Positions 1-64,000 of a DNA stretch of 64,000 nt are shown one piece after another. A model generated the notes under the pieces. That model worked only from the letters and a program-made list of their open reading frames with translations, did no database searches and was not told the DNA's origin. The DNA is from an uncultured Acidobacteriota bacterium (GTDB lineage Bacteria; Acidobacteriota; Vicinamibacteria; Marinacidobacterales; SMYC01). Both the position numbers and the translations under genes were made by a program. The stretch lies in NCBI GenBank assembly GCA_947259165.1, contig CAMYKY010000005.1, positions 1 through 64,000 of the forward strand, read 5' to 3'. Within the stretch, counting starts at the first letter, position 1; the number at the start of each line of letters is the position of its first letter.

Positions 1-366
1 GCCGCGCTCGACCCCGACGGCTGGCGAGCCATGTTACCGGAGCTCGAGCCGAAGCTCGAAGAAGACAACCGACTACGGATGCTGCTGACCCGCAGGAGCA
101 CCGAGACGTCAGGCCTGGCGTACGACGAGTTCGACGAGGTCTATCCCTCCTCGAGCAACGAAGTGCTCCACGCTCGCTTGCTGGCGTTCGCAGCTCAACT
201 CTACCGCACCGCGACCGTACTCGTCGTGCGGGCAGAGCAGGAAGGCGGAGACGGTCGCTTCACCACACGTCAAATACGCGCCCTCGAAAACGAGCTCGAC
301 CGTCTCGGAATCGGTGAAACCCTGGTCGAGGTTCGAGTCTATCCCGAACCAAGCACTGGGGAGTGA
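1..366 (+). CDS. C-terminal end of an unidentified protein (5' end outside window)
   Basis: The frame is open from the first base and ends in TGA at 364-366, giving 121 visible residues. It therefore looks like the tail of a longer gene cut by the window edge, although an internal ATG at 31 also exists. The visible part is hydrophilic, rich in Glu, Arg and Leu, and probably helical. It contains no motif I recognise. Its C-terminal part (ALENELDRLGIGETLVEVRVYP) reads like a small alpha/beta segment. No membrane segment or signal is visible, and the function is unknown. Confidence 0.5.
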   Translation, partial: AALDPDGWRAMLPELEPKLEEDNRLRMLLTRRSTETSGLAYDEFDEVYPSSSNEVLHARLLAFAAQLYRTATVLVVRAEQEGGDGRFTTRQIRALENELDRLGIGETLVEVRVYPEPSTGE

Positions 367-840
367 GCCTACATCGTTGGGCTCCTGCTTTTGCGGCGGC
401 GGATGAACCGGGCGTCGCAGGCTCACGCGGTGAACTGACATCTCAGCAATAGTCGTTCGCTTGGCTGAAGGGCGGCGGACGGCGGTTTGACAGCAATCGA
501 TTGTTCTGTGTTACGAATCAACGACAGGAAAGAAGCAATTCCGGGGCTTCGCTCGTCCTCGAGATAGTCTGGTGGTGGGAATGTTTGGTTCGATTGAGTC
601 TGACTCGAATCCTTTCATTTATGACCGATGCGGATTGGTCAACCGTGAAGTAGCCCTGCCATCGCACAGTGACACCCCGTTGCGCTCACCCGGTCATGAC
701 TTGAAGATTGAGCGAACACCCGCGAAACTTTCACTTTGTCGTGCCGTACCGGGACGCGCAAACTTTCGGACCACGAACGTTTCTTCGAGACGAGCAGAAT
801 GCGCACCGACGGGCTAGGACAGCAGAAATTTGCGCCCAAC
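367..840. other. Intergenic region without a supported gene
   Basis: About 470 bases separate the first gene from the next. Short open frames occur on both strands here, but none has a convincing ribosome-binding site or protein-like composition. The sequence is less GC-rich than its surroundings around 480-660. It presumably holds the promoter of the downstream membrane-protein genes, but I could not identify a convincing -35/-10 pair. Confidence 0.4.
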
Positions 841-3126
841 ATGGCTTCCCGAGATCCAGTGCATCACACTGCGCTTGGAAGAAGGGCTTGGCGGGTTCTG
901 TTCGCGATTGCGCTCACGCTTTGGTTGACCATCGTCCTTTTTGGGGAGCTCGGGGCGAAGCTGGGTCGATTCGCCGTCCCGGAAATCGCTATCGGGTGGG
1001 CGCTCCTCGTTGCTTTGGTGATCCTTGTGGCCGTGCCTCGCTCGAGCGAACGTTTGTCATTCCGACGTTTCGTCACGGTCGCAGCGATATTGTTTCTTTG
1101 CGGATTTCCGCTCATGCGCTGGTGGATGGAGCATCGACACGTTGCTTCACCTCTAGCGGCGCACGTCTCTCGGCGAGTGGGTGAGCCGTCCGAGCGAACA
1201 CAACCGCTACTCCGGCTCGACGTGCCCGCGCGCCGGTATCTCGCACGTATTGCGCGGCGAAGACGCAACGTCGCCCTGGACATTCGCGGTTTTGTCTATG
1301 TCCCGCGCGCCGGTGACTATCGGTTCGACATGAGCTGCGACGATCGTTGTGAGATTCGCATCGGTGGCGAAACGGTCCTCAAAGGAGAGGGTTCGCGGTT
1401 TGCCGTCGTGAATCTCGTCCGAGGCGTCCACCCTCTGACGATCATCTACGCTCAAACCGGAGGACCGGCGTTGCTCCTGCTCTCCTGGGATCGCCCCGAC
1501 GTCGTCGAGCTATTCCCTCTAGAGGCTTATGTCGGCGGCGACGAGGCGAGTCTCACGAGGCGACGCTTCGCCCTCGAGCCATTCTCACGATCCCTATTTC
1601 TGGGCGCGACGCTTGCCTGGTTTCTGGTAGCGTCATTGCTTTGCGTTCGGCTCTCTGAGACCCGCACCCAATGGAGCGCAGAGCTCGTGTCGGTCTCACG
1701 ACGTTGGCTTGCGCGCCCGGCATCAGCCGAGCCAATAGCGCTCGTTCGACCGCGCCCCTGGCTTGCCGCGGGGATCGCCTTCGCCATGTCCGCGGGACTC
1801 GTGTCGTGGAGGACGCCAGGATGGATCGAGACAGCAAAAGAGCAATATTCGGTAAACCCGCTGCGTATGCCATACGTTTTGGAGCGGCTCGAGGGCTATC
1901 CGCTGTTTCTCCTTTTCATGGCGGTTTTGTGTGTCGCGGTTGCGGCGGCCTTGCGCTTTTCTCGCGGCGCAGAATCGATGGGTCCGTCTCCACGGATGCA
2001 GCGTCGGCTGTTGCTCTGCGGGATCGCGGTGTCGCTTCTCTGCGGCGCCTTCTTATCCGAGCGCGAATGGATGCGCTACGGACAGCCTTGCTACGACTAC
2101 TATTGCGATTTTGCTGAGCTCGTTCGAGCGGGGATGCTGCAGCCAGGTCACACCACCTGGGAGCGGCTTCACCACCACTTGCTCACGAACTATCACTCCA
2201 ACTCGCCGGTCGCACCCATTGTCGTCGGCGCGCTCGGCACTCTTATCCCCGACATCGTCACCGCCTTCAGAATCGTATCCTTGGGAGCGACTCTGGCAAC
2301 TCTCCCTCTGCTCGTGGTCATCTCGAAACGCGATCTCGGACTTCGGGGAATCCCCGTTCTGATCGTGGCCTTCTTGTTCACCGCCTCGGGGGCCGTGGGG
2401 CGCAGTCTGCTCTTTCCGCAGACCGACGCCGTTGCGATGTTCTTGTTCGCTTTGTCGGTAGAGCGATTGCTGGCCTTTCGCCGGAGCGACGGCTGGGGTG
2501 GCTACGTGAGCTCGATCATCGCAATGGCGCTGGCGCTTTTTTCCAAGCTTTCCGCACTCCCGCTTTTGGGAATAGCCGCAGCGATCGTCGTGTGGCCGAT
2601 CCAACCCGACAGCTCAACCGGTAAGAGCCCATCGGCCATGCCCACCTGGCGCTCCTACGCGCGATGGGTAGTCTCGCGGTGTCCCACAGCGGTGGCGGTG
2701 GTCGTCCCTCCCCTCGCCGCGGTTGTGCTCTACGTGTCTTTGTTGGGAACGACGAACAGCTACCGCACCGAATTCGTCCGGATCGCGACACTTGATTCGC
2801 AGCTCAGCTTTCATCTCATTGCATGCGTCGTGACTTTGTTACCCCTTCTCTTGGCTCTCATCTTCACGTTTCGAAGAACCTGGACTGCGACCGAGGCGCT
2901 TTTCGTAGCCATGTTGATGATCTACCTGGGCGGGCTCTGGGGGAGCGGCGCCTCGGGATGGGAGCGTTTCTATTTGAACGCGCTGCCCATGGCACTTCCT
3001 CTCGCGGTAGCGCGATTCGCTCCTCTGCGGGAAATGAAAGATCCTTGGAGCGTGCTCACCCTGTGCGTCGCGTACGCTGTGGCCCACGGCGTCCGCATGG
3101 GGCTCGATCTGTACAACGGGGCTTAA
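841..3126 (+). CDS. Large GT-C-like membrane protein with a PA14-like periplasmic domain
   Basis: This is a multi-pass membrane protein of about 761 residues. Three hydrophobic segments lie in the first 110 residues. A soluble beta-rich stretch follows at roughly residues 125-230 (VYVPRAGDYRFDMSCDD, then IRIGGETVLKGEG and LLLLSWDRP), which resembles PA14/sugar-binding folds. About nine or more further membrane helices follow. The layout fits GT-C glycosyltransferases that take sugars from polyprenyl-phosphate carriers, but no diagnostic catalytic motif is clear, so the enzymatic role is inferred. The frame is open back to a TTG at 736, and ATG 799 is also possible. I chose ATG 841 because it puts a short basic N-terminus directly before the first helix; no start has a strong ribosome-binding site. 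A second large membrane protein follows 60 bases downstream. Confidence 0.6.
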   Translation: MASRDPVHHTALGRRAWRVLFAIALTLWLTIVLFGELGAKLGRFAVPEIAIGWALLVALVILVAVPRSSERLSFRRFVTVAAILFLCGFPLMRWWMEHRHVASPLAAHVSRRVGEPSERTQPLLRLDVPARRYLARIARRRRNVALDIRGFVYVPRAGDYRFDMSCDDRCEIRIGGETVLKGEGSRFAVVNLVRGVHPLTIIYAQTGGPALLLLSWDRPDVVELFPLEAYVGGDEASLTRRRFALEPFSRSLFLGATLAWFLVASLLCVRLSETRTQWSAELVSVSRRWLARPASAEPIALVRPRPWLAAGIAFAMSAGLVSWRTPGWIETAKEQYSVNPLRMPYVLERLEGYPLFLLFMAVLCVAVAAALRFSRGAESMGPSPRMQRRLLLCGIAVSLLCGAFLSEREWMRYGQPCYDYYCDFAELVRAGMLQPGHTTWERLHHHLLTNYHSNSPVAPIVVGALGTLIPDIVTAFRIVSLGATLATLPLLVVISKRDLGLRGIPVLIVAFLFTASGAVGRSLLFPQTDAVAMFLFALSVERLLAFRRSDGWGGYVSSIIAMALALFSKLSALPLLGIAAAIVVWPIQPDSSTGKSPSAMPTWRSYARWVVSRCPTAVAVVVPPLAAVVLYVSLLGTTNSYRTEFVRIATLDSQLSFHLIACVVTLLPLLLALIFTFRRTWTATEALFVAMLMIYLGGLWGSGASGWERFYLNALPMALPLAVARFAPLREMKDPWSVLTLCVAYAVAHGVRMGLDLYNGA

Positions 3127-3186
3127 CGAGCGCGCCACGTTCGGGTATCTCGAGGCAGAGCATCTGAGCTATCGTAGGCGCGCCAC

Positions 3187-5403
3187 ATGAGCTCCATCGC
3201 GTTAGATGACCTCGGCCGCGGCCGCTTTCTATTCTGCTCTCTGCTCTCGTACTTCGTTCTCGCGCTCGTCGCCTTCTACCCCCAGTCGGTTCGGCCCTGG
3301 GACACGATTGCCTACATCGGAGACGCGTTGGAGTCTGTATGGATTATTGCTTGGAACAATCACCAGTTCTTCACCGATCCCGGTAACATATTCGACGCCA
3401 ACATCCTGCATCCTAGTCCCAAAGCAATTACGTATACGGATCACCGCCTGGGGACGTCTTTACTAGTTGCACCCGTGGTTTGGCTATCGGGAAATCCGGT
3501 CCTGGGCTACAACGTCGCGATTGCCCTTGGATGCGTGCTTGCCGCCGGCGCGGCTCATCGACTCGCAAGAAGCCTGGGGGTCAGCGCTTTGGGGGCCTGG
3601 ACCGCCGGCGCTCTTTATGGGTTCAACACCTTCCAGGTGAACGAGGGCGCACGACTTCACATTCTCTACCATGGTTTTCTTCCACTTGCTTTGGAACAGC
3701 TCCTCCGCTTCCTGAAAACGGGGCGAAAACGACATGCCTACTTCACCGGAGCGTGGATGTTCCTTCAGGCGCTTTGCTCGAGCTACCACGTTTTGTACGG
3801 AGCGTTGCTCCTCGGCATCGTCGCATTGGTCGCGTTCGTCGCCCGCCCTGCGCTTTTCATGCGGCGGCTGCCCACGCTCGTCCTTGCAGCTACCCTGGCG
3901 GCGCTTCTGTTTCTTCCCATCCTGGTCCCGTATCTCGAGAGCTCGCGCGTCCACGGGTTCCGACACGAGATGCCAACTGGAATCGACCTCCAGCACTATG
4001 TGACCACGACGCCGACGAACCTGGTCTATGGATCCATCGGCGCCGAGTTTCGTCTTCAGCAACGCGCTCCGCACTTCGTGGGATTCGCGTCGATGGTACT
4101 CGTCGTGGTGTCGCTCGGAGTCTTCGCGTGGAGAAAGGATCCGGACGAACGCGATGATGTCTTGCTCCAAGCTCGAATCTGGGTGCCAGCGGCTCTGGCG
4201 CTCGCCTTAGTCTTCGTCGCCCTCTCACTCGGAAAGGACATGCTGGCCTTCGGTCACAGCTTCGGGCCCGGCCCCTATCGACTGTTGTACGACTGGGTGC
4301 CAGGGTTTCAGAAAGTCCGCATTCCCGAGAGGTTGAGCGTGGTGGCGATGTTGTTCATCGCATTGCTCGTCGGCCGGGGGATATCGCTTGTCGAGCGTTT
4401 CCGCGCGCCCTGGCTTGCGTATCTGCTCGCACTCTTCGTGCCGATGGAGCATCTATCCCCACTTCCCGAAACAACGCGCATTCCGGTGACCGACAGTGTG
4501 CCTACCGTCTACCGTTGGCTCGACGAACAACCTGCCGAAGCGGTAGCGGAGGTGCCCATACACGGCGAGGCGCTGGTGCGCAAGGAAACGCTGGAGATGT
4601 ATTTCTCCTCTTACCATCACAAGCCCATCATCCATGGGTACGAGAGCTATCCGCCGCTCATCACGAGCATTCTCAGGCAGCTCGCTCTCGAGTTCCCGAC
4701 CGAGTCGAGTATCGAGGGATTTCGTCGAGTTGGCGTTGACACGGTCATCGTGCACCGGGGTCGACTCGGGTCCGAGGAAGTCGAAGCGAAGCTGCCAGAA
4801 TGGATTCAGAAGGGGCGGCTAACGCCTCTGTCGAGATTCACCGGCGACCAGTCCGTCGTCTACGACGCCGTAGCTGATGAAGTCTACCGGTTGACGCCAC
4901 GCGAGCCCCCGCTTCGCGCAGCCGCATATCCGTCGGGACGTCCCTTCCGAGATCCAGCGTGGCAGTATCGGGCCACAAGGGGCGATCCTTACCAGGCTGT
5001 CGACGGTAGTCTCGAGTCCTCGTGGATCGTCATGCAACCTCTATTGGGCGACGAAGTCTTCGAAGTCGATTTTGGAGAGGCGGTAGCGGTGTCCGGCATC
5101 GTGCTTCGCCTTCGCCGTGGCAGCAAGTTTCCTCCGCGATTCAGAATCGTCGGCTGGGACGAAAGCGGCCAACGGGTTCGCCTCGCGCGGTATGACGCCT
5201 CACATGCAGTGCAGCTTCTCGACGCGCTCATGGAGAACCCAGGCGAGGCAGCTTTGGGATTCGACCTCGGTGGCGTCGAGGTGACGAGCTTATCGCTCAA
5301 CATCGGACGCGGCGGCACCCGTTTCGACCGCACTTTGATTCCGGGGTGGTCAATCCCCGAGATCGAGATATGGGTCAACCGGGAGGCAGAAAAGTTGCGC
5401 TGA
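3187..5403 (+). CDS. GT-C-like/YfhO-like membrane protein with C-terminal discoidin-like domain
   Basis: This 738-residue protein has about 11-13 membrane helices in its first 420 residues. A soluble region follows (for example VPTVYRWLDEQPAEAVAEVP), of the kind seen at the C-terminal side of YfhO-like and related GT-C proteins. The last 150 residues look like an F5/8 type C (discoidin) beta-sandwich: AVDGSLESSWIVMQP, then FEVDFGEAVAVSGIVLRLR. Such domains bind sugars. The predicted role is transfer or handling of cell-surface sugars at the outer face of the inner membrane. The start is ATG 3187, with a GTAGGCG stretch upstream, 60 bases after the previous gene on the same strand, so the two may be co-transcribed. 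The exact substrate cannot be told from sequence. Confidence 0.6.
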   Translation: MSSIALDDLGRGRFLFCSLLSYFVLALVAFYPQSVRPWDTIAYIGDALESVWIIAWNNHQFFTDPGNIFDANILHPSPKAITYTDHRLGTSLLVAPVVWLSGNPVLGYNVAIALGCVLAAGAAHRLARSLGVSALGAWTAGALYGFNTFQVNEGARLHILYHGFLPLALEQLLRFLKTGRKRHAYFTGAWMFLQALCSSYHVLYGALLLGIVALVAFVARPALFMRRLPTLVLAATLAALLFLPILVPYLESSRVHGFRHEMPTGIDLQHYVTTTPTNLVYGSIGAEFRLQQRAPHFVGFASMVLVVVSLGVFAWRKDPDERDDVLLQARIWVPAALALALVFVALSLGKDMLAFGHSFGPGPYRLLYDWVPGFQKVRIPERLSVVAMLFIALLVGRGISLVERFRAPWLAYLLALFVPMEHLSPLPETTRIPVTDSVPTVYRWLDEQPAEAVAEVPIHGEALVRKETLEMYFSSYHHKPIIHGYESYPPLITSILRQLALEFPTESSIEGFRRVGVDTVIVHRGRLGSEEVEAKLPEWIQKGRLTPLSRFTGDQSVVYDAVADEVYRLTPREPPLRAAAYPSGRPFRDPAWQYRATRGDPYQAVDGSLESSWIVMQPLLGDEVFEVDFGEAVAVSGIVLRLRRGSKFPPRFRIVGWDESGQRVRLARYDASHAVQLLDALMENPGEAALGFDLGGVEVTSLSLNIGRGGTRFDRTLIPGWSIPEIEIWVNREAEKLR

Positions 5404-5650
5404 ACCACGCGCGCCTCAAAGAAGGATGAGCAGGTCAAGCTCAATCGCAGTGCTTGCCGGCTGAAGGGTGCATCCGGGTAGTACCGGTAGTACACGCCAT
5501 CGATCCACACACCGTCTCGGGTGTCCAGGACGGACAGGCGTGATCCATATCGGCACGGAAAGGAGCGAGCCCAGAATCATCGCGCCGGCGCAACGAAATC
5601 GGTAACGACCGTTGCGTGCTCCGGGGCCGTACGCTAACCTTCATCGCGGC
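5404..5650. other. Intergenic region, no gene supported
   Basis: About 250 bases lie between the discoidin-domain membrane protein and the sulfatase-like lipoprotein. A minus-strand open frame crosses it but overlaps the real upstream gene and has no independent support. No clear promoter or terminator was recognised. Confidence 0.35.
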
Positions 5651-6940
5651 ATGGCACGATTTTCGACTTTCACCTTCGGCGTTTCGTTGTGTCTCGCATC
5701 CTGCAGCCCGTCGCAGAGGACGTCGTCATCAGCTTGCGAGGGTTGCAGCGTCTTGTTGATTACGATGGATACAGTAGGGGCCGACCGTCTGGAGTGCTAC
5801 GGCTATACCCAAGAGACGGCGCCCAACGTGTGCGGCCTCGCCGACGAGGGAGCTCTCTTCACCAGGGCGTTCAGTCAGTCTTCTTGGACGCTTCCCGCGC
5901 ATGCCTCGATGCTCTCCGGGCGTTACCCGAACGAGCACGGCGCGGTGACGATGCGAAGTCGGATGAGCGTCGAGCAACCACGTCTCGCCCGGATCCTGCG
6001 GCGAGAGGGCTATGCGACCGGTGCCATTATCAGTGCGCGCCTGCTCGACCCCAACTTCGGACTGCGACAGGGGTTCGACAAGTTCGACTTCTCCGCCGTG
6101 GAACGCGGAATCCATTCGAGCTTCGCGGCTTCCGTTTCCGATAATGCCATTTCCTGGCTGCAGGAGACTACATCGCCGTTTTTCTTGTGGCTGCACTATT
6201 ACGACCCGCATCACGCGTTTCTCGTGCATGACGGTACCGACGACCCGCAGCCGGAGATTGCCGACGACATCCTCGAGTATCCGTACTGGAACGAGCATCC
6301 CTCTCCTGACTTCGATTACTACCGCGCGCACGAGGAGGTTTTCGCCGCGCGCTACGACGGCGAGCTACGTTTCACCGATACCCATATCGGCCGGGTTCTC
6401 GACCATCTACGTGATACCGGCCGTATCGACGACACCATCGTCTATGTGACCGCGGATCACGGTGAAGCTTTCGCGACACATGAGTTGTCGGGCCACGACA
6501 ATGTCCTCTACGACGAGCTCATACACGTACCCTTGATCGTCCGGGCACCGGGCGATACCGCGCCCCGGATCGTCGACACTGTCCAAGAGACGCGCGATAT
6601 CTTCCACACGACACTCGAGGTTCTGGGCGTCGAGTCGCAGTGGGCGTCCGGATACAACCTCCTGAGCGATACTCGAGAGTACGCTTTCACAGAAGTCGAA
6701 AGCCGCAACGAGCACAAACGCGCCGCGATCGTCGGCGAACGGTGGAAGCTCGTCTACACGCTCGACAACACCGTAGAGCTCTACGATCGAAGCGCCGATC
6801 CGAGCGAGACCGAAAACGTCGCAACGGACAATCCCGACCTGGTCAAGGAGCTTCTCACCCGGCTCACGAACGAGATGAACATCGTCATCCTCGACGAAGA
6901 GGCCGTCGATCAGTTGCGGGCGCTCGGCTACGTCAACTAA
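5651..6940 (+). CDS. Sulfatase-superfamily lipoprotein lacking the formylglycine cysteine
   Basis: This is a 429-residue alkaline-phosphatase-superfamily hydrolase of the sulfatase branch. The N-terminus MARFSTFTFGVSLCLASC is a lipoprotein signal with Cys18 as the lipidation site, which is why ATG 5651 is preferred over the upstream in-frame start at 5612. Metal-ligand motifs are visible: LLITMDTVGADRL near the N-terminus, then VTADHGEAFATHELSGHDN. The nucleophile region reads SSWTLPAHASMLSGRYP. In type I sulfatases this position is Cys or Ser (CxPxR, converted to formylglycine), but here it is Thr. The enzyme may therefore be a phospho- or phosphonate-ester hydrolase rather than a classical sulfatase. 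Its 3' end overlaps the convergent downstream gene by 8 bases. Confidence 0.8.
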   Translation: MARFSTFTFGVSLCLASCSPSQRTSSSACEGCSVLLITMDTVGADRLECYGYTQETAPNVCGLADEGALFTRAFSQSSWTLPAHASMLSGRYPNEHGAVTMRSRMSVEQPRLARILRREGYATGAIISARLLDPNFGLRQGFDKFDFSAVERGIHSSFAASVSDNAISWLQETTSPFFLWLHYYDPHHAFLVHDGTDDPQPEIADDILEYPYWNEHPSPDFDYYRAHEEVFAARYDGELRFTDTHIGRVLDHLRDTGRIDDTIVYVTADHGEAFATHELSGHDNVLYDELIHVPLIVRAPGDTAPRIVDTVQETRDIFHTTLEVLGVESQWASGYNLLSDTREYAFTEVESRNEHKRAAIVGERWKLVYTLDNTVELYDRSADPSETENVATDNPDLVKELLTRLTNEMNIVILDEEAVDQLRALGYVN

Positions 6941-8720
6941 CGGCCGCCGGTACTTGCAGGATCCGGATCGTCGGACCGGATAGCCGTCCCTCCTCCGGCT
7001 TGAACTCTTTCACGAGCGGACAAATCTGGAAGAGTTTCTCGTAGTTTTTCGTCTGCCGGTGCTCCGGGCCGAACCGCTCGTAGCTCGTGGAGGTCACGAT
7101 CAGATACTGCGCCCCGGCTTCACCGTGATGGGCGACACCGATGTCGATGACACGCTTCGACTCGGTCACATCGAAACGCTGGCGGTCGAGAACCGGCGTG
7201 TGGCGCTCGACGGCGAAGTGGGTGCCCGGCGGCAGGTGCGCGTCGATCCAAAGTGCCGCCATCGTTCCCGTATCCGGAAGCGTCACGAGACGATTCCGCC
7301 GCAGCGTCATCGATATTGGAAACCACAAGACGAACACCATGACCACGACGAGCGCGAGTGTCTCGAGTGGCCACGACCGGAAGCCGGCGGGTCGCCCTGC
7401 GCGCCGTTCGAGCCGCCCGCGGACGAAAGCGATCGACTCGACGATTCCGTAGCCGGCCAACACGGCAAAAAACGGATAGACGGGCATGAGATTTCCCGCG
7501 AAGTTGATTCTCTGCGAGCTGTAGAAGCTGTAATAAAGAACCGGGTAAATCAGGAACACTGCGAGCCGCCGATCGATACGATACAGCGCCATCACGAGCC
7601 CGAGGAGACTCGCTAGAAACGGCCAGAGTCCCGCGCCGTATCGCACGGTGTAGCTTGCATGCGTCCTCCAGTTGTCGACCCCTTCGGCGCCGGCCAAGCC
7701 CTGAAAGCCATAGTTGTACAGTCCCGCGCCGACGTGATCCAGGAAACGGGCGAGATCGGCGAAGAAATAAGGACAGCCCGCGGTGAAACCGACGATCGAG
7801 CCGAGCGCGCCAAGATAGAGATCGGGCCCGCTGAGGAAGCCGATTCCTCGACGAAAGAGCACCGCAACGAAAAACGGGATCAGTAGTAGCGCCGCGTTGT
7901 ACTTTACGGCGACCGCGAAGCCGACGGCGGTGCCGGCGGCCAATGCGAAGGCTCGCCCTCCTCGATCGAGGTAGACGAGTGTCACGAAGACACTCACCGT
8001 CGAGAAGAGGACCAGCAGCGCGTCCGGTTTGTTGTACTGAGAGATCTCGACCACCCCCGGTGCGACCGCGAGAAGCGCCGCCGACACCAGGCCCACGCGC
8101 GTCCCAAAGACCCACCGCCCGAGTACAAAGACCGCGAGAACCGCCAACACACCTGGAACCACGCCGGCGCCGAAGCGCCCCCAAAACAGCATGTCCTCGA
8201 TTTGCATCTGATGGACACTGCTCCAACGCCCGGTGGGAGCCTCGAGATAGAAGACGACGAGGTAGGTCGCGATGTTGACATACGGCTGGACGCTCGGGTG
8301 GTGCCACCAGTGGGGATTCATGTCGCCGCGTTTGATCATCTGCAAGTACGAGTGCACGTACTCGTACTCGTCAGGGATGTAGCTTTGGGGAAGTCCACTT
8401 TTGATGCCGTCGTAACGCACCGCGCTCGCGACAACGAGAATTACGATGACGAGGATGGGTGTCTTGGCGCGGCGGAGAAGCCCGATGAGCTCTTCCCGAT
8501 TTCCCGGAAGCCCCCAGTAACACACCAAAAACCAGACCGCGGTGAGGGCGATGACCCCCAACGCGATACTCCTCCGGGACACCGCGGGCTCGGCGAAGCT
8601 CAGATAATACGCGTTGGTGAGAAGCGTCGCTGTCGAGAGCAGAAGCAAGACGAAGCCGACGCGCCGGCGCGTGCGTTGTTCAGGTCGCCAGGATCCGAAG
8701 CTATCGGCGAGCCGCATCAT
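6933..8720 (-). CDS. GT39-family (PMT/ArnT-like) membrane glycosyltransferase
   Basis: This 595-residue protein has about 12 hydrophobic helices and a short soluble C-terminus. The first periplasmic loop holds the acidic pair and aromatic/His-rich stretch typical of GT39 proteins (YIPDEYEYVHSYLQM, then HWWHHPSVQPY). These enzymes move a sugar from polyprenyl phosphate to protein, lipid or another sugar on the periplasmic face. The start is ATG 8720. It lies downstream of another GT-C-like gene on the same strand, with a 164-base gap. The acceptor is unknown. Confidence 0.75.
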   Translation of the reverse strand: MMRLADSFGSWRPEQRTRRRVGFVLLLLSTATLLTNAYYLSFAEPAVSRRSIALGVIALTAVWFLVCYWGLPGNREELIGLLRRAKTPILVIVILVVASAVRYDGIKSGLPQSYIPDEYEYVHSYLQMIKRGDMNPHWWHHPSVQPYVNIATYLVVFYLEAPTGRWSSVHQMQIEDMLFWGRFGAGVVPGVLAVLAVFVLGRWVFGTRVGLVSAALLAVAPGVVEISQYNKPDALLVLFSTVSVFVTLVYLDRGGRAFALAAGTAVGFAVAVKYNAALLLIPFFVAVLFRRGIGFLSGPDLYLGALGSIVGFTAGCPYFFADLARFLDHVGAGLYNYGFQGLAGAEGVDNWRTHASYTVRYGAGLWPFLASLLGLVMALYRIDRRLAVFLIYPVLYYSFYSSQRINFAGNLMPVYPFFAVLAGYGIVESIAFVRGRLERRAGRPAGFRSWPLETLALVVVMVFVLWFPISMTLRRNRLVTLPDTGTMAALWIDAHLPPGTHFAVERHTPVLDRQRFDVTESKRVIDIGVAHHGEAGAQYLIVTSTSYERFGPEHRQTKNYEKLFQICPLVKEFKPEEGRLSGPTIRILQVPAAVS

Positions 8721-8884
8721 CGGCCGGCGTTGAACATCTGAAACTTCGCGTGTTTACGGGCTCCTCGCTCGACGAAGCGCTCAGGGTATGCTGACATTGG
8801 CTCACATCATATAGAAGCTTCAGAACTTCGAGCAAACATCGGGTCCTGGGAGGCATCACGCTCGAACGGAAACAGTCCACTAAG

Positions 8885-10843
8885 CTAGGGCTCGACACGT
8901 TCGAAGCGCACTTTGTCCACCGCCAAGAACGGGCCCGAGGTGTCCTCGGCGGAGAGGAGCTCGAGCACGTTGAGACGCCGCCACCAGCCGGCTTCAGCCA
9001 TGAGCAGGTGCTCCTCCATCTCGGTTCCCGGAAAAAATCCGCCCATCAGCCCACCGTTCAACCAGACTTCGACGGGAACGGGATCGACGCCGTTGGGCAC
9101 CGCGCACTCGATGTAAACACGTAGCCGCTCCGCGCGATCCGTAGGCACGAACAAAGCCGCCCCGGGTGAGACAGCGTAGCGAACGTCGCGCAGCCGCTCG
9201 TTCCAGTCTTTGACGCCACTCCATCCGTTGCCGACGAACGGCGGGTCGGTGAGCCCTAGATCGATCACACCGCCAAGGTTGTTCATGCTGTGGAACAAGT
9301 ACTTGCCGACAAGGATGTCGTATTGGGTCTTCGGGCGATCGTAGCGATGAGCGAAGAGCCAGTTCATCGGGAACGAGAACGGGTACCCGATGCCGTCAAA
9401 AGCGTCCTCCAGTCCACCCTCGGCGGCGGCTTGCCACGAGATCGTATCGTCCACCGGAATGCGTCCCTTGCGATATTGCTCCATGAGGAGACCGTTGGCG
9501 GCAACGAACGTCAACAGTACCGTAGCGACCACGGCCTGCGGGTAGCGCCACGCAAGCTTGACACCGAAAGCGACCGCAGTAGCGAGTCCGAGAGCAAGAA
9601 TCGGCAAAGCCGAATCGAACCGTCGCGCACCAAACGAGCCACCCGCCCACCAGTCAGACACCGAGGAGTTGACGTACGTCAGCAATAGGAGCACTCCGAC
9701 GAGGGGGAGCCCGATCCTCGCTTGGCGTCGCACGAAACCGGGAAGCCCCAAGGCCGCGACGAGCAGGATCGGGCTCCACGAGAAAAGACCGTGGCGCGAA
9801 GAGAACAGCGTCTCGGTCAAGAACGGATCGAACCAGCGCATATAGCCGACGCCGACAGGCACACCGATGTAGAGACGATCGTAGATAATTCTCCAGCTGA
9901 TGAGCTGCGGCGATACCGTCAAAAGCCCTGCGACCCCAAAGGCCACGACCTGCATCCATTCGCGTCGTCGCTGGTGGCGAACGAGCGCCCATGCGGGCAA
10001 AACGCCGAAGACCGCGTTTTGCCAGCGCACGCACGCAGCGGCGCCGAGAATCAGTCCCAAGATCGCGAAATCGCGGGTCGTGGTGGGTCCCTCCGCCCAG
10101 CGGTCCAAAAATAGTGCGACGAGCAAGAACGTGAGCGCATGTGTGTAGATCGAGTGGTAGGTCATGTACCACCCGAGAAAGCTTCCAAGCCCCAGCGTCA
10201 CCGTCGCGAGAAACGCGACCCCGGGCGGAAACCATCGGCGCAAGAAACGGTCGAGCACGAGAAGGCCGAGCCATCCGATCAAGAAGTTCCCGAGCGCCAC
10301 GGTATGGAGGTACGGGTCGGAAAACCCGTCGTACGCGCTGTCGATCCCATGGGCATTGGCGAGCCACGCGCTCACGTGACCGAGCCAGATAAACGGAGCC
10401 CACGCAAGCGGTGCGCCCACGGGGAACGAAAAGCGAGGTCGGCCGGTCTCTCGCACCGGGTGCGAGCCCCGCTGACCGTCGATACCGAGTCGTCGGTACT
10501 GATTCCCGAGATCGAGATCCCCATCGAACGCCACCGAGTGCGCGTACGAGTAATACCAAAGCCCGTCACCCCGGAGCCGGTAACCCCGGAAGTGGAGAAG
10601 CGGCAACAGTAGGAGTAAAACGCCGAGAAAGCCGTAGACGCGCGCGCGCGCCTTGTCGGTAACCGCGTTCGCGAGCACGAGCGCGACAGCGATGCCGACG
10701 CGAACGGCGAAGCCGGCGGTGCCGATGGCGCCGAGAATCGACACTCCCCCGGTCATGACGCACAAAGCAAGATCGATCACTGAAACGCCAAGAAGCGTGC
10801 GGAGGATGCGCCGGCGGTTCACGCGGTGGTTATAGGGTTTCAT
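8885..10843 (-). CDS. GT-C-like membrane protein (paralogue of the gene at 27292-29226)
   Basis: This 652-residue polytopic protein has about 11-12 helices and a C-terminal soluble domain of about 130 residues. The first large loop contains GDGLWYYSYAHSVAFDGDLD, with the conserved Asp expected of GT-C enzymes. Two further motifs, RWQNAVFGVLPAW and SSRHGLFSWSPILL, recur in similar form in the 27292-29226 protein (RWQAALYGVLALP; SADHGFFNWTPLML), so the two are paralogues. The frame is open to a TTG at 10858. I chose ATG 10843 (MKPYNHRVNRR), which gives a basic N-terminus just before the first helix. The function is probably sugar transfer in envelope glycan assembly, and the substrate is unknown. 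Confidence 0.6.
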   Translation of the reverse strand: MKPYNHRVNRRRILRTLLGVSVIDLALCVMTGGVSILGAIGTAGFAVRVGIAVALVLANAVTDKARARVYGFLGVLLLLLPLLHFRGYRLRGDGLWYYSYAHSVAFDGDLDLGNQYRRLGIDGQRGSHPVRETGRPRFSFPVGAPLAWAPFIWLGHVSAWLANAHGIDSAYDGFSDPYLHTVALGNFLIGWLGLLVLDRFLRRWFPPGVAFLATVTLGLGSFLGWYMTYHSIYTHALTFLLVALFLDRWAEGPTTTRDFAILGLILGAAACVRWQNAVFGVLPAWALVRHQRRREWMQVVAFGVAGLLTVSPQLISWRIIYDRLYIGVPVGVGYMRWFDPFLTETLFSSRHGLFSWSPILLVAALGLPGFVRRQARIGLPLVGVLLLLTYVNSSVSDWWAGGSFGARRFDSALPILALGLATAVAFGVKLAWRYPQAVVATVLLTFVAANGLLMEQYRKGRIPVDDTISWQAAAEGGLEDAFDGIGYPFSFPMNWLFAHRYDRPKTQYDILVGKYLFHSMNNLGGVIDLGLTDPPFVGNGWSGVKDWNERLRDVRYAVSPGAALFVPTDRAERLRVYIECAVPNGVDPVPVEVWLNGGLMGGFFPGTEMEEHLLMAEAGWWRRLNVLELLSAEDTSGPFLAVDKVRFERVEP

Positions 10844-10912
10844 GCCGTGTTGCTGCAACCGTCCAAATCACTGCTTCGTCAGCCGAACCCGACGAGATGT
10901 CGTACAATCCGC

Positions 10913-12055
10913 TCAATCCTCCAAGCTCAACGCCAACGTCCGAATCTTGTCTGCCCGGGCTTCCCATGAATAGGCCTTTGCGTCTTCGAACGCCCGCGCT
11001 GCAAGGCGAGCACTCAAAACACCGTCCCCGAGAAGTCTTTCGATTGCGGACGCCAGAGCTTGGGGATCCCCTGCCGGAACGAGAAGAGCGTTGTCCTCGT
11101 GGGTCAGCACCTCGCGGATCGACGTTAGGTCCGAGGCAACGATCGGACGGCCGGACGCCATCGCTTCGAAGAGCTTGAGCGGTGACGTGTAGAGACGCGC
11201 CGTCGTCGAATCGAGATTGGGAATCACGAAAATCGACGCCTGAGCCCGTTCAGCCGCTAGCTCGGAGGGCGGGACGAACCCGCGGAAGCGGACACGGTCG
11301 GAAACGGCTACCTCCTCGGCGAGCCTTTTTACACGATCGAGATCCGGCTCGGGCGGAAGACCTCCCACAACGACGAGCTCGGCGCCATCCACTTGTTGCA
11401 TCGCGCGCACCAGAATATCGACGCCCTTCCAGGGGTAGAGCTGTCCAATGTAGTACACGAACGGCTTGCCCGCGGGCGCCGGGGGCATCGTTTCGGGCAC
11501 CCTGCACCCGTCGGGCACGACCCGCGAAGGCGGAAGCGGTCCGTGCCTTTCTTCGAGCGACGACAGGAGGGCGCCCGTGATCGCCACCACCCCGGACACG
11601 TTCCGACATACACGTCGCTCACGCCGATCGAGCCGCGCCAGTTTCGATGCCGAGGCGCCCTCTGAATCCGCGTACAGGGCCGCCCGTTCCTCCGCGAACA
11701 CGGCCGCGACCGTATGCGCTTCGTAGATTACCGGCGATCGGGTCAACCGCCGGGCGAGATCGGCGATGAGCAGATCGCGCGTGAACACGACATCCCACTC
11801 GTCGAGAAGCAATCCAAACACCCGCACGAGAAACCCGAGACGTCTCCGCGTCGAGACTCGTCGCAGGTGAAGCCGCGGATGCGGCTCGAGGTCGAAAAAC
11901 GACAAGCACTCGGCATCCGAGCGCGCGTCCGAGCGCCGCACGGCGAGCTCGACATCGACACCACGGCGCGCGAGCGCGTGGCACGTTTCGATCGTCTGGA
12001 TGCCATTGGCACGCTCCATCGGGAAACGGATGTCGGCAAGATAGAGAAACTTCAT
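10913..12055 (-). CDS. Glycosyltransferase family 4 protein
   Basis: This is a 380-residue soluble GT-B-fold glycosyltransferase. The N-terminal half starts MKFLYLADIRFPMERANG, the usual first strand and loop of GT4 enzymes. The C-terminal half has the nucleotide-sugar-binding signature: YIGQLYPWKGVDILVRAM, then SPLKLFEAMASGRPIVASD. It probably adds a sugar from a nucleotide-sugar donor to a growing surface glycan on the cytoplasmic side. The start is ATG 12055. The gene leads the minus-strand group next to the divergently read methyltransferase. Confidence 0.85.
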   Translation of the reverse strand: MKFLYLADIRFPMERANGIQTIETCHALARRGVDVELAVRRSDARSDAECLSFFDLEPHPRLHLRRVSTRRRLGFLVRVFGLLLDEWDVVFTRDLLIADLARRLTRSPVIYEAHTVAAVFAEERAALYADSEGASASKLARLDRRERRVCRNVSGVVAITGALLSSLEERHGPLPPSRVVPDGCRVPETMPPAPAGKPFVYYIGQLYPWKGVDILVRAMQQVDGAELVVVGGLPPEPDLDRVKRLAEEVAVSDRVRFRGFVPPSELAAERAQASIFVIPNLDSTTARLYTSPLKLFEAMASGRPIVASDLTSIREVLTHEDNALLVPAGDPQALASAIERLLGDGVLSARLAARAFEDAKAYSWEARADKIRTLALSLED

Positions 12056-12419
12056 GAGGGAGGGTCGGTCCCGGTCACGATTTCACAGACGACGTCGCTT
12101 CCGATACGCACGCGTACCGGCGTTGTTTCCCGACAGCGATGCGTGATCGCTAAAAGGTAGCCCGCAACGCCGACGCTCTTCGTCCTGTTCATTCGGCGAC
12201 CATCATAACGGAAGGCGGCCAGGTGATTCTTTTTAACCTGATGCCGAGCTGTCCGCGCCACGCCGGCGGTAGCGGTTGGCTCATGATCGGCGAAGCCCGA
12301 GGCGGCGGCGGTGAAGTCACACCGTTGCCGGAGCGAACTCGTCCCCTGTCACCCCGAACGAACGCCTCGCGCGCGAGCTTGTCGCAAGCGCCGTTGCTCC
12401 TGAGATAGAGTGCACCCGC
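12056..12419. other. Divergent intergenic region
   Basis: About 360 bases separate the minus-strand GT4 gene from the plus-strand methyltransferase, so both promoters should lie here. A minus-strand frame (ATG 12192 to TGA 12052, 46 codons) overlaps the GT4 start by four bases. It has no ribosome-binding site and no recognisable sequence, so I do not call it a gene. No clear -35/-10 pair was identified. Confidence 0.35.
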
Positions 12420-13460
12420 ATGACAGCCGCGAGACAAACAGAGCTCTTCGAGCTGATGCGCGAGAGCTACGCGCTCGTCGACGAGCTCGGGCTTCCCAAT
12501 ATCAAGAGCGACTACTGGCACTCGATCCTGAGCGTTGGCCGCCAGGGCGAAGGCGGGAAGGGCGATTTCATCGAGCGCGACGAGCTGTGGCTCGACTTCC
12601 GCAACAACGTCATCACCAAAGGCCTCGACAACGCCAACGTCCCGGACGAAGTGCTCCCCCGGATTCACGAAAAGTGGAAGCGGATCTACGAGACCCTCGC
12701 GGCGAGCATTCCCGACAGGTTCCGGCGCTACCTTCAGGAGTCTCCCATTGGAAACCCTCGGGCTCTCGAGATCGACGGCGTCGCGATCACCCAGTCGTCC
12801 ATCGAGTACACCTACATGCTCACCCACCTCGACCGCTACCTCGCCGAAGCCCAGGTCGTCGTCGACATCGGTGGCGGCTATGGAGGGCTCGCCCGCCTCA
12901 TCAAGCTGGCGCATCCGGAGACGAGGCTCGTCCTCCTCGATCTTCCCGAGATCAACACGATCCAGACGTATTTTCTCGGCAACGCCTTGCCCGACACAAC
13001 CGTCCTCGGTCTAAGAGACGTCTCGCATCAAAATGTCATCGACCCTCGAGAAATCGACGCGGACTTTCTCGTACTTCCCGGGCAGCTCATCGATAGACTT
13101 CGGCCCGGTTCGTTTCAGATGGCGATCAACACTCGCTCAATGATGGAAATGGATCTCGAAACAGTGTCGCACTACGTGGGTCACATTCAGGACAAGCTCG
13201 CGATCGGTGGCGTCTTTTTCTGCGTCAACCGCTACGAAAAGAAAACGCGCCTCAAGGAGTACCCTTTCGACGAGCGTTGGTACGTGAGCTACTCGGAGCC
13301 CTGGCCCAATCTCATCGACGCAAACCCCCATCACGAGCTCGTCGCCGTACGAACGGACTTCCCCGTCGTCAACGGCTTGAAGGAGCACGTCGCGGGGTTT
13401 CCCCCCTTCGGAGGCGCGATCGGTCGCGTGCGCGCGAAGCTGAGGGCGGCTCTAAGCTAG
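12420..13460 (+). CDS. Putative sugar O-methyltransferase
   Basis: This 346-residue protein has a Rossmann SAM-binding motif in the middle, VVVDIGGGYGGLARLIK, followed by LVLLDLPEINTIQTYFLG. The N-terminal helical region (NIKSDYWHSI, VPDEVLPRIHEKWKRIYETL) and the overall layout match the family annotated as putative sugar O-methyltransferase in polysaccharide clusters. It would use S-adenosylmethionine to cap or decorate a sugar. The start is ATG 12420. It is convergent with the OmpA-like gene and surrounded by glycosyltransferases, which supports a glycan-modifying role. Confidence 0.75.
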   Translation: MTAARQTELFELMRESYALVDELGLPNIKSDYWHSILSVGRQGEGGKGDFIERDELWLDFRNNVITKGLDNANVPDEVLPRIHEKWKRIYETLAASIPDRFRRYLQESPIGNPRALEIDGVAITQSSIEYTYMLTHLDRYLAEAQVVVDIGGGYGGLARLIKLAHPETRLVLLDLPEINTIQTYFLGNALPDTTVLGLRDVSHQNVIDPREIDADFLVLPGQLIDRLRPGSFQMAINTRSMMEMDLETVSHYVGHIQDKLAIGGVFFCVNRYEKKTRLKEYPFDERWYVSYSEPWPNLIDANPHHELVAVRTDFPVVNGLKEHVAGFPPFGGAIGRVRAKLRAALS

Positions 13461-13472
13461 CGGCCATCGCGA

Positions 13473-14174
13473 CTACGGGTCTGAGGCGACCACAGTCACT
13501 TCGAAACCTTGGTTCGATGCGTCCTCAGCGGTCATCAATCGCGCTTCGGAAATCCCGCGATCCACGATCGCGATAGCCACGACGCTAGCCCGCCTCTCGA
13601 CCAGTGCCGGGTCTTCGAGGGGTCCGCGGTGTCCACGAACCACGGCCCGAACCTTGGAATTCACCTCGAGCCAATTCGCGATCGAATCCAGCACTCGCTC
13701 GGCGTCATCATCGAGCTCGGCTTCTCCTCGCGGAAACACGATCGTCGCGCTCGGTTGGGGGCTCTCGTCAAAAGGAGCGTGACCCGGCGGCGCCTCGTCC
13801 ACGATCTCGAGGGTGTAGTTTCCGTCCGTCGCCCAAACCCGACACCACGACTCACCGCCGTCTTCCCGCATCACGGTGAACGTCAAGCGGTTTCCCGCTT
13901 CCCGGCGGATAACACCCTGGAGTCTCTCACTCTCGGCGACGAAGTGCTTGATGATCGCGTCGCGAGCGAGATCGCTAGGGACGTCATACTCGAGGCTCCA
14001 GTAGGGGCCGGTGACCTTTTTTCGGGTGCGCTGGTTGCCGTCGCGATAGACGACGGCCATTTCGTGCTCTTCGTCTTGCCCCGCAACAACGAGAATGGAA
14101 TCGGGCACGGGCTGGATCAACGGGTGGCTGTCGGGCGCAACCAAGAGCATGGTCACAAAAAGGGCGACGCTCAT
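13473..14174 (-). CDS. Secreted protein with C-terminal OmpA-like domain
   Basis: This 233-residue protein begins MSVALFVTMLLVAPDSHP, a short export signal. The C-terminal ~90 residues resemble the OmpA/MotB peptidoglycan-associating fold: ATIVFPRGEAELDDDAERVL, then VRGHRGPLEDPALVERRASV, matching the usual F..gs..l...g...L..ia and GhTd...N..LS.rRA pattern in degenerate form. The first ~130 residues are not recognised. Its ATG overlaps the stop of the upstream aminotransferase gene in an ATGA, so the two are translationally coupled. It may link glycan export to the cell wall, which is inference. Confidence 0.55.
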   Translation of the reverse strand: MSVALFVTMLLVAPDSHPLIQPVPDSILVVAGQDEEHEMAVVYRDGNQRTRKKVTGPYWSLEYDVPSDLARDAIIKHFVAESERLQGVIRREAGNRLTFTVMREDGGESWCRVWATDGNYTLEIVDEAPPGHAPFDESPQPSATIVFPRGEAELDDDAERVLDSIANWLEVNSKVRAVVRGHRGPLEDPALVERRASVVAIAIVDRGISEARLMTAEDASNQGFEVTVVASDP

Positions 14175-15268
14175 CTCGCCAGTGTAGACACGATGCGTTG
14201 CTGTTGATCTTCGGTCAGCTCCGGAAACATCGGCAGCGCCAACGTCTCCCGAGCAGCCCGCTCCGATTCAGGAAAATCTCCCGGCCCGTAGCCGAGGTGC
14301 GAAAAACACGGCTGCAACGGCAGAGGGACGGGATAATAGATACCTGACGCAATCCCTTCTTTCGCGAGTCGCGCTCTCGCCGCATCGCGCTGTTCCGATC
14401 GGATCACGTATTGGTGGTAGACGTGATCCCGCACCGGGGTCGGGATCTCGAAGCGACCGCTTTCAACGAGTCCGCTTTCGCGGAAAAGCTCGTCGTAACG
14501 GCGCGCTTTTTGTCGCCGAGCCCTGGTCCAATCGTCGAGATAACGGAGCTTGACGTTGAGCACCGCCGCCTGGACGGCGTCCATGCGGAAATTGCCACCG
14601 ACGACGTCGTGCAGATAGGTCGTCTCGGCGCCGTGATTTCTCAGTCGCCGAAGTGCTCGGGCGAGCTCTTCATCGTGTGTCAACGCCATGCCCCCTTCGC
14701 CCATCGCACTGAGGTTCTTGCTCGGGTAAAACGAGAAACACCCGATCGCCCCGAAGCCCCCCGCACCTTCGGCGCCGATTGCCTGCGCCGCGTCTTCGAC
14801 CATGACGAGCCCATGTTGATCGGCGATGTCGGTGATCGTCTGCATCTCGGCGAGCTGCCCGAAAAGATGAACCGGCACCAACACTTTGGCTCTACCGGTG
14901 ATCGCTTCTGCGATTCGGGCCGGGTCGATATTGAAGGTACTCGGATCGATGTCCACGAACACGGGCGTTGCGCCCAAACGAGAGACGACGCCCGCCGTCG
15001 CAAAAAAAGAATACGCGGTCGTCACCACCTCGTCGCCGCGGCCTACGCCGAGCGCCATGAGGCTCATTAAAAGCGCGTCCGTTCCCGAGCTGGCACCCAC
15101 AGCGTGCTCCACGCCGCAGTGCGTCGCAATTGCGTCCTCGAAGCGAGTCACTTCTTCGCCCAGGATGTAGTTCCGGCTGTCGACACAGCGTGTGATTGCC
15201 TCGAGGATCTCGTCCCGAATTGGAGCGAGTTGCGCTTCGAGATCAATGAGCGGAATCTTCGGCACCAT
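14171..15268 (-). CDS. DegT/DnrJ/EryC1/StrS-type PLP aminotransferase
   Basis: This is a 365-residue PLP-dependent sugar aminotransferase. The catalytic lysine is Lys184 in FSFYPSKNLSAMGEGG, the PLP-interacting Asp is Asp159 in VMVEDAAQAIGA, and GASSGTDALLMSLMAL binds the phosphate. Family members transaminate keto-sugar nucleotides to make amino-deoxy sugars for O-antigens and similar glycans. Its length is normal. The start is ATG 15268 or the adjacent GTG 15265. It is coupled to the downstream OmpA-like gene. The short inverted-repeat element at 15279-15445 sits immediately upstream, inside its promoter region. Confidence 0.9.
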   Translation of the reverse strand: MVPKIPLIDLEAQLAPIRDEILEAITRCVDSRNYILGEEVTRFEDAIATHCGVEHAVGASSGTDALLMSLMALGVGRGDEVVTTAYSFFATAGVVSRLGATPVFVDIDPSTFNIDPARIAEAITGRAKVLVPVHLFGQLAEMQTITDIADQHGLVMVEDAAQAIGAEGAGGFGAIGCFSFYPSKNLSAMGEGGMALTHDEELARALRRLRNHGAETTYLHDVVGGNFRMDAVQAAVLNVKLRYLDDWTRARRQKARRYDELFRESGLVESGRFEIPTPVRDHVYHQYVIRSEQRDAARARLAKEGIASGIYYPVPLPLQPCFSHLGYGPGDFPESERAARETLALPMFPELTEDQQQRIVSTLAR

Positions 15269-15278
15269 AGAGCACTAG

Positions 15279-15445
15279 ACTAGTGGACTGTAACAGATAC
15301 TCGCTGCCAAAATCACGGGTCCTTTCGCGCGCTGGCTGCGTTGCGATTCCTCGAGATACCGCGGTATATCGTCGTCATCGCGCCTTGCCAGCCCACAAAA
15401 TGACCTCGCGATTTGCGCAACGAGTATCTGTTACAGCCCACTAGT
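15279..15445. repeat. 167-bp terminal-inverted-repeat element, copy A (MITE-like)
   Basis: The left end (15279-15303) and right end (15421-15445) are inverted copies of each other, matching at 24 of 25 positions. Both begin ACTAGTGG and continue into CTGTAACAGATACTCG. The interior carries no coding capacity. A second, rearranged copy lies at 55258-55440 in the opposite orientation. It shares nearly all of the stretch from the end through the GTCATTTTGTGGGCTGGCAA core. Small size, terminal inverted repeats and dispersal suggest a non-autonomous mobile palindromic element. Here it occupies the divergent promoter region of an aminotransferase and a GT2 gene. Confidence 0.8.
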
Positions 15446-15524
15446 ATATGAGATTCGTTTGAAAGACTCCGGATGCTGGCGTAACATACCGCCGCCGGGA
15501 ACGAACAAACAGAGGGTTATTGAC

Positions 15525-16268
15525 TTGAGCACGGTTATTGCGATGCCGGCCTATAAGGCGGCCCTGACGATCGAGAAGACCTTCCGGGACATCCCCGCAG
15601 GTAGCTTCGACAAAGTGCTCGTCGTCGACGATGCGAGCCCTGACAAAACGGTCGAAGTGGCCAAGGGCCTGGGTCTCGAGGTCCGACGGCACCCGGAAAA
15701 CCGCGGCTACGGCGGCAATCAGAAGACGTGCTACGACTGGGCGCTTTCCGAGGGCGCGGACGTCGTCGTGCTCCTGCACCCCGACTATCAATACGCGCCG
15801 CACCGCGTTCCCGCACTCGTCGAGCCCATTCTCGCCGGCCGCGCGGACTTTACCTTCGGATCGCGCTTCGTCGACGGCGGCATGCCTATGGACGGCGGCA
15901 TGCCGCTGTACCGCTACGTCGGGAATCGATTCACGACCGCGATCGAGAACATGGCGCTCGGAACGTCGTTCAGCGAGCTCCATAGTGGGATGAAGGCGTA
16001 CTCGCGCCGGTTTCTCGAGCTCATTAGCTACCACGACTTCTCCGATCGGTTCGTTTTCGACTCGCAAATGCTCATTCGTGCCGTCATTCTGGATTTCCGC
16101 ATCGAGGAAGTCGCCATCGAGACGCGCTACGCTGACGAGTCGTCGTCTATCGACATTCCGAGCTCGCTCGGCTATATCCTCGAGACGTTCGGCGAGCTCT
16201 ACCGCGCGCGGCGAGATCGGGATCGTCTCAAACAAGAACTCGTCGAGCGCGAACACGCGCTGGGATAG
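15525..16268 (+). CDS. Glycosyltransferase family 2 protein
   Basis: This is a 247-residue GT-A-fold enzyme starting STVIAMPAYKAALTIEKT. It has the donor-binding VLVVDDASPDKTVEVA motif and VVVLLHPDYQYAPH, which matches the Asp motif of GT2 polyprenyl-phosphate sugar synthases (DPM1/DPG type). No C-terminal membrane helices are present, so it is a soluble or peripheral single-domain form. The frame is open to 15459, but I chose TTG 15525 because an AGAGGG ribosome-binding site lies eight bases upstream and the first beta-strand starts right after it. It is followed six bases later by a GT4 gene, so the two form an operon. Confidence 0.8.
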   Translation: MSTVIAMPAYKAALTIEKTFRDIPAGSFDKVLVVDDASPDKTVEVAKGLGLEVRRHPENRGYGGNQKTCYDWALSEGADVVVLLHPDYQYAPHRVPALVEPILAGRADFTFGSRFVDGGMPMDGGMPLYRYVGNRFTTAIENMALGTSFSELHSGMKAYSRRFLELISYHDFSDRFVFDSQMLIRAVILDFRIEEVAIETRYADESSSIDIPSSLGYILETFGELYRARRDRDRLKQELVEREHALG

Positions 16269-16274
16269 GCCGGC

Positions 16275-17492
16275 GTGAAGCTCGCCGTCTTCACGCCGCT
16301 TCCTCCCATGCCCACCGGCATCGCGGACTACAGCGAGCTTCTCGTCACCGCGCTCGAGCAGACGGACGGCTTCGACATCGAAGCGTTTTGCCCCACGGGT
16401 GCAAAAGTGCAATCGTTTCCGATCCGCGCGCCCGAGACGTTCGACGGGAGTGCGCTCGCGATGTTCCACGTCGGCAACAGCGAGCATCATGACTTCCTCT
16501 ATCCCTATCTTTTCGATCATCCCGGCGTGCTCGTCCTGCACGATCTCGTGTTGCACCACGCACGATTGAACGCCTACTTACAAAGCCCCGAAGTCCGGGA
16601 CTACCGCGCCGACATAGGAAATCGCGACAAGCGCGAGCGTGCGCTCGCCAAGCTCGATGGGTACCGCGCGGAAGTGGCCCGGGCTTATCCGGCCGATGGA
16701 GCCAAAGGAGAAAGAAGCGCCGCCATCGCCGAAATCGCGATCCGCATGGGAGGCGGGAGCCTTTTGTACGCGTATCCGCTCTACGAGCATCTCGTCCGCG
16801 CGAGTCGACTGACGCTCGTCCACGCAACGACGGCGCGCGACGCAATCCTCGAGCGCTGCTCGGAAGCGAACGTTGCGCGCGTGCGCATGGGGATCCCGGC
16901 CCCGCGGCTCGTCGACATGAAGGATGCGAGAGAACGTCTCGGGCTTCCGGACGGTCTCCTCCTCGCGTCGTTCGGGCTCGTGACACCGGAAAAACGCGTT
17001 GGCATGGCGCTACGTGCGCTCGTGCGATTGCGCCGCCGCGGGATCGAGGCGCGCTACGTTCTCGTCGGCGGAGCCGTTGAGCACTACGACGCCCGCGCCG
17101 AGGCGAAAGCGCTAGGCGTCGACGACGCGGTGATATTTGCTGGCCGCGTGCCCGAAGAGGAATTCTGGCTCTACGGCTTCGCCGCCGATATTTGCTTGAA
17201 TCTTCGCTACCCCTCCGCGGGCGAAACCTCGGCAACTCTGTTGAGGCTCCTCGCATGCGGCCGTCCGGTGATGGTCACCGACCAAATCCACGTCGCCGAC
17301 TTTCCCGACTCCGTCGTGGCGCGATCGAAACTCGAAGGCGACGAGGATGGCCTCTATTGCGATCTCGTGGATCTCATCCGCGCCAAACACCGTCGTCGGG
17401 AGCTCAGCGAGAACTCTCGCGAATTCGTCCTTCGAGAGCACAGCGCCGACGCGATGGTCGCGGACTATGCCGATGCGCTCGGTAACATATAA
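16275..17492 (+). CDS. Glycosyltransferase family 4 protein
   Basis: This is a 405-residue GT-B glycosyltransferase. The N-terminal motif MKLAVFTPLPPMPTGIADYS is typical of GT4 mannosyl/glycosyl transferases, with the GIADY glycine loop. The C-terminal domain shows ASFGLVTPEKRVGMALRAL and SAGETSATLLRLLACGRPVM, the donor-binding region with its Glu. It is predicted to work on the cytoplasmic side in assembly of the glycan made by this cluster. It lies between a GT2 gene (six-base gap) and a radical SAM gene (eight-base gap) on the same strand. Confidence 0.85.
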   Translation: MKLAVFTPLPPMPTGIADYSELLVTALEQTDGFDIEAFCPTGAKVQSFPIRAPETFDGSALAMFHVGNSEHHDFLYPYLFDHPGVLVLHDLVLHHARLNAYLQSPEVRDYRADIGNRDKRERALAKLDGYRAEVARAYPADGAKGERSAAIAEIAIRMGGGSLLYAYPLYEHLVRASRLTLVHATTARDAILERCSEANVARVRMGIPAPRLVDMKDARERLGLPDGLLLASFGLVTPEKRVGMALRALVRLRRRGIEARYVLVGGAVEHYDARAEAKALGVDDAVIFAGRVPEEEFWLYGFAADICLNLRYPSAGETSATLLRLLACGRPVMVTDQIHVADFPDSVVARSKLEGDEDGLYCDLVDLIRAKHRRRELSENSREFVLREHSADAMVADYADALGNI

Positions 17493-17500
17493 TCTGAGGC

Positions 17501-18676
17501 ATGGCGGCACCCCACGACGGCTTCGTCCGTAAACTGAGAAACCGGGTAACGCGCACCCGGCGTGATTGGCAGACGAACAAGCTCAAAGAGCGCGGCGACG
17601 GCGTCGCCGACTCCCTGCCGCATTTCGTCGTCTACGAGCCGACGCTTCTTTGCAATCTGCACTGCAACTTCTGCTACGTCGCCGACATTCTGAACCCGGA
17701 AGACTGGCGCTCGAAAGAACTGACGCTCGACGAGCTCGATCGCATGTTCGGCGAGGGCGGGGTGAAAGCCTACAACATCACCGGCGGCGAGCCCTTCGTC
17801 CGCAAGAACCTGCTCGACATCTTCACGCTGTTCAAAGGCAAGGGCATGCGGTGCGACTACATCACCACGAACGGCACCGTCATCAGCGAAGACCGTGCCC
17901 AGGGGCTTGCGGAGCTCACCAAGGCCGGCTTTTTGAAACACATCAGCGTCTCGATTGACGGCCCCCCCGAGTTCCACGATGAGGTCCGGGGACAACGCGG
18001 CGCGTTCCAAAAATCCGCGGACAACATCCGCCTGCTGCGCAAGGTCTACGCTACGCGAGAGATCGCCGCCCCCATCTCGATCAACACGACTCTGACCGCC
18101 GGCAACCTCCATTTGCTCGAAGACGTCGTCGACGAGGCGGAAAAACTCGAGGTCGACCTCGTCGGCTTGAACCAGTTGATGTTCGCAACGCCGAGAGAGG
18201 TCGACGAGACGCTCGCGATCATCGGCGAGACCAACGCGGACGTCATCAGCACTCACGTCACCGAGGACCCCGGCCTCGATCCCAAGGCGGTGCCGCCCGT
18301 GCTCCGCAAGGCCGTCGAGTATGCGGCTGCCAAAGGGATCACTATCAACTGGCGGCCCGGCCAATCCACCGACGACCTCGAGCACTACTACACTCCGGAC
18401 CGCCCCCTGAAGGGCCAATGTTTTTACCCGTTTTTCGGCGGCCGCATCACCTACGACGGAAAAGTCCATTTCTGTCCGTTCATTCGGATCGAAGTGGGCG
18501 ATCTGCGCGAGCAGAGCCTCGAGGAGGTCTGGAACAGTCCCCGTTATGTGGAGCTTCGGCAGAAACTCCTCGAGCACGGGATTTTTCCCGTCTGCCGGAG
18601 GTGCTGCAAAGTCGAGCTCGACTACTCCGACCGTGAAGCATTGACGCAAATTGAGCCCGTGAGTACTAGCGCGTAG
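17501..18676 (+). CDS. Radical SAM protein with SPASM-type C-terminal domain
   Basis: This 391-residue protein has the radical SAM cluster motif CxxxCxxC at Cys51, Cys55 and Cys58 (EPTLLCNLHCNFCYVADI) and the SAM-binding YNITGGEPFVRKNLLD. The C-terminus carries further cysteines in SPASM arrangement (GQCFYPFFGG, VHFCPFIRIE, CRRCCKVEL) that would hold an auxiliary iron-sulfur cluster. SPASM enzymes modify peptides, proteins or other substrates. In this setting, directly after GT2 and GT4 genes, a glycan- or sugar-modifying role is possible, but no precursor peptide gene is visible next to it. The start is ATG 17501; the upstream TATAAT is inside the preceding gene and its function is uncertain. 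Confidence 0.85.
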   Translation: MAAPHDGFVRKLRNRVTRTRRDWQTNKLKERGDGVADSLPHFVVYEPTLLCNLHCNFCYVADILNPEDWRSKELTLDELDRMFGEGGVKAYNITGGEPFVRKNLLDIFTLFKGKGMRCDYITTNGTVISEDRAQGLAELTKAGFLKHISVSIDGPPEFHDEVRGQRGAFQKSADNIRLLRKVYATREIAAPISINTTLTAGNLHLLEDVVDEAEKLEVDLVGLNQLMFATPREVDETLAIIGETNADVISTHVTEDPGLDPKAVPPVLRKAVEYAAAKGITINWRPGQSTDDLEHYYTPDRPLKGQCFYPFFGGRITYDGKVHFCPFIRIEVGDLREQSLEEVWNSPRYVELRQKLLEHGIFPVCRRCCKVELDYSDREALTQIEPVSTSA

Positions 18677-18696
18677 CCGGGCGTTGAGCCCTCGTG

Positions 18697-18780
18697 CCCG
18701 TGCCCGATCGTCGTGGATCTGCCGTTATCGTCAATAAGAAAAGCAAGAACTCGTATCTGTATCCTTTTCGGGCACGGGCA
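18697..18780. repeat. Inverted repeat downstream of the radical SAM gene
   Basis: A 13-base arm TGCCCGTGCCCGA at 18697-18709 is repeated in inverse as TCGGGCACGGGCA at 18768-18780, with 58 bases between. The right arm runs on into more GGGCAC/CGGCAC units. It could fold at the end of the glycan-cluster transcript, but the long loop and lack of a T-run make a classic terminator unlikely. It may be a dispersed GC-rich repeat. Confidence 0.5.
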
Positions 18781-18872
18781 ACGCGCGCGGGCACCGGCAC
18801 GAAAGAGCCAGGTGCGAATTTTGGAGCCGTTTAATTATTCCCACAAAAGACGATAGGTGCCACCCAGTACCC

Positions 18873-18902
18873 TTGCGACACCCGGTGGCGCACCGTTATA
18901 AT
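18873..18902 (+). promoter_or_regulatory. Predicted sigma-70-type promoter of the ccm operon
   Basis: TTGCGA at 18873-18878 and a perfect TATAAT at 18897-18902 are separated by 18 bases. Downstream, AAGGGGG (18912-18918) precedes the ccmE ATG at 18925 with good spacing. The gap after the previous gene is 248 bases, so this is the natural start of the cytochrome c maturation operon. Confidence 0.6.
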
Positions 18903-18924
18903 CCAGTGAGTAAGGGGGCGAATC

Positions 18925-19344
18925 ATGCATACCAAAAAGCTCAAGTTCATCGTTGGAACCATCGTCATTCTCGGAGCCGTGCTCGCGCTGGCGATTACGG
19001 GGATGGAGGAGAGCAAGGCTTACTATCAGACCGTTCCCGAGCTCAAGGCCATGGGGGTCAAAGCCGAAGGGCGCCGAATCCGCGTGGCGGGTGACGTCGT
19101 CGTCGGTTCTATCGAGAGACACGAAGAAGGCGTCGTAACGTTCGTGATCGACTATGAAGGCGAAAGTCTGCCGGTGCGCTACGTGGGTCGCGGGCCCGTT
19201 CCCGACACCCTCGTCGACCGAGCCCAGGCGGTCGCGGAAGGCACGCTCGAGGCCGACGGGACATTCGAGGCCACGCTCGTCCAGGCGAAGTGCGCTTCCA
19301 AATACGAAGCGGCCTATGAAGAAGGCAAGATCGTCACAGAATAA
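18925..19344 (+). CDS. ccmE: Heme chaperone CcmE, cysteine (CxxxY) type
   Basis: This 139-residue protein has one N-terminal membrane anchor (KLKFIVGTIVILGAVLALAI) and an OB-fold domain (YYQTVPELKAMG, RRIRVAGDVVVGSI). CcmE binds heme covalently in the periplasm and passes it to the CcmF heme lyase. In most proteobacterial CcmE the attachment residue is the His of an HxxxY motif. Here the motif is CASKY, with Cys123 and Tyr127, that is the CxxxY variant known from archaea and some bacteria. The length is close to the family norm. It heads the operon, with a strong ribosome-binding site and promoter upstream. Confidence 0.93.
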   Translation: MHTKKLKFIVGTIVILGAVLALAITGMEESKAYYQTVPELKAMGVKAEGRRIRVAGDVVVGSIERHEEGVVTFVIDYEGESLPVRYVGRGPVPDTLVDRAQAVAEGTLEADGTFEATLVQAKCASKYEAAYEEGKIVTE

Positions 19345-19443
19345 ACGTTCTCGTTAGCCGCCGATGCGTTCAAGCGAACAGGAGGACCGGTTGATCTGTA
19401 CCCGGACCCATCTCGACCGCGTTGAGCATCAGGAAAGGGCCGG

Positions 19444-21483
19444 ATGCATCATCTAGGCAATTTTTCGCTCATGGCAATCCTCGTCATAGCGGCGTACGCG
19501 GTCATCGCCTCGCTCCTCGGAGTGAAGCGCGGCAGCGTCAAGCTCACCAAGAGCGGCGAGCGGGCGCTACTCGCGTGCACCGCATTGTCGACCACCGCCT
19601 GCTTCTCACTCGTGTGGCTGTTGATGAAGAGCGATTTCCGATTCGAGTACGTGGCGAGCTACTCGAATCGCGAGCTACCCTTCTTTTACAAGCTGGCATC
19701 TCTGTGGGCGGGCAACGACGGGTCGCTTCTTTTCTGGAGCTGGCTCATGCTCCTGTTCAGCGGGATCGCGGTCGTCACCAACCGGAACAAAAACCGCGAG
19801 CTCATGCCCTACGTGGTCGCGACGCTCGGCGCCGCAGCGCTTTTTTTCACCTACCTGAACTACTTCGTCACCAACCCCTTCGGTCAGCTTGGCATCATCA
19901 CCGCGGCGGGCACGGAGTCGTGGGCTCCGGTCGATGGGCGTGGGCTCAACCCTCTGCTCCAGCACCCGATCATGGCGATCCACCCGCCGATTCTCTACAT
20001 CGGCTACGTCGGCTTCATCGTTCCCTTCGCCTTTTGCATCGCCGCACTCGCGTCGGGACGTCTCGGCTCCGAATGGATCGCGGCGACCCGCCGGTGGACG
20101 CTCGTCGCGTGGTTCTTCCTCGGGACCGGCATCATTCTCGGCGGCCGCTGGGCCTACGTCGAGCTCGGATGGGGCGGCTACTGGGCTTGGGACCCGGTCG
20201 AAAACGCGGCGTTTCTACCCTGGCTCACGGGCACCGCTTACCTGCACTCGGTGATCATCCAGCAGCGCAAGGGGATGCTCAAAATCTGGAACGTGGTGCT
20301 CGTCGCGGCTACGTATTTGTTGTGCGTGTTCGGTACGTTTCTTACCCGCAGCGGCATCGTCTCTTCGGTGCATGCGTTCGCGGAATCCGACTTCGCACAG
20401 ATTTTTCTCGTGTTTATCGTGAGCGCGACGGTGTTGTGCACCGGCTTGATTCTCTACCGGTTGCCTCAGCTCAAATCCGAGAACGAGCTCGATTCGATGG
20501 TCTCGAGAGAATCCGGTTTTCTCTACAACAACCTGCTGTTCCTCGTGGCAGCTTTTGCCGTCTTGTGGGGAACGATGTACCCGGTGTTGTCCGAGGCGCT
20601 CCAAGGCGAAAAAGCCATGGTGGGCCCGGCTTGGTTCAACAAGGTTAACGTGCCCATTTTTCTCGGGCTGCTCGCGCTCACCGGAATTGGACCGCTTCTC
20701 GCGTGGCGCAAGTCGTCGTTCGAAAGCCTCAGGCGGAATTTCACGTGGCCGCTCGTTCTCAGCCTCGCGACCGCAGCGGTCCTATTCGCTTTCGGAATGC
20801 GACATGGGTACGCGCTGATAACGTTCGCGTTGTCGATGCTGGTGACCGTGACCATCGTCCAAGAGTTCCACAAGGGCGCCCTCACCCGAAAAGCGCACAA
20901 GGGGACCAGCTACGGTGCGGCGCTCGTCGACTTGACCCTCGTCAACACCCAGCGCTACGGCGGCTACATCGTTCACTTCGGTATCGTCCTAATCTTCATC
21001 GGCGTCGCCGGGATGGCTTTCGACTCCGACGTCAAAGCCGACGTCAGCCCGGGCGAGTCCGTCCACGTCAGCGGCTACGACGTCAAGCTCCTCGGCATGA
21101 AAAACGGCGAGACGCCCAACTACGAATGGCTTTCCTCCGAGCTCGAAGTTTCCAAAAACGGCAAGGTCGTCGGCGTGTACGAGCCACAGAAACACCTCTA
21201 CAAAGCGAGCCAGCAGCCGACCTCCGAAGTACGGCGCCACGCAACGTGGGTCGAAGACGTCTATCTCGTGTTCGGGAGCACCACCGCCGAGAACAAAGCC
21301 ACGATTCAGGTTTTCGTCAAACCGCTCGTGCGCTGGGTGTGGATTGGCGGCATCGTGATGTTTCTCGGAACGGTCGTGACGTTGGTTCCCGACCGCCGCG
21401 AGCTGAAGCTCGTGCAGCGGTCGAAGGCCGAGGCGCAGCAGCGCCTCGCCACGAAAGGCAAGGAGAAGTATGAAGTCGCTTAG
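19444..21483 (+). CDS. ccmF: Cytochrome c heme lyase subunit CcmF
   Basis: This 679-residue protein has about 15 membrane helices. The heme-handling WWD domain is visible as WAYVELGWGGYWAWDPVENA around residues 236-255, and a periplasmic His occurs in QHPIMAIHPPILYIG. CcmF receives heme from holo-CcmE and attaches it to apocytochrome c in the periplasm. The C-terminal part contains the usual extra periplasmic domain before a last helix (VRWVWIGGIVMFLGTVVTL). It starts 99 bases after ccmE, and its 3' end overlaps the ccmH start by 14 bases. Confidence 0.95.
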   Translation: MHHLGNFSLMAILVIAAYAVIASLLGVKRGSVKLTKSGERALLACTALSTTACFSLVWLLMKSDFRFEYVASYSNRELPFFYKLASLWAGNDGSLLFWSWLMLLFSGIAVVTNRNKNRELMPYVVATLGAAALFFTYLNYFVTNPFGQLGIITAAGTESWAPVDGRGLNPLLQHPIMAIHPPILYIGYVGFIVPFAFCIAALASGRLGSEWIAATRRWTLVAWFFLGTGIILGGRWAYVELGWGGYWAWDPVENAAFLPWLTGTAYLHSVIIQQRKGMLKIWNVVLVAATYLLCVFGTFLTRSGIVSSVHAFAESDFAQIFLVFIVSATVLCTGLILYRLPQLKSENELDSMVSRESGFLYNNLLFLVAAFAVLWGTMYPVLSEALQGEKAMVGPAWFNKVNVPIFLGLLALTGIGPLLAWRKSSFESLRRNFTWPLVLSLATAAVLFAFGMRHGYALITFALSMLVTVTIVQEFHKGALTRKAHKGTSYGAALVDLTLVNTQRYGGYIVHFGIVLIFIGVAGMAFDSDVKADVSPGESVHVSGYDVKLLGMKNGETPNYEWLSSELEVSKNGKVVGVYEPQKHLYKASQQPTSEVRRHATWVEDVYLVFGSTTAENKATIQVFVKPLVRWVWIGGIVMFLGTVVTLVPDRRELKLVQRSKAEAQQRLATKGKEKYEVA

Positions 21484-21952
21484 ATTCCTTGGCGGGGGCA
21501 TCGTTGTCGGTCTACTGCTCAGCATCGCTACGCTGTCGCTATCGCAGGACCGACCCCATGGGCCCGAGTTCCGCGCGGCCGGCGAAGCGTTGATGTGCCA
21601 GTGCGGCTGCGGCGCAACCATTGCTACCTGCGCGATGGAGCGCTGTCACTCCGCTGAGCCGATTCGCGAGGAGATTTGGGAGCGCCTGCAAAACGGCGAC
21701 AGCGTCGCGAGCATTGTCGAAACATTCAAAGAGCGTTACGGACTCATCATTTTGTCCGCGCCGCCCGCGTCGGGGTTTCACTTGACCGCATGGATCGTCC
21801 CCTTCGTCGTCTTACTCATCGGAGCGTTCGCGACGCGTCATGTACTCAGCTCGTGGACGCGCCACGGTGAGGCCATGCAGCCGGCCGTCGTCACCTCCAT
21901 CAGCGAAGCGCAGCGCGCGCGCATCGAAAAAGAGCTCCAGGACCTGAGTTGA
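21470..21952 (+). CDS. ccmH: CcmH/CycL-like protein with an unusual five-cysteine motif
   Basis: This 160-residue protein has a signal/anchor helix, a periplasmic three-helix domain and a C-terminal helix (LTAWIVPFVVLLIGAFA), the CcmH/CycL/NrfF layout. The family usually has an LRCxxC redox motif that keeps apocytochrome cysteines reduced. Here the corresponding place reads LMCQCGCGATIATCAMERC, with cysteines at 43, 45, 47, 54 and 59. The strict CxxC spacing is lost and replaced by CxCxC plus two more cysteines. The helix that follows (IREEIWERLQNGDSVASIV) is family-typical. The overlap with ccmF supports operon membership and translational coupling. Confidence 0.85.
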   Translation: MKSLRFLGGGIVVGLLLSIATLSLSQDRPHGPEFRAAGEALMCQCGCGATIATCAMERCHSAEPIREEIWERLQNGDSVASIVETFKERYGLIILSAPPASGFHLTAWIVPFVVLLIGAFATRHVLSSWTRHGEAMQPAVVTSISEAQRARIEKELQDLS

Positions 21953-22464
21953 TACTCGCGCTGCTCGCCACGTTGGGAGCGATTGTCGTAGCCTTCGTCC
22001 TCTACCCGGTGTTCACTGAGGCTACCGCCGGAGCCCCGACAGCGTTTCATGAAACCGATGTTGCGCTTTCAGATCTCCGCGACAAGAAAGCAATGTTGTA
22101 CGACGCGATCCAGGACCTCGATTTCGAAAAAGCCGCCGGGAAGGTCTCCGACAGCGATTACGAGAACGCGCGTAGCGACTACCTCGCCCAAGTCGCCGTG
22201 GTTTTGGAGAAGTTGGACGCCCTCGCGCCACCAGACACGGAGCCGGAACCGACTTCGACAGAGAAAACGCCCACCAAGAAACGCACCGCGCAAGAAACGA
22301 AGGATTCGCTCGAATGCGCGAGCTGCGGCGAGCTCAACCCAAAGGCATCGAATTTCTGCATCCAATGCGGCAACCCGTTTGCAGCGGCGTGCGCATCGTG
22401 CGGAGAGAGCCTTCATCACAAAGCCCGGTTCTGCAATGCCTGCGGCGAAAAGGTGAGTGCCTGA
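21949..22464 (+). CDS. CcmI-like anchored protein with a double zinc ribbon
   Basis: This 171-residue protein has one N-terminal membrane helix (LALLATLGAIVVAFVLYPVF). A coiled-coil segment follows (LRDKKAMLYDAIQDLDFE, then GKVSDSDYENARSDY) that matches the N-terminal part of CcmI-type cytochrome biogenesis proteins. The C-terminal 50 residues carry two CxxC...CxxC zinc ribbons, at Cys123/126/137/140 and Cys148/151/162/165. The TTG start overlaps the ccmH stop in a TTGA. The CcmI TPR domain that presents apocytochrome is absent. The zinc-ribbon tail may replace it or serve cytoplasmic regulation, which is inference. Confidence 0.7.
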   Translation: MILALLATLGAIVVAFVLYPVFTEATAGAPTAFHETDVALSDLRDKKAMLYDAIQDLDFEKAAGKVSDSDYENARSDYLAQVAVVLEKLDALAPPDTEPEPTSTEKTPTKKRTAQETKDSLECASCGELNPKASNFCIQCGNPFAAACASCGESLHHKARFCNACGEKVSA

Positions 22465-22468
22465 CAAG

Positions 22469-23566
22469 ATGGACACTATGCGAAAAGCTCTCATCGCCTT
22501 CGGGATCGTCGTCGCCTCGACCCTCGTCGGAGCGCAACCGCGTGGCGGCGTGCTCCGGGTCCATCTCATCGACGGCACCAACGGCGGAGAAGGATCCGCC
22601 GAGCGCGTCACGCTTCTTCGCCTCGGCACCGAGATGACTCCCGTTAAAGAGCTGGGCGCGGTTTCCGGACGATTCGAATTCACGGATTTCGAGGTCGAGG
22701 GCGAGCGGCCGATGCTCCTGCAGGTGACCACCTCGGGCGTCGCCTACAACCAGCCGGTCAATTTTTTTCGAGGCTACGAAGCAGACGTCGAGGTCACGGT
22801 GTACGACGCGTTCGACACCTGGGACGACACGCTCGTCGAGTTCACGACGTCGCGGTTTCTCTACCGACGCGAGGGTGACAAACTACGTGTCGACAAAGTG
22901 TTCGTCGTCGACAACCGGACGTCTCCACCTCGAACCTTCCACGATCCAAACGGAACGTTTCGATTCAATTTGCCGACAGACAGCCTTGTCGAGCTGCACT
23001 CGGTGTCGGCATCGAGTGCCCTTGGAGTGCCCGTGCCGCAGCAGGCCTCACCGCTTCCTGGCGGTGAGGGCTACGTTACCAAGACGGCTTTCAAGCCCGG
23101 TGAGACCCAGATCGCGGTGTCCTACGAAGTGCGTTACACGAACAGCCGATACGAGGTCGAGGGACAAGCGTTCCATCGTCTCGTCGAGCTCCTCGTGCTC
23201 GTCGCACCACCCGATATCAACATCGCGGCGGAGGATTGGGAAGATCTCGGCGTCGAGCCCGAGGGGCGCTTCTCAGCCATCCGGATGCGGGACGTCTCTG
23301 CGGGAACGCCGCTACGATTCTCACTTTCCGGCGGCAGCGAAAACGCTCGCGAGCTCGTGCCGAGATCGAGCAGTGCGACCGGTTCGACCGGTACAGCAGG
23401 TTCGGCCGGCACCGGGACTTCGCCGGGCCCAGCGGCACTGGGAACGATTACGCGTCCGCCCGACACGACGCTTGCTTCGAAGTGGGTGCTGATCGCGTTC
23501 ATGGCAGCCGCTCTGGCCTACGGGCTTCTCGCCACGCTCTACCCGTCGTCCTCTCGTCGGAACTAG
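22469..23566 (+). CDS. Unknown exported protein with C-terminal membrane anchor, inside the ccm operon
   Basis: This protein of about 365 residues has an N-terminal signal peptide (MRKALIAFGIVVASTLVGAQ), a beta-rich extracytoplasmic region, a Ser/Gly/Thr-rich linker (about residues 300-325) and a C-terminal membrane helix (WVLIAFMAAALAYGLLATLY) with a short basic tail. I recognise no catalytic motif. The first part looks like beta-sandwich repeats. The start is uncertain between GTG 22457, ATG 22469 and ATG 22478, and the last would begin directly at the signal peptide. Its place between the ccmH/ccmI-like genes and ccmA/ccmB, with a three-base gap before ccmA, suggests a role in cytochrome c maturation or heme delivery. 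Confidence 0.7.
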   Translation: MDTMRKALIAFGIVVASTLVGAQPRGGVLRVHLIDGTNGGEGSAERVTLLRLGTEMTPVKELGAVSGRFEFTDFEVEGERPMLLQVTTSGVAYNQPVNFFRGYEADVEVTVYDAFDTWDDTLVEFTTSRFLYRREGDKLRVDKVFVVDNRTSPPRTFHDPNGTFRFNLPTDSLVELHSVSASSALGVPVPQQASPLPGGEGYVTKTAFKPGETQIAVSYEVRYTNSRYEVEGQAFHRLVELLVLVAPPDINIAAEDWEDLGVEPEGRFSAIRMRDVSAGTPLRFSLSGGSENARELVPRSSSATGSTGTAGSAGTGTSPGPAALGTITRPPDTTLASKWVLIAFMAAALAYGLLATLYPSSSRRN

Positions 23567-23569
23567 CCG

Positions 23570-24253
23570 GTGTTCGCGGCCCGTCGCGTCACCAAGCTCT
23601 TTGGCCGCGTTCCGGTTGTGAGAGAGCTCGATCTCGAGCTCGAGCCCGGCCGGTGCCACGTCATCTTCGGAAGAAACGGCGCCGGCAAGTCGACGCTTCT
23701 GCAAATCGCGGCGACGCTCCTGCAGCCCAGCTCGGGAGATCTGTACTACGACGGACGCCTCGTTTCGGAGCTCGGAAGCTCTGTGCGCGATCTCATCGGC
23801 TTCGTGAGCCACCAGAGCTTCGTGTATGCGGACCTGACCGTTCGGGAGAATCTCGAGTTCTACGGACAGATCTATGGACGCTCCCGCGACGTGGACGAGC
23901 TACTCGCCTGGTCGGAGCTCACCCTTCGACAGCACTCTCCCGCGCGCAGCCTCTCTCGCGGGATGCAGCAACGGCTCACCATCGCACGAGCACTCTTGCA
24001 CGAGCCGAAACTGCTCTTGCTCGACGAGCCGTTCACTGGGCTCGACGCCCTATCGGGGGACCGGCTGAGTGAGCTCATCCTGCAAACGAAAGGCCGCGAC
24101 ACCACCATCGCCCTCGCGACCCATGACATCGAGCGCGGTGTCGCCCTCGCCGACCGTGTCTTGCTGATGGAGGCGGGCCGTATCGTCTTCGACGCGACCG
24201 GCGCTACCAGTGAGGAAGTGCGCCGTTTGCTCCTCGAGGCGGATACGCTTTGA
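23570..24253 (+). CDS. ccmA: ABC transporter ATP-binding protein, CcmA-like
   Basis: This is a 227-residue ABC ATPase. Walker A is GRNGAGKST at residues 34-42, the signature is LSRGMQQR, and Walker B with D-loop is LLLLDEPFTGLDALSG, followed by the H-loop in ALATHDIERG. CcmA works with CcmB (and CcmC) to release holo-CcmE from the CcmC-heme complex using ATP. The GTG start three bases after the upstream stop and the TTGA overlap with the CcmB gene downstream support this identity over a generic ABC protein. Confidence 0.85.
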   Translation: MFAARRVTKLFGRVPVVRELDLELEPGRCHVIFGRNGAGKSTLLQIAATLLQPSSGDLYYDGRLVSELGSSVRDLIGFVSHQSFVYADLTVRENLEFYGQIYGRSRDVDELLAWSELTLRQHSPARSLSRGMQQRLTIARALLHEPKLLLLDEPFTGLDALSGDRLSELILQTKGRDTTIALATHDIERGVALADRVLLMEAGRIVFDATGATSEEVRRLLLEADTL

Positions 24254-24945
24254 GTCCCTTCTTGCGGGTCACGCTCGCGATCTTCCGCAAAGACGTCAAG
24301 CGGGAGCTCCGTACCAAGGAGACGATCTCGTCCATGTTCGTCTTCGCCATCCTCGTCGTGGTCGTCTTCAACTTCACGCTGGCACTCGATGAGCTCCGCG
24401 CACTCGAGCTCGGTCCCGGCATTTTGTGGACAGCGTTCGTGTTCGCCGCAACGTTGGGACTCAACCGAAGCTTCGCCGCCGAGCGTGAAAACCAGAGCCT
24501 TTCCGGTTTGATCATGGCTCCGGTGGATCGGAGCGCGATTTACTTCGGCAAGCTCGGCTCGAATCTACTATTCATGCTCATCATGGAAGCGTTCGTCCTT
24601 CCCGTCTTTGTCGTTTTTTTCAACTTGAACGTATTGGAGGTGCTTCCCGGGGCAGACCTCGCTTGGTTCGCGCTCGTACTGCTGCTAGGTACGACTGGCT
24701 TCACCGCGCTCGGTACCATCCTCTCCGCGATCGCCTCGGGGACGACGATGCGTGACGTGCTCCTGCCTCTCCTGCTGCTGAGCTTCGCTGTCCCCGTGAT
24801 TGTCTCCTCGGCCGAGGCGACACGAGTTCTCTTCGACGTCGACCCGCTCACCGGACCAGGAAGCTGGCTGACGCTTCTTGCCGTGTGTACGGTCTCGTAC
24901 GTCACCGTCTCGTGGATGATCTTCGAGTACGTTCTCGAAGAATGA
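24250..24945 (+). CDS. ccmB: Heme exporter/CcmABC subunit CcmB
   Basis: This 231-residue protein has six membrane helices and the N-terminal RVTLAIFRKDVKRELRTKE segment that is typical of CcmB. A second family stretch is FAATLGLNRSFAAERENQSL. CcmB is the membrane partner of the CcmA ATPase in the complex that handles CcmC-CcmE-heme. The start is TTG 24250, overlapping the ccmA stop in a TTGA, which implies coupled translation. ccmC is not next to it but lies at 37377-38060. Confidence 0.93.
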   Translation: MSPFLRVTLAIFRKDVKRELRTKETISSMFVFAILVVVVFNFTLALDELRALELGPGILWTAFVFAATLGLNRSFAAERENQSLSGLIMAPVDRSAIYFGKLGSNLLFMLIMEAFVLPVFVVFFNLNVLEVLPGADLAWFALVLLLGTTGFTALGTILSAIASGTTMRDVLLPLLLLSFAVPVIVSSAEATRVLFDVDPLTGPGSWLTLLAVCTVSYVTVSWMIFEYVLEE

Positions 24946-24952
24946 GTCGAGT

Positions 24953-27139
24953 GTGCATTCGCCCGCGTTTGTCGTGCTTGCGCTTGCAGCGCAAGCTGTC
25001 GAGACGCTCGAGCTCACACTGACAGCGCCCTACGTCGAAACTGTCGACGAGGAGCCGCGGATCGATGGCGTTTTCGACGAAGCGTTCTGGCAACGCGCCA
25101 CGGCCGCAACGGATTTCATCCAGTCGGAGCCCCAAGCAGGAGAGCCTGCGACGCTGAAGACGGAAGTCCGATTGGTTTACACCGAGAACGCACTCCTCAT
25201 CGGCGCCCGCCTCTTCGATACCGAGCCCGAGCGCGTCGTGGGCACCGAGTACCGTCGTGACGCGCCTCTCGAGGCCGAGGACAGCTTTGAGATCTTCCTC
25301 GACACGTTCCGCGACGGCAGGAACGCGTTCTATTTCGCCACGAACCCCGTTGGCGCAAGACTCGACGGCCTGATGAGAAACGAAGGCTCAGTCCTGAACT
25401 TCGAGTGGGACGGCGTCTGGGACGTCGCTGCAGTCAGGGACGCGTCGGGCTGGACCGCCGAGATCGCGATCCCGTTCAACACGCTTCGCTTTTCACCCGA
25501 TCGCGCGGCTGGCTGGGGGCTCAACTTCGGTCGCCGGGTCGCGCGCACCCGCGAAGAGAGCTATTGGGCCTTCATCAGCCCGGAATGGGGCTTCAACGCC
25601 AAGTGGCGCGCGTCCGCCTACGGCCAGCTTCGGGGCCTGGGAGAGATGTCGTCAGGCGGCCGGCTCAAACTCAAACCCTACGCGCTCGGTGGTGCCCAAC
25701 GCGACTACGAGGAATCCGACACCGCGGAGGCCACGATCACCGGTGGGCTCGACGCTAAGATATCACTGAGCTCGGCGCTCAACCTCGACATCACGCTCAA
25801 CACCGACTTCGCCCAGGTCGAATCCGATCAGGAGCAAGTGAACCTGACACGCTTTCCATTGTTCTTTCCGGAGAAGCGAGAGTTCTTCCTCGAGAACGCA
25901 GGTTTGTTCCGCATCGGCGAGATCACCCGTCCCTTCGAGCCGGCGGCCACGCTTTTGTTCTTCAGCCGCCGCATCGGGCTCTCGGAAGACGGCGACGAGA
26001 TCCCCATCATCGGCGGCGCACGACTCACGGGAAAGCTGGGCGGAACCGAGATCGGTGCGTTCCATATAGTCACCAACGACGCCGTCATCGACGACGAGTT
26101 CTTCCCGCAGGCCGGATACTCGTCCGTGCGAGTGAAACAGGACATTTTCGCCCGCAGCTCCGTGGGGGGGATGTTCCTCAACAAATCGCCGGCGACCGAA
26201 GGTACAGGGCTTGGCGACAACCGACTAGCTGTTGCGGATCTGAACCTCGCCGCGACGACCAACACGACCGTCAACGCGTTCTTCGCGAAAAGCCGCACGC
26301 CCGGACTCGAGGGGTCCGACCACGCCGCAAGCGTGCACGCGGACTGGGTCACGGACGCAGCGAGTATCTATGGCGACTACGTCGATGTCGGCGACGACTT
26401 CAATTCCGAGATGGGCTTCGTCCCTCGGACGGGGATCCGCAAGTATCGGTCGCAAGTGTATTGGAGCCCGAGACCTCAGGCGCTGGGGATGCGTCAGATC
26501 TTCATGGGCAACAACCACGAGTACATCACCGACCGTGAGGGAAACCTCCAGTCTCAGCTCAACTCGCTCGGACCGTTCATTCTCTTCGACAACGGGTCGG
26601 TCCTTTTCGGCGGCTGGGATTACAACGCCGAGGGATTGGACGAGCCCTTCGAGATCCGTGACGACGTCGAAATTCCCGTGGGCGAGTACCACTTCAACCG
26701 CTTCAACGTCGGGTTCAACTTCGACCAGAGCCGACGGATCGCCCCAAGCGGGTTTTATAGCGACGGTGACTTCTACAACGGAACTCTACGCACCATCAGT
26801 GTTGGCGCCGACACGAAACCGCACAACCGCGTTCGCCTCAGCGCGTTCTACCTGCGAAACGACGTGGCGCTTCCCATCGAGGGCGGTGTATTTGCCACGA
26901 ATCTTTTCATCTTCCGCGGCATCATCGCGTTTTCTCCGCGCGCGTTCGTTCGCGCTCTGGTCCAATTCAACGATGATTCGCAAGAAACCCTCGCGAACGT
27001 GCTCTTCCGCTACACCTACCGTCCAGGCAGCGACCTCTTCATCGTCTACAACGAAGACCGCGACACGGCCGGCTCACCCTCTTTTCCCAAACGCCGGGAG
27101 CTCATCGTCAAGCTTACGTTCTACGCGGTTCCTTTTTGA
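24953..27139 (+). CDS. DUF5916-type outer-membrane protein with CBM9-like N-terminal domain
   Basis: This 728-residue exported protein starts with a short signal peptide (PAFVVLALAAQAV). The first ~200 residues resemble a CBM9-like carbohydrate-binding domain (PRIDGVFDEAFWQRA, then EDSFEIFLDTFRDGRNAFYF). The remainder has alternating beta-strands typical of DUF5916 barrels (FPLFFPEKREFFLENAGLF, FSRRIGLSEDG) and ends in an aromatic C-terminal strand (ELIVKLTFYAVPF), as expected for an outer-membrane beta-barrel. The role is uptake or surface binding, with substrate unknown. The GTG start lies seven bases after ccmB, so it could be co-transcribed with the ccm genes. A strong palindrome follows its stop codon. 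Confidence 0.75.
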   Translation: MHSPAFVVLALAAQAVETLELTLTAPYVETVDEEPRIDGVFDEAFWQRATAATDFIQSEPQAGEPATLKTEVRLVYTENALLIGARLFDTEPERVVGTEYRRDAPLEAEDSFEIFLDTFRDGRNAFYFATNPVGARLDGLMRNEGSVLNFEWDGVWDVAAVRDASGWTAEIAIPFNTLRFSPDRAAGWGLNFGRRVARTREESYWAFISPEWGFNAKWRASAYGQLRGLGEMSSGGRLKLKPYALGGAQRDYEESDTAEATITGGLDAKISLSSALNLDITLNTDFAQVESDQEQVNLTRFPLFFPEKREFFLENAGLFRIGEITRPFEPAATLLFFSRRIGLSEDGDEIPIIGGARLTGKLGGTEIGAFHIVTNDAVIDDEFFPQAGYSSVRVKQDIFARSSVGGMFLNKSPATEGTGLGDNRLAVADLNLAATTNTTVNAFFAKSRTPGLEGSDHAASVHADWVTDAASIYGDYVDVGDDFNSEMGFVPRTGIRKYRSQVYWSPRPQALGMRQIFMGNNHEYITDREGNLQSQLNSLGPFILFDNGSVLFGGWDYNAEGLDEPFEIRDDVEIPVGEYHFNRFNVGFNFDQSRRIAPSGFYSDGDFYNGTLRTISVGADTKPHNRVRLSAFYLRNDVALPIEGGVFATNLFIFRGIIAFSPRAFVRALVQFNDDSQETLANVLFRYTYRPGSDLFIVYNEDRDTAGSPSFPKRRELIVKLTFYAVPF

Positions 27140-27171
27140 TCTGCAGCGCTGTTTTTCACCACGGAGTTCAC

Positions 27172-27248
27172 GGAGAAAAAAGGGGACAGGTACAATTTAT
27201 CTCCTTTCGTTTCAAGGAGATAAATTGTACCTGTCCCCTTTTTTCTCC
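27172..27248. repeat. Perfect 35-bp-arm palindrome between convergent genes (REP/RAYT-like, bidirectional terminator candidate)
   Basis: The arms 27172-27206 and 27214-27248 are exact inverse complements around a seven-base loop. Each arm contains AAAAAAGGGGACAGGTACAA in one orientation. The symmetry continues imperfectly outward into CACCACGGAG on the left and CTCTGTGGTG on the right. GGGGACAGG-type palindromes are known as dispersed repeats associated with REP-associated (Y1) transposases. Its place between the ends of two convergent genes, with T-runs on both strands after the stem, also makes it a likely transcription terminator for both. Confidence 0.85.
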
Positions 27249-27291
27249 GGACCTCTGTGGTGATCCGGCCGCTCCGTAGGGCAAAACAGCC

Positions 27292-29226
27292 TCAAGGAAG
27301 CTGAATACGCTCCACGTGCGCGGCGACGCGACGGCCTTTGTCTTCGGGAAGTCCGTTCGAGAACTGGAGACACAGTGCGTTCTCACCGGCAACGAGGCTC
27401 CCTTCTGGCGCCAGGAAGCGAATCTCCTTGAAGCGCGGCGTCAGGCTCGCGGACGTGAGAACGTTACCGTTCATCGTTAGGCTCACGACTTGCGGCAGCG
27501 CACCTTCAGGGGCTCGCGCGGTCACGGCGATGCGCAACGGGAACGCCTCACGCAGCGGGATGCGGACGCAGGCTTCTGGGTATAAAGCTCGCCGGAAAGT
27601 TCGGCGCGCGATCCGGCGACTCGGAGTGTGCCATCCGTGGAGCAAGTAGCGCTCGTCCGCCGACCTCAGGTAGATTCGGCCGTTGCGGTTGAAGCTGGTA
27701 TAGAAGTACTCCGCCGATAGGACCTCGTAGGCGAACGCACGGCCTCGTTGCCCCGCGACGAAACCGAAGACGTCCTGCGTCGCCCATCGAAGACTCCGCG
27801 CCTGATCGCGGGCGAGATGTTCGAGCGGCGCCATCTCGCGATACTTTCGCGCACGGAAGTGTGAAATGAATCCAACATTCCACAACGTTGCCAAGACGAC
27901 GAGGACCGCCGGAGCCAAGACAGGCACGCGTCGCAAAACACGACAAGACGCTTCGATCGCAACTGCGAGCCCGAGGGCGATGAGTGGCACAACGAGCGAA
28001 TAACGTCTCGCGCCGAACGCGTCCCCCGCCGCCCAGTCGTGGTCCGGCACGCTTCCGTTGACCCATACTGTAGCGGCGAACACGAACAGTGCGCCCCCAT
28101 AGAGCATGCGGTCTTTCCGGAGACCCAAAACGAGACCCAAAAAACCCAGGAGCATCAGTGGCGTCCAGTTGAAGAAGCCGTGGTCAGCCGAGAACAACGT
28201 CCTCGACCAGTTGGCCGAAGAAAAATCGAGAAAGCCGCGTCCCTGCGGGATCAAGAGCCAACGACCGAACAACAGCTTCCACACGACTATTTGTGGAGCG
28301 AACGCGAGCGCACCCGCACCGACTGATGCCACGAGCCACACCGGACGCAGCGTCGAGCGGCGAAGCGCGTCGAGTGCCAGCGGCAGAGCGAGCACCCCGT
28401 AAAGCGCCGCCTGCCAACGACAAAGCGTGAGCAGACCCAAGACCGCGCCCAGGAGCAACCACGCTTGCAGGGACGGCGTCGTCCGGGCACGAGTCCATGC
28501 CCAGATAAAGACCGCGGCAACACCGAAGGTGACGCCGTGAGACATCGCCGGGACTGCGAACGTGTAATACAAAACGGGAGAGGCCAAGACCGATCCAAAC
28601 CCCGAGAGGAGCGCGATCTCGAATCCAACGAGCGGGATTATCGCCGCGAAGAGCAGACTCGCGCCGACCACCACCACCGTGACAGTCCCGAGCGCTGTGG
28701 CACGACGATACGGAAGACTGTACCCGTTTACCTCGAAGCGTTCTTGCCCTCGCCAGTTCTCCCAACGGACGTACGCGTGGGCTACCGCGTAGAAAGGACT
28801 CCAGACCAACGCCGGCCCGACGGAAAAGACATTGTGGCGTTGGGCGCCCCCGCCCGTGTAGACTCCTGGAAGTCCAAGCGCTTCCCAATCGTTCGCGAAG
28901 TCGAGGTCGCGGTCAAAGCTCGCGGACCGGAGGTAGGAAAAGTATGCCGACGAGTCCGCGCGAAACTCGATGAGAGTGAACGCGGAGATACTGTAGGCAA
29001 TCGATAGTATGAACGCGAACGCGAGTCGTTTCCACTCGCGTCGCAACCACACTTGGGATAAGAGCGCGATCCCAACGAGCACCGGGCCCAAGAGCGCGCC
29101 CTCCAACCGAAACGAATCGAGCACCGACCTCGCCGACCACGCGAGCCCGATCGACGCAAGCACCCAACTCCAACGGATGCGACGGAGCATGCGGGCAATC
29201 AAGGTGGCGGATTCGTCGTTGGACAT
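27292..29226 (-). CDS. GT-C-like membrane protein (paralogue of the gene at 8885-10843)
   Basis: This 644-residue polytopic protein has about 11-12 helices and a soluble beta-rich C-terminus (EVLSAEYFYTSFNRNGRIYL). The first loop FRADSSAYFSYLRSASFDRD and the motifs RWQAALYGVLALP and SADHGFFNWTPLML align with the protein at 8885-10843, so both are members of one GT-C-like family. It probably acts in surface glycan assembly from lipid-linked sugars, and the substrate is unknown. The ATG start lies 25 bases after the symporter-operon gene upstream on the same strand. Confidence 0.6.
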   Translation of the reverse strand: MSNDESATLIARMLRRIRWSWVLASIGLAWSARSVLDSFRLEGALLGPVLVGIALLSQVWLRREWKRLAFAFILSIAYSISAFTLIEFRADSSAYFSYLRSASFDRDLDFANDWEALGLPGVYTGGGAQRHNVFSVGPALVWSPFYAVAHAYVRWENWRGQERFEVNGYSLPYRRATALGTVTVVVVGASLLFAAIIPLVGFEIALLSGFGSVLASPVLYYTFAVPAMSHGVTFGVAAVFIWAWTRARTTPSLQAWLLLGAVLGLLTLCRWQAALYGVLALPLALDALRRSTLRPVWLVASVGAGALAFAPQIVVWKLLFGRWLLIPQGRGFLDFSSANWSRTLFSADHGFFNWTPLMLLGFLGLVLGLRKDRMLYGGALFVFAATVWVNGSVPDHDWAAGDAFGARRYSLVVPLIALGLAVAIEASCRVLRRVPVLAPAVLVVLATLWNVGFISHFRARKYREMAPLEHLARDQARSLRWATQDVFGFVAGQRGRAFAYEVLSAEYFYTSFNRNGRIYLRSADERYLLHGWHTPSRRIARRTFRRALYPEACVRIPLREAFPLRIAVTARAPEGALPQVVSLTMNGNVLTSASLTPRFKEIRFLAPEGSLVAGENALCLQFSNGLPEDKGRRVAAHVERIQLP

Positions 29227-29251
29227 CGATGTCTCGAGCAGCGACCCGATC

Positions 29252-29797
29252 CTACATCAGTCGCTGCGGGCGCGGTGCGATGGTGTCCCGCGGCGTGGTC
29301 GAGAGCGCGTGAAACGCGCCGCTCATCGCATCCACCAGCACGCGAAAGCTCTGCTCCCCCTCGCGCGACAGGCGCACCGTCGACATGGGCTTGTAGACCA
29401 AGTCTTGCTCGAGCAAATCCACTTGCGGCACGACTAGTGCTTTGTGCCGGTTGCGCATCACGTAGGCCGCGTACCGCTGCGCGATCCCAACCGCATCCGT
29501 CGCGGGGACCTGTGGGTCAACGATCGTCGTCGTCTTCAGTTGCTCGCGCTCCACGGGCGCGAGCTCGAACGGATCCGTGGTGGCGGCGATTCGCGTTCGA
29601 GCATCCACGACAACCCAGATCGGCACCGCACTCTTCCCGAGAAGTGTCGAGGCCGCGTAGCGCAACAAAACCCAGTGGTACGGATAGTAGATCTCGCGCT
29701 CGATCTCCACTTTCCATCCAGGAGACGCTCCCGCGATTCGGCGCTCGACCTCGCCTCGCTCGAGCCCGCCCGAAATCACATTGATTGGTGCGCTCAT
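29252..29797 (-). CDS. Unknown protein translationally coupled to a sodium:solute symporter
   Basis: This 181-residue protein has no signal peptide or obvious membrane helix, apart from a moderately hydrophobic stretch in the middle. Visible sequence features are WKVEIEREIYYPYHWVLLRY near residue 30, a TTTIVDPQ segment, and LVYKPMSTVRLSREGEQSFR near the C-terminus. I do not recognise the family. The ATG overlaps the symporter stop in an ATGA, so it is made together with the transporter. It could be a cytoplasmic regulator or peripheral subunit of the transporter, which is inference. Confidence 0.65.
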   Translation of the reverse strand: MSAPINVISGGLERGEVERRIAGASPGWKVEIEREIYYPYHWVLLRYAASTLLGKSAVPIWVVVDARTRIAATTDPFELAPVEREQLKTTTIVDPQVPATDAVGIAQRYAAYVMRNRHKALVVPQVDLLEQDLVYKPMSTVRLSREGEQSFRVLVDAMSGAFHALSTTPRDTIAPRPQRLM

Positions 29798-31368
29798 CGC
29801 GACCCCTCATCTCCGTCGAACAACGCCTCGATCTCCTCCGCTTCAGGTCTCAGCGCGAAATCTGACATCGCCAGCATCTTTTTCGGGATCGATCCGACGC
29901 GAGCTGTCTCGTCCATGGCCGCGAGGATGTGAGGCGCCACCGGGGCGAGCTTCTGGGTCGCGAGACTCACAACGACGATCGTGACTGTTGAAGCCGCGAT
30001 GCCAGCGGACATGGGCGCCAAGGTGGTCGTCGCCGCAAGAGCGAGCATCTCCCAAACGATGGCCGTCACCGCGCCGACCACCATCGAGGCAATGGCCCCC
30101 GGGGTATTGGCTCTGCGCCACCAGACCGCGCAAACGAACGCGGGCGCGAACGCGCTCCCCAATACCGACGTGGCGAAGAGCACGATGAAAGCGACCGCAG
30201 GCGGCTCGGCAAGCGCCACCCAATAGCCGATCGCTCCAATGACGAAGACCAGGCCTCGCGAAACCCACACCATCTGCCGCTCCGACGCGGTGGGATTGAT
30301 AAACCGCTCATAGAGATCGCGAGACGCGATCGAGCCCGTTTGCAGCAGAAGCGAATCGGCGGTCGACATGATCGCCGCCATGATCGCCGCCATAACGATG
30401 CCGGTCACCGCGGCCGGCAGCAGCACCCGCGCCAGCTCGAAGATCGCTAGCTCGGGGTCGTCGAGCTGGGGCAGGATCAGGATCGCGAGAATGCCGACGA
30501 TATACGGCGCCGGGACGAACAGAAGATTCCAGAGAGTCGCGTAAGCACCAGCCAGGCGAGCGGTCCCGGGCCGCTTCATCGCCATGTGGCGGGTGACGAC
30601 GTGGGGCCAGCCCATGTAGCCGGCTGAGAAAACAAGGATCGCACCCGCCACGACGCCCCACTGCCCTTGGAACCCGAGATCTCTTCCCCAGATGGAGAGG
30701 ATCGTCGGGTCGATCTCGCGCAGGGCGACGTTCGCCGCGGTGAAACCGCCCACGTGGGCGAGCGCGGCGCCAAGAATCCAGACCACACCGACGACCATGA
30801 TGAGACTCTGGAAGAAGTCCGTGTACGCTACCGCGAGATAGCCGCCGAGAAAGGTGTAGACGATGATAATCGTCAGTGCGATCAGAAGCGCCCATTCGTA
30901 GTCGAGACCTGTGACCAGGGCCATTCCTTTCCCACCGGCAATGAACTGGGCGAGCACGTAAAACGACAGCAGAAAGACCGACAGGGTGGCGGCGATGAAG
31001 CGTGTCGCTGGCGAAGGGTATCGATGCTCGAGATATTCGATCGCTGTCAGTGAGCCGGTCATTTGTGAGAGCTTTCTCATCCGACGACCAATGATCGAGA
31101 GGTTCAGCACGCCGCCGCCAATGTCGCCGGCCGCAAACCAAAGGGACCAGTAGCCCGTGGTGTACGCGAGCGAGCCCGCCCCGAGAAACATATAACCACT
31201 CATCGACGTGCTTTGGAGGGTGAGCGCTGTCACCAAGGGCCCCACATCTCGTCCGCCCAGGAGGTAGCCCTCCAAGTCGTCGCTCGCGCCGCGCCGCATA
31301 GCCCAGAATCCGATGCCGAGAACGACGACGTAGTAGAGAACGAGGAAGGAAACGACCGTGGTGTTCAC
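29794..31368 (-). CDS. Sodium:solute symporter (SSS) family transporter
   Basis: This 524-residue protein has about 13 membrane helices in the LeuT-like SSS arrangement. Typical segments are the N-terminal VVVLGIGFWAMRRGASDDLE followed by GYLLGGRDVGPLVTALTLQS, then TGSLTAIEYLEHRYPSPATR and YTFLGGYLAVAYTDFFQSLI (the family signature region). It would import a small organic solute such as an amino acid, carboxylate or sugar with sodium. The substrate is not determinable here. The GTG start overlaps the stop of a 40-residue peptide gene in a GTGA, and its end overlaps the unknown 181-residue gene. Confidence 0.9.
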   Translation of the reverse strand: MNTTVVSFLVLYYVVVLGIGFWAMRRGASDDLEGYLLGGRDVGPLVTALTLQSTSMSGYMFLGAGSLAYTTGYWSLWFAAGDIGGGVLNLSIIGRRMRKLSQMTGSLTAIEYLEHRYPSPATRFIAATLSVFLLSFYVLAQFIAGGKGMALVTGLDYEWALLIALTIIIVYTFLGGYLAVAYTDFFQSLIMVVGVVWILGAALAHVGGFTAANVALREIDPTILSIWGRDLGFQGQWGVVAGAILVFSAGYMGWPHVVTRHMAMKRPGTARLAGAYATLWNLLFVPAPYIVGILAILILPQLDDPELAIFELARVLLPAAVTGIVMAAIMAAIMSTADSLLLQTGSIASRDLYERFINPTASERQMVWVSRGLVFVIGAIGYWVALAEPPAVAFIVLFATSVLGSAFAPAFVCAVWWRRANTPGAIASMVVGAVTAIVWEMLALAATTTLAPMSAGIAASTVTIVVVSLATQKLAPVAPHILAAMDETARVGSIPKKMLAMSDFALRPEAEEIEALFDGDEGSR

Positions 31369-31487
31369 GAGGGGTCCCTGTCATTCTCCCAACTCCGTGA
31401 CAGTAGCAAGAAGCCGACGGTGTAAAGAATCCAGAGCGCCGGAAATCCGAAGACCAAAAACGCCGTGCTGAACGGTAGACCAAACAT
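31365..31487 (-). CDS. 40-residue single-helix symporter accessory peptide
   Basis: A small open frame runs from ATG 31487 to TGA 31365 and encodes MFGLPFSTAFLVFGFPALWI followed by LYTVGFLLLSRSWENDRDPS. It is one membrane helix with a charged C-terminus. A perfect AAGGAG ribosome-binding site lies seven bases upstream, and the stop overlaps the symporter GTG in a GTGA. Small single-helix proteins directly upstream of SSS transporters are known as symporter small accessory proteins, and size and position match. It is probably needed for assembly or stability of the transporter. Confidence 0.75.
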   Translation of the reverse strand: MFGLPFSTAFLVFGFPALWILYTVGFLLLSRSWENDRDPS

Positions 31488-31636
31488 AGGACGCTCCTTG
31501 GGAAGTCTCAGTCGAGCCGCGTCATTATATTCGTGAATCGAGCGTTCCAGTCCGTCTCAACGATTGGGGGGAGAGGGTGCAATCGAGCACCCGCCGGGAC
31601 GGGAGGGGAGTCGCTCATCACGACTCCCGAAGTACT

Positions 31637-33304
31637 ATGCATCTCTACCTTCATGTCACACCGGGCGCCAACACGCCTTTCGACTACCGCTGCCAGACGA
31701 ACGCCGTCGTCATTGGCCGCTCCAAGGCGGCGGATTTATCGATTCCCAGGGACCAGTTTCTATCCAAACGCCATGCGCGCGTTTTCAAGGACACGGGTAC
31801 GTGGTATCTCGAGGATCTCGGCTCGAGGAACACCACACTTTTGAACGGGCGGCCCGTGGACCAAAAAACGCCTGTGGCAGACGGCGACGTGATCCGGCTA
31901 TCCGATTGCCGGATCGAGGTCGCGCTCGACGCGGGCTCGGGCGACGACACCGCGGTCTACCGGCCCGCCAAAGCCGTTCTCCGGGAAACGGGCTCAAAAA
32001 GGCGCCTCAACGAAACCCCTTACGAGCCGGTTCTCAAGAAGGTTACCGAGCGCCTGGCACTGCTGAACGAAGTCCACCGGGTTCTCGCAAACCCGATGTC
32101 GCGCGACGAGATCTTCGAGCTCGTCCTCGATAGCGCTCTCACCCATCTTCGGGGCGAGGAGGGCGTCATCTTTCTCGAGAACGACGCGGGCACCTTCGAG
32201 CGCGTCGCGGTGCGGAGCACGCGCCACCCGCGCGGCAACGCCATCTACTCCCGCCACCTGATCGATAGAGTCGCTAAACAGGGAATGGCCGCACTCGTGC
32301 GCGACATCCAGGAAGACGAGCGGTTCTCGGAGGCACGCAGTCTCCTCATCCAGGGGATTCGAAGTGTCGTGGCGGCGCCGCTCCAGGGCCTCGGGGGTCG
32401 CGCCGGGATGGTCGTGCTCGCGACTCGCGCCGTGGTCAGAAATTTCACCCATGCCGACCTCGAGCTCCTCGTCTCCCTGGCTTCGGTCGCGACCCTCTCT
32501 ATGAAGAGTCTCGAGCTGCATGAAGAGGCGAGCCGCCGCCAGCGACTCCAAAAAGAGCTCGAGCTCGCGCGCCAGATACAAGTTGCGCTGTTTCCCAACG
32601 AGCTCCCTACGGTGCCCGGATACGAGCTTTGCGGGAGCAACCAACCCTCGCAGACGGTCTCGGGTGACCTGTACCGCATCGAAACGCGCGAGGAGGGTAG
32701 ACAATGCGTTCTCCTCGTCGCGGATGTCGCGGGAAAAGGAATTGGCGCCTCACTGCTGACCGCCTCGCTCGAAGCCCTCGCGATGGGGCCCATCGAGATG
32801 GGGCGCGACCCAGCGGAAATCTGCTACCGAGTCTCGAGACGACTTCACGCCCGCACTCCGGCCGAGCGCTTCGCAACCGCGCTCATCGCGGTGCTCGAGC
32901 CGGACAGCGGCGTCGTCCGCTATGCGAACGCAGGTCACAACCCGGCGCTCATCGTCCGCGGGGAAGGCGCGATCGAACAGCTCTGGGCGACCGGGGTCCC
33001 CCTCGGTATGCTGGCCGACGCCGACTACGTCGTTGAGCAGGCGCGGCTTGGCCCCGGCGATTCGATGGTGATCTACACGGACGGGGTCACCGAAGCAAGA
33101 AACCCGGGTGACGAAGAATACGGCATACGACGGCTCGAGGCCGTCTGCCGGAACAATCGAGCGCAGAGTGCGACCGCCCTGGCGCGAGCGATCGCAAGCG
33201 ATCTCGACGCGTTCACCGAGTCCACTGCGTATGAAGACGACCGCACGATCGTCGTCGCTCGGCGAACGCCTTCGGAGACCCCTGATACAATCGCCGCACG
33301 ATGA
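31637..33304 (+). CDS. FHA-GAF-PP2C (SpoIIE/RsbU-type) phosphatase
   Basis: This 555-residue signalling protein has three parts. An FHA phosphothreonine-binding domain occupies about residues 5-100 (VVIGRSKAADLSIPRDQFLS, then YLEDLGSRNTTLLNGRPV). A GAF-like sensor domain occupies about 130-300. A PPM/SpoIIE serine phosphatase domain occupies about 325-540, with metal Asp motifs VSGDLYRIE and VLLVADVAGKGIGASLL, plus RYANAGHNPALIV and MVIYTDGVTEARN. It would read a phosphorylated partner and an internal ligand and dephosphorylate an anti-sigma or anti-anti-sigma type target. ATG 31637 is chosen because the FHA fold begins directly after it; the frame is open upstream. The stop overlaps the next gene's ATG. 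Confidence 0.9.
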   Translation: MHLYLHVTPGANTPFDYRCQTNAVVIGRSKAADLSIPRDQFLSKRHARVFKDTGTWYLEDLGSRNTTLLNGRPVDQKTPVADGDVIRLSDCRIEVALDAGSGDDTAVYRPAKAVLRETGSKRRLNETPYEPVLKKVTERLALLNEVHRVLANPMSRDEIFELVLDSALTHLRGEEGVIFLENDAGTFERVAVRSTRHPRGNAIYSRHLIDRVAKQGMAALVRDIQEDERFSEARSLLIQGIRSVVAAPLQGLGGRAGMVVLATRAVVRNFTHADLELLVSLASVATLSMKSLELHEEASRRQRLQKELELARQIQVALFPNELPTVPGYELCGSNQPSQTVSGDLYRIETREEGRQCVLLVADVAGKGIGASLLTASLEALAMGPIEMGRDPAEICYRVSRRLHARTPAERFATALIAVLEPDSGVVRYANAGHNPALIVRGEGAIEQLWATGVPLGMLADADYVVEQARLGPGDSMVIYTDGVTEARNPGDEEYGIRRLEAVCRNNRAQSATALARAIASDLDAFTESTAYEDDRTIVVARRTPSETPDTIAAR

Positions 33305-35616
33305 AGCGTGCCCGACCACGACTGATCTTCCCGCGCCTCGCACTGAAATGGACCCAAAGGGAAGCTTTCGCACTGCTCGTGCTCACGGGTCTGTTCGGGT
33401 GCCAGTCGCCGGGCGGTCGGAGCGATGCTTCTGAGCTCGGTGCGTTCCTTTCGCCGATCATCGAGCGGGAGCTCGCGGCCAAAGAGATCCCCGCGTTTTC
33501 GATTGCCATTGTTGACGCTCAGCAGACGGTCTGGGCGGAAGGGTTCGGAGTCGCCGACCCCGACACTCGCGCCGCCGCCACCTCGGACACGGTGTACCGC
33601 GTGGGTTCGGTGTCCAAGCTGTTCACCGACCTGGCGGTCATGCAGCTGGTCGAGCGCGGCGAGCTCGACCTCGATTCCGATATCCGGGCGTACCTGCCCG
33701 AGCTCGAGCTCGAAAACCCGTTCGGTGCCGACGTGACGCTGCGTCAGCTGATGTCGCACCGATCCGGTCTCATCCGTGAGCCGCCCGTCGGCAACTACTT
33801 CGACCCGACAGAGCCATCCCTCGCGGCCACCATCGACAGCTTGAACGGGGCGCGCCTCGTCTACGAGCCGGAAACAAAGGTCAAGTACTCGAACGCGGGC
33901 CTCGCTTTGGTGGGGTACGTGCTCGAAAAGACGCAGCAGACGCCGTTCGCCGACTACGTGAGGGAGAACGTCATCGATCGGCTCGGAATGACGCGCTCGG
34001 ATTTTGAAGTGAGCGCACGCGTGCAGGACCACCTCGCCAAAGCATTGATGTGGACCTACCACGGGGAAACGTTCGCCGCGCCCACGTTCGAGCTCGGCAT
34101 CGCACCGGCAGGAAGTCTGTACTCGAGCGTCAACGACCTCGCGCACTTCATGAGCGCACTGATGGCAGGCGGAGGCGGAGTCGTCAGCACGGAGACGCTA
34201 GAGTCCATGTACCGACCGCAGTTCGTCGAGATCGACCCGACGGCTTCCTACGGACTGGGGTTCGTGATCTACGAGCTCGACGGGCATCGCTTCCTCGGAC
34301 ATAGTGGCGGCATCTACGGTTTTTCGACCCAATTGCTGTTTTCACCCGAGCTGGAGCTCGGCGTCGTCGCCGTCGCTTCGAAAGACTTCACGAACGCGGT
34401 GGTCCGACGGATCACACACCACGCGCTTCGATGCATACTCGCCGCCCGAGACGGAGCACCTTTCCCGCAGCTCGAGACCACGGAGCCGTTGCCTCCTGGG
34501 CGGGCACGCGAGCTCGCCAACACACACGGAGGGGTCGCCCGGGGCGGGCGATGGCTCGTCGAGCAAGGCGCCAAAGTCGTTGAAGTCCGCGCGCGGGGCA
34601 ACGAGCTGTTCATCGACTCCGCGCTCGGCTACGGCCCGACCCTCGATCCAGCCGAGCTCGCGCCCGCGGCGACCGAGCTCCCTCCCGATATCCCGGAATC
34701 CTGGCGTGGGCTCATCGGTGAGTACGGATGGGATCACAACACTCTCTACATTCTGGAGAAAGACGAAGAACTTCACGCGCTCATCGAATGGTTCGACTCC
34801 TACCCCGTCGCCGAGATTGACCGAAACCGATTCGCGTTTCCCGACTACGGGATGTACCACGGCGAGGAGCTCATCTTCGAACGAGATGTCAACGACACCG
34901 CCACGGCGGTCGTCGCCGGAGCCGTGCGTTTCGAACGCCGCGAAGTGGGGACGACGGAGGGCGAGACGTTTCGCATCGTCCCGCTCCGCCCCGTCGACGA
35001 GCTTCGCCCGATCGCGATCGCCGCAAGCCCGCCAACTGAGTCAGACGCATTTCGCGAGCCCGAGCTCGTGGAACCGGTCGCACTCGACTCTTCAATCCGG
35101 CTCGACGTGCGCTATGCAACCCGGAACAACTTCATGGGCGAGGTCTTCTACGACGAGCCGCGAGCGTTTCTTCAAAAGCCCGCCGCCGAAGCCCTCGTCC
35201 GTGCCCACCGCGCTCTCGCCGCCGAAGGCTACGGCATTCTCATCCATGACGCCTACCGCCCATGGTACGTCACGAAAATGTTCTTCGACGCGACACCCGA
35301 GCCGCAAAAAATCTTCGTAGCCGACCCCGCAAGCGGCTCACGTCACAACCGAGGAGCCGCCGCCGATATCACTCTCTACAATCTCGAAACCGGCGATCCG
35401 GTTCGGACCGTCGGCGGCTACGATGAGTTCTCCGACCGATCGTATCCGGACTACCCCGGTGGAACCTCGCGACAACGCTGGCTCCGAGAGCTGCTGCGCC
35501 GCGAAATGGAAGCGCAGGGGTTCGACGTCTACGAGGTCGAATGGTGGCACTTCGACTACCGAGACTGGAGCGAGTACCCCATTCTGAACGTACCCTTCGG
35601 CGACATCACACCGTGA
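33301..35616 (+). CDS. Fusion of class C beta-lactamase-type serine hydrolase and VanX-type D-Ala-D-Ala dipeptidase
   Basis: This is a 771-residue exported, probably lipid-anchored protein (lipobox LTGLFGC, Cys34). Residues about 45-390 form a serine beta-lactamase/PBP-type domain with SVSK (Ser103, Lys106), YSN (196-198) and GHSGGIYGF near 332. A linker domain occupies about 400-580, as in other serine hydrolases of this group. Residues about 600-771 are an M15D/VanX-type dipeptidase with HDAYRPWYVTKM, the zinc motif SRHNRGAAADI near 680 and EVEWWHFDY near 747, so all VanX metal and catalytic positions look intact. Both halves act on D-Ala-containing peptidoglycan material. The ATG overlaps the phosphatase stop (ATGA), so the pair is coupled. 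Confidence 0.85.
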   Translation: MKRARPRLIFPRLALKWTQREAFALLVLTGLFGCQSPGGRSDASELGAFLSPIIERELAAKEIPAFSIAIVDAQQTVWAEGFGVADPDTRAAATSDTVYRVGSVSKLFTDLAVMQLVERGELDLDSDIRAYLPELELENPFGADVTLRQLMSHRSGLIREPPVGNYFDPTEPSLAATIDSLNGARLVYEPETKVKYSNAGLALVGYVLEKTQQTPFADYVRENVIDRLGMTRSDFEVSARVQDHLAKALMWTYHGETFAAPTFELGIAPAGSLYSSVNDLAHFMSALMAGGGGVVSTETLESMYRPQFVEIDPTASYGLGFVIYELDGHRFLGHSGGIYGFSTQLLFSPELELGVVAVASKDFTNAVVRRITHHALRCILAARDGAPFPQLETTEPLPPGRARELANTHGGVARGGRWLVEQGAKVVEVRARGNELFIDSALGYGPTLDPAELAPAATELPPDIPESWRGLIGEYGWDHNTLYILEKDEELHALIEWFDSYPVAEIDRNRFAFPDYGMYHGEELIFERDVNDTATAVVAGAVRFERREVGTTEGETFRIVPLRPVDELRPIAIAASPPTESDAFREPELVEPVALDSSIRLDVRYATRNNFMGEVFYDEPRAFLQKPAAEALVRAHRALAAEGYGILIHDAYRPWYVTKMFFDATPEPQKIFVADPASGSRHNRGAAADITLYNLETGDPVRTVGGYDEFSDRSYPDYPGGTSRQRWLRELLRREMEAQGFDVYEVEWWHFDYRDWSEYPILNVPFGDITP

Positions 35617-35626
35617 GAGCTTTCAC

Positions 35627-35655
35627 CACGGAGGAATGACACTCGAATCTCCGTG
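35627..35655. terminator. Hairpin between convergent genes
   Basis: CACGGAG at 35627-35633 pairs with CTCCGTG at 35649-35655 across a 15-base loop, just after the stop of the serine hydrolase/VanX fusion gene and before the convergent small membrane protein gene. The sequence TTTCACCACGGAG at its left side is the same as the outer flank of the palindrome at 27172-27248, so it belongs to a dispersed repeat family that may double as a terminator. No clear T-run follows. Confidence 0.4.
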
Positions 35656-35683
35656 ACCCCTCCGCGCCACCGTCGTAAAGCGG

Positions 35684-35911
35684 CTATTCTTGCTTGGGTT
35701 TGGCGCTCGTGCTGCTGGTGGCGTGGGCGAGGACGACCGCGCCGACCATGAGCGTTGCGAACGTCGAGAGCGCCTGGACCACTTCGCTCGCGTCTTGCCA
35801 GAGAACGAGCCCCTCACGAGCCATGGCGATGGCAACGCCGGTCATGACGAGATAGATCGTCGCTACTGCGAGGATCAGCACGCAGCCACCTACTAGATCT
35901 TTTTCTTTCAC
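35684..35911 (-). CDS. Small membrane protein with two predicted helices
   Basis: A protein of about 75 residues starts at GTG 35911, which has AAGGTG as a ribosome-binding site six bases upstream. Two hydrophobic segments are visible: CVLILAVATIYLVMTGVAIA and VQALSTFATLMVGAVVLAHA, followed by a polar Ser/Lys-rich tail. I recognise no family and its function is unknown. The frame is open a further 11 codons upstream. It stands alone between convergent and divergent neighbours. Confidence 0.5.
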   Translation of the reverse strand: MKEKDLVGGCVLILAVATIYLVMTGVAIAMAREGLVLWQDASEVVQALSTFATLMVGAVVLAHATSSTSAKPKQE

Positions 35912-36108
35912 GATGTCACCTTCGCCTGCGTACACAGGTCGCACCAGGCTTTGGGAGCCCAGATCGTGTGAAGGGTCCTAGTCTTGGATGGACGCCGTTG
36001 GGTTGTTAGTCGTTAGATCCATAGTGGCAATCGAACGAGGACGTGTCAACAGCGTTTTGTTCACCGCGGAGGCAGGGACGCTTTTTCTTGGAAGGGACTG
36101 CGATGCAA

Positions 36109-37308
36109 TCAAACAGCGGGTTGGCGTTCGGGCGGGAGCAACATCGCAGCGACTAGGGCCGCGACGGCGACAACGGCGAGGAGCACGTAGACGACGGATA
36201 GATCGCCGGTGCGGCTGGTGACGGACGCGACGAACGCAACAGCTAGGGGCGCTGCACCGAAGCTCACCACGAACTTCAAGCCGAACGCGAGTCCATGGTG
36301 GCGAGCCGGCGTATGGTGGGCGAGAAGAAGATTCTCCGCCGGAAGCGAGCTCGCGTTCGCCATGACCATCATCGTCGCAATCAGAACGAGCGGCAGGCCA
36401 CTGAGGATCGACGCGAGCCAGAGCGTCGGGACTTGAACAAAAATAGCGCCGACATAGACCCATTTGAGAGAAAAACGATCCGCGAGATGGCCTCCGAACA
36501 CCTGCATCAGACCTGCGATGCCGTACACGATGGCAACGAGGACGCCGATGCCGAAGGCGCCGTCGCCGACGAGCCCGTCATTTCGCTGCTCGAAAAACTT
36601 CGGGAGCGAGGCCTGCGTGCTGTGGAAGATCAGACCTGCGACGAACATGGTTGCGAGCAAGATCGGCAACACCCGTCTCGAGCCCGGCGATCCCGCGTTC
36701 GCCACCTTGTCTTCCGTCGCGGGCCGATCGTGCACCCGGCCGCTCAGCCGAAAGCCGAGAAGGGCAACACCGGTGAGGGCACAAACGACGCCGGGAACAA
36801 TGAACGCCGCCCGCCACCCGGCGAGGTCGATGAGCGAGCCAGCGAGGAGTCCCGCAAGCGCGGAGCCGAGTGCGCCGAACACGCCGTTGATCCCGAGAGC
36901 TTTTCCGCGCGCCACGGTCGTGTTGCGGACGAGCCAGGGAATCCCCACAGGATGGTAGATGGCAGCGAACAGTCCGATACCAGCGAGTGCGACCATCAGA
37001 AAATTCGGAGAGCTCGTTGATCCCGCTGCGATCGAGGCTCCGCCCATACCCAGGAAAAATACAATCATCATGACGCTAGCGCCAAGCCGATCGCTCAAAA
37101 GGCCCGCGGGCAGGGCCCCGACGCCGACGAGAAGCGAGCCGAGCGTCCATAGCTCGATGAGCTCAGGGTAGGGAAGACTCCATTGCTGCTCGAGAGCGAG
37201 GACGATGACGAAGTAAAAAGCGGTACAAAGGTGTATATAGAGATGTCCGAGGGAGGAGAAAACGACCGCAAGGCGCGCCGCCGCAGGCGAGGTGTCGTGA
37301 CGATTCAA
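36109..37308 (-). CDS. Major facilitator superfamily transporter
   Basis: This protein of about 399 residues has 12 membrane helices in two halves. The first half has the MFS loop motif LPAGLLSDRLGASVMMIVFF between helices 2 and 3. The second half repeats it in degenerate form (FGGHLADRFSLKWVYVGAIF). The AIYHPVGIPWLVRN segment is seen in fosmidomycin-resistance-like MFS members, and the substrate is unknown. The open frame runs to 37395 and would overlap ccmC. The TTG at 37308, just before NRHDTSPAAARLAVVF, is a more likely start and leaves room for divergent promoters. Confidence 0.75.
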   Translation of the reverse strand: MNRHDTSPAAARLAVVFSSLGHLYIHLCTAFYFVIVLALEQQWSLPYPELIELWTLGSLLVGVGALPAGLLSDRLGASVMMIVFFLGMGGASIAAGSTSSPNFLMVALAGIGLFAAIYHPVGIPWLVRNTTVARGKALGINGVFGALGSALAGLLAGSLIDLAGWRAAFIVPGVVCALTGVALLGFRLSGRVHDRPATEDKVANAGSPGSRRVLPILLATMFVAGLIFHSTQASLPKFFEQRNDGLVGDGAFGIGVLVAIVYGIAGLMQVFGGHLADRFSLKWVYVGAIFVQVPTLWLASILSGLPLVLIATMMVMANASSLPAENLLLAHHTPARHHGLAFGLKFVVSFGAAPLAVAFVASVTSRTGDLSVVYVLLAVVAVAALVAAMLLPPERQPAV

Positions 37309-37322
37309 GCCCGTAGTATAAT
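37295..37322 (+). promoter_or_regulatory. Possible promoter of ccmCD
   Basis: A perfect TATAAT at 37317-37322 lies 55 bases before the ccmC ATG. A weak -35 candidate, TCGTGA (37295-37300), lies 16 bases upstream of it. As at the main ccm operon, the -10 box is followed by CC. The region is shared with the start of the divergent MFS gene, so the -35 side overlaps its 5' coding end. Confidence 0.4.
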
Positions 37323-37376
37323 CCCCGCGGACTCTAACCCCGGCGCCAGCCTGGAGCGGCAGAAAATGAAGCAAAT

Positions 37377-38060
37377 ATGAAATCAATCTACTCACGCTCG
37401 CTCCCCATCGTTTGCCTGGTGAGCATGCTCGTGTCGCTGTACGCGATCTTCATGTACGCACCCACCGAGCGCACCATGGGCGATGTCCAGCGAATTTTCT
37501 ATTTCCATATCTCCGCGTGGTGGATTGCGGGTGTGGGCCTGCTCGTCGTCTTCCTCGCAAGCGTCGCGTACCTTTGGAAGCGCGAGCGCCGATTCGACGC
37601 GGCTGCGCTGGCATCGACGGAAATCGCCGTGTTGTTCATGACCATCGGCATCACCACGGGCCCGATCTGGGCCAAGCCTGTCTGGGGAATCTACTGGACG
37701 TGGGATCCACGGCTCACTTCAGCGCTCGTATGCTGGCTGATGTACGTGGCCATCTTGATGCTGCGACGCTACATCCCGGAAGAGTCCAAGCGGTCGAACC
37801 TATCCGCCGTCGCGGGCATCATCGCATTCGTCAACGTCCCGTTCGTGTTCATGACGATCCGTTTGTTCCGAACACAGCACCCGCAACCCGTCATCGGTGG
37901 CGGCGACGAATCCGGACTAGCGCCGGCCATGACCCAAGCTTTCCTCATCACCCTCGTTGCGTTCACGTTCCTCTATCTTTGGTTGATGCAAAAGCGACTC
38001 GAAGTGGAAGCAACGGAACAGCAAGTCGACGATCTACACAAGGAGCTCGAGCTCGCATGA
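37377..38060 (+). CDS. ccmC: Heme transfer protein CcmC
   Basis: This 227-residue protein has six membrane helices and the WWD heme-handling motif GIYWTWDPRLTSALVCWLMY. Conserved heme-ligand His positions appear in QRIFYFHISAWWIAG and RLFRTQHPQPVIGG. CcmC loads heme onto CcmE at the periplasmic face. Its length is close to the family norm. It overlaps the following small ccmD frame in an ATGA. It is separated by about 13 kb from ccmE/F/H/A/B, an uncommon split. Confidence 0.95.
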   Translation: MKSIYSRSLPIVCLVSMLVSLYAIFMYAPTERTMGDVQRIFYFHISAWWIAGVGLLVVFLASVAYLWKRERRFDAAALASTEIAVLFMTIGITTGPIWAKPVWGIYWTWDPRLTSALVCWLMYVAILMLRRYIPEESKRSNLSAVAGIIAFVNVPFVFMTIRLFRTQHPQPVIGGGDESGLAPAMTQAFLITLVAFTFLYLWLMQKRLEVEATEQQVDDLHKELELA

Positions 38061-38191
38061 GCTATCTCTTCGCCGCGTACACCGTTACCTGGATCCTGTT
38101 GTTTTTGTACCTCATGGGAATCGCGAGCAAGCAAAAAAAGCTCGACGCAGAATTGGCCACGCTCAGGGAACTGATCGAGCAGAAAAAGTAA
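38057..38191 (+). CDS. ccmD: CcmD-like small membrane protein
   Basis: This 44-residue peptide has one membrane helix (YLFAAYTVTWILLFLYLMGI) and a basic, coiled C-terminal tail (SKQKKLDAELATLRELIEQ). Size, topology and position directly after ccmC match CcmD, which helps release holo-CcmE from the CcmABC complex. The ATG overlaps the ccmC stop (ATGA). Confidence 0.85.
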   Translation: MSYLFAAYTVTWILLFLYLMGIASKQKKLDAELATLRELIEQKK

Positions 38192-38194
38192 CCG

Positions 38195-40042
38195 TTGGGC
38201 ACGTCCGCTCGCAAAACAGCTCGAATCGCTCTCGGCCTCTTCTCGGTGCTCGTGATCGGCTACGCCGGGCGCTACCTGGCGGGGTACGCGCAGCCCCCAC
38301 TAGAGTTCGACGTCGGCCCGAGCACGGGCTCGTACTTGGAAGGCTTCACCGAAAGCGAAGAGCGCGTTCCGGTCACGTTTCGCTGGACACGCGAGAGCGC
38401 GCGCGTCACTCTGCCAGTTGCGGGCACCGGTACCGACGCCGTGTTGAAGCTGCGATTCGCCCGGTTTCTGAACGGGAACGCCAATGTTCGACTCTTCGTT
38501 GACGGCGAAGAACAGGCTACGTTTACCGCGCATTCGGGCCGCTTTCGAACCGAGGAGCTTCCCATAAGCCTGGGGAGCGAACATCTCACGATATCGTTTC
38601 TCATCGACGATCCGGATCCCGAGCGCCTTGGTATCGCGCTCGATTGGCTCAGCATCGAGAACACTCGGTGGCGGATCTCCCGCTCTTCCCCTCGACCCGC
38701 GCTCCTTTTGGCCGGCGTCTTTCTGCTCGCCCTCACACTAGGCTTTTCGCCGGCCGCTGCGACCGGCCTCGGTGCAATCATCGCTCTGGTCCAGGCCGCG
38801 TGGTTTGCCCGCGATCCATTCGCCATGGTGCATGTGCACGATCAGTTGACTGTTGTCGGGCTCGGCAGTGCGGCTCTCGTCGCCTTCGGCTGCCTCGTGA
38901 GTCAGCGCGCGCGCTACCTCCCGCTTTTGTTTCTCCTCGGTTATCTCCTCAAAGGCGCCGTCCTCTTCCACCCGAGCTACTGGTACCCGGACGTCCGCCT
39001 CCATCGCCGCTACGTCGAGGTCTTCGACACCGCCCAGGGAAGTCTCGTCGAGCGCGGCATCGAAGCGCAAAAAAAAACGAACACCGCCTACCCGCGCCGC
39101 CTCGCGGGACAAAACTACGTTCTACCCTACTCGCCCTTGTTTTATGTTCCGTTCACGTTTCTCGATCGTGATGCCCGCGGCCTCGAATCGATCATGAAAC
39201 ACGTGGGGCTCCTTCTCGCCGCCGCAGAAGTGCTCATCGTCTATGGGCTCGCGAGCTATCTGTTGGGGACACGCGTCGCCTTCGCCGCAAGTCTTCTCGC
39301 GCTGTTTCTACCTCCGTTGATGAGTCGACTCTTGTTCGCTCAATGGCCGACGCTCTTCGGCCACGTCCTGGATATGGGCGTGATTGCGCTCGCGGCCCAC
39401 TTACTCAAGCATCCACGCAAGAGCACCCTCTGGTATGCGGTTGCTGCATTCCCGTCATGCATCGGTTATATCTCGAGCCTCTTCAATACCACTGTGTTCA
39501 CGGGGTGTTTCGCTCTATACGAAAGGAGGCGTTTGACGAAGCTCGTTCTCATCGGAGCCGCTGCTGCGCTCTCGACGGTGCTTCTCCTCTACTTCCCGTT
39601 TACGCGGTTGTTCGTCAACGAGATCGTCCCAGCGATCGCAGCCGGCGCCCCCACGGCCGGATCGGAGGCGACCGGTGCTGCAGGTACGCTCGCGAGAATT
39701 TATTTGTTTTTCGGATTCGGCTTTCCCGCGTTTGCGATCGCCGGACTCGTCCTGACGCATCGAGACCCACCCGCGTTCAAGACGCTAGCGAGCTACGGTG
39801 CGACGTTCTTGGGTCTTCTGGCGCTACGCGCGCTTTCGGGCGCGTTCAAGGATCTGAAAGAACTCGTGTTCGTGGGCCCACTGATCGCGATCACCGTCGG
39901 CGTCAGCCTCGAGGCTCTCGCGGCCCGTGGCGACAGCGGACGCTTCGCGGCGGCGGCGGTCGGAGTCGGCCTCATCGGATTCGGGCTCGTGAAGTTCGGG
40001 GAATACGCTCAACTTCACACGAAACTCGCGGGATTGGATTAG
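38195..40042 (+). CDS. GT-C-like membrane protein with N-terminal beta-sandwich domain
   Basis: This 615-residue protein has one N-terminal helix, a soluble beta-rich domain at about residues 35-155 (LEFDVGPSTGSYLEGFTESE; LFVDGEEQATFTAHSG) and about ten further membrane helices. The loop HPSYWYPDVRLHRRYVEVFD contains a conserved Asp like that of GT-C glycosyltransferases. The protein at 45357-47243 shares the order and motifs (IDFNLGPGDAPYLEGFHPA; FYYPDLRTHARLIGF), so the two are paralogues. TTG 38195, three bases after ccmD, is taken as the start. The function is probably sugar transfer at the outer face of the inner membrane. Confidence 0.6.
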   Translation: MGTSARKTARIALGLFSVLVIGYAGRYLAGYAQPPLEFDVGPSTGSYLEGFTESEERVPVTFRWTRESARVTLPVAGTGTDAVLKLRFARFLNGNANVRLFVDGEEQATFTAHSGRFRTEELPISLGSEHLTISFLIDDPDPERLGIALDWLSIENTRWRISRSSPRPALLLAGVFLLALTLGFSPAAATGLGAIIALVQAAWFARDPFAMVHVHDQLTVVGLGSAALVAFGCLVSQRARYLPLLFLLGYLLKGAVLFHPSYWYPDVRLHRRYVEVFDTAQGSLVERGIEAQKKTNTAYPRRLAGQNYVLPYSPLFYVPFTFLDRDARGLESIMKHVGLLLAAAEVLIVYGLASYLLGTRVAFAASLLALFLPPLMSRLLFAQWPTLFGHVLDMGVIALAAHLLKHPRKSTLWYAVAAFPSCIGYISSLFNTTVFTGCFALYERRRLTKLVLIGAAAALSTVLLLYFPFTRLFVNEIVPAIAAGAPTAGSEATGAAGTLARIYLFFGFGFPAFAIAGLVLTHRDPPAFKTLASYGATFLGLLALRALSGAFKDLKELVFVGPLIAITVGVSLEALAARGDSGRFAAAAVGVGLIGFGLVKFGEYAQLHTKLAGLD

Positions 40043-40054
40043 AATGTCCGGACT

Positions 40055-40786
40055 GTGGCGAAACGTCTAGAAGGTAAAGCGGCTCTCATTACCGGCGCGA
40101 GCAAAGGCATCGGGAAAGGTATCGCCAAAGTATTTCTCGACGAAGGCGCATCGGTATTCTTATGTGCGCGGGGAGAAGATCGACTTGCGCAAACGGCCAG
40201 AGAGCTCTCCAGCCGAGGCGAGGTCGCGTTTCTCGCGGCAGACGTCGCCGATCCCGAAGACGGCAAACGTCTTGCCGCAAGCGCTATCGAGTCGTTCCCT
40301 AACCTTTCCGTCTTGCTGAACAATGCCAGCATCCTGGGCAAGCGCGCTCCCATCGCGGAGCTCGACGTCGCGACCTGGAACGATGTGCTCAAAGTGAATA
40401 CGTCGAGCTTGTTCTACACGACCCATCCGCTCATTTCGCATCTCGTGGCGCATGGCAACGGCTCCATCATCAACGTCAGTAGCAGCGTTGGACGGCGCGG
40501 CAAGCCGAACTGGGGACCGTACGCGGTCTCGAAGTTCGGTCTCGAAGGATTCACTCAGGTGCTCGCCGCCGAGCTCGAGCCGAGCGGTGTTCGCGTGAAC
40601 AGCGTGAATCCGGGTGCGACCCGTACCGACATGCGCGCGGGCGCCTACCCCGACGAAGACCCCACGACCCTACCGACGCCGGAAGACATCGCCGAGGTTT
40701 TCGTGTTCCTCGCCTCCGACGAATCGAAGACGACCACCGGCCAGGCCTTCGAAGCGAGGGACTACATGAACCAAACCTGGGGTTGA
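40055..40786 (+). CDS. Short-chain dehydrogenase/reductase (SDR)
   Basis: This is a 243-residue classical SDR oxidoreductase. The cofactor motif is TGASKGIG at residues 13-20, the NNAS motif is at 89-92, and the catalytic residues are in the Ser142-144 cluster with Tyr156 and Lys160 (YAVSK). It reduces or oxidises an alcohol/ketone pair with NAD(P)(H), with substrate unknown. The start is GTG 40055. It is followed by a cupin gene and an NSS-type transporter gene on the same strand, then a second SDR gene, so a small catabolic operon is likely. Confidence 0.88.
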   Translation: MAKRLEGKAALITGASKGIGKGIAKVFLDEGASVFLCARGEDRLAQTARELSSRGEVAFLAADVADPEDGKRLAASAIESFPNLSVLLNNASILGKRAPIAELDVATWNDVLKVNTSSLFYTTHPLISHLVAHGNGSIINVSSSVGRRGKPNWGPYAVSKFGLEGFTQVLAAELEPSGVRVNSVNPGATRTDMRAGAYPDEDPTTLPTPEDIAEVFVFLASDESKTTTGQAFEARDYMNQTWG

Positions 40787-40806
40787 GACCGGGCGGACCA
40801 ACACTC

Positions 40807-41133
40807 ATGGATATCCGTACCATCTTCGACGCCTGCCACTTCTCGTCCGAGAAGATGCAGAAGGTCAATCTCTTTGCCACGACCGAGCTTTTTCTCGACG
40901 TCTACTGCCTCGAGCCCGGACAGAAACAGAAAGTGCACACCCACGACGAGGCGTCAAAGTTCTACGTCGTCCTCGAAGGACACGGTCACTTTCACATCGC
41001 GGACGAGACGAAAGATGTCGGTCCCGGACAAACCGTGCTTGCCCGGGCCGGCGAGTCGCACGGCGTGGAGAACGCGAGCGAGGAGCGCCTCATCCTACTC
41101 GTCGGCATGGCGCCCCCTCCGAACCACGCCTGA
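40807..41133 (+). CDS. Cupin-domain protein
   Basis: This is a 108-residue single-domain cupin. Metal-binding motif 1 is KVHTHDEASKFYVVLEGHGH and motif 2 is PGQTVLARAGESHGVEN, giving the usual His/Glu ligands. Small cupins of this kind are isomerases, dioxygenases or sensors, and the exact role is unknown. ATG 40807 gives the normal fold start. A TTG at 40783 overlapping the SDR stop (TTGA) would add eight residues. Confidence 0.8.
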   Translation: MDIRTIFDACHFSSEKMQKVNLFATTELFLDVYCLEPGQKQKVHTHDEASKFYVVLEGHGHFHIADETKDVGPGQTVLARAGESHGVENASEERLILLVGMAPPPNHA

Positions 41134-41138
41134 GCTCC

Positions 41139-42455
41139 ATGAGCCAGGGCCGGGAGACCTTCGGCTCGCGCTTCGGATCACTCATGGCGCTTTTGGGCGT
41201 GGCCGTCGGGCTCGCGAACGTCTGGCGGTTTCCTTACATGGCGGGAAGATACGGCGGGGCCGCGTTCGTCGCGCTCTATGTGTTGTTCGGCATCCTGCTA
41301 GGTATTCCCGCAGTGATGGCGGAATGGACCCTGGGACGACTCACCCGGCAAGGCCCTGCGGGCGCGTTCGCCGCAACCGGCATCCCTGGAGGTCGCGGCA
41401 TCGGCATGATGCTGTTCTTCACGGTATTCATGGCGAACTCCTACTACGCACTCGTCGTCGGTCAAGTCCTCTTCTACGCGTTCGAAACGGTTTTCGGCGG
41501 TGGAGCGGGCGCGGCACCGGAAGCGTTTTTCAAAAGAATGCTGACGGGGATCACACCGTCGAACGTTTCCGTGACCGCAGCGACGTTCCTTGGGATCGCG
41601 GCGGTTCTCTACTTGGGCGTTCGCCGAGGCATCGAAGCAGTTTCCCGGGTCGTGATCCCTCTGGTATTCGTTGCCCTGCTCGCTGTGATCGCGCGCTCGG
41701 TCACCCTCCCCGGTGCGGGCGAAGGGATTCGCTTTTTTCTGTTACCCGATTTGAGCAAGGTCGACTCCCAAACGGTGCTCGCGGCCATGGGACAGGTGTT
41801 TTTCAGTCTTTCTCTCGGCGGTACGTTCTTTCTACTCTACGGTAGCTACCTACGCGACGACGAAGATATCCCGCGCACCGCGATTCAAACCGCATTGGGA
41901 GACCTGGTCGCGGCGCTTCTCGGAGGCCTCGCGATCCTGCCGGCGGTGTTCGCTATGGGTCTGGAGCCAACGAGCGGCCCCTCCCTCCTCTTCATCACAT
42001 TGCCGGGTGTCTTCGCTGCAATGCCCGGCGGCGCGATCGTCGGCGGCATTTTTTTCGGTGCTCTCTTCCTGGCAGCGTTTTTGTCGGCCGTCGCCGCCAT
42101 GGAGGTGCTAGTCGATGGCGTCGCCCACTATTTTGGCTGGCGACGGGGCAAGGCTCTCGCGATCCTGGTTGTGCTCCAACTACTCGTCGCGCTACCGTCC
42201 ATGCACAGCATGCGCTTTCTCGTGTGGAACGACCTCGTGTGGGGCTCCACGATGCAGCCCGTGGGGAGCGCGCTGACGCTAGTGGCCTTGGGGTGGTTCG
42301 TGAGCCGCGGGAACACGCTCGTTGAAATCAACCGTGGAAGCTCCATCGCGATTGGCCCGTTCTGGATTTTCTGGATCCGTGGGGTGATCCCTGCGGCAAT
42401 TCTCGTTATCCTCGTCTCTGGCTGGTGGCCCCAGCTCGTCCAGCTAGTGACTTAG
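41139..42455 (+). CDS. Sodium-dependent transporter, NSS (neurotransmitter:sodium symporter) family
   Basis: This 438-residue protein has about 11-12 helices. The family signature AVGLANVWRFPYMAGRYGGA, which forms the substrate and sodium site in helix 1 of LeuT-type transporters, is clear. Helix 6 carries VFFSLSLGGTFFLLYGSY. Bacterial members import amino acids or related compounds with sodium. It starts five bases after the cupin stop, and the next SDR gene begins 14 bases after its stop, so it is probably co-transcribed with both and may bring in the substrate of the SDR enzymes. Confidence 0.9.
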   Translation: MSQGRETFGSRFGSLMALLGVAVGLANVWRFPYMAGRYGGAAFVALYVLFGILLGIPAVMAEWTLGRLTRQGPAGAFAATGIPGGRGIGMMLFFTVFMANSYYALVVGQVLFYAFETVFGGGAGAAPEAFFKRMLTGITPSNVSVTAATFLGIAAVLYLGVRRGIEAVSRVVIPLVFVALLAVIARSVTLPGAGEGIRFFLLPDLSKVDSQTVLAAMGQVFFSLSLGGTFFLLYGSYLRDDEDIPRTAIQTALGDLVAALLGGLAILPAVFAMGLEPTSGPSLLFITLPGVFAAMPGGAIVGGIFFGALFLAAFLSAVAAMEVLVDGVAHYFGWRRGKALAILVVLQLLVALPSMHSMRFLVWNDLVWGSTMQPVGSALTLVALGWFVSRGNTLVEINRGSSIAIGPFWIFWIRGVIPAAILVILVSGWWPQLVQLVT

Positions 42456-42469
42456 TGGAGAACCGTTTC

Positions 42470-43246
42470 ATGAAGCTTCGCGACAAGAAAGCCTTTATCA
42501 CGGGAGCGAGTCGAGGCATTGGTCGTGCGATCGCGCTCGCGTTCGCCAAAGAGGGAGCGTCGCTCGCGCTTGGGGCGCGATCCATGGACGCCCTTTCGAG
42601 CCTGGCCTACAAGATCGAGGCCGAAGGCGGCAACGCCGTTCCGATCCAGATCGACGTGGGCGACGCCGGATCGATTGATGCGGCGCAATCAGCTGTGGAC
42701 GAAAAACTCGGCAAGGTCCATATCGTCGTCAACAACGCCGGTATCGCCCAGAGCATCAACGTGCTCAACATGGACGACGCACACTGGCAGTCGCACCTCG
42801 ACATCAATCTGACCGGGACGTTCCGGGTTACCCGGGCCTTCTTGCCCGGTTTGATCGCACAAGGCTGGGGACGCGTGATCAACATCGCGTCGACGGCGGG
42901 GAAAGTCGGCTTTCAGTACACCGCGGCGTATTGCGCTAGCAAGCACGGCGTGATCGGCTTCACGCGCGCGCTCGCGCTCGAGATGGCATCCAAAAGTATC
43001 ACTGCGAATGCGATCTGCCCCGGCTTCGTCAACACCGAAATGACCTCGGCGGCCGCGAGGAACATCGCCGAAAAAACCGGGGGAAGCGAGGCGGACGCGC
43101 TCGCATGGCTCAAAAAGGTCTCACCCCAGAATCGTTTTGTCGAGCCCGAAGAGATCGCGGCGGTCGCCGTGATGCTCGCGTCGGAGGAAGCGTGCGGTAT
43201 CAACGGCCAGGCCATCAACGTCGACGGAGGGGCGGTGGTTTACTAG
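42470..43246 (+). CDS. SDR dehydrogenase, FabG/3-hydroxybutyrate dehydrogenase-like
   Basis: This is a 258-residue SDR enzyme with TGASRGIG at residues 11-18, NNAG at 88-91, Ser141, Tyr154 and Lys158 (YCASK). The region GFVNTEMTSAA and the C-terminal GINGQAINVDGGAVVY are typical of FabG and 3-hydroxybutyrate dehydrogenase-like enzymes. The open frame extends to 42425 inside the transporter gene. ATG 42470 is preferred because an AGTGGAGAA ribosome-binding site precedes it. It ends the plus-strand operon before a convergent outer-membrane protein gene. Confidence 0.88.
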   Translation: MKLRDKKAFITGASRGIGRAIALAFAKEGASLALGARSMDALSSLAYKIEAEGGNAVPIQIDVGDAGSIDAAQSAVDEKLGKVHIVVNNAGIAQSINVLNMDDAHWQSHLDINLTGTFRVTRAFLPGLIAQGWGRVINIASTAGKVGFQYTAAYCASKHGVIGFTRALALEMASKSITANAICPGFVNTEMTSAAARNIAEKTGGSEADALAWLKKVSPQNRFVEPEEIAAVAVMLASEEACGINGQAINVDGGAVVY

Positions 43247-43329
43247 ATCCCTGAGGCGTAGGCGCGCGGGTCGGACAGTTTCAAATCGGGAACGGGAACG
43301 GAGGCGACCACGTCAACAATCAAGCGACA

Positions 43330-44265
43330 CTACAGCCCGCGGCCCCACATGTACTGATAGGCGACGACGACGGTGTTGAAATCGGCGCCCACAGAAGTTT
43401 TTACGCCGCTGTTGGAGGCGAGGCTGATTCCATGTTGGCGCGCTAGGGGGTAGACGAACGTCACGCCTGCGCGCGAATTCTTCTGGAGTGTGTTTCGGAG
43501 AACACCATCGATTGCGGTCGCCCCACCGTCGAGAAACCCGGCGTTGAACGCGAGCCAGAGTCCGGGGCGAATCGTGTAGATGACATGCCCCTGCAGCGCC
43601 GCGATCGCGTCCTGCTCGAGTTTCGAGCCCCCGAAGAAGTCGTCGTTGGCGGTGTAGAGCCAGGCGGTGCCCATCACTTCGAACGTCCACTTCCCTACCG
43701 TTTGGGACAAGCCGATTTCTGCTCGAAAGCCCCATCGATTGGAGCCCAAATTGATGAGCCGCTCGCTATCGTATTGACCCGACGGTGTCACGACTTGAAT
43801 GCTCGCCCCGGCCACGGTGCGGGGTCGGTATTGCCTGAACTCCGGGAGCTCTAGCGCCGGGGAGCCGAGGAAATCGATCTCCCATCCGAACCGGGCGTCA
43901 CCGAGTCCCGTGGCGTCACGAGTCTGGAACCCTGCATCGATCTCAGTCCCTGGAAGCGCCGCAGTGAGTGTGCCCTCCCAGTGCCCCACCGCAACAGGCA
44001 CGATCGCTTTGAACTTGTTCGAGACACCCAAAAAAGAAAACGATCGAACGTAGCGCAGCCCGACGATGTGGAGATCTGACTTCAAACCTTCAATCGGGAG
44101 CACCGGATCCAGCAACACGTTGCCTCGCGAAAAAGCGTACGCGACCCCGACAAAATTCAGACCTATCGGCGTGTTGCTGTAGGTTCTCGGCTCGAGCTCT
44201 TGGGCGTGGATCGGAGACGCGAGCCACCCGAGCAGGCACGTCAGCACGAGATGGAGCGAGCGCAT
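43330..44265 (-). CDS. Outer-membrane beta-barrel protein (phenol MetA degradation/transporter-like)
   Basis: This is a 311-residue exported protein. The signal peptide is MRSLHLVLTCLLGWLASPIH with cleavage after AQ, and the mature part starts ELEPRTYSNTPIGLNFVGVA. That opening and the alternating strands match the MetA-pathway barrel family of outer-membrane transporters, and it ends with an aromatic strand (NTVVVAYQYMWGRGL). It would form a passive outer-membrane channel or export port. ATG 44265 is preferred over starts at 44286 and 44355 because of the signal peptide. It is the last gene of a six-gene minus-strand chain. Confidence 0.75.
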   Translation of the reverse strand: MRSLHLVLTCLLGWLASPIHAQELEPRTYSNTPIGLNFVGVAYAFSRGNVLLDPVLPIEGLKSDLHIVGLRYVRSFSFLGVSNKFKAIVPVAVGHWEGTLTAALPGTEIDAGFQTRDATGLGDARFGWEIDFLGSPALELPEFRQYRPRTVAGASIQVVTPSGQYDSERLINLGSNRWGFRAEIGLSQTVGKWTFEVMGTAWLYTANDDFFGGSKLEQDAIAALQGHVIYTIRPGLWLAFNAGFLDGGATAIDGVLRNTLQKNSRAGVTFVYPLARQHGISLASNSGVKTSVGADFNTVVVAYQYMWGRGL

Positions 44266-44305
44266 GATTCTACGTTCCCATGTCATGATGTCGCTCGCCA
44301 CTTGC

Positions 44306-45367
44306 TCATCGTCGAGCCGCCGCAATCGGCAGGTCTGATTCCGGGCCCAATTCACTCGGCTCCAACCCGAGCAAGGTTAACAGCGTCGCCGCAACCTGCG
44401 CGTTTCGAGCCGGCTGCGCGGTAGGGCCGCTAGCGGGGGTATCCGGCCCGATGATGGCGATCCAAGTCTCGTCGCAGCCTTCGACGTCATCTCCGTGGGA
44501 AGTCCAATCGTCAGGCGTTCGCCCCCGGCCATGATCGGTCGTGACGACAAGCGTCGTCGTGTCGCGGTAACGTTCGATGGATTGCAGCGTTGTCCAAAGA
44601 GTACGAAGGCTCTCGTCGAAATTTCTGATCGCCTGCACGGTTCGATCGTAGCGTCGGGCGTGAGCCCACTCATCGGTCTCGTCCAAGGCGATGAACAGGA
44701 CACGCGGACGATGCGCCTCGAGATACGACAGCGCGAGACCCACCGTCACGGCGTTGTGTCGCACCGAATCCCACGGCGTCCGCATCTCGAACTGGAGCGC
44801 ACCCCACCGATCCATCTCGGCGTCGGCCAGCGCGGGAGGAATTTTCTCGTAACCAGCGTTGACGAAAATGTTGCCGCGTTGGTGCTCGACGATCCACGAG
44901 AAGTGCCCCCAAGAGGTGAACGCGGCGACGTCGTGTCGCTCGACGCTCAGCCCGCGGCGGGCGATATCGAGCACTGTCTCGATGGGCATCTGTAGATCGA
45001 TGTTGCCGCTAATCTCGGGGAGTATCTGCCCGGTGAGAATCTCGGAATAGCCAGGATAGGAGTTGCGGTGGGGGTTGGCGATTCGGCTTCTGAGCAAGAC
45101 TCCGTTGGGGACGAGCTCGTTCCAGAAAAACGGCATCAAGATCTCGCGACGCTCTTCAGGACTCTCCCGCCAGAACTCCGCGCGGAGCGATTCGAGAGTC
45201 TCGATACCCGCTTTCTCGCCGCTGTTTAGAATCGTTGCATCCATGCCGCCAAACAGCTCCTGGTGGCGTAGTCCGTCGACGGTGATCAGTACGACGTTCT
45301 CCGTCGCCTGCGGAAGCGCCTCAGCAGCGACTAGCAGCAAGCAAAACAGAAACCGCTCACAGCGCAT
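44306..45367 (-). CDS. Exported alkaline-phosphatase-superfamily phosphodiesterase-like protein
   Basis: This 353-residue protein has a signal peptide (RFLFCLLLVAAEALPQA). Metal-binding motifs of the alkaline phosphatase superfamily are present: VVLITVDGLRHQELFGGMDA, then FIALDETDEWAHARRYDRT and VVTTDHGRGRTPDDWTSHGD. The nucleophile region reads RNSYPGYSEILTG, with Ser in the position of the usual Thr/Cys. It probably cleaves a phosphodiester or phosphomonoester, for example a lipid- or glycan-linked one, in the periplasm. It overlaps the 3' end of the preceding GT-C gene by 11 bases. Confidence 0.75.
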   Translation of the reverse strand: MRCERFLFCLLLVAAEALPQATENVVLITVDGLRHQELFGGMDATILNSGEKAGIETLESLRAEFWRESPEERREILMPFFWNELVPNGVLLRSRIANPHRNSYPGYSEILTGQILPEISGNIDLQMPIETVLDIARRGLSVERHDVAAFTSWGHFSWIVEHQRGNIFVNAGYEKIPPALADAEMDRWGALQFEMRTPWDSVRHNAVTVGLALSYLEAHRPRVLFIALDETDEWAHARRYDRTVQAIRNFDESLRTLWTTLQSIERYRDTTTLVVTTDHGRGRTPDDWTSHGDDVEGCDETWIAIIGPDTPASGPTAQPARNAQVAATLLTLLGLEPSELGPESDLPIAAARR

Positions 45368-47243
45368 TTTTCACTTGATCCATGAAATACCCCCATTGTT
45401 GCCAGAACCCGATCGCGACCAGCGCCGCTAGGATACTCGCTCCTAGCCAACGCCGCGCCCCGCCTCGATGGAGAAGCTCCGCGACGAAGGTCGCGGAGGC
45501 GATACACACCAAAGGAGTCAGGAAGAGTGTCTCGTGTCCGTGAAGGAAGATATCGGGAACTTTGGCGCGGCCGAGAAGCAGCAAGAAATAGGTCACGAGC
45601 CACGCGGAGAAAACGAGACGCGGCACCCCTCGTCGAAACATCACCATCAGGCCAAACGCGGTCAGGACCGGATACAGCATGCCAAAGAATTCGTAGCTAC
45701 GCGTTGCGGTCGTTTCGAAAAACCCCGTAATCGGGTAGCGAGACTCCGCCGCGACGGCGCCCCCGAGCATTCTCGAGACGACATCCGTCACCATCGGCAG
45801 AAAGTCCCGATAGAACACGACGAACGCGACGAGCCCCCCGACAAGACCCATCGCCAGCACTCGCACGGCGAGTATTTTCCGAGACTCACCACCGAAAAAG
45901 AAAGTGAGCACGGCGAGGACCAGGACGAAAAGACTGATGTTGATGACCCCCGAAACGTAGGCGAGCTGGGACGACGCTACGAGGAAGCCTCCGACAAGCC
46001 ACCGGCGCCTGTCCACCAAACGCTCGAGATGACGGAAGATCCAGTAAAGCAACGCCACATCGACCGCGTGACCGAAAAGAGACGGCAAGAAAGCGAAACT
46101 CAGCCGCGACGCGTAGGTCGGGATCGCGATCATGAACGCGGCGCCCACCCACGACACAGGCGACGCGAAACCAAAACTCCGTATGAACGCCCATACGAGC
46201 GCGATGGGTATCGTGGAGATCGCCGCCCCCGCCAGCTTCAGTGTAAGGATTAGAGTGTCGTAGTCGAACGGGAACAGCGCGAACGGCAGATGGAACGTCG
46301 GTGTGTACGGAAACGCATACGTTTGACCGTAGGCCTCAGTCACCCAAACGTCGTGCTCGGCAATCACCTCCGATGGCGACAGGAGAAAATCGAGCCCCGC
46401 TTCTTGCACGAAGCCTATGAGCCGAGCGTGAGTGCGCAAGTCCGGATAGTAAAAATCCGGCTGATTCACGAGCGCTGCGCGAACGACAAACGCTACCAAC
46501 ATGAAGCCGAACACCGTCCTCAGCGTCTTGTGCTCTATGCGAAAAAAGCGTCCGACACCGAGCGTGGCCATTCCGAAAAGTGGAAGCGCAATCGTGAGGC
46601 CGCGAAGCAGACGATGCGTCAGCCACGGGTCCAAGACGACGCTCGCCGCCACCACCACGGCAAAGGGACCGGTCAGGGCGGCCGCCCGCGCGGGAGCGAA
46701 TCCCGCGAACACCAACAACGCGGCGCCCAACAGCGTGACGGCGAACGGTTGCCACATGGCCCAGCCAGAAAGTCGTACCACGGCCCGCTCTCCGAGCTCG
46801 AAGCGCACCCAGTCCAACTTGATCCCCATGTTCTGACGTTCGTGGGAGTCAGCACGAATCGTGAACGTTAGCGGCCCGTCCATCACGGCTAATGAACCGT
46901 GGCGTTGCTCGTAAACTCCACCGCGCCGCGAGAACCGGTCGATCGGAACACCACCGACGTCGATCTCGATCTCCGCGGTCTCGCCGAACACGCGCACGTA
47001 ACGGTAGTCAACATCGACGGGGCCTCCCTCGATCCGGAGCGGCAGCGCGATGGACGCATCGTAGCTCGTCCAGTGGGTCGCGACCTTCTCGTCGATCTCG
47101 TACGCGGGATGGAATCCCTCGAGATAGGGCGCGTCCCCCGGGCCGAGGTTGAAGTCGATCGCGAGCGGGCCTGCGCGCCCGAGCCAAGCGGCGACGAGCG
47201 GCAGAAAAACAAGCGCTATCGCCAGCCTTTCGATGCGCCGCAC
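45357..47243 (-). CDS. GT-C-like membrane protein with N-terminal beta-sandwich domain (paralogue of 38195-40042)
   Basis: This protein of about 628 residues has one N-terminal helix, a soluble beta-domain (IDFNLGPGDAPYLEGFHPA; LTFTIRADSHERQNMGIKLD) and about 11 further helices. The first periplasmic loop of the membrane part contains FYYPDLRTHARLIGF, with the Asp expected of GT-C enzymes. It shares order and motifs with the protein at 38195-40042. The frame is open to 47321, but GTG 47243, eight bases after the stop of the preceding gene, is preferred because a basic residue cluster and the first helix follow directly. It probably transfers a sugar from a polyprenyl carrier. Confidence 0.6.
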   Translation of the reverse strand: MRRIERLAIALVFLPLVAAWLGRAGPLAIDFNLGPGDAPYLEGFHPAYEIDEKVATHWTSYDASIALPLRIEGGPVDVDYRYVRVFGETAEIEIDVGGVPIDRFSRRGGVYEQRHGSLAVMDGPLTFTIRADSHERQNMGIKLDWVRFELGERAVVRLSGWAMWQPFAVTLLGAALLVFAGFAPARAAALTGPFAVVVAASVVLDPWLTHRLLRGLTIALPLFGMATLGVGRFFRIEHKTLRTVFGFMLVAFVVRAALVNQPDFYYPDLRTHARLIGFVQEAGLDFLLSPSEVIAEHDVWVTEAYGQTYAFPYTPTFHLPFALFPFDYDTLILTLKLAGAAISTIPIALVWAFIRSFGFASPVSWVGAAFMIAIPTYASRLSFAFLPSLFGHAVDVALLYWIFRHLERLVDRRRWLVGGFLVASSQLAYVSGVINISLFVLVLAVLTFFFGGESRKILAVRVLAMGLVGGLVAFVVFYRDFLPMVTDVVSRMLGGAVAAESRYPITGFFETTATRSYEFFGMLYPVLTAFGLMVMFRRGVPRLVFSAWLVTYFLLLLGRAKVPDIFLHGHETLFLTPLVCIASATFVAELLHRGGARRWLGASILAALVAIGFWQQWGYFMDQVKNAL

Positions 47244-47250
47244 GATGGGC

Positions 47251-48657
47251 TCAGTCGACGATGCGGTAGCTGCGCACCCGCTGTTCGAGAGTGTCCCAAA
47301 TGTTTCCAGCGGTATCGCCACTCTGGACGCCTTGTGCGATGAACCGCCCCATGTCGAGACAGTGATCGGAGTTGCTGTAGTTGAACATACCGAGCCGACC
47401 GGTAGGGATCAGGTTGTCAACGACACGGAGACTTGCGTATCGCTCGGCTAGACGCTCGCGGTAGTCGATCGAATAGACGGGATAAAAATCCCGAAAGCGC
47501 TTAACGAAGCTCGCCGACAACCGGTCCTCGGTGGTGACGCCGACGGATTCCACTGCGCGAAGACACCGCTTTGCGAGATCTTCGTCGGAAGACTTCCACA
47601 AATCGTCATCGAGATCGCACGTCAAATCACAGCACAAGACGGTCTTGCCTTTCGGACCTAGCTCGGGGTTCATCGCTTTTTGTTCGAATAGACGGCTGAA
47701 CGGGAACTCTCGCTCCGGAAAAAATATCCAATGGTCCTCGAGCACCCGTTCTTCTTCGATGACGAGATAGACAAGAAGCAGTTGGCGCGAGCGCAGACTG
47801 GCGTCGGCAGCGGCGTCGCCAACACCGAGAAGATCTGACACCGTGTGAATCGGGATCGACGAAATGAGAAGGTCACACGGCAAGAGCTCGTGCTCACTGC
47901 CCTGCTCGACACGCAGTCCCGTCACCTTGCTTCCGTCGCGCTCGACGCCGACGACCGACGCACCGGTCAAGATGCGTCCGGACGCCGCGGTCACGTTCGC
48001 AGCCAGTTTGCCCGGAAACGCGCCGAAGCCCTTCTTCGGGTAGTAGAAATACGGAGCGTCGACGTCGGGAGTGTTGTCCTTCAACTTCAACAGCCGCAGG
48101 ATTAATTCTGTCGCCCCGCCTGAAGGGATGCGGGCCGCCGCAAGCTCAGCCGCAAGCTGTTTCGGATCGCCCCAGACCTTCCACGCTAGTGGCTCGAACA
48201 CGAGCTCGTAAACCGCGCGCCCGAAGCGACGGACAACATAATCTTCGTACGTGAGCGATGGCTTGCCGTCGACGACCCCCACGGCCATCGAGGCGGCGTA
48301 GTCGAGACCCAATTTCACCGAGCGGACCGGTCCGAGAAGCGGCAGGAGGTTTCCCAGGCTGAGCGGGTAGCTCAGATAGCGGCCGAGCAGCCGAATCCGA
48401 TTCCTTTTTTTGTGCTCGAGAAGCTCGTCGCCCATGATCGCACGAAGTTCGTCGAGAACGCCCGGGACGACGGAGTACATCTTGTGGGGGCCGTAGTCGA
48501 GCGTGAACCCATGGCTCTCGAAGCTCGCACACAGCCCCCCGATCCGCGGCGCCTTCTCTACGACCGTAACCCGATGGCCGTCGCGAGAGAGATAGTGAGC
48601 TGCAGAGAGCCCCGCGACCCCTCCGCCCAGGACGACGATGTTTTTGAACTCAGGCAT
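47251..48657 (-). CDS. FAD-dependent oxidoreductase, protoporphyrinogen-oxidase/UDP-galactopyranose-mutase-like
   Basis: This 468-residue flavoprotein has the dinucleotide-binding motif VVLGGGVAGLSAAHYLSRDG at the N-terminus and VVEKAPRIGGLCASFESHGF, typical of the amine-oxidase/PPOX fold. The C-terminus has LIPTGRLGMFNYSNSDHCLD. In glycan clusters this subfamily includes UDP-galactopyranose-mutase-like and hexose-modifying flavoenzymes, and the precise reaction is unclear. The start is ATG 48657, overlapping the stop of the methyltransferase gene by eight bases. It lies between a methyltransferase and a GT-C gene, which supports a sugar-modifying role. Confidence 0.8.
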   Translation of the reverse strand: MPEFKNIVVLGGGVAGLSAAHYLSRDGHRVTVVEKAPRIGGLCASFESHGFTLDYGPHKMYSVVPGVLDELRAIMGDELLEHKKRNRIRLLGRYLSYPLSLGNLLPLLGPVRSVKLGLDYAASMAVGVVDGKPSLTYEDYVVRRFGRAVYELVFEPLAWKVWGDPKQLAAELAAARIPSGGATELILRLLKLKDNTPDVDAPYFYYPKKGFGAFPGKLAANVTAASGRILTGASVVGVERDGSKVTGLRVEQGSEHELLPCDLLISSIPIHTVSDLLGVGDAAADASLRSRQLLLVYLVIEEERVLEDHWIFFPEREFPFSRLFEQKAMNPELGPKGKTVLCCDLTCDLDDDLWKSSDEDLAKRCLRAVESVGVTTEDRLSASFVKRFRDFYPVYSIDYRERLAERYASLRVVDNLIPTGRLGMFNYSNSDHCLDMGRFIAQGVQSGDTAGNIWDTLEQRVRSYRIVD

Positions 48658-49618
48658 TCCGGACTCGTTTCCGTGCGACCACCATCGTTTGGCCCACCCA
48701 GTAGTGGAACGGGAGCCGGCTCAGACGAAGGGCTTTCATTGTTTTGGTGACGGGCCCTCCGAGCGGACCGAGGTACGGCGCGGCACGCTCGGAGACGTAG
48801 CCGAGCTCGAGTGTTTGGATGTGAGGCCGGAAAACAATTGGCTCGAAATGTGTGCGGCGCAGCAGCTCGCGCATCGTGTCGGGAACGAAGTAGTAAAGAT
48901 GTACGGTGAGAAGAAACGGCCATCGGGAGCCCAGGAGTCGAGCGGCTCCGCTGCCGAAGTCGGGATATGTCAAGGCGAGGATGCCGTCTTCGGATAGAAG
49001 CTCGTGTGCTCTCTCGAGTACGGCTTTCGGGTCCGGCGTATGTTCCAAGACGTCCCACGCGGTGAGCAGGTCAATGCTTCCTTTGTCGAACGGCGCATCG
49101 AACAGGGTCCCCTGATGGAGCGACAGGTCGTAGTGCTCCCTCGCGAAGTTGCACATCCACGAGCTCGGTTCACAGCCGAACGGTTCGTAGCCCGCTTGCC
49201 GCGCCATCGCAAGGAACGAGCCCCCCGCAGTCCCCACGTCGAGCACCCGTTTGCCCGGTGGGGTCACCGCGGCTTCCACGCGAGCGAGGCACCGCGCGAA
49301 CGTCTTCTCGCGAAAAACGATCTGAGAGACGAACTGCGGATCTTCGGCCCCTTCGTAGCCCTGGAGGACGAGGTCGGCGCGAAGACGGGGCCGAACATAA
49401 ACAAGACCACAATCTTTGCAGCGAACCGCCTGGTCTTTGAGCGGTTCGTCACCCGACGAGCGAAAAACCGAATCGAGGTCGATGGGCCGTCCTGGATCCC
49501 TTCTAGACGGTATGACAACATCGTAGCCGTCACAGCCGCAGATCGCGCAGACAACACTTTCGAGCTCGGTAGACGTGCTCGGCGCCTGCGGCGCATTCGT
49601 CGCTGACATGGCAGTCAA
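48650..49618 (-). CDS. Class I SAM-dependent methyltransferase with N-terminal zinc-ribbon-like region
   Basis: This 322-residue protein has a CAICG...CKDCG pair in its first 75 residues, a zinc-ribbon found in sugar C-/O-methyltransferases of surface glycan clusters. The SAM-binding core has KRVLDVGTAGGSFLAMARQA and LLTAWDVLEHTPDP. It probably methylates a sugar or lipid-linked glycan intermediate. The TTG start at 49618 overlaps the GT2 stop in a TTGA and has GGAGG five bases upstream, so it is preferred over ATG 49609. Confidence 0.85.
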   Translation of the reverse strand: MTAMSATNAPQAPSTSTELESVVCAICGCDGYDVVIPSRRDPGRPIDLDSVFRSSGDEPLKDQAVRCKDCGLVYVRPRLRADLVLQGYEGAEDPQFVSQIVFREKTFARCLARVEAAVTPPGKRVLDVGTAGGSFLAMARQAGYEPFGCEPSSWMCNFAREHYDLSLHQGTLFDAPFDKGSIDLLTAWDVLEHTPDPKAVLERAHELLSEDGILALTYPDFGSGAARLLGSRWPFLLTVHLYYFVPDTMRELLRRTHFEPIVFRPHIQTLELGYVSERAAPYLGPLGGPVTKTMKALRLSRLPFHYWVGQTMVVARKRVRNA

Positions 49619-50514
49619 TGAAACCTCCTTCGGAGTGCCTGCAGCTCGCGGAACCCCGTGTTAATTGCGTTCATCATCACCCCAACGACAACGAGCGAGA
49701 ACGCCAACAGTGCAAGACCTACGACGACCACGACATTCACGTATCCGGGAACACCCTCCAAGATTCCGACGCCCCACGCTCCCGCGTAGCCAACCGCAGC
49801 CACTCCGAAGAGAACCGAGAACACACTGAAAAAATAGAGGGGTCGATGATTCCGAAGCAACATGGCGATGGTGATGAGAATCCGATAGCCGTCCCCGAAC
49901 GGGCTGAGCTTCGAATAGCTCCCTGACGGCCGCTCGCGATAACGGATGGGAAGCTCCTCGATGACCATCCCTTTGCTGAGGGCCTGGAGCGTCAGCTCGG
50001 TCTCGGTTTCAAAGCCGCCGGTAATGAGTGGCACCGATTGCAAGAAATTCCGATTCATCACCCGGTATCCGGACAAGACGTCTTGGAAGGAAGTTCGGAA
50101 AACGAAGTTCATGATGCCGATGATCAGGTGATTCCCGAACCGACGCAGATCGTTCAGAGCGCGGCCGGAAGCGTCCTTCAGCCGATTGCCGACGACCATG
50201 TCGGCCCGATCGCTCACGACCGGTTCGAGGAGGGTATGGACGTCTTCAGCGAGGTAAGTATCATCGCCATCGACGATGACGAGAACGTCGGTATCGACCC
50301 CTTCGAAAATCGACTGCATGACGTAGCCCTTGCCGCGGCGCTTTTCACGCACGACCCGGGCGCCGGCCGCCTCGGCGACGTCACCGGTCCCATCCGTGGA
50401 GGCGTTGTCGAAAACGACGATATCGGCCTTCGGGAGCTCCCGCCTGAAATCCTCGACAACCTTCCCGACCGTCAGAGCCTCGTTGTAACAAGGAACGGCA
50501 ATAGCAATGCGCAA
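49615..50514 (-). CDS. GT2 polyprenyl-phosphate glycosyltransferase
   Basis: This is a 299-residue enzyme. The GT-A domain begins IAIAVPCYNEALTVGKVVED and has VVFDNASTDGTGDVAEAAGA, and VLVIVDGDDTYLAEDV matches the catalytic DxD-like region of polyprenyl-phosphate sugar synthases. Two C-terminal membrane helices follow (LYFFSVFSVLFGVAAVGYAG; YVNVVVVVGLALLAFSLVVV). It would make polyprenyl-phosphate sugar, the donor for GT-C enzymes, one of which is encoded in the same operon. TTG 50514 is used as start, with AGGAGG 12 bases upstream; the open frame continues further back without support. Confidence 0.85.
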   Translation of the reverse strand: MRIAIAVPCYNEALTVGKVVEDFRRELPKADIVVFDNASTDGTGDVAEAAGARVVREKRRGKGYVMQSIFEGVDTDVLVIVDGDDTYLAEDVHTLLEPVVSDRADMVVGNRLKDASGRALNDLRRFGNHLIIGIMNFVFRTSFQDVLSGYRVMNRNFLQSVPLITGGFETETELTLQALSKGMVIEELPIRYRERPSGSYSKLSPFGDGYRILITIAMLLRNHRPLYFFSVFSVLFGVAAVGYAGAWGVGILEGVPGYVNVVVVVGLALLAFSLVVVGVMMNAINTGFRELQALRRRFH

Positions 50515-50600
50515 ACTGAGTCGAGACCTCCTAGTTTCCAATAAAGCAGAGAACCGGGAGTTATAACGCGCGCGGGGCTGCTGGGTCAATTCAAAGATCG

Positions 50601-50628
50601 GTATACGGTATACGGCATACGGCGATCG
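50601..50628. repeat. Short 7-bp tandem repeat in the promoter region of the glycan operon
   Basis: Three tandem 7-base units (GTATACG, GTATACG, GCATACG) and a degenerate fourth (GCGATCG) lie about 90 bases upstream of the GT2 start. An inverse relative, GCCGTATGCC, occurs near 50728, and GGTATACGGG occurs downstream of the dehydrogenase gene near 53193. The repeat could be a protein-binding site or a dispersed short repeat. Confidence 0.55.
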
Positions 50629-50772
50629 GAGCTCGGAATTTGGCGAGGAGCCAAACACGGCAAGGCGGGCGTTGCTAGCTACAGCTCGGACCACCGTGGA
50701 GATGGGCTAGGTCTCAATCGAGCCTTTGCCGTATGCCACGACGGCGGTCGCCATCGATCGCAGTGCGACCGC

Positions 50773-51744
50773 TCAGTGCCGCGTAATAATATTCGTCTGC
50801 TCGAGGAGCGAGACGCTCTCGGCGAGAGCGAAGACCTTCTTGCGGATCAGCGCGTGCACTTGAGTCATGATACGGAGATCGGTCATCGGGCAGTTGTCGA
50901 TCGCTTCGCCGAGGGTCCCGTGCCGCACGACGGCCTGGAACACTTCCATTTCCGCCGGGGTGAAGTCGCAGATCCGCATTTTGCAGCTCTCGACGAGACG
51001 GATGGGTGCGTCCGGAGGAGGCAACTTGTTGATGAGCTCGTCGAGCTCTTTGGCCTGTTGTTCGCCTTCCTCGACGAGAGTCTCGAACGGCATGCTCATC
51101 GACCGCGGAACGGCGTCGTTCGCGGGAAACGGCTCGGTTTGGAACTCACCCCGATTCCACTCGAATGCACGGTAGAGAGCCTTTTCAGCCCTGGCTTTGC
51201 CCGATTCGGCGAACACCACCCGACCGTCGTGTATGTAGACTTCGATCTTGGTCGTCTCGTTGCGAGCCAGAACGAGCCGGACCGAAGATCCTTGCTGGCA
51301 CAAACTCGAGATGAGCTCTTTGAGCGTCAACCCCGGGTTATCGCTGCCGTTGCGGCGAAAGCTTCCCTGTCGAGCTACTCGCGGAAGATGGGACTCGGCG
51401 TCTTTGGAGTCTCCATTGGTGAGTCGAACCGTGATCTCGTTGTTCCCGATCCGAACGCGATCGCCGTGGTTGAGCTTGCGCCGCTTGACCCGTTCCTCGT
51501 TGACGTAGGAGCCATTCGTGCTGCCAAGATCGTGCAGCACGAGAGCATCGTCCTCGTTGAGAATCTCGGCGTGGTAGTTCGAAACGTTCCTGGAGTTGAA
51601 CGACAAGTCGTTCGATTCGTGCCGTCCTATGGCAACACGAAATACCTCCAATAGATCGAACCCAAATACTTTCTTTTCCGTCGCCAGTAGCAGGACGTGA
51701 GCCCCCTCCGCCACCGATTCACCGTTTTTGGACGCAACATCCAC
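50773..51744 (-). CDS. FHA-domain protein with C-terminal DUF4388-type region
   Basis: This 323-residue cytoplasmic protein has an FHA domain in its first ~110 residues (VAIGRHESNDLSFNSRNVSN, then LHDLGSTNGSYVNEERVKRR). The central part resembles the DUF4388 (PATAN-like) domain: LTLKELISSLCQQGSSVRLV, IYIHDGRVVFAESG-like strand and KALYRAFEWNRGEF. FHA domains bind phosphothreonine, and DUF4388 proteins act in bacterial signalling linked to motility or Ser/Thr kinases. GTG 51744 has GGAG eight bases upstream and is preferred over the frame's first start at 51786. No kinase lies next to it in this window. Confidence 0.8.
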   Translation of the reverse strand: MDVASKNGESVAEGAHVLLLATEKKVFGFDLLEVFRVAIGRHESNDLSFNSRNVSNYHAEILNEDDALVLHDLGSTNGSYVNEERVKRRKLNHGDRVRIGNNEITVRLTNGDSKDAESHLPRVARQGSFRRNGSDNPGLTLKELISSLCQQGSSVRLVLARNETTKIEVYIHDGRVVFAESGKARAEKALYRAFEWNRGEFQTEPFPANDAVPRSMSMPFETLVEEGEQQAKELDELINKLPPPDAPIRLVESCKMRICDFTPAEMEVFQAVVRHGTLGEAIDNCPMTDLRIMTQVHALIRKKVFALAESVSLLEQTNIITRH

Positions 51745-52083
51745 GGGTTTGTCTCCTCGCTCAACGTCTCGAGAGCAACAATGCACTTAAGCAATCGCGA
51801 TGCCATTCGCGCTCCAGACGAGTGCCCCCCTCAACTGACTCGTGGAAATGGATTTAGTGTGTCGGCACGAGACGTCGTCTGGGGAAACCATGGGATTTTC
51901 CCTACACGCGACGGAGGATCCCCACATCAAATCGCACGTTCCCGTGATAGCATTTGCCGCCCTTGGGGATTGAGCTCGCCGTTGCCCCCGATGAGCGCCA
52001 GGAAATAGTCATATAGATGATGAAGATGTACGCCGAGCGGACCGTTGCACTGTCAAGTCCGAGACAAGAGTTGGGTTAGCGGC

Positions 52084-53181
52084 ATGGCAGAAACACTCTA
52101 CGTGCGTCACGGCCGGCTCCATTACTTCGTCCGCGAAGCGCTCAAGCGCCTGAGGGTCCCAGCCACCCACGCATCCAAAATCGGCGACGCTCTGATTGCA
52201 GCCGACCTCGCCGGCGTCGAAGGAGAGGGCGTTAGCCGACTCCCTTTGTTCGCAACACGTATCCGGACCGGGCTCATCAATCCGAACCCGGGTATGAAGA
52301 TCGCCCATCAAGAAGAAGCGACCGCCACGATCGACGGGGACAACGGCATGGGCCATGTGGTCGGGATGCGCTCGATGGAGCTCGCAATGGAGCTTGCGAA
52401 ACAGTTTGGAGTTTCGGCGGTAGCCGCGAGAAACAGCAACGATTTCGGGATGGCCGGCTACTACGCTCGGCTGGCGCTCGAGGAACAGATGGTCGGTATC
52501 GTCATGTCCAACGCAGTCCCCGCGATGGTCCCCACATACGGGACAACGCCGATGCTCGGGGCGAATCCACTAGCGATCGCTATCCCGGTGGCCGAAGACG
52601 CTGCTCCCTTCGTCCTCGACTTCGCGACTACCAGCATGTCGCGTCCCTCGATCGAAGACGCTGCCCGGCGCGGCGAGCAGATTCCCGACGGGGTCGCGCT
52701 CGACGCCTCTGGAAAGATGACTCACGACCCGCAAGCCGCCCTCGAAGCCTTGCACCTTCTGCCGCTCGGCGGCACGCCCGCATCGGGCTCCCACAAAGGA
52801 TTCGGTCTCGCGCTCGCTATCGACATTCTCTCTGGCGTGCTTTCGGGCGGAGCCTTCGGACGGCAGCTTGCTGGCCCTGAAGGAACGCATGAAGCGGTCG
52901 CGGGCATTGGGCATTTCTTTATTGCCGTGCGGCTTCGCGCCTTCGGCCCGTGGGTGAAGTTCCGAAACGGCATCACCGACATGATGCGCCAGCTTACCGG
53001 CTCCCCCGCGAAAGGGGCGCCCCGCATCTACTACCCCGGCGAAGCCGAGTTCGAGATCGACCAAGAACGCCGCGCGAGCGGCATCCCCATCGCGCCCGAC
53101 GTCGCCTCCGAGCTCGAAGGCCTATCCCGCCAACTCGACATCCACGATTCCTGGGAACATTTGATCGAAGGCAGGAAGTAG
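52084..53181 (+). CDS. Malate/L-lactate dehydrogenase family (Ldh-type) oxidoreductase
   Basis: This is a 365-residue NAD(P)-dependent 2-hydroxyacid dehydrogenase of the Ldh/YlbC/ComC family, which is distinct from classical LDH/MDH. Typical segments are SRLPLFATRIRTGLINPNPG, then VSAVAARNSNDFGMAGYYAR with the catalytic-His equivalent region changed, and ASGSHKGFGLALAIDILSGV near the C-terminus. The usual family motif NSnHfG reads NSNDFG here, with Asp instead of the catalytic His, so the activity needs checking. ATG 52084 is chosen over the open-frame start at 52045. It is convergent with the HAD-ECH gene. Confidence 0.82.
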   Translation: MAETLYVRHGRLHYFVREALKRLRVPATHASKIGDALIAADLAGVEGEGVSRLPLFATRIRTGLINPNPGMKIAHQEEATATIDGDNGMGHVVGMRSMELAMELAKQFGVSAVAARNSNDFGMAGYYARLALEEQMVGIVMSNAVPAMVPTYGTTPMLGANPLAIAIPVAEDAAPFVLDFATTSMSRPSIEDAARRGEQIPDGVALDASGKMTHDPQAALEALHLLPLGGTPASGSHKGFGLALAIDILSGVLSGGAFGRQLAGPEGTHEAVAGIGHFFIAVRLRAFGPWVKFRNGITDMMRQLTGSPAKGAPRIYYPGEAEFEIDQERRASGIPIAPDVASELEGLSRQLDIHDSWEHLIEGRK

Positions 53182-53213
53182 CTCGCATTGGTGCGGTATA
53201 CGGGACGCCGCTT

Positions 53214-55235
53214 CTAGCGGTGGACGAACTTGGCTTTCGTGCGGGGGCCGTTTTTGATGAAGTTGTCGACGCCGGTGCGCATGTCTTCGAGCGCGCAAAC
53301 TTCGCCGAAACACTTGCATTCGAAACGCAGGCCTTCTGGTAGCGGCATGCGCGCGCCCTCCAAGATTGCTTTTTGAAGCACCTCGTCGACCGCGCGTGAC
53401 AGGTGCCTGATATCGACGTCGGGGAGCTCGTCGGGGACTTCGATCGGCCCTGTGGGAATCCGGGGTAGCGTCTCAATGCCGTCGGCTGCGGCGCGGGCCA
53501 ACGTCACGGCTGCAGCCACGACATCGCCATCAATTTCTTCTCGAATCAAACCGAGCTTCAACGCTTCGGCGCTCGAGATGGTGCGTCCGGTGCGCAGCAG
53601 AGGCCAGGCGTTGTCGAGTCCAATCCATCTTGGAAGTCGCTGGGTCGCGCCGGCGCCGGGGATGATGCCTAGATTGGGCTCCGGCTGCGCGGCGAGCGGG
53701 GCAATGCCCTTTCGCGCGACTCTGGCGTGGCAGGCCATCCCGAGCTCGTTGCCGCCTCCGAACGCGAGCCCGTTGTAAGCGCACACGACCGGTTTTTCGA
53801 ACGACTCGACGCGGTCGAGCACGGCGTGCGAGCGCAAAGACTGTCGCTCCCCCGCCTCCGCCGATTCGATACGGGCGAGCATGGACACATCAGCTCCCGA
53901 CACGAAAGCCTTGCGGCCGAAGCCTGTCAGCACCACGCCTCGGATGGACCCATCGGACGCAATCGCGTCCAAGTGCCGTTCGAGCTGATCGAACACGTCT
54001 TGATTGAGAGCGTTGAGCACCTGAGGTCTTCGGATCGTGAGAACGGCGATCCCGTCGTCGTCCCGGCGGAGCACATGAGCAATGTCCCAGGGTTCGTCCG
54101 CAGCCACTTGTTGCACGAGCGCTTTGCCGACCGGAAAACTCTCGTGGATCGCTTGGTACGCGCGCACTCGGTCGAGGGCGGTTTCCAACCCGACCTCGTT
54201 CATGAACGCAAACGGAGGACGGATGACGAGCCCGATCGCGGCGCCGAGCTCCAGGTCGGCGAGGCTCACGATCCCGCTCGAGAGCACTTCGTTGACCAGG
54301 CCGAAATAAGCACCGATCATCCTCTCCTCGATCACTTTCGCGCGATCGGCCGTAATCTCGACGGTCTCGCCGCGCGCGGGCACGTCCCAGGCTTCACCCG
54401 CCGCGATCGCGTCTTTCATGAGTGTCGGCGTTTTGAACCACGAGCTCACGCGCTCGTGCGCCTGGTCGAGACCGTGTGCGGTGATCGGATTGCCGCCGGT
54501 GAGATTCATCGCCGTGAACGGGCCAACACCTAGACCGAGAGCTTTTCTGGCTACCCAGTCGACTTCCTTGACCGTGCCGAGACCTTCTTCGACGGCGAGG
54601 GCCGCGGCCTGGAACAGCCCTTCGAAAATCGGGTCGATCGCGTAGCCGTAGCGGCTTCGAACACGGATTGGAACTTTCCCGATAGCTTCGTAAAACGCCA
54701 GGAGCCAATCCACGACATCGTCCGAGCTCGCCTCAGCGGGCACGATCTCCACGACTGGGTTTCTTTCCGCCGGGAAGAAATAGTGAATGACGAGTGAGCA
54801 CGACGGCTCTCTGACTTCGGCGAAAATGCGCTCCGGCTCGAGATGGGAGGAGTTTGACGCGAGAATGGCATCGGACGCGGCCAGGTTTTCGACCTGGGCA
54901 AAAATGCGCTGCTTCAGCCCCAGCTCCTCGGTGGCGGCTTCGATCACCAGGTCTGCGTCGCGCAGCACTTCGTAGTCTTCGGTGAACGTCACGTTCGCCT
55001 TGATCGTGCTTCCCTGCTCGGGAGTGAACGCGCTCGTCTCGATACCTTTGTCCACTTTCTTGTCGAGCTTCGCGCGGCCCGCGGAGAGCGCCGACGGTGC
55101 GATGTCGACGACAATCACCGAGACACCGTCGGGCTCGAGAACTTTGGACATGTGGAGTGCGATGTCGGGCCCTATCTGACCCGAGCCGACGATGCCAATC
55201 TTCTTCAGAGTGCGGGATCCGATCGTGAACGCCAA
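53214..55235 (-). CDS. Bifunctional 3-hydroxyacyl-CoA dehydrogenase/enoyl-CoA hydratase (HAD-ECH order)
   Basis: This is a 673-residue fatty-acid beta-oxidation enzyme. The N-terminal half is the NAD-dependent dehydrogenase: KKIGIVGSGQIGPDIALHM and, further on, ASNSSHLEPERIFAEVREPS and VIHYFFPAERNPVVEIVPAE with the catalytic His. The C-terminal third (from about residue 405) is an enoyl-CoA hydratase/crotonase with AFVSGADVSMLARI, LAFGGGNELGMACHARVARK and AQPEPNLGIIPGAGATQRLP, so both catalytic Glu positions are kept. This is the opposite order to FadB. TTG 55235 is the start because AGGAGG lies seven bases upstream. The longer frame runs into the repeat element and is not used. Confidence 0.88.
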   Translation of the reverse strand: MAFTIGSRTLKKIGIVGSGQIGPDIALHMSKVLEPDGVSVIVVDIAPSALSAGRAKLDKKVDKGIETSAFTPEQGSTIKANVTFTEDYEVLRDADLVIEAATEELGLKQRIFAQVENLAASDAILASNSSHLEPERIFAEVREPSCSLVIHYFFPAERNPVVEIVPAEASSDDVVDWLLAFYEAIGKVPIRVRSRYGYAIDPIFEGLFQAAALAVEEGLGTVKEVDWVARKALGLGVGPFTAMNLTGGNPITAHGLDQAHERVSSWFKTPTLMKDAIAAGEAWDVPARGETVEITADRAKVIEERMIGAYFGLVNEVLSSGIVSLADLELGAAIGLVIRPPFAFMNEVGLETALDRVRAYQAIHESFPVGKALVQQVAADEPWDIAHVLRRDDDGIAVLTIRRPQVLNALNQDVFDQLERHLDAIASDGSIRGVVLTGFGRKAFVSGADVSMLARIESAEAGERQSLRSHAVLDRVESFEKPVVCAYNGLAFGGGNELGMACHARVARKGIAPLAAQPEPNLGIIPGAGATQRLPRWIGLDNAWPLLRTGRTISSAEALKLGLIREEIDGDVVAAAVTLARAAADGIETLPRIPTGPIEVPDELPDVDIRHLSRAVDEVLQKAILEGARMPLPEGLRFECKCFGEVCALEDMRTGVDNFIKNGPRTKAKFVHR

Positions 55236-55257
55236 GAGACTACCTCCTATTACTAGT

Positions 55258-55440
55258 ACTAGTGGACTGTAACAGTTATTCGTTGCGCAAATCGCGAGGT
55301 CATTTTGTGGGCTGGCAAGGCGTGATGACGACGATTTATCCGGATAAATACCGCCTTCCGCAGCGAGCTTGTCGAGCGGAGGGCAAGGCCGAAGGCCGAA
55401 CTGCAACTAATGTTCGCAACGCAGCCAGCGCGCAAAAGGG
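55258..55440. repeat. Terminal-inverted-repeat element, copy B (rearranged)
   Basis: The left end ACTAGTGGACTGTAACAG matches the end of copy A at 15279-15445, and the following core (GCGCAAATCGCGAGGTCATT, then TGTGGGCTGGCAAGGCG) is nearly identical to copy A read in reverse. The middle is replaced by about 60 extra bases that contain their own inverted GC-rich repeat. The right terminal repeat is missing, and the similarity stops at the shared GCAACGCAGCCAGCGCGC stretch. ACTAGT is doubled at the left border (55252-55263). The 3' end of the minus-strand aminotransferase gene lies inside the element. Confidence 0.75.
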
Positions 55441-56578
55441 GAGCCATCGAATCAGCGTGGCTATCGAGCACCTGAAAAAGCGCGTCGATGTCGTCGTGCA
55501 GGTTGTAATAATGAAAGCTGACTCGAATGCCCTCTCCACGAGCCGAGACGACGATGTTCTCTCTCGCGAGCGCTTCGACGATGCGTTGTGAGTCGTGGCA
55601 AGCGAGGACGACGAGAGGACCACGTCGTTCCGGTTCTTCCGGTGTGAGCATCGTAAAGCCCCGTCGCTTGGCCCCGTCGATGAGCCGCGAGGCAAGCGCT
55701 TCCAGATGAGCTTGAACTGTGACCGGGTCGAGTTGTCCCAGGAGCTCGATCCCGGCAAACCCCGCATACAAGTTGGGCACCGGTGGTGTTCCGGTCTCGA
55801 AGCGCCGCGCCGACGCATGATAGGTGGCGCGCTCGATGTCGAAGTCGAACGGTTTTTCCTGGCCAAACCATCCCGTCACCAAGGGTTCGAGCTCGTCGAT
55901 GAGCTCGCGTCGAACGTAGAGAAAGCCAAGCCCCGAAGACCCCAGCAGGTACTTCAACGTTCCGGTAACGAGGAAATCGCACTGAAGCGCTTTGACGTCC
56001 AGGGGCCGGGTGCCGGTCGACTGATAGTCGTCGATGAGCGTGAGGGCGCCGACGGCCTTCGCGCAGCGCACGACGGCCTCGATGTCTTGTCGATAGCCGT
56101 TGCGGAAGCAAACATGCGCGACGGGGACGAGGCGCACGCGCTCATCCAGCTCGTTCGCGTACGACTCGGCGGCGAGCCGGTTCGCTTCGGCGCGAACCCG
56201 AACGACGGAAGCGCCCCGCTTTTCCTGAGCCAGAAGGTTGTGGACCAGGGTCGGAAACTCGAAGTCACCGATGGCGATCCGATCGCGAGTCCCTTCGAAC
56301 GACAGAGCACTCACCAGGCCAGCGGCCGCGGTCGAGGCGCAATAGCTCACCGCAATCTCGTCCGCACTACAGCCGATGAAGCTCGCAAACACCGCCCGCG
56401 TCCGCTCGAGCATCTCGACCCAGTCCTCCCAGGGCGAGCCGTCCCTTCGCCAGGAGTCGAGATACGTGCCGTACGCCTTCTCGACGTCGTCGGACAGCGC
56501 CCCTTTGGAGCAGCTGTTGAGGAATACCTTCTTCTCGAAGATCGGGAACCGGCGGCGAAAGCGTTCCGGAGTGGTCAT
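55259..56578 (-). CDS. Class V aminotransferase with a repeat-derived C-terminal tail
   Basis: This 439-residue PLP enzyme of the aminotransferase class V group has TAAAGLVSALSFEGTRDRIA (phosphate-binding region), the PLP-contacting Asp in LIDDYQSTGTRPLDVKAL and the catalytic Lys in LVTGTLKYLLGSSGLGFLYV. The substrate is not identifiable; the group includes cysteine desulfurase-, kynureninase- and isopenicillin-epimerase-like enzymes. The fold should end near DIDALFQVLDSH. The last ~60 residues (from about ADSMAPLLRAGC) are read from repeat copy B, which also provides the TAG stop. The tail is rich in Ser, Arg and Ala and unlike the enzyme. The ATG overlaps the thioesterase stop (ATGA). Confidence 0.85.
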   Translation of the reverse strand: MTTPERFRRRFPIFEKKVFLNSCSKGALSDDVEKAYGTYLDSWRRDGSPWEDWVEMLERTRAVFASFIGCSADEIAVSYCASTAAAGLVSALSFEGTRDRIAIGDFEFPTLVHNLLAQEKRGASVVRVRAEANRLAAESYANELDERVRLVPVAHVCFRNGYRQDIEAVVRCAKAVGALTLIDDYQSTGTRPLDVKALQCDFLVTGTLKYLLGSSGLGFLYVRRELIDELEPLVTGWFGQEKPFDFDIERATYHASARRFETGTPPVPNLYAGFAGIELLGQLDPVTVQAHLEALASRLIDGAKRRGFTMLTPEEPERRGPLVVLACHDSQRIVEALARENIVVSARGEGIRVSFHYYNLHDDIDALFQVLDSHADSMAPLLRAGCVANISCSSAFGLALRSTSSLRKAVFIRINRRHHALPAHKMTSRFAQRITVTVH

Positions 56579-57012
56579 TCAGCTACAGGCTTAACAGGCT
56601 TGCGGGAAAGCCCCTCGAGCAAGCTCGCGAGCTTCGGCGGGACGGGGGTAGGACGAAAACTCTCGCGGCCCACGGTTGCAATCGTAATATGCCCATCTGC
56701 CAAATGAGTTCGTTCGGGCAAACGGTAAGCATTGAACCCGAAAGTGTAGCTAGTCCGGCCGAAACGCTGGAGGTGCATCTCCACCGAAAGAAGCTCCGCG
56801 AGCCGGGCCGGAGCGCGGTAGTTGCAATGCGCTGCAACTCGGGGCATCCACACATCCATTTCTTCTAGAAGCACCTCGTAGGAGAGCCCCTGATGGCGGT
56901 ACCACTCGAGCTCCGCCATCTCGAAGTAGCTGAAGTAGCGCGGAAAATAGACGATCTGGGCGAGGTCCACATCCGCCCACGGTACCCGATGCTCGATAGT
57001 GAATGGTTTCAT
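56575..57012 (-). CDS. Acyl-CoA thioesterase, 4HBT (hot-dog) family
   Basis: This is a 145-residue hot-dog-fold thioesterase. The catalytic motif VPWADVDLAQIVYFPRYFSY has the Asp of the YbgC/4-hydroxybenzoyl-CoA thioesterase type, followed by FEMAELEWYRHQGLSYEVLL. It hydrolyses acyl-CoA or aryl-CoA thioesters in the cytoplasm. Its stop overlaps the start of the downstream class V aminotransferase gene, and the HAD-ECH beta-oxidation gene lies further downstream, so a role in acyl-CoA metabolism is plausible. Confidence 0.87.
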   Translation of the reverse strand: MKPFTIEHRVPWADVDLAQIVYFPRYFSYFEMAELEWYRHQGLSYEVLLEEMDVWMPRVAAHCNYRAPARLAELLSVEMHLQRFGRTSYTFGFNAYRLPERTHLADGHITIATVGRESFRPTPVPPKLASLLEGLSRKPVKPVAE

Positions 57013-57162
57013 AACGCGAACGCGCCCCGCCTAATCCGACGGGGCGCGCGTATTCTAACCCAGCTACCAGTCGTCAGCATCGATACCGCGGCGCGGCGCG
57101 TGATGCAACGTTGCTTGAAGTATCCCTATCCCCTTTGCTTTTAACAATCTGCCAGCTAGTCG

Positions 57163-58671
57163 CTACGCGTTTTTCAAGCCGTCGCGCCATTCCTCGATTT
57201 GTTTCGCAGCGACGTCTCGACCACCGAGGCCGAATGCGATAGCAGCCGCGACGGCGAACGATCCTAACAACAGGCCGAACGCGAGCTCGATGATCTCGTT
57301 GGCGATCCCCATCTGCCTCAATGCGATCGCTGTCGAGAGCACCAGGATACCGACACGAGCCGCGGTCGCGAGAAGACCTGCTTGAGCGTTTCCGCTCGAG
57401 CGGATCGTGCTCGCGGCTACGTTGGCGAGGAAGAGGCCGACGCCGAATACGACGACGCCGAGTGCAAGCTGACCGGCGAACTCGAGCAGACGCGACAGCA
57501 GCACGGCGAGGTTGGCAAACCCCAGGAGCCCCGCCGCTTCGATCGACGCGAACAACATGATCACCGTGAGTAACAAAGTCCCGGCGAGCTCCGATGGTCG
57601 CTTCGCGCCGTCGTCCGCGTCATCTTTGGAGAGACCGAGTTTGCGAAGCACCGAGTCAAATCCTGCGCCCGCGAGAACGCCGGAGAGAAGCTGCGCTACG
57701 AGTCGGCCGACGTAAAACGCGAGCGCCAAGAGTACGGCCGCAGCAAACAGTCGCGGGATGGCATCGAGCACCTGCCCGAGCATGTTACTCGCCGGGCGGG
57801 TGATCGCCTCGAGCTCGAGCGCATTCAACGACGACAAGATCACGTTGAATAGGATGAACACGTAGACAACGAGCCCCACGAGCCCGGACAATTTGCGTGT
57901 GCCGAGAGCTGTACCCAATCCAACCTTCTCACCGAGTTGGTCGACGCCGACCGCACCGAGCAAGTTGGTCACAATCCTCTGCACGATGCGGGCGATGAGC
58001 CAACCGGCAGCGAGGATTACCCCCGCGGCGAGAACGTTCGGTAGAAACGTGAGCAGACGGCCCATCATCGCCTGAACGGGCTCGAGGAGACCGCCGAGCT
58101 GCAACGTACCCAGGACGATGGGAAGGAACAGGAGGAACACCAGCCAATAGAGGCCATCCCCGAGCGTTTTACCGAGGACCGGCTCCTCCCCTGATTCGAT
58201 CCCTGCTTCGCCACCGACTTTCTCGTCGAGACGCCAGCGATCGGTGGCGACCTGAACTGTCTTGCGTGCTACTGTCGCTACCAACCACGCGACGCCCACC
58301 AGCATGCCCGCGCCGAGAAGCTGCGGCATGTAGCCGAAGACCTTGTTCAACAACGTCAGAATCGGCTCGCTGACCACGGTGAGTTGCAGCGTATTGAAAA
58401 ACAGAACGATCGCGAACAACAGCAGGATGTAGTAGACCACCTTGGCAACGAACGGCTCGATCTCGAACTGCCCGCCTTTTTCGTCGCCGAGCACCCACTT
58501 CGCGATCCGGTTGTCGATGGTCGTGCTCTGGAGCGCCTTGCGCACACCCCAGGCAACGATGCGGGCTGCGAGCCAGCCGACAAAAAGTACGATGATCGCG
58601 ATGAGGACACGCAGCACTTGCGGCCCAAACACCTCCGCCAAACGCGGCATCATTTCATTCAATGAGCCCAT
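57163..58671 (-). CDS. Mechanosensitive-channel-like membrane protein (CmpX/TM-helix-repeat type)
   Basis: This 502-residue protein has about ten or more membrane helices arranged in repeats of the type LRVLIAIIVLFVGWLAARIV, then GVILAAGWLIARIVQRIVTN and LLALAFYVGRLVAQLLSG. These TM-helix repeats are found in CmpX and related members of the mechanosensitive ion channel group. The last part (LATAARVGILVLSTAIALRQ; AAAIAFGLGGRDVAAKQIEE) resembles the pore-lining and FGLGGR segment of MscS-like proteins. It may act as an osmotic-stress channel. A GGAGG ribosome-binding site lies five bases before the ATG. It stands alone between the thioesterase gene and the divergent receptor gene. Confidence 0.8.
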   Translation of the reverse strand: MGSLNEMMPRLAEVFGPQVLRVLIAIIVLFVGWLAARIVAWGVRKALQSTTIDNRIAKWVLGDEKGGQFEIEPFVAKVVYYILLLFAIVLFFNTLQLTVVSEPILTLLNKVFGYMPQLLGAGMLVGVAWLVATVARKTVQVATDRWRLDEKVGGEAGIESGEEPVLGKTLGDGLYWLVFLLFLPIVLGTLQLGGLLEPVQAMMGRLLTFLPNVLAAGVILAAGWLIARIVQRIVTNLLGAVGVDQLGEKVGLGTALGTRKLSGLVGLVVYVFILFNVILSSLNALELEAITRPASNMLGQVLDAIPRLFAAAVLLALAFYVGRLVAQLLSGVLAGAGFDSVLRKLGLSKDDADDGAKRPSELAGTLLLTVIMLFASIEAAGLLGFANLAVLLSRLLEFAGQLALGVVVFGVGLFLANVAASTIRSSGNAQAGLLATAARVGILVLSTAIALRQMGIANEIIELAFGLLLGSFAVAAAIAFGLGGRDVAAKQIEEWRDGLKNA

Positions 58672-58800
58672 TAGAGCCTCCTAAACTTTGAGATATGCGC
58701 GGCACAAAAAATCGTTCACAGGTGAGAGTTGCTTCGTGCGGACGATGCGAAGCAGTATATAGCACGTCATGACGATTCGTTTCGTGCGTGAGGGTCTCTA

Positions 58801-61575
58801 ATGCCCAGTTCGCGCTCACTCGTCATCTCGCCGAGTGCGATTGCCGGCATCCTGCTCCTGTTGTGCGCGGGCGGAGCCGGCGCGTCCACGTTCGAATTGA
58901 CCGGCACAGTTGTCGAGGAGTCCGGACTCGGACTTGCCGGCGCGACGTTAACGCTGATCCATGACGCAACCGGCCTCGTTCGCACGACCACGAGCAACGA
59001 CGCCGGACGCTACACGTTCCCCGCCACGGCTCCAGGCGAGTACTCCCTCGAAGTCGAGCTCGACGGCTTTGCCACGTCACGCTTTGCCGGACTTCGCTAT
59101 TTCGCCGACACCAAACCGATCTTCAACATCACGCTGAGGCTTCGCGCGGTTCAAGAATCGATGACATTCACCGGTGAGGCGCCGCTCATCAACGTGAGTC
59201 AATCGCAGCTGGGTCTCTCCGTCGAAGAGCGTCAACTCCGTGAGCTCCCCCTGACACGCCGTGATTACCTGGAGCTCGCTCCCGTAGAAGGTGGCGTGCA
59301 TGAAATCGTGGAGTCGACCCCTGGGGCAGACGTCGACGGAGCTCCACTTCAAACTCTCAACGGTGCCAACGCTCACTACAGTACGTACCACCTCGACGGA
59401 TTCGGCAACACCCGGGACCAGCACGGTGTCGTTCATATCGATGTGGATGTGGATGCCATCGAGGAGTTCCGCGTCATCAGCGGGCAGTTCTCCGCAGAGT
59501 ACGGGCAAAGCCTGACCGGCATCGTGAGCGCGACCACGCGCTCCGGCAGCAATGATTTCCACGGAAGCTTCTTCACGTACATCCGGCCAGGAAGTTGGGA
59601 CGCCGACGATCCACTCACCGGGGCGAGCACGGCACTCGACCGTCAAGAGCTCGGGTTTACTTTTTCGGGACCGATTATCGAAGATCGCACCCATTTCTTC
59701 ACGAGTTTCTCGTACCGGAACCAGGACGACGACGTCGTCGTGACCGCACCTTTCGACGACGGGCGTTTCGCGGGCGTGTTCACGCTGCCATCGAGCCGCC
59801 AGCGACTTCTCATGAAGCTAACGCACCAACTCTCCCCACGGCACCAACTCTCAGTGAAGGGCGTGTTCTCTGAGCTCGAAAGCGTCGAGGGCGTCGGGGG
59901 ATTCGATATTTTCGACAACCGGCAAGACACCTTGAACGAGGACGCCTCGGTTTTCGCCACGCTCGCTTCCGATCTCGGTAGCGCTTGGAGCGAGCTTCGC
60001 GTGGGTTTCATGCGCGAGAGGTTTAGCACTCGCGGTCAACCCCCACCGCTCGGCTTCGTCGAGATCCATCCGACGCTCGGCAACATCGGTAACCCGACGC
60101 GATTCCAGCGAGCCGACGAGGATCACGTCGAGATCTCCGAAACGCTGAGCCTTCCCGCGGGAAACCATCGAGTCAAGACCGGTTTCAATTTCTTGCGCAT
60201 CGGGAGTACCTCAGAGCTCGACCGTTACACGGACGGTGTGATGTTCGCTCCTCCGAGCCTTGTCGATGGACCGCTTCTTTTCTGGCAAGCCGTCTCCAGG
60301 GGGGATACGAATACCGTTGTCGAACGGAGCGAGAACCATTTCCAGATTTTCCTTCAAGACGATTGGCAGCTCACTCCGTTTTTGACGTTGAATCTCGGCT
60401 TGCGCTGGGAGAAAGAGACGTCGGTGCCGGACAACAACAACGTGGCACCGCGGCTCGGATTTCACTGGGACGCGAGCCAAGATGGCCGGACCTCGGTGCG
60501 CGGAGGCTACGGAATTTTCTATAGCTTCGTGTTTTCGTTCGTCGATTCGTTGGAGCGACTCTACGGTTCGGGTGGCCGCCAAATCGTCGCGCTCACAGAC
60601 AACGAGCCCGTCGACGTTCTCCTCGATGCAACTATTGCCACGAACTTCTTCGTCAACGCCCCGGAGTGGGCGCCCGCCGACCGAAAAGCGCCGAAGGCGC
60701 AGCACCTCACCTTCGGTATCGAACGCGAGATTCTTCCGACCGTCACCGCCGCCGTCGACGTGAGCTACATACGCGGCGAAAGCCTCATCCGACCCCTCGA
60801 CCTCAACGCCCCCGAGTTTTTCGACTACACATCCGGCGGGAGTCGCTCCAGCGCCGCCGCGGACGCGACCCGGCCGCTCGGAGTGCCCGGCGAGCCTATC
60901 CCGCCCGGCGCCGTCAACGAGCTTGCCGAGGGCTACCCCTTCGCCGGATACCGTGATCTCTACTTGATGTCGTCGCGAGGCACGAGTCGCCATTGGGGAG
61001 TCAAGCTCAACGTGACCAAGCGCTACGCGACCGACTTCCTGATCCAGGCCGTTTACAACTGGTCGCGCACCGAAAACGACGGCGACGATTTTCGCGTCAC
61101 CGAATCCTTGGCGCTCGACCCCGCGCGACCCGCGCTCGAGTGGGGACGAAGCGCCACCGATATCCCTCACGCGTTCGTGCTCAACGGTGTGTGGGACGCG
61201 CCCTTCGGTTTTCGACTCGCGGGGCTCTTCCGCGCCCGGTCGGGTCGACCGGTCGATCCGCGCGTCGATGCCGATCTCGACGGGGACCGAAAACTCCGCG
61301 AGCGCGCGGCGCGCGCCGGAGCCATTCTGGAAAGAAACAGCTTCCGCATCGGCTCGACGGCAACAGTCGATATTTCCGTCGCCAAGGAGTGGGAATTCGG
61401 AGAAGCGCGTCGCATCGAAGCGGCCCTCGATGTGTTCAACCTGACGAATCGTCTCAACCCGAGGCAGTTCCTGCAATCGTACGGCGCGTCCGCAGAGCCT
61501 TTGCCCACGTTTGGCGAGCTCGTCCAGGCCGCACCGCCGCGCCAGGTCCAGCTTTCCGTCCGGTTCACCTTTTAG
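58801..61575 (+). CDS. TonB-dependent receptor with carboxypeptidase-regulatory-like N-terminal domain
   Basis: This is a 924-residue outer-membrane receptor. After a signal peptide (AIAGILLLLCAGGAGAS), residues about 30-115 form a carboxypeptidase-regulatory-like beta-sandwich (ELTGTVVEESGLGLAGATLT; NDAGRYTFPATAPGEYSLEV). A plug domain follows (YHLDGFGNTRDQHGVVHIDV; GQFSAEYGQSLTGIVSATTR), then a long barrel (LFLQDDW-like strand near 515, FLTLNLGLRWEKETSVPDNN), ending in RQVQLSVRFTF with a terminal Phe. This Oar-like architecture is common in Acidobacteriota and Bacteroidota. It imports or binds a polymer- or peptide-derived ligand with TonB energy. It is followed by the M50-HlyD fusion gene. 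Confidence 0.92.
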   Translation: MPSSRSLVISPSAIAGILLLLCAGGAGASTFELTGTVVEESGLGLAGATLTLIHDATGLVRTTTSNDAGRYTFPATAPGEYSLEVELDGFATSRFAGLRYFADTKPIFNITLRLRAVQESMTFTGEAPLINVSQSQLGLSVEERQLRELPLTRRDYLELAPVEGGVHEIVESTPGADVDGAPLQTLNGANAHYSTYHLDGFGNTRDQHGVVHIDVDVDAIEEFRVISGQFSAEYGQSLTGIVSATTRSGSNDFHGSFFTYIRPGSWDADDPLTGASTALDRQELGFTFSGPIIEDRTHFFTSFSYRNQDDDVVVTAPFDDGRFAGVFTLPSSRQRLLMKLTHQLSPRHQLSVKGVFSELESVEGVGGFDIFDNRQDTLNEDASVFATLASDLGSAWSELRVGFMRERFSTRGQPPPLGFVEIHPTLGNIGNPTRFQRADEDHVEISETLSLPAGNHRVKTGFNFLRIGSTSELDRYTDGVMFAPPSLVDGPLLFWQAVSRGDTNTVVERSENHFQIFLQDDWQLTPFLTLNLGLRWEKETSVPDNNNVAPRLGFHWDASQDGRTSVRGGYGIFYSFVFSFVDSLERLYGSGGRQIVALTDNEPVDVLLDATIATNFFVNAPEWAPADRKAPKAQHLTFGIEREILPTVTAAVDVSYIRGESLIRPLDLNAPEFFDYTSGGSRSSAAADATRPLGVPGEPIPPGAVNELAEGYPFAGYRDLYLMSSRGTSRHWGVKLNVTKRYATDFLIQAVYNWSRTENDGDDFRVTESLALDPARPALEWGRSATDIPHAFVLNGVWDAPFGFRLAGLFRARSGRPVDPRVDADLDGDRKLRERAARAGAILERNSFRIGSTATVDISVAKEWEFGEARRIEAALDVFNLTNRLNPRQFLQSYGASAEPLPTFGELVQAAPPRQVQLSVRFTF

Positions 61576-61631
61576 ATACAATAGCCGCTCCCTCGTGGGG
61601 ACTTGTCGCTTCAGCCACGAAGGGGGTGCAA

Positions 61632-63923
61632 GTGTCCGTCGAAAAAGGCTTTAGACTTCGATCCGATCTCGAGATCGAGCCCGTCGATGAGAACGGGACC
61701 CTCTCCTATGTCATCAAGGACCCCCGAAGCGAGCGCTTTTTCCGCATCAAGCCCCTCGAATACTTTCTGATCTCTCAGTTCGACGGGAACACCGACCTCG
61801 CCGAGATCCGCCGGCGCGCTTCGGACGAGAAGAAAGTGCTCGTCTCGAATGACGTGCTCACTCGCTTCGCGGCCAAATTCCAGGATCTGGGTCTTCTCGT
61901 CGATAGCGCCGAGCGTGGCGAGCCGCGCCCGACTCCGAAAACGCGCTGGAGCGGCCTCACGCTGAAGTTTCCGCTGACCAACCCCGAGCGCTTCTTGAAT
62001 TGGCTCTACCCGATGACCCGGTGGTGTTTTAGCGCCGGCTTCGTGATGTTCATGGCCGCGACTATCGTCGCCGCAATCCTCGTGGCCGTTGCGAACCGCC
62101 ACGACCTCGCCTTCGGTCTCGAGCGGGTCGTGAGCCTCGAGGGTCTGCTCTTCGTCCTCATCACCGTCTCGATTGTCACCGTTCTCCACGAGCTTGCACA
62201 CGCGCTGGCCTGTCGCCACTTCGGCGGCAGGGTGACCGACATGGGGTTTTTACTCCTGTATTTCCTTCCGTGTTTCTACGTGAACGTCAGCGATACCTAT
62301 TTGTTCCGTGAGAAACGGCAGCGACTTTGGGTCGTCTTCGCTGGCGGGTACTTCGAGATGTTCATCTGGGCGGCAAGTGTCTTCACGTGGCGAGTCGTTG
62401 CTCAAGAAACGTTTGTCTCCCGAGCGCTGTTCGTGGTCATTGCCGTGTGCGGTATCCGCAGCCTCTTTAATTTCAACCCACTGATCAAAATGGACGGCTA
62501 CTTTCTGCTGTCCGATTATTTGGGAATCTCGAACTTGAGACAGGAAGCCCTGTCGGGACTAACGGGGTTTTTTCGTCGCGCGGCCGCGCTCGAGGTCCAA
62601 CCACCGTCGCCCGAGATTTCCGCGCGGCGCATCCTCGCACTCCGTGGCGATCGATTTTTGCTGCTCTTTGGTGGCGCGGCGCTTCTATACACGGTCGCCC
62701 TCGTCGGGTTTCTCGTTCTCCACTCCGGCGAGTGGGTGTTCGACAATTTTGGCGCGAACGCGCTGGGTCTCTTCTCCGTCGTTCTTGTCGGGCTCTTGCA
62801 CAAGCCCGCCATCAGCGCCGCCTCGGCCGCGAAGCGGACCAGCAAGGAAAAGTGGAAGGATCTGGGCGAGCACAAGCGCCGCCCCCGCTTCGTCGTGATC
62901 TGGGGTGGTCTGTCCTTGTTGGTGGCCGCGCTGCCCTGGCAGCTCCGGGTTCCATCGGAGCTGTCCGTTCTCCCCCAAGAGAGGCAGACGGTACGAGCAC
63001 CGGCCGATGGTCGTATCGAGAGGATCCACGTGCGCGAGGGCGCGCGGGTCGAGCGAGGGGACCTGATTCTAGAATACGACGCGAACGAGCTTCTATTGGA
63101 GCGACGGACCAAGCAGGCGGAGCTCTCGCAGGCCGAGGAGGAGCTCCGGCTCCTCGCCAAGCAGAACCCGTCGTTTCGGGAAGAGATTCGGGTCGAAGAA
63201 CGTGCGCTCGAAACAACACGAGCACAGGAACAAGCAGCGACTCAGGATTTCGACCGAGCGCAGCGGTTGTGGACGCCGGGGTTGATTTCCCAGGATGCGT
63301 TCGACAGTGCCCAAAACAAGCTCGACGAGGCCGAGGCGAAGACACGAGAGGCGGAAGCCCGCATCGCGCTCGCGCGCAAGCAAAGCCCCGACAGCCGCAA
63401 CGAGCAGATGGAAGTCCTTCATTTGAAGGACGCCGGCGCACAGAGAGCGGCTATCGAAAAATTGCAGGCTGAGCTCGATCAGCTAGACGACCTTCTAGCA
63501 CGATCGAAAATTTACGCCTCGATCGCAGGCACGCTCACGACCTACCGCTTCAAAGAAAAAATCGGTGAATATCTCGAGGAGGGCGCGGACGTTTGCGAGA
63601 TCGTGAACGACGACCAGGTTGTCCTGGAGATGCCCGTCGCCGAGAAGGACATCGACATCATCGAGCTAGGCCAAGACGTCAAGTTCAAAGTGCGCGGCTA
63701 CCCCTCTCGGAGCTTCCGCGCCACCGTCGACGAGATTGCGCCAGTGGCGACGACGGACGGCAACGTATCCACCATCCTTCTTCGCGCCTATATCGACAAC
63801 GAAGACCGCGTGTTGAAACCGGGCATGACCGGAGTCGCCAAGGTCTACTGCGGCATGAGCTTTGTCGCGAACGTGCTCACTCGCGATATCGTCCGCTTCA
63901 TCAGAACCGAATTCTGGCTCTAG
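61632..63923 (+). CDS. Three-part fusion: PqqD/RRE-like domain, M50 metalloprotease, HlyD-type adaptor
   Basis: This protein has about 763 residues. Residues about 1-95 resemble a PqqD/RRE-type winged helix (SYVIKDPRSERFFRIKPLEY; ISQFDGNTDLAEIRRRAS). A site-2 (M50) metalloprotease part with about six or seven helices follows, with zinc motif HELAHAL near residue 186 and the downstream Asp in NFNPLIKMDGYFLLSDYLGI. The last ~320 residues form a HlyD/RND-adaptor: lipoyl half-motif VRAPADGRIERIHVREGARV, a long coiled coil, and EKIGEYLEEGADVCEIVNDD. The start is GTG 61632 or 61626 with AGGGGG just upstream; the much longer upstream frame overlaps the receptor gene and is rejected. It probably cleaves and exports a peptide. 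Confidence 0.82.
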   Translation: MSVEKGFRLRSDLEIEPVDENGTLSYVIKDPRSERFFRIKPLEYFLISQFDGNTDLAEIRRRASDEKKVLVSNDVLTRFAAKFQDLGLLVDSAERGEPRPTPKTRWSGLTLKFPLTNPERFLNWLYPMTRWCFSAGFVMFMAATIVAAILVAVANRHDLAFGLERVVSLEGLLFVLITVSIVTVLHELAHALACRHFGGRVTDMGFLLLYFLPCFYVNVSDTYLFREKRQRLWVVFAGGYFEMFIWAASVFTWRVVAQETFVSRALFVVIAVCGIRSLFNFNPLIKMDGYFLLSDYLGISNLRQEALSGLTGFFRRAAALEVQPPSPEISARRILALRGDRFLLLFGGAALLYTVALVGFLVLHSGEWVFDNFGANALGLFSVVLVGLLHKPAISAASAAKRTSKEKWKDLGEHKRRPRFVVIWGGLSLLVAALPWQLRVPSELSVLPQERQTVRAPADGRIERIHVREGARVERGDLILEYDANELLLERRTKQAELSQAEEELRLLAKQNPSFREEIRVEERALETTRAQEQAATQDFDRAQRLWTPGLISQDAFDSAQNKLDEAEAKTREAEARIALARKQSPDSRNEQMEVLHLKDAGAQRAAIEKLQAELDQLDDLLARSKIYASIAGTLTTYRFKEKIGEYLEEGADVCEIVNDDQVVLEMPVAEKDIDIIELGQDVKFKVRGYPSRSFRATVDEIAPVATTDGNVSTILLRAYIDNEDRVLKPGMTGVAKVYCGMSFVANVLTRDIVRFIRTEFWL

Positions 63924-63953
63924 CAGGCCGCCGAAAGACACCGTCGCAGCCCG

Positions 63954-64000
63954 CTAGAGTTCGTCTCGAGTCATCGACTTGATGAAGTCTTCGAGGGTCG
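63954..64000 (-). CDS. C-terminal tail of a minus-strand gene (5' end outside window)
   Basis: On the minus strand the last 47 bases read in frame TLEDFIKSMTRDEL followed by TAG at 63954-63956. It looks like the charged C-terminal end of a protein whose gene lies beyond the window and is convergent with the M50-HlyD fusion. The short length gives no functional clue. Confidence 0.3.
   Translation of the reverse strand, partial: TLEDFIKSMTRDEL

Follow-up and report, generated by a model that had tools for sequence, protein, structure and literature searches.

A predicted RRE, a site-2 protease and a HlyD-type adaptor fused in one protein of an uncultured Acidobacteriota bacterium: a solo branch of a family plausibly serving giant-protein export

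What might a single membrane protein do that combines a recognition domain, an intramembrane protease and an export adaptor? This question is raised by a gene near the end of the window, i.e., the whole stretch of 64,000 nucleotides analysed here (GenBank assembly GCA_947259165.1, contig CAMYKY010000005.1, positions 1 to 64,000), which originates from an uncultured Acidobacteriota bacterium. A first-pass annotation had read the gene product as a one-protein device for peptide processing and export. The gene and its parts are the following:

61620-61626, + strand: Shine-Dalgarno-like AAGGGGG, 5 bases before the GTG start codon of the fusion gene (sequence)
61632-63923, + strand: coding sequence of the RRE / M50 site-2 protease / HlyD-type adaptor fusion, 763 aa (ORF, domain matches, orthologues, dN<dS)
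61644-61907, + strand: predicted RRE (PqqD-fold) domain, aa 5-92 (family profile, Pfam of relatives, structure model, Foldseek)
61674-62801, + strand: RRE and M50 region matching NF041824 (daptide MpaP), aa 15-390 (E 4e-66, 223.7 bits)
62187-62201, + strand: HELAH zinc motif within a hydrophobic segment, aa 186-190 (motif comparison)
62469-62498, + strand: NFNPLIKMDG, second site-2 protease (S2P) motif, whose Asp288 is presumably the third zinc ligand, aa 280-289 (motif comparison)
62940-63830, + strand: HlyD_D23/HlyD_3 adaptor domain, aa 437-733 (Pfam and NCBIfam)
63255-63290, + strand: RLS motif RAQRLWTPGLIS in a predicted hairpin, aa 542-553, predicted to dock to TolC (motif from PMC3391258)

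Full-length orthologues with 61-73% identity are present in three further genomes of the same GTDB family, and the orthologue comparison indicated purifying selection on all three domains (dN 0.18-0.32, dS 0.8-2.6). No second full-length copy was found in the window genome, a MAG of 172 contigs that is 84% complete, where the other matches were partial and covered the adaptor part only. Hydrophobic segments are predicted at aa 130-157, 159-194, 255-275, 340-370, 372-391 and 420-440. A model of the full-length protein, built from an alignment with a single relative, had a pLDDT of 45 and gave no usable structure for the S2P and adaptor parts. Orthologues possess an N-terminal CxxC...CxxC zinc-ribbon-like stretch (L014:9087-9230, L015:4100-4244), which is missing from the window copy.

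RREs are familiar from the biosynthesis of RiPP peptides, and the ~95 N-terminal residues of the protein had been noted as PqqD/RRE-like, with a profile search as the proposed check. Such a search with a profile of 35 relatives against the PDB best matched TbiB1 (6e-5), TfuB1 (0.0096), PqqD (0.03), PqqCD and PaaA, and the sixth match, a protocadherin (E 1.3), is unrelated and due to chance. Searched one by one, 24 of these 35 proteins gave a match to Pfam PqqD (E no higher than 1, the lowest being 1.2e-7); the ~92 N-terminal residues of the window copy alone gave none. Modelled alone, the window domain was composed of three strands and three helices (mean pLDDT 83.5), and the top ten matches of this model in a Foldseek search of the PDB were all RRE-containing structures (best E 0.01, with none below E 0.001; TMq 0.58-0.66; probability 0.94-1.00), among them TglHI and a LynD-type heterocyclase, which we take to contain RREs. 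The methods agree on the identity of the matches, and both the family profile and the domain model thus bear out the N-terminal domain as a predicted RRE of the PqqD fold.

The HELAH motif and a conserved downstream Asp in the middle part had likewise been pointed out, and both were recovered. As the 58 proteins that we compared were chosen for having HExxH, its occurrence in 58/58 is by selection; in all but one of them (57/58), the second S2P motif is found at an invariant distance, the exception being the Thalassospira protein. The match to Pfam Peptidase_M50 remained below the cut-off (19.1 vs. 27.2 bits), and the middle part is assigned as a putative M50/site-2 protease because of its two zinc motifs and the match to NF041824. 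This model describes MpaP, the intramembrane metalloprotease of daptide synthesis, which shares with the window protein the fusion of an RRE to an M50/S2P domain, along ~360 profile positions. However, the MpaP model contains no HlyD domain, the score of the window protein lies below the curated cut-off of 300 bits, and the gene is not part of a daptide cluster: neither daptide precursors nor MpaB/C/D/M were found beside it by ORF listing and Pfam analysis of the neighbours. In the daptide paper, RRE-dependent leader removal by MpaP is proposed. The epipeptide maturation metalloprotease YydH/LiaK (NF058609) also has the M50 core in common with the window protein (52 bits), but this score is far below the cut-off of 225, and there is no epipeptide operon.

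The C-terminal part was confirmed as a complete HlyD-type adaptor, with HlyD_D23 (3e-21, 76 bits), HlyD_3 (6e-18) and RND_mfp (4.9e-32, 111.2 bits) all above cut-off. Within its predicted hairpin, RAQRLWTPGLIS conforms to RxxxLxxxxxxS, the motif by which MacA and AcrA bind TolC (PMC3391258). The strict RLS motif occurs in 10 of 28 hairpins of the clade that includes the window protein (the 'solo' clade, see below), vs. 2.5 expected from shuffling, and is missing from most members; outside this clade it was found in 6 of 27 hairpins (1.9 expected). The window genome harbors several TolC-type OEP loci above cut-off. Due to the RLS motif, the outer-membrane partner is more likely a TolC-type channel than a TonB receptor. 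The window protein thus has the adaptor domains and the RLS motif of the periplasmic adaptors of the HlyD/MacA/EmrA/AcrA type, but its N-terminal part consists of an RRE and a polytopic protease, and no pump is encoded next to it.

The most economical reading of this domain anatomy is leader binding, cleavage within the membrane and hand-over to the outer membrane. The N-terminal RRE, presumably cytoplasmic, would capture a substrate by its leader-like N-terminal segment, and the S2P domain would cut this segment inside the membrane. The HlyD domain, in the periplasm and presumably assembled with further copies into a ring, would then dock via the RLS tip of its hairpin onto a TolC-type outer-membrane channel, through which the product would be passed on.

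The genomic neighborhood bears on the nature of such a substrate. Directly upstream of the fusion gene is located:

58801-61575, + strand: TonB-dependent-receptor-like outer-membrane protein (OMP_b-brl_4, CarboxypepD_reg; Pfam, synteny)

This protein has no PDB relative by sequence. Further upstream, on the minus strand, follow MscS-like, thioesterase, class-V aminotransferase and 3HCDH-ECH genes, and this order is kept in two of the related genomes (G002, G003) and, within its short contig, in the third (G001). The outer-membrane gene precedes the fusion gene directly in 4/4 loci of the window's GTDB family and in 0/25 of the other solo-clade loci, some of them cut off close to the gene; the suggested conservation of the TonB-receptor linkage therefore holds within one GTDB family but not across the clade. 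On the other side, the contig extends 1.7 kb past the window and contains one long minus-strand gene, gamma-glutamyltransferase-like by eye. The small peptide genes and the ABC/RND partner that had been expected beyond position 64000 did not appear in the ORF listing of this stretch up to the contig end. In three family genomes, the orthologue is directly followed by a gene for a PLP protein with a Tat-like N-terminus, whose best PDB match is PvdN:

L014:11523-12827: PvdN-like PLP gene downstream of the orthologue
L015:480-1784: PvdN-like PLP gene downstream of the orthologue
L016:11265-12632: PvdN-like PLP gene downstream of the orthologue

The synteny with the relatives breaks after the window gene at an interspersed repeat, which starts just 3' of the gene (window 63959-64000; G000:C5:63959-64159) and has dozens of partial matches in the genome.

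This arrangement could be taken for RiPP maturation and export, where the leader of a small modified peptide is bound by the RRE and removed by the S2P domain, the adaptor exports the product and the TonB receptor retakes it, while the Tat-signal PvdN-like PLP enzyme encoded downstream in relatives tailors the peptide in the periplasm. The MpaP layout of RRE plus S2P, the PLP protein in three family genomes and the linked receptor in all four would agree with such a pathway. We nevertheless regard it as unlikely, as neither a fitting precursor ORF nor a tailoring cluster or a fitting ABC transporter was found in the window, the contig end or the family block by ORF listing and neighbor Pfam analysis, and the gene block of the GTDB-family relatives has no room for a precursor gene. 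The PLP gene, moreover, is missing from the window locus, the best copy elsewhere in the genome being ~39% identical vs. 72-79% among the relatives, and in other families the solo gene adjoins housekeeping genes. Of the proposed peptide device, all three domain calls therefore stand, including the match of the N-terminus to RRE families, but the peptide setting does not: the gene is conserved without a linked peptide gene or pump. A peptide device is possible, yet unsupported by the gene context.

How widespread is the fusion, and with which genes does it travel? The N-terminal half was matched at 1e-8 or better in 66 of 396 Acidobacteriota genomes, not necessarily all of them encoding fusions. 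The family is widespread and little described; no description of an RRE-M50-HlyD fusion was found in the open-licence literature, represented mostly by titles and abstracts. In a tree of 58 proteins, the window protein falls into a separate clade of 29 rows (support 96/92), outside the branch associated with a SecA-like ATPase and LEPR-XLL proteins, whose protein layout is the same. At the 29 loci of this clade, many of them on short contigs, the ORFs were compared with a few reference TolC, adaptor and SecA-like proteins from loci with such partners. The only partner candidate was an adaptor-like ORF near L070, and the other match, at L065, was the separated C-terminal half of the fusion gene itself; with few references, short contigs and a family listing of the 25 commonest among the neighbors, the absence of partners is not proven at every solo locus. 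Correspondingly, no adaptor, TolC or pump gene was present among the neighbors of the window gene. The window genome (84% complete) contains one SecA only and no extra SecA-like ATPase, and no LEPR-XLL protein over the cut-off (best 12.8 vs. 17 bits). The window clade is thus a 'solo' branch without SecA-like, LEPR-XLL, adaptor or TolC partners nearby.

By eye, the neighbors in one solo lineage comprise RlmI, poly(A) polymerase, TPR and HD-GYP/GGDEF genes. An HD-GYP/GGDEF gene lies repeatedly near M50-HlyD in several Acidobacteriota families (L059, L061, L066, L067, L070, L072, L073, L079).

Such a solo gene may be explained in other ways. Site-2 proteases commonly act in signalling, and the substrate of the S2P domain could be a membrane-bound regulator; the RRE and HlyD parts would then serve sensing instead of export. 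The proximity of several solo genes to an HD-GYP/GGDEF gene and the lack of linked export partners are in line with such regulated intramembrane proteolysis. We consider it improbable because the adaptor is complete and conserved (65-75% identity among the orthologues), the RLS tip is kept in the window copy, and relatives adjoin TolC and other adaptors. The protein might also be the adaptor of an ordinary, unlinked pump of the MacB, EmrB or RND type, its protease and RRE serving quality control of pump or cargo. The HlyD part does score above cut-off as an RND-type adaptor, and Pfam analysis of 74 pooled solo-clade neighbors revealed two ABC ATPases among the 25 commonest families listed. However, pump linkage is not conserved across the solo clade, and the operons of the relatives contain no ABC or RND pump and often a SecA-like ATPase, which makes this very unlikely in our view. 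That the solo branch has lost its machine and retained a minor proteolytic role would account for the missing partners, but purifying selection acts on all three domains, adaptor included, and we assign a similarly low probability to such a remnant.

The relatives outside the solo clade point to a different kind of cargo. Proteobacterial M50-HlyD proteins, annotated as 'PqqD family peptide modification chaperone', 'site-2 protease' or 'HlyD family', have the same RRE-S2P-HlyD layout and fall into clades distinct from that of the window protein. Many of their genes adjoin extra HlyD adaptors, TolC, a short SecA-like ATPase and/or giant repeat proteins. The following loci were read, including two from Acidobacteriota, in regions of varying completeness:

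L048 (Methylosinus): giant LamG protein, DUF3467, GAF-HlyD, M50-HlyD, SecA-like, HlyD, TolC
L050 (Pseudosulfitobacter): giant protein, DUF3467, HlyD, M50-HlyD, SecA-like; second HlyD upstream of the giant gene; no TolC within the stretch
L115 (Thalassospira): giant LEPR-XLL protein, DUF3467, HlyD, M50-HlyD, HlyD, TolC; SecA-like gene not annotated
L049, L117, L121 and L122: large repeat protein, TolC, adaptors, M50-HlyD; SecA-like gene not annotated
L118 (Eleftheria): VCBS protein, HlyD, M50-HlyD; HlyD and TolC on the other side of the VCBS gene
L051 (Magnetospirillum): 493-aa ELWxxDGT protein (not giant), TolC, two adaptors
L124 (Phyllobacterium): 1412-aa protein annotated as HrpK-domain, one HlyD; no TolC within the stretch; an ordinary T1SS pair 3 kb away from the gene group
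L125 (M382): HlyD, M50, SecA-like; upstream open frame of at least 4238 codons (ORF calling only)
L116 (Ensifer, unannotated): long frame upstream and further ORFs by ORF calling; SecA-like gene by separate search
L119 (Cupriavidus, unannotated): long frame upstream and further ORFs by ORF calling
L052 (Rhizobium johnstonii): M50 gene at the start of the record; SecA-like gene by separate search
L120 (Calothrix): no such partners seen
L123 (Tistrella, unannotated): frame with a LEPR-like motif nearby
L053: true daptide cluster
L087 (Acidobacteriota): GAF-HlyD-like, M50-HlyD and TolC-like genes
L093 (Acidobacteriota): M50-HlyD and SecA-like genes

The short SecA-like ATPase has ~640-660 aa (PF07517 at 1e-103 in L048). 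It occurs beside RRE-M50-HlyD in L048, L050, L093, L116 and L125, and its annotations include prepilin peptidase, translocase and helicase. In a separate search with the SecA-like protein, M50-HlyD was encoded within about 5 kb in 12/12 plasmid records among the best 40 of 84 matches; these records are the matches at ~48% identity or more, which clustered at the top, and the other rows of the best 40 are ordinary secA. As in type I secretion (HlyB-HlyD-TolC) and LapA-type adhesin export, an adaptor and TolC accompany giant repeat proteins, but the gene groups of the relatives lack an ABC ATPase, and an N-terminal rather than a C-terminal signal is suggested. Judging from the proteobacterial relatives, the family would handle giant surface proteins as its cargo rather than small peptides.

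This N-terminal signal may be the LEPR-XLL domain, or a looser LEPR/LExR motif. Three giant proteins, those of Thalassospira (EPIEPRILLSAD), Methylosinus (DTLEPRVLLNAD) and Pseudosulfitobacter (ETFEPRVLLSAD), matched LEPR-XLL above the cut-off of NF012209. The motif was matched by eye in four more, from Eleftheria (ALEARLMFDAA), E. coli (ALESRQLFDGAA), Kosakonia (SLEPRMLFDGA) and Tistrella (ALEPRMMFDAA), which weigh less because they were matched after the first three were known. Altogether, LEPR/LExR is present in seven readable N-termini of giant proteins from such loci; the annotated start of the Azospirillum protein displays no such motif, perhaps owing to mis-annotation. Giant or large proteins bearing an N-terminal LEPR-XLL motif (e.g. 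LEPLEPRILLSAD) are encoded at L126, L127, L128, L137, L138, L139 and L140, and show no obvious Sec signal by eye. Only two papers naming the domain were found in the full-text open-licence literature.

A survey of the 396 Acidobacteriota genomes, less selected than the matches by eye, detected LEPR-XLL at E<1e-6 in exactly two, G347 (in a frame of 8748 aa) and G125. These are the two genomes whose M50-HlyD groups with the SecA-linked plasmid proteins in the tree, and in both the LEPR proteins are encoded on contigs other than that of M50-HlyD. The class-mate genome G030 (L140, G030:C69) encodes a LEPR-XLL protein (1.3e-5) with no M50-HlyD gene detected and is thus a counter-example to a strict pairing of the two. 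Four weaker matches (E 0.002-0.007) may be due to chance.

In Proteobacteria and a few Acidobacteriota, the relatives probably do the processing in machines that export giant surface proteins with a LEPR/LExR leader, and by homology it is plausible that the family as such serves to export giant proteins bearing a leader at the N-terminus. As the window branch lacks the diagnostic partners, an export role is carried over to it from relatives of other clades that are about 25-33% identical. With moderate confidence, we read the window protein as a solo-clade member that combines recognition, processing and hand-over in one inner-membrane unit, and whose relatives would process giant-protein cargo. 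A wider proposal, which we make tentatively, is that the logic of RRE and leader also serves secretion: a LEPR/LExR leader would be read by the RRE and cut by the S2P domain, with transport driven in one branch by the SecA-like ATPase and delivery through HlyD and TolC, and the window protein would represent a solo branch with a cargo of its own. With an RRE, a membrane protease and an export adaptor joined in one protein, and with relatives encoded near giant LEPR/LExR proteins and SecA-like ATPases, the fusion family may represent an export route not recognised so far, in which the cargo is read by a motif at its N-terminus; the RRE of the family is a candidate reader for the LEPR-XLL domain.

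Three systems were set aside. RSP, the Ig-like protein of IncHI plasmids, was rejected as a characterised relative of the enterobacterial cargo because its reported export is type IV-dependent; DDxP proteins and the Moraxella McbAB system come with ordinary T1SS genes. Finally, a further branch of the family was apparent in Acidobacteriota, in which the M50-HlyD gene is paired with a gene for a GAF-HlyD-like adaptor (L080, L084, L088, L091).
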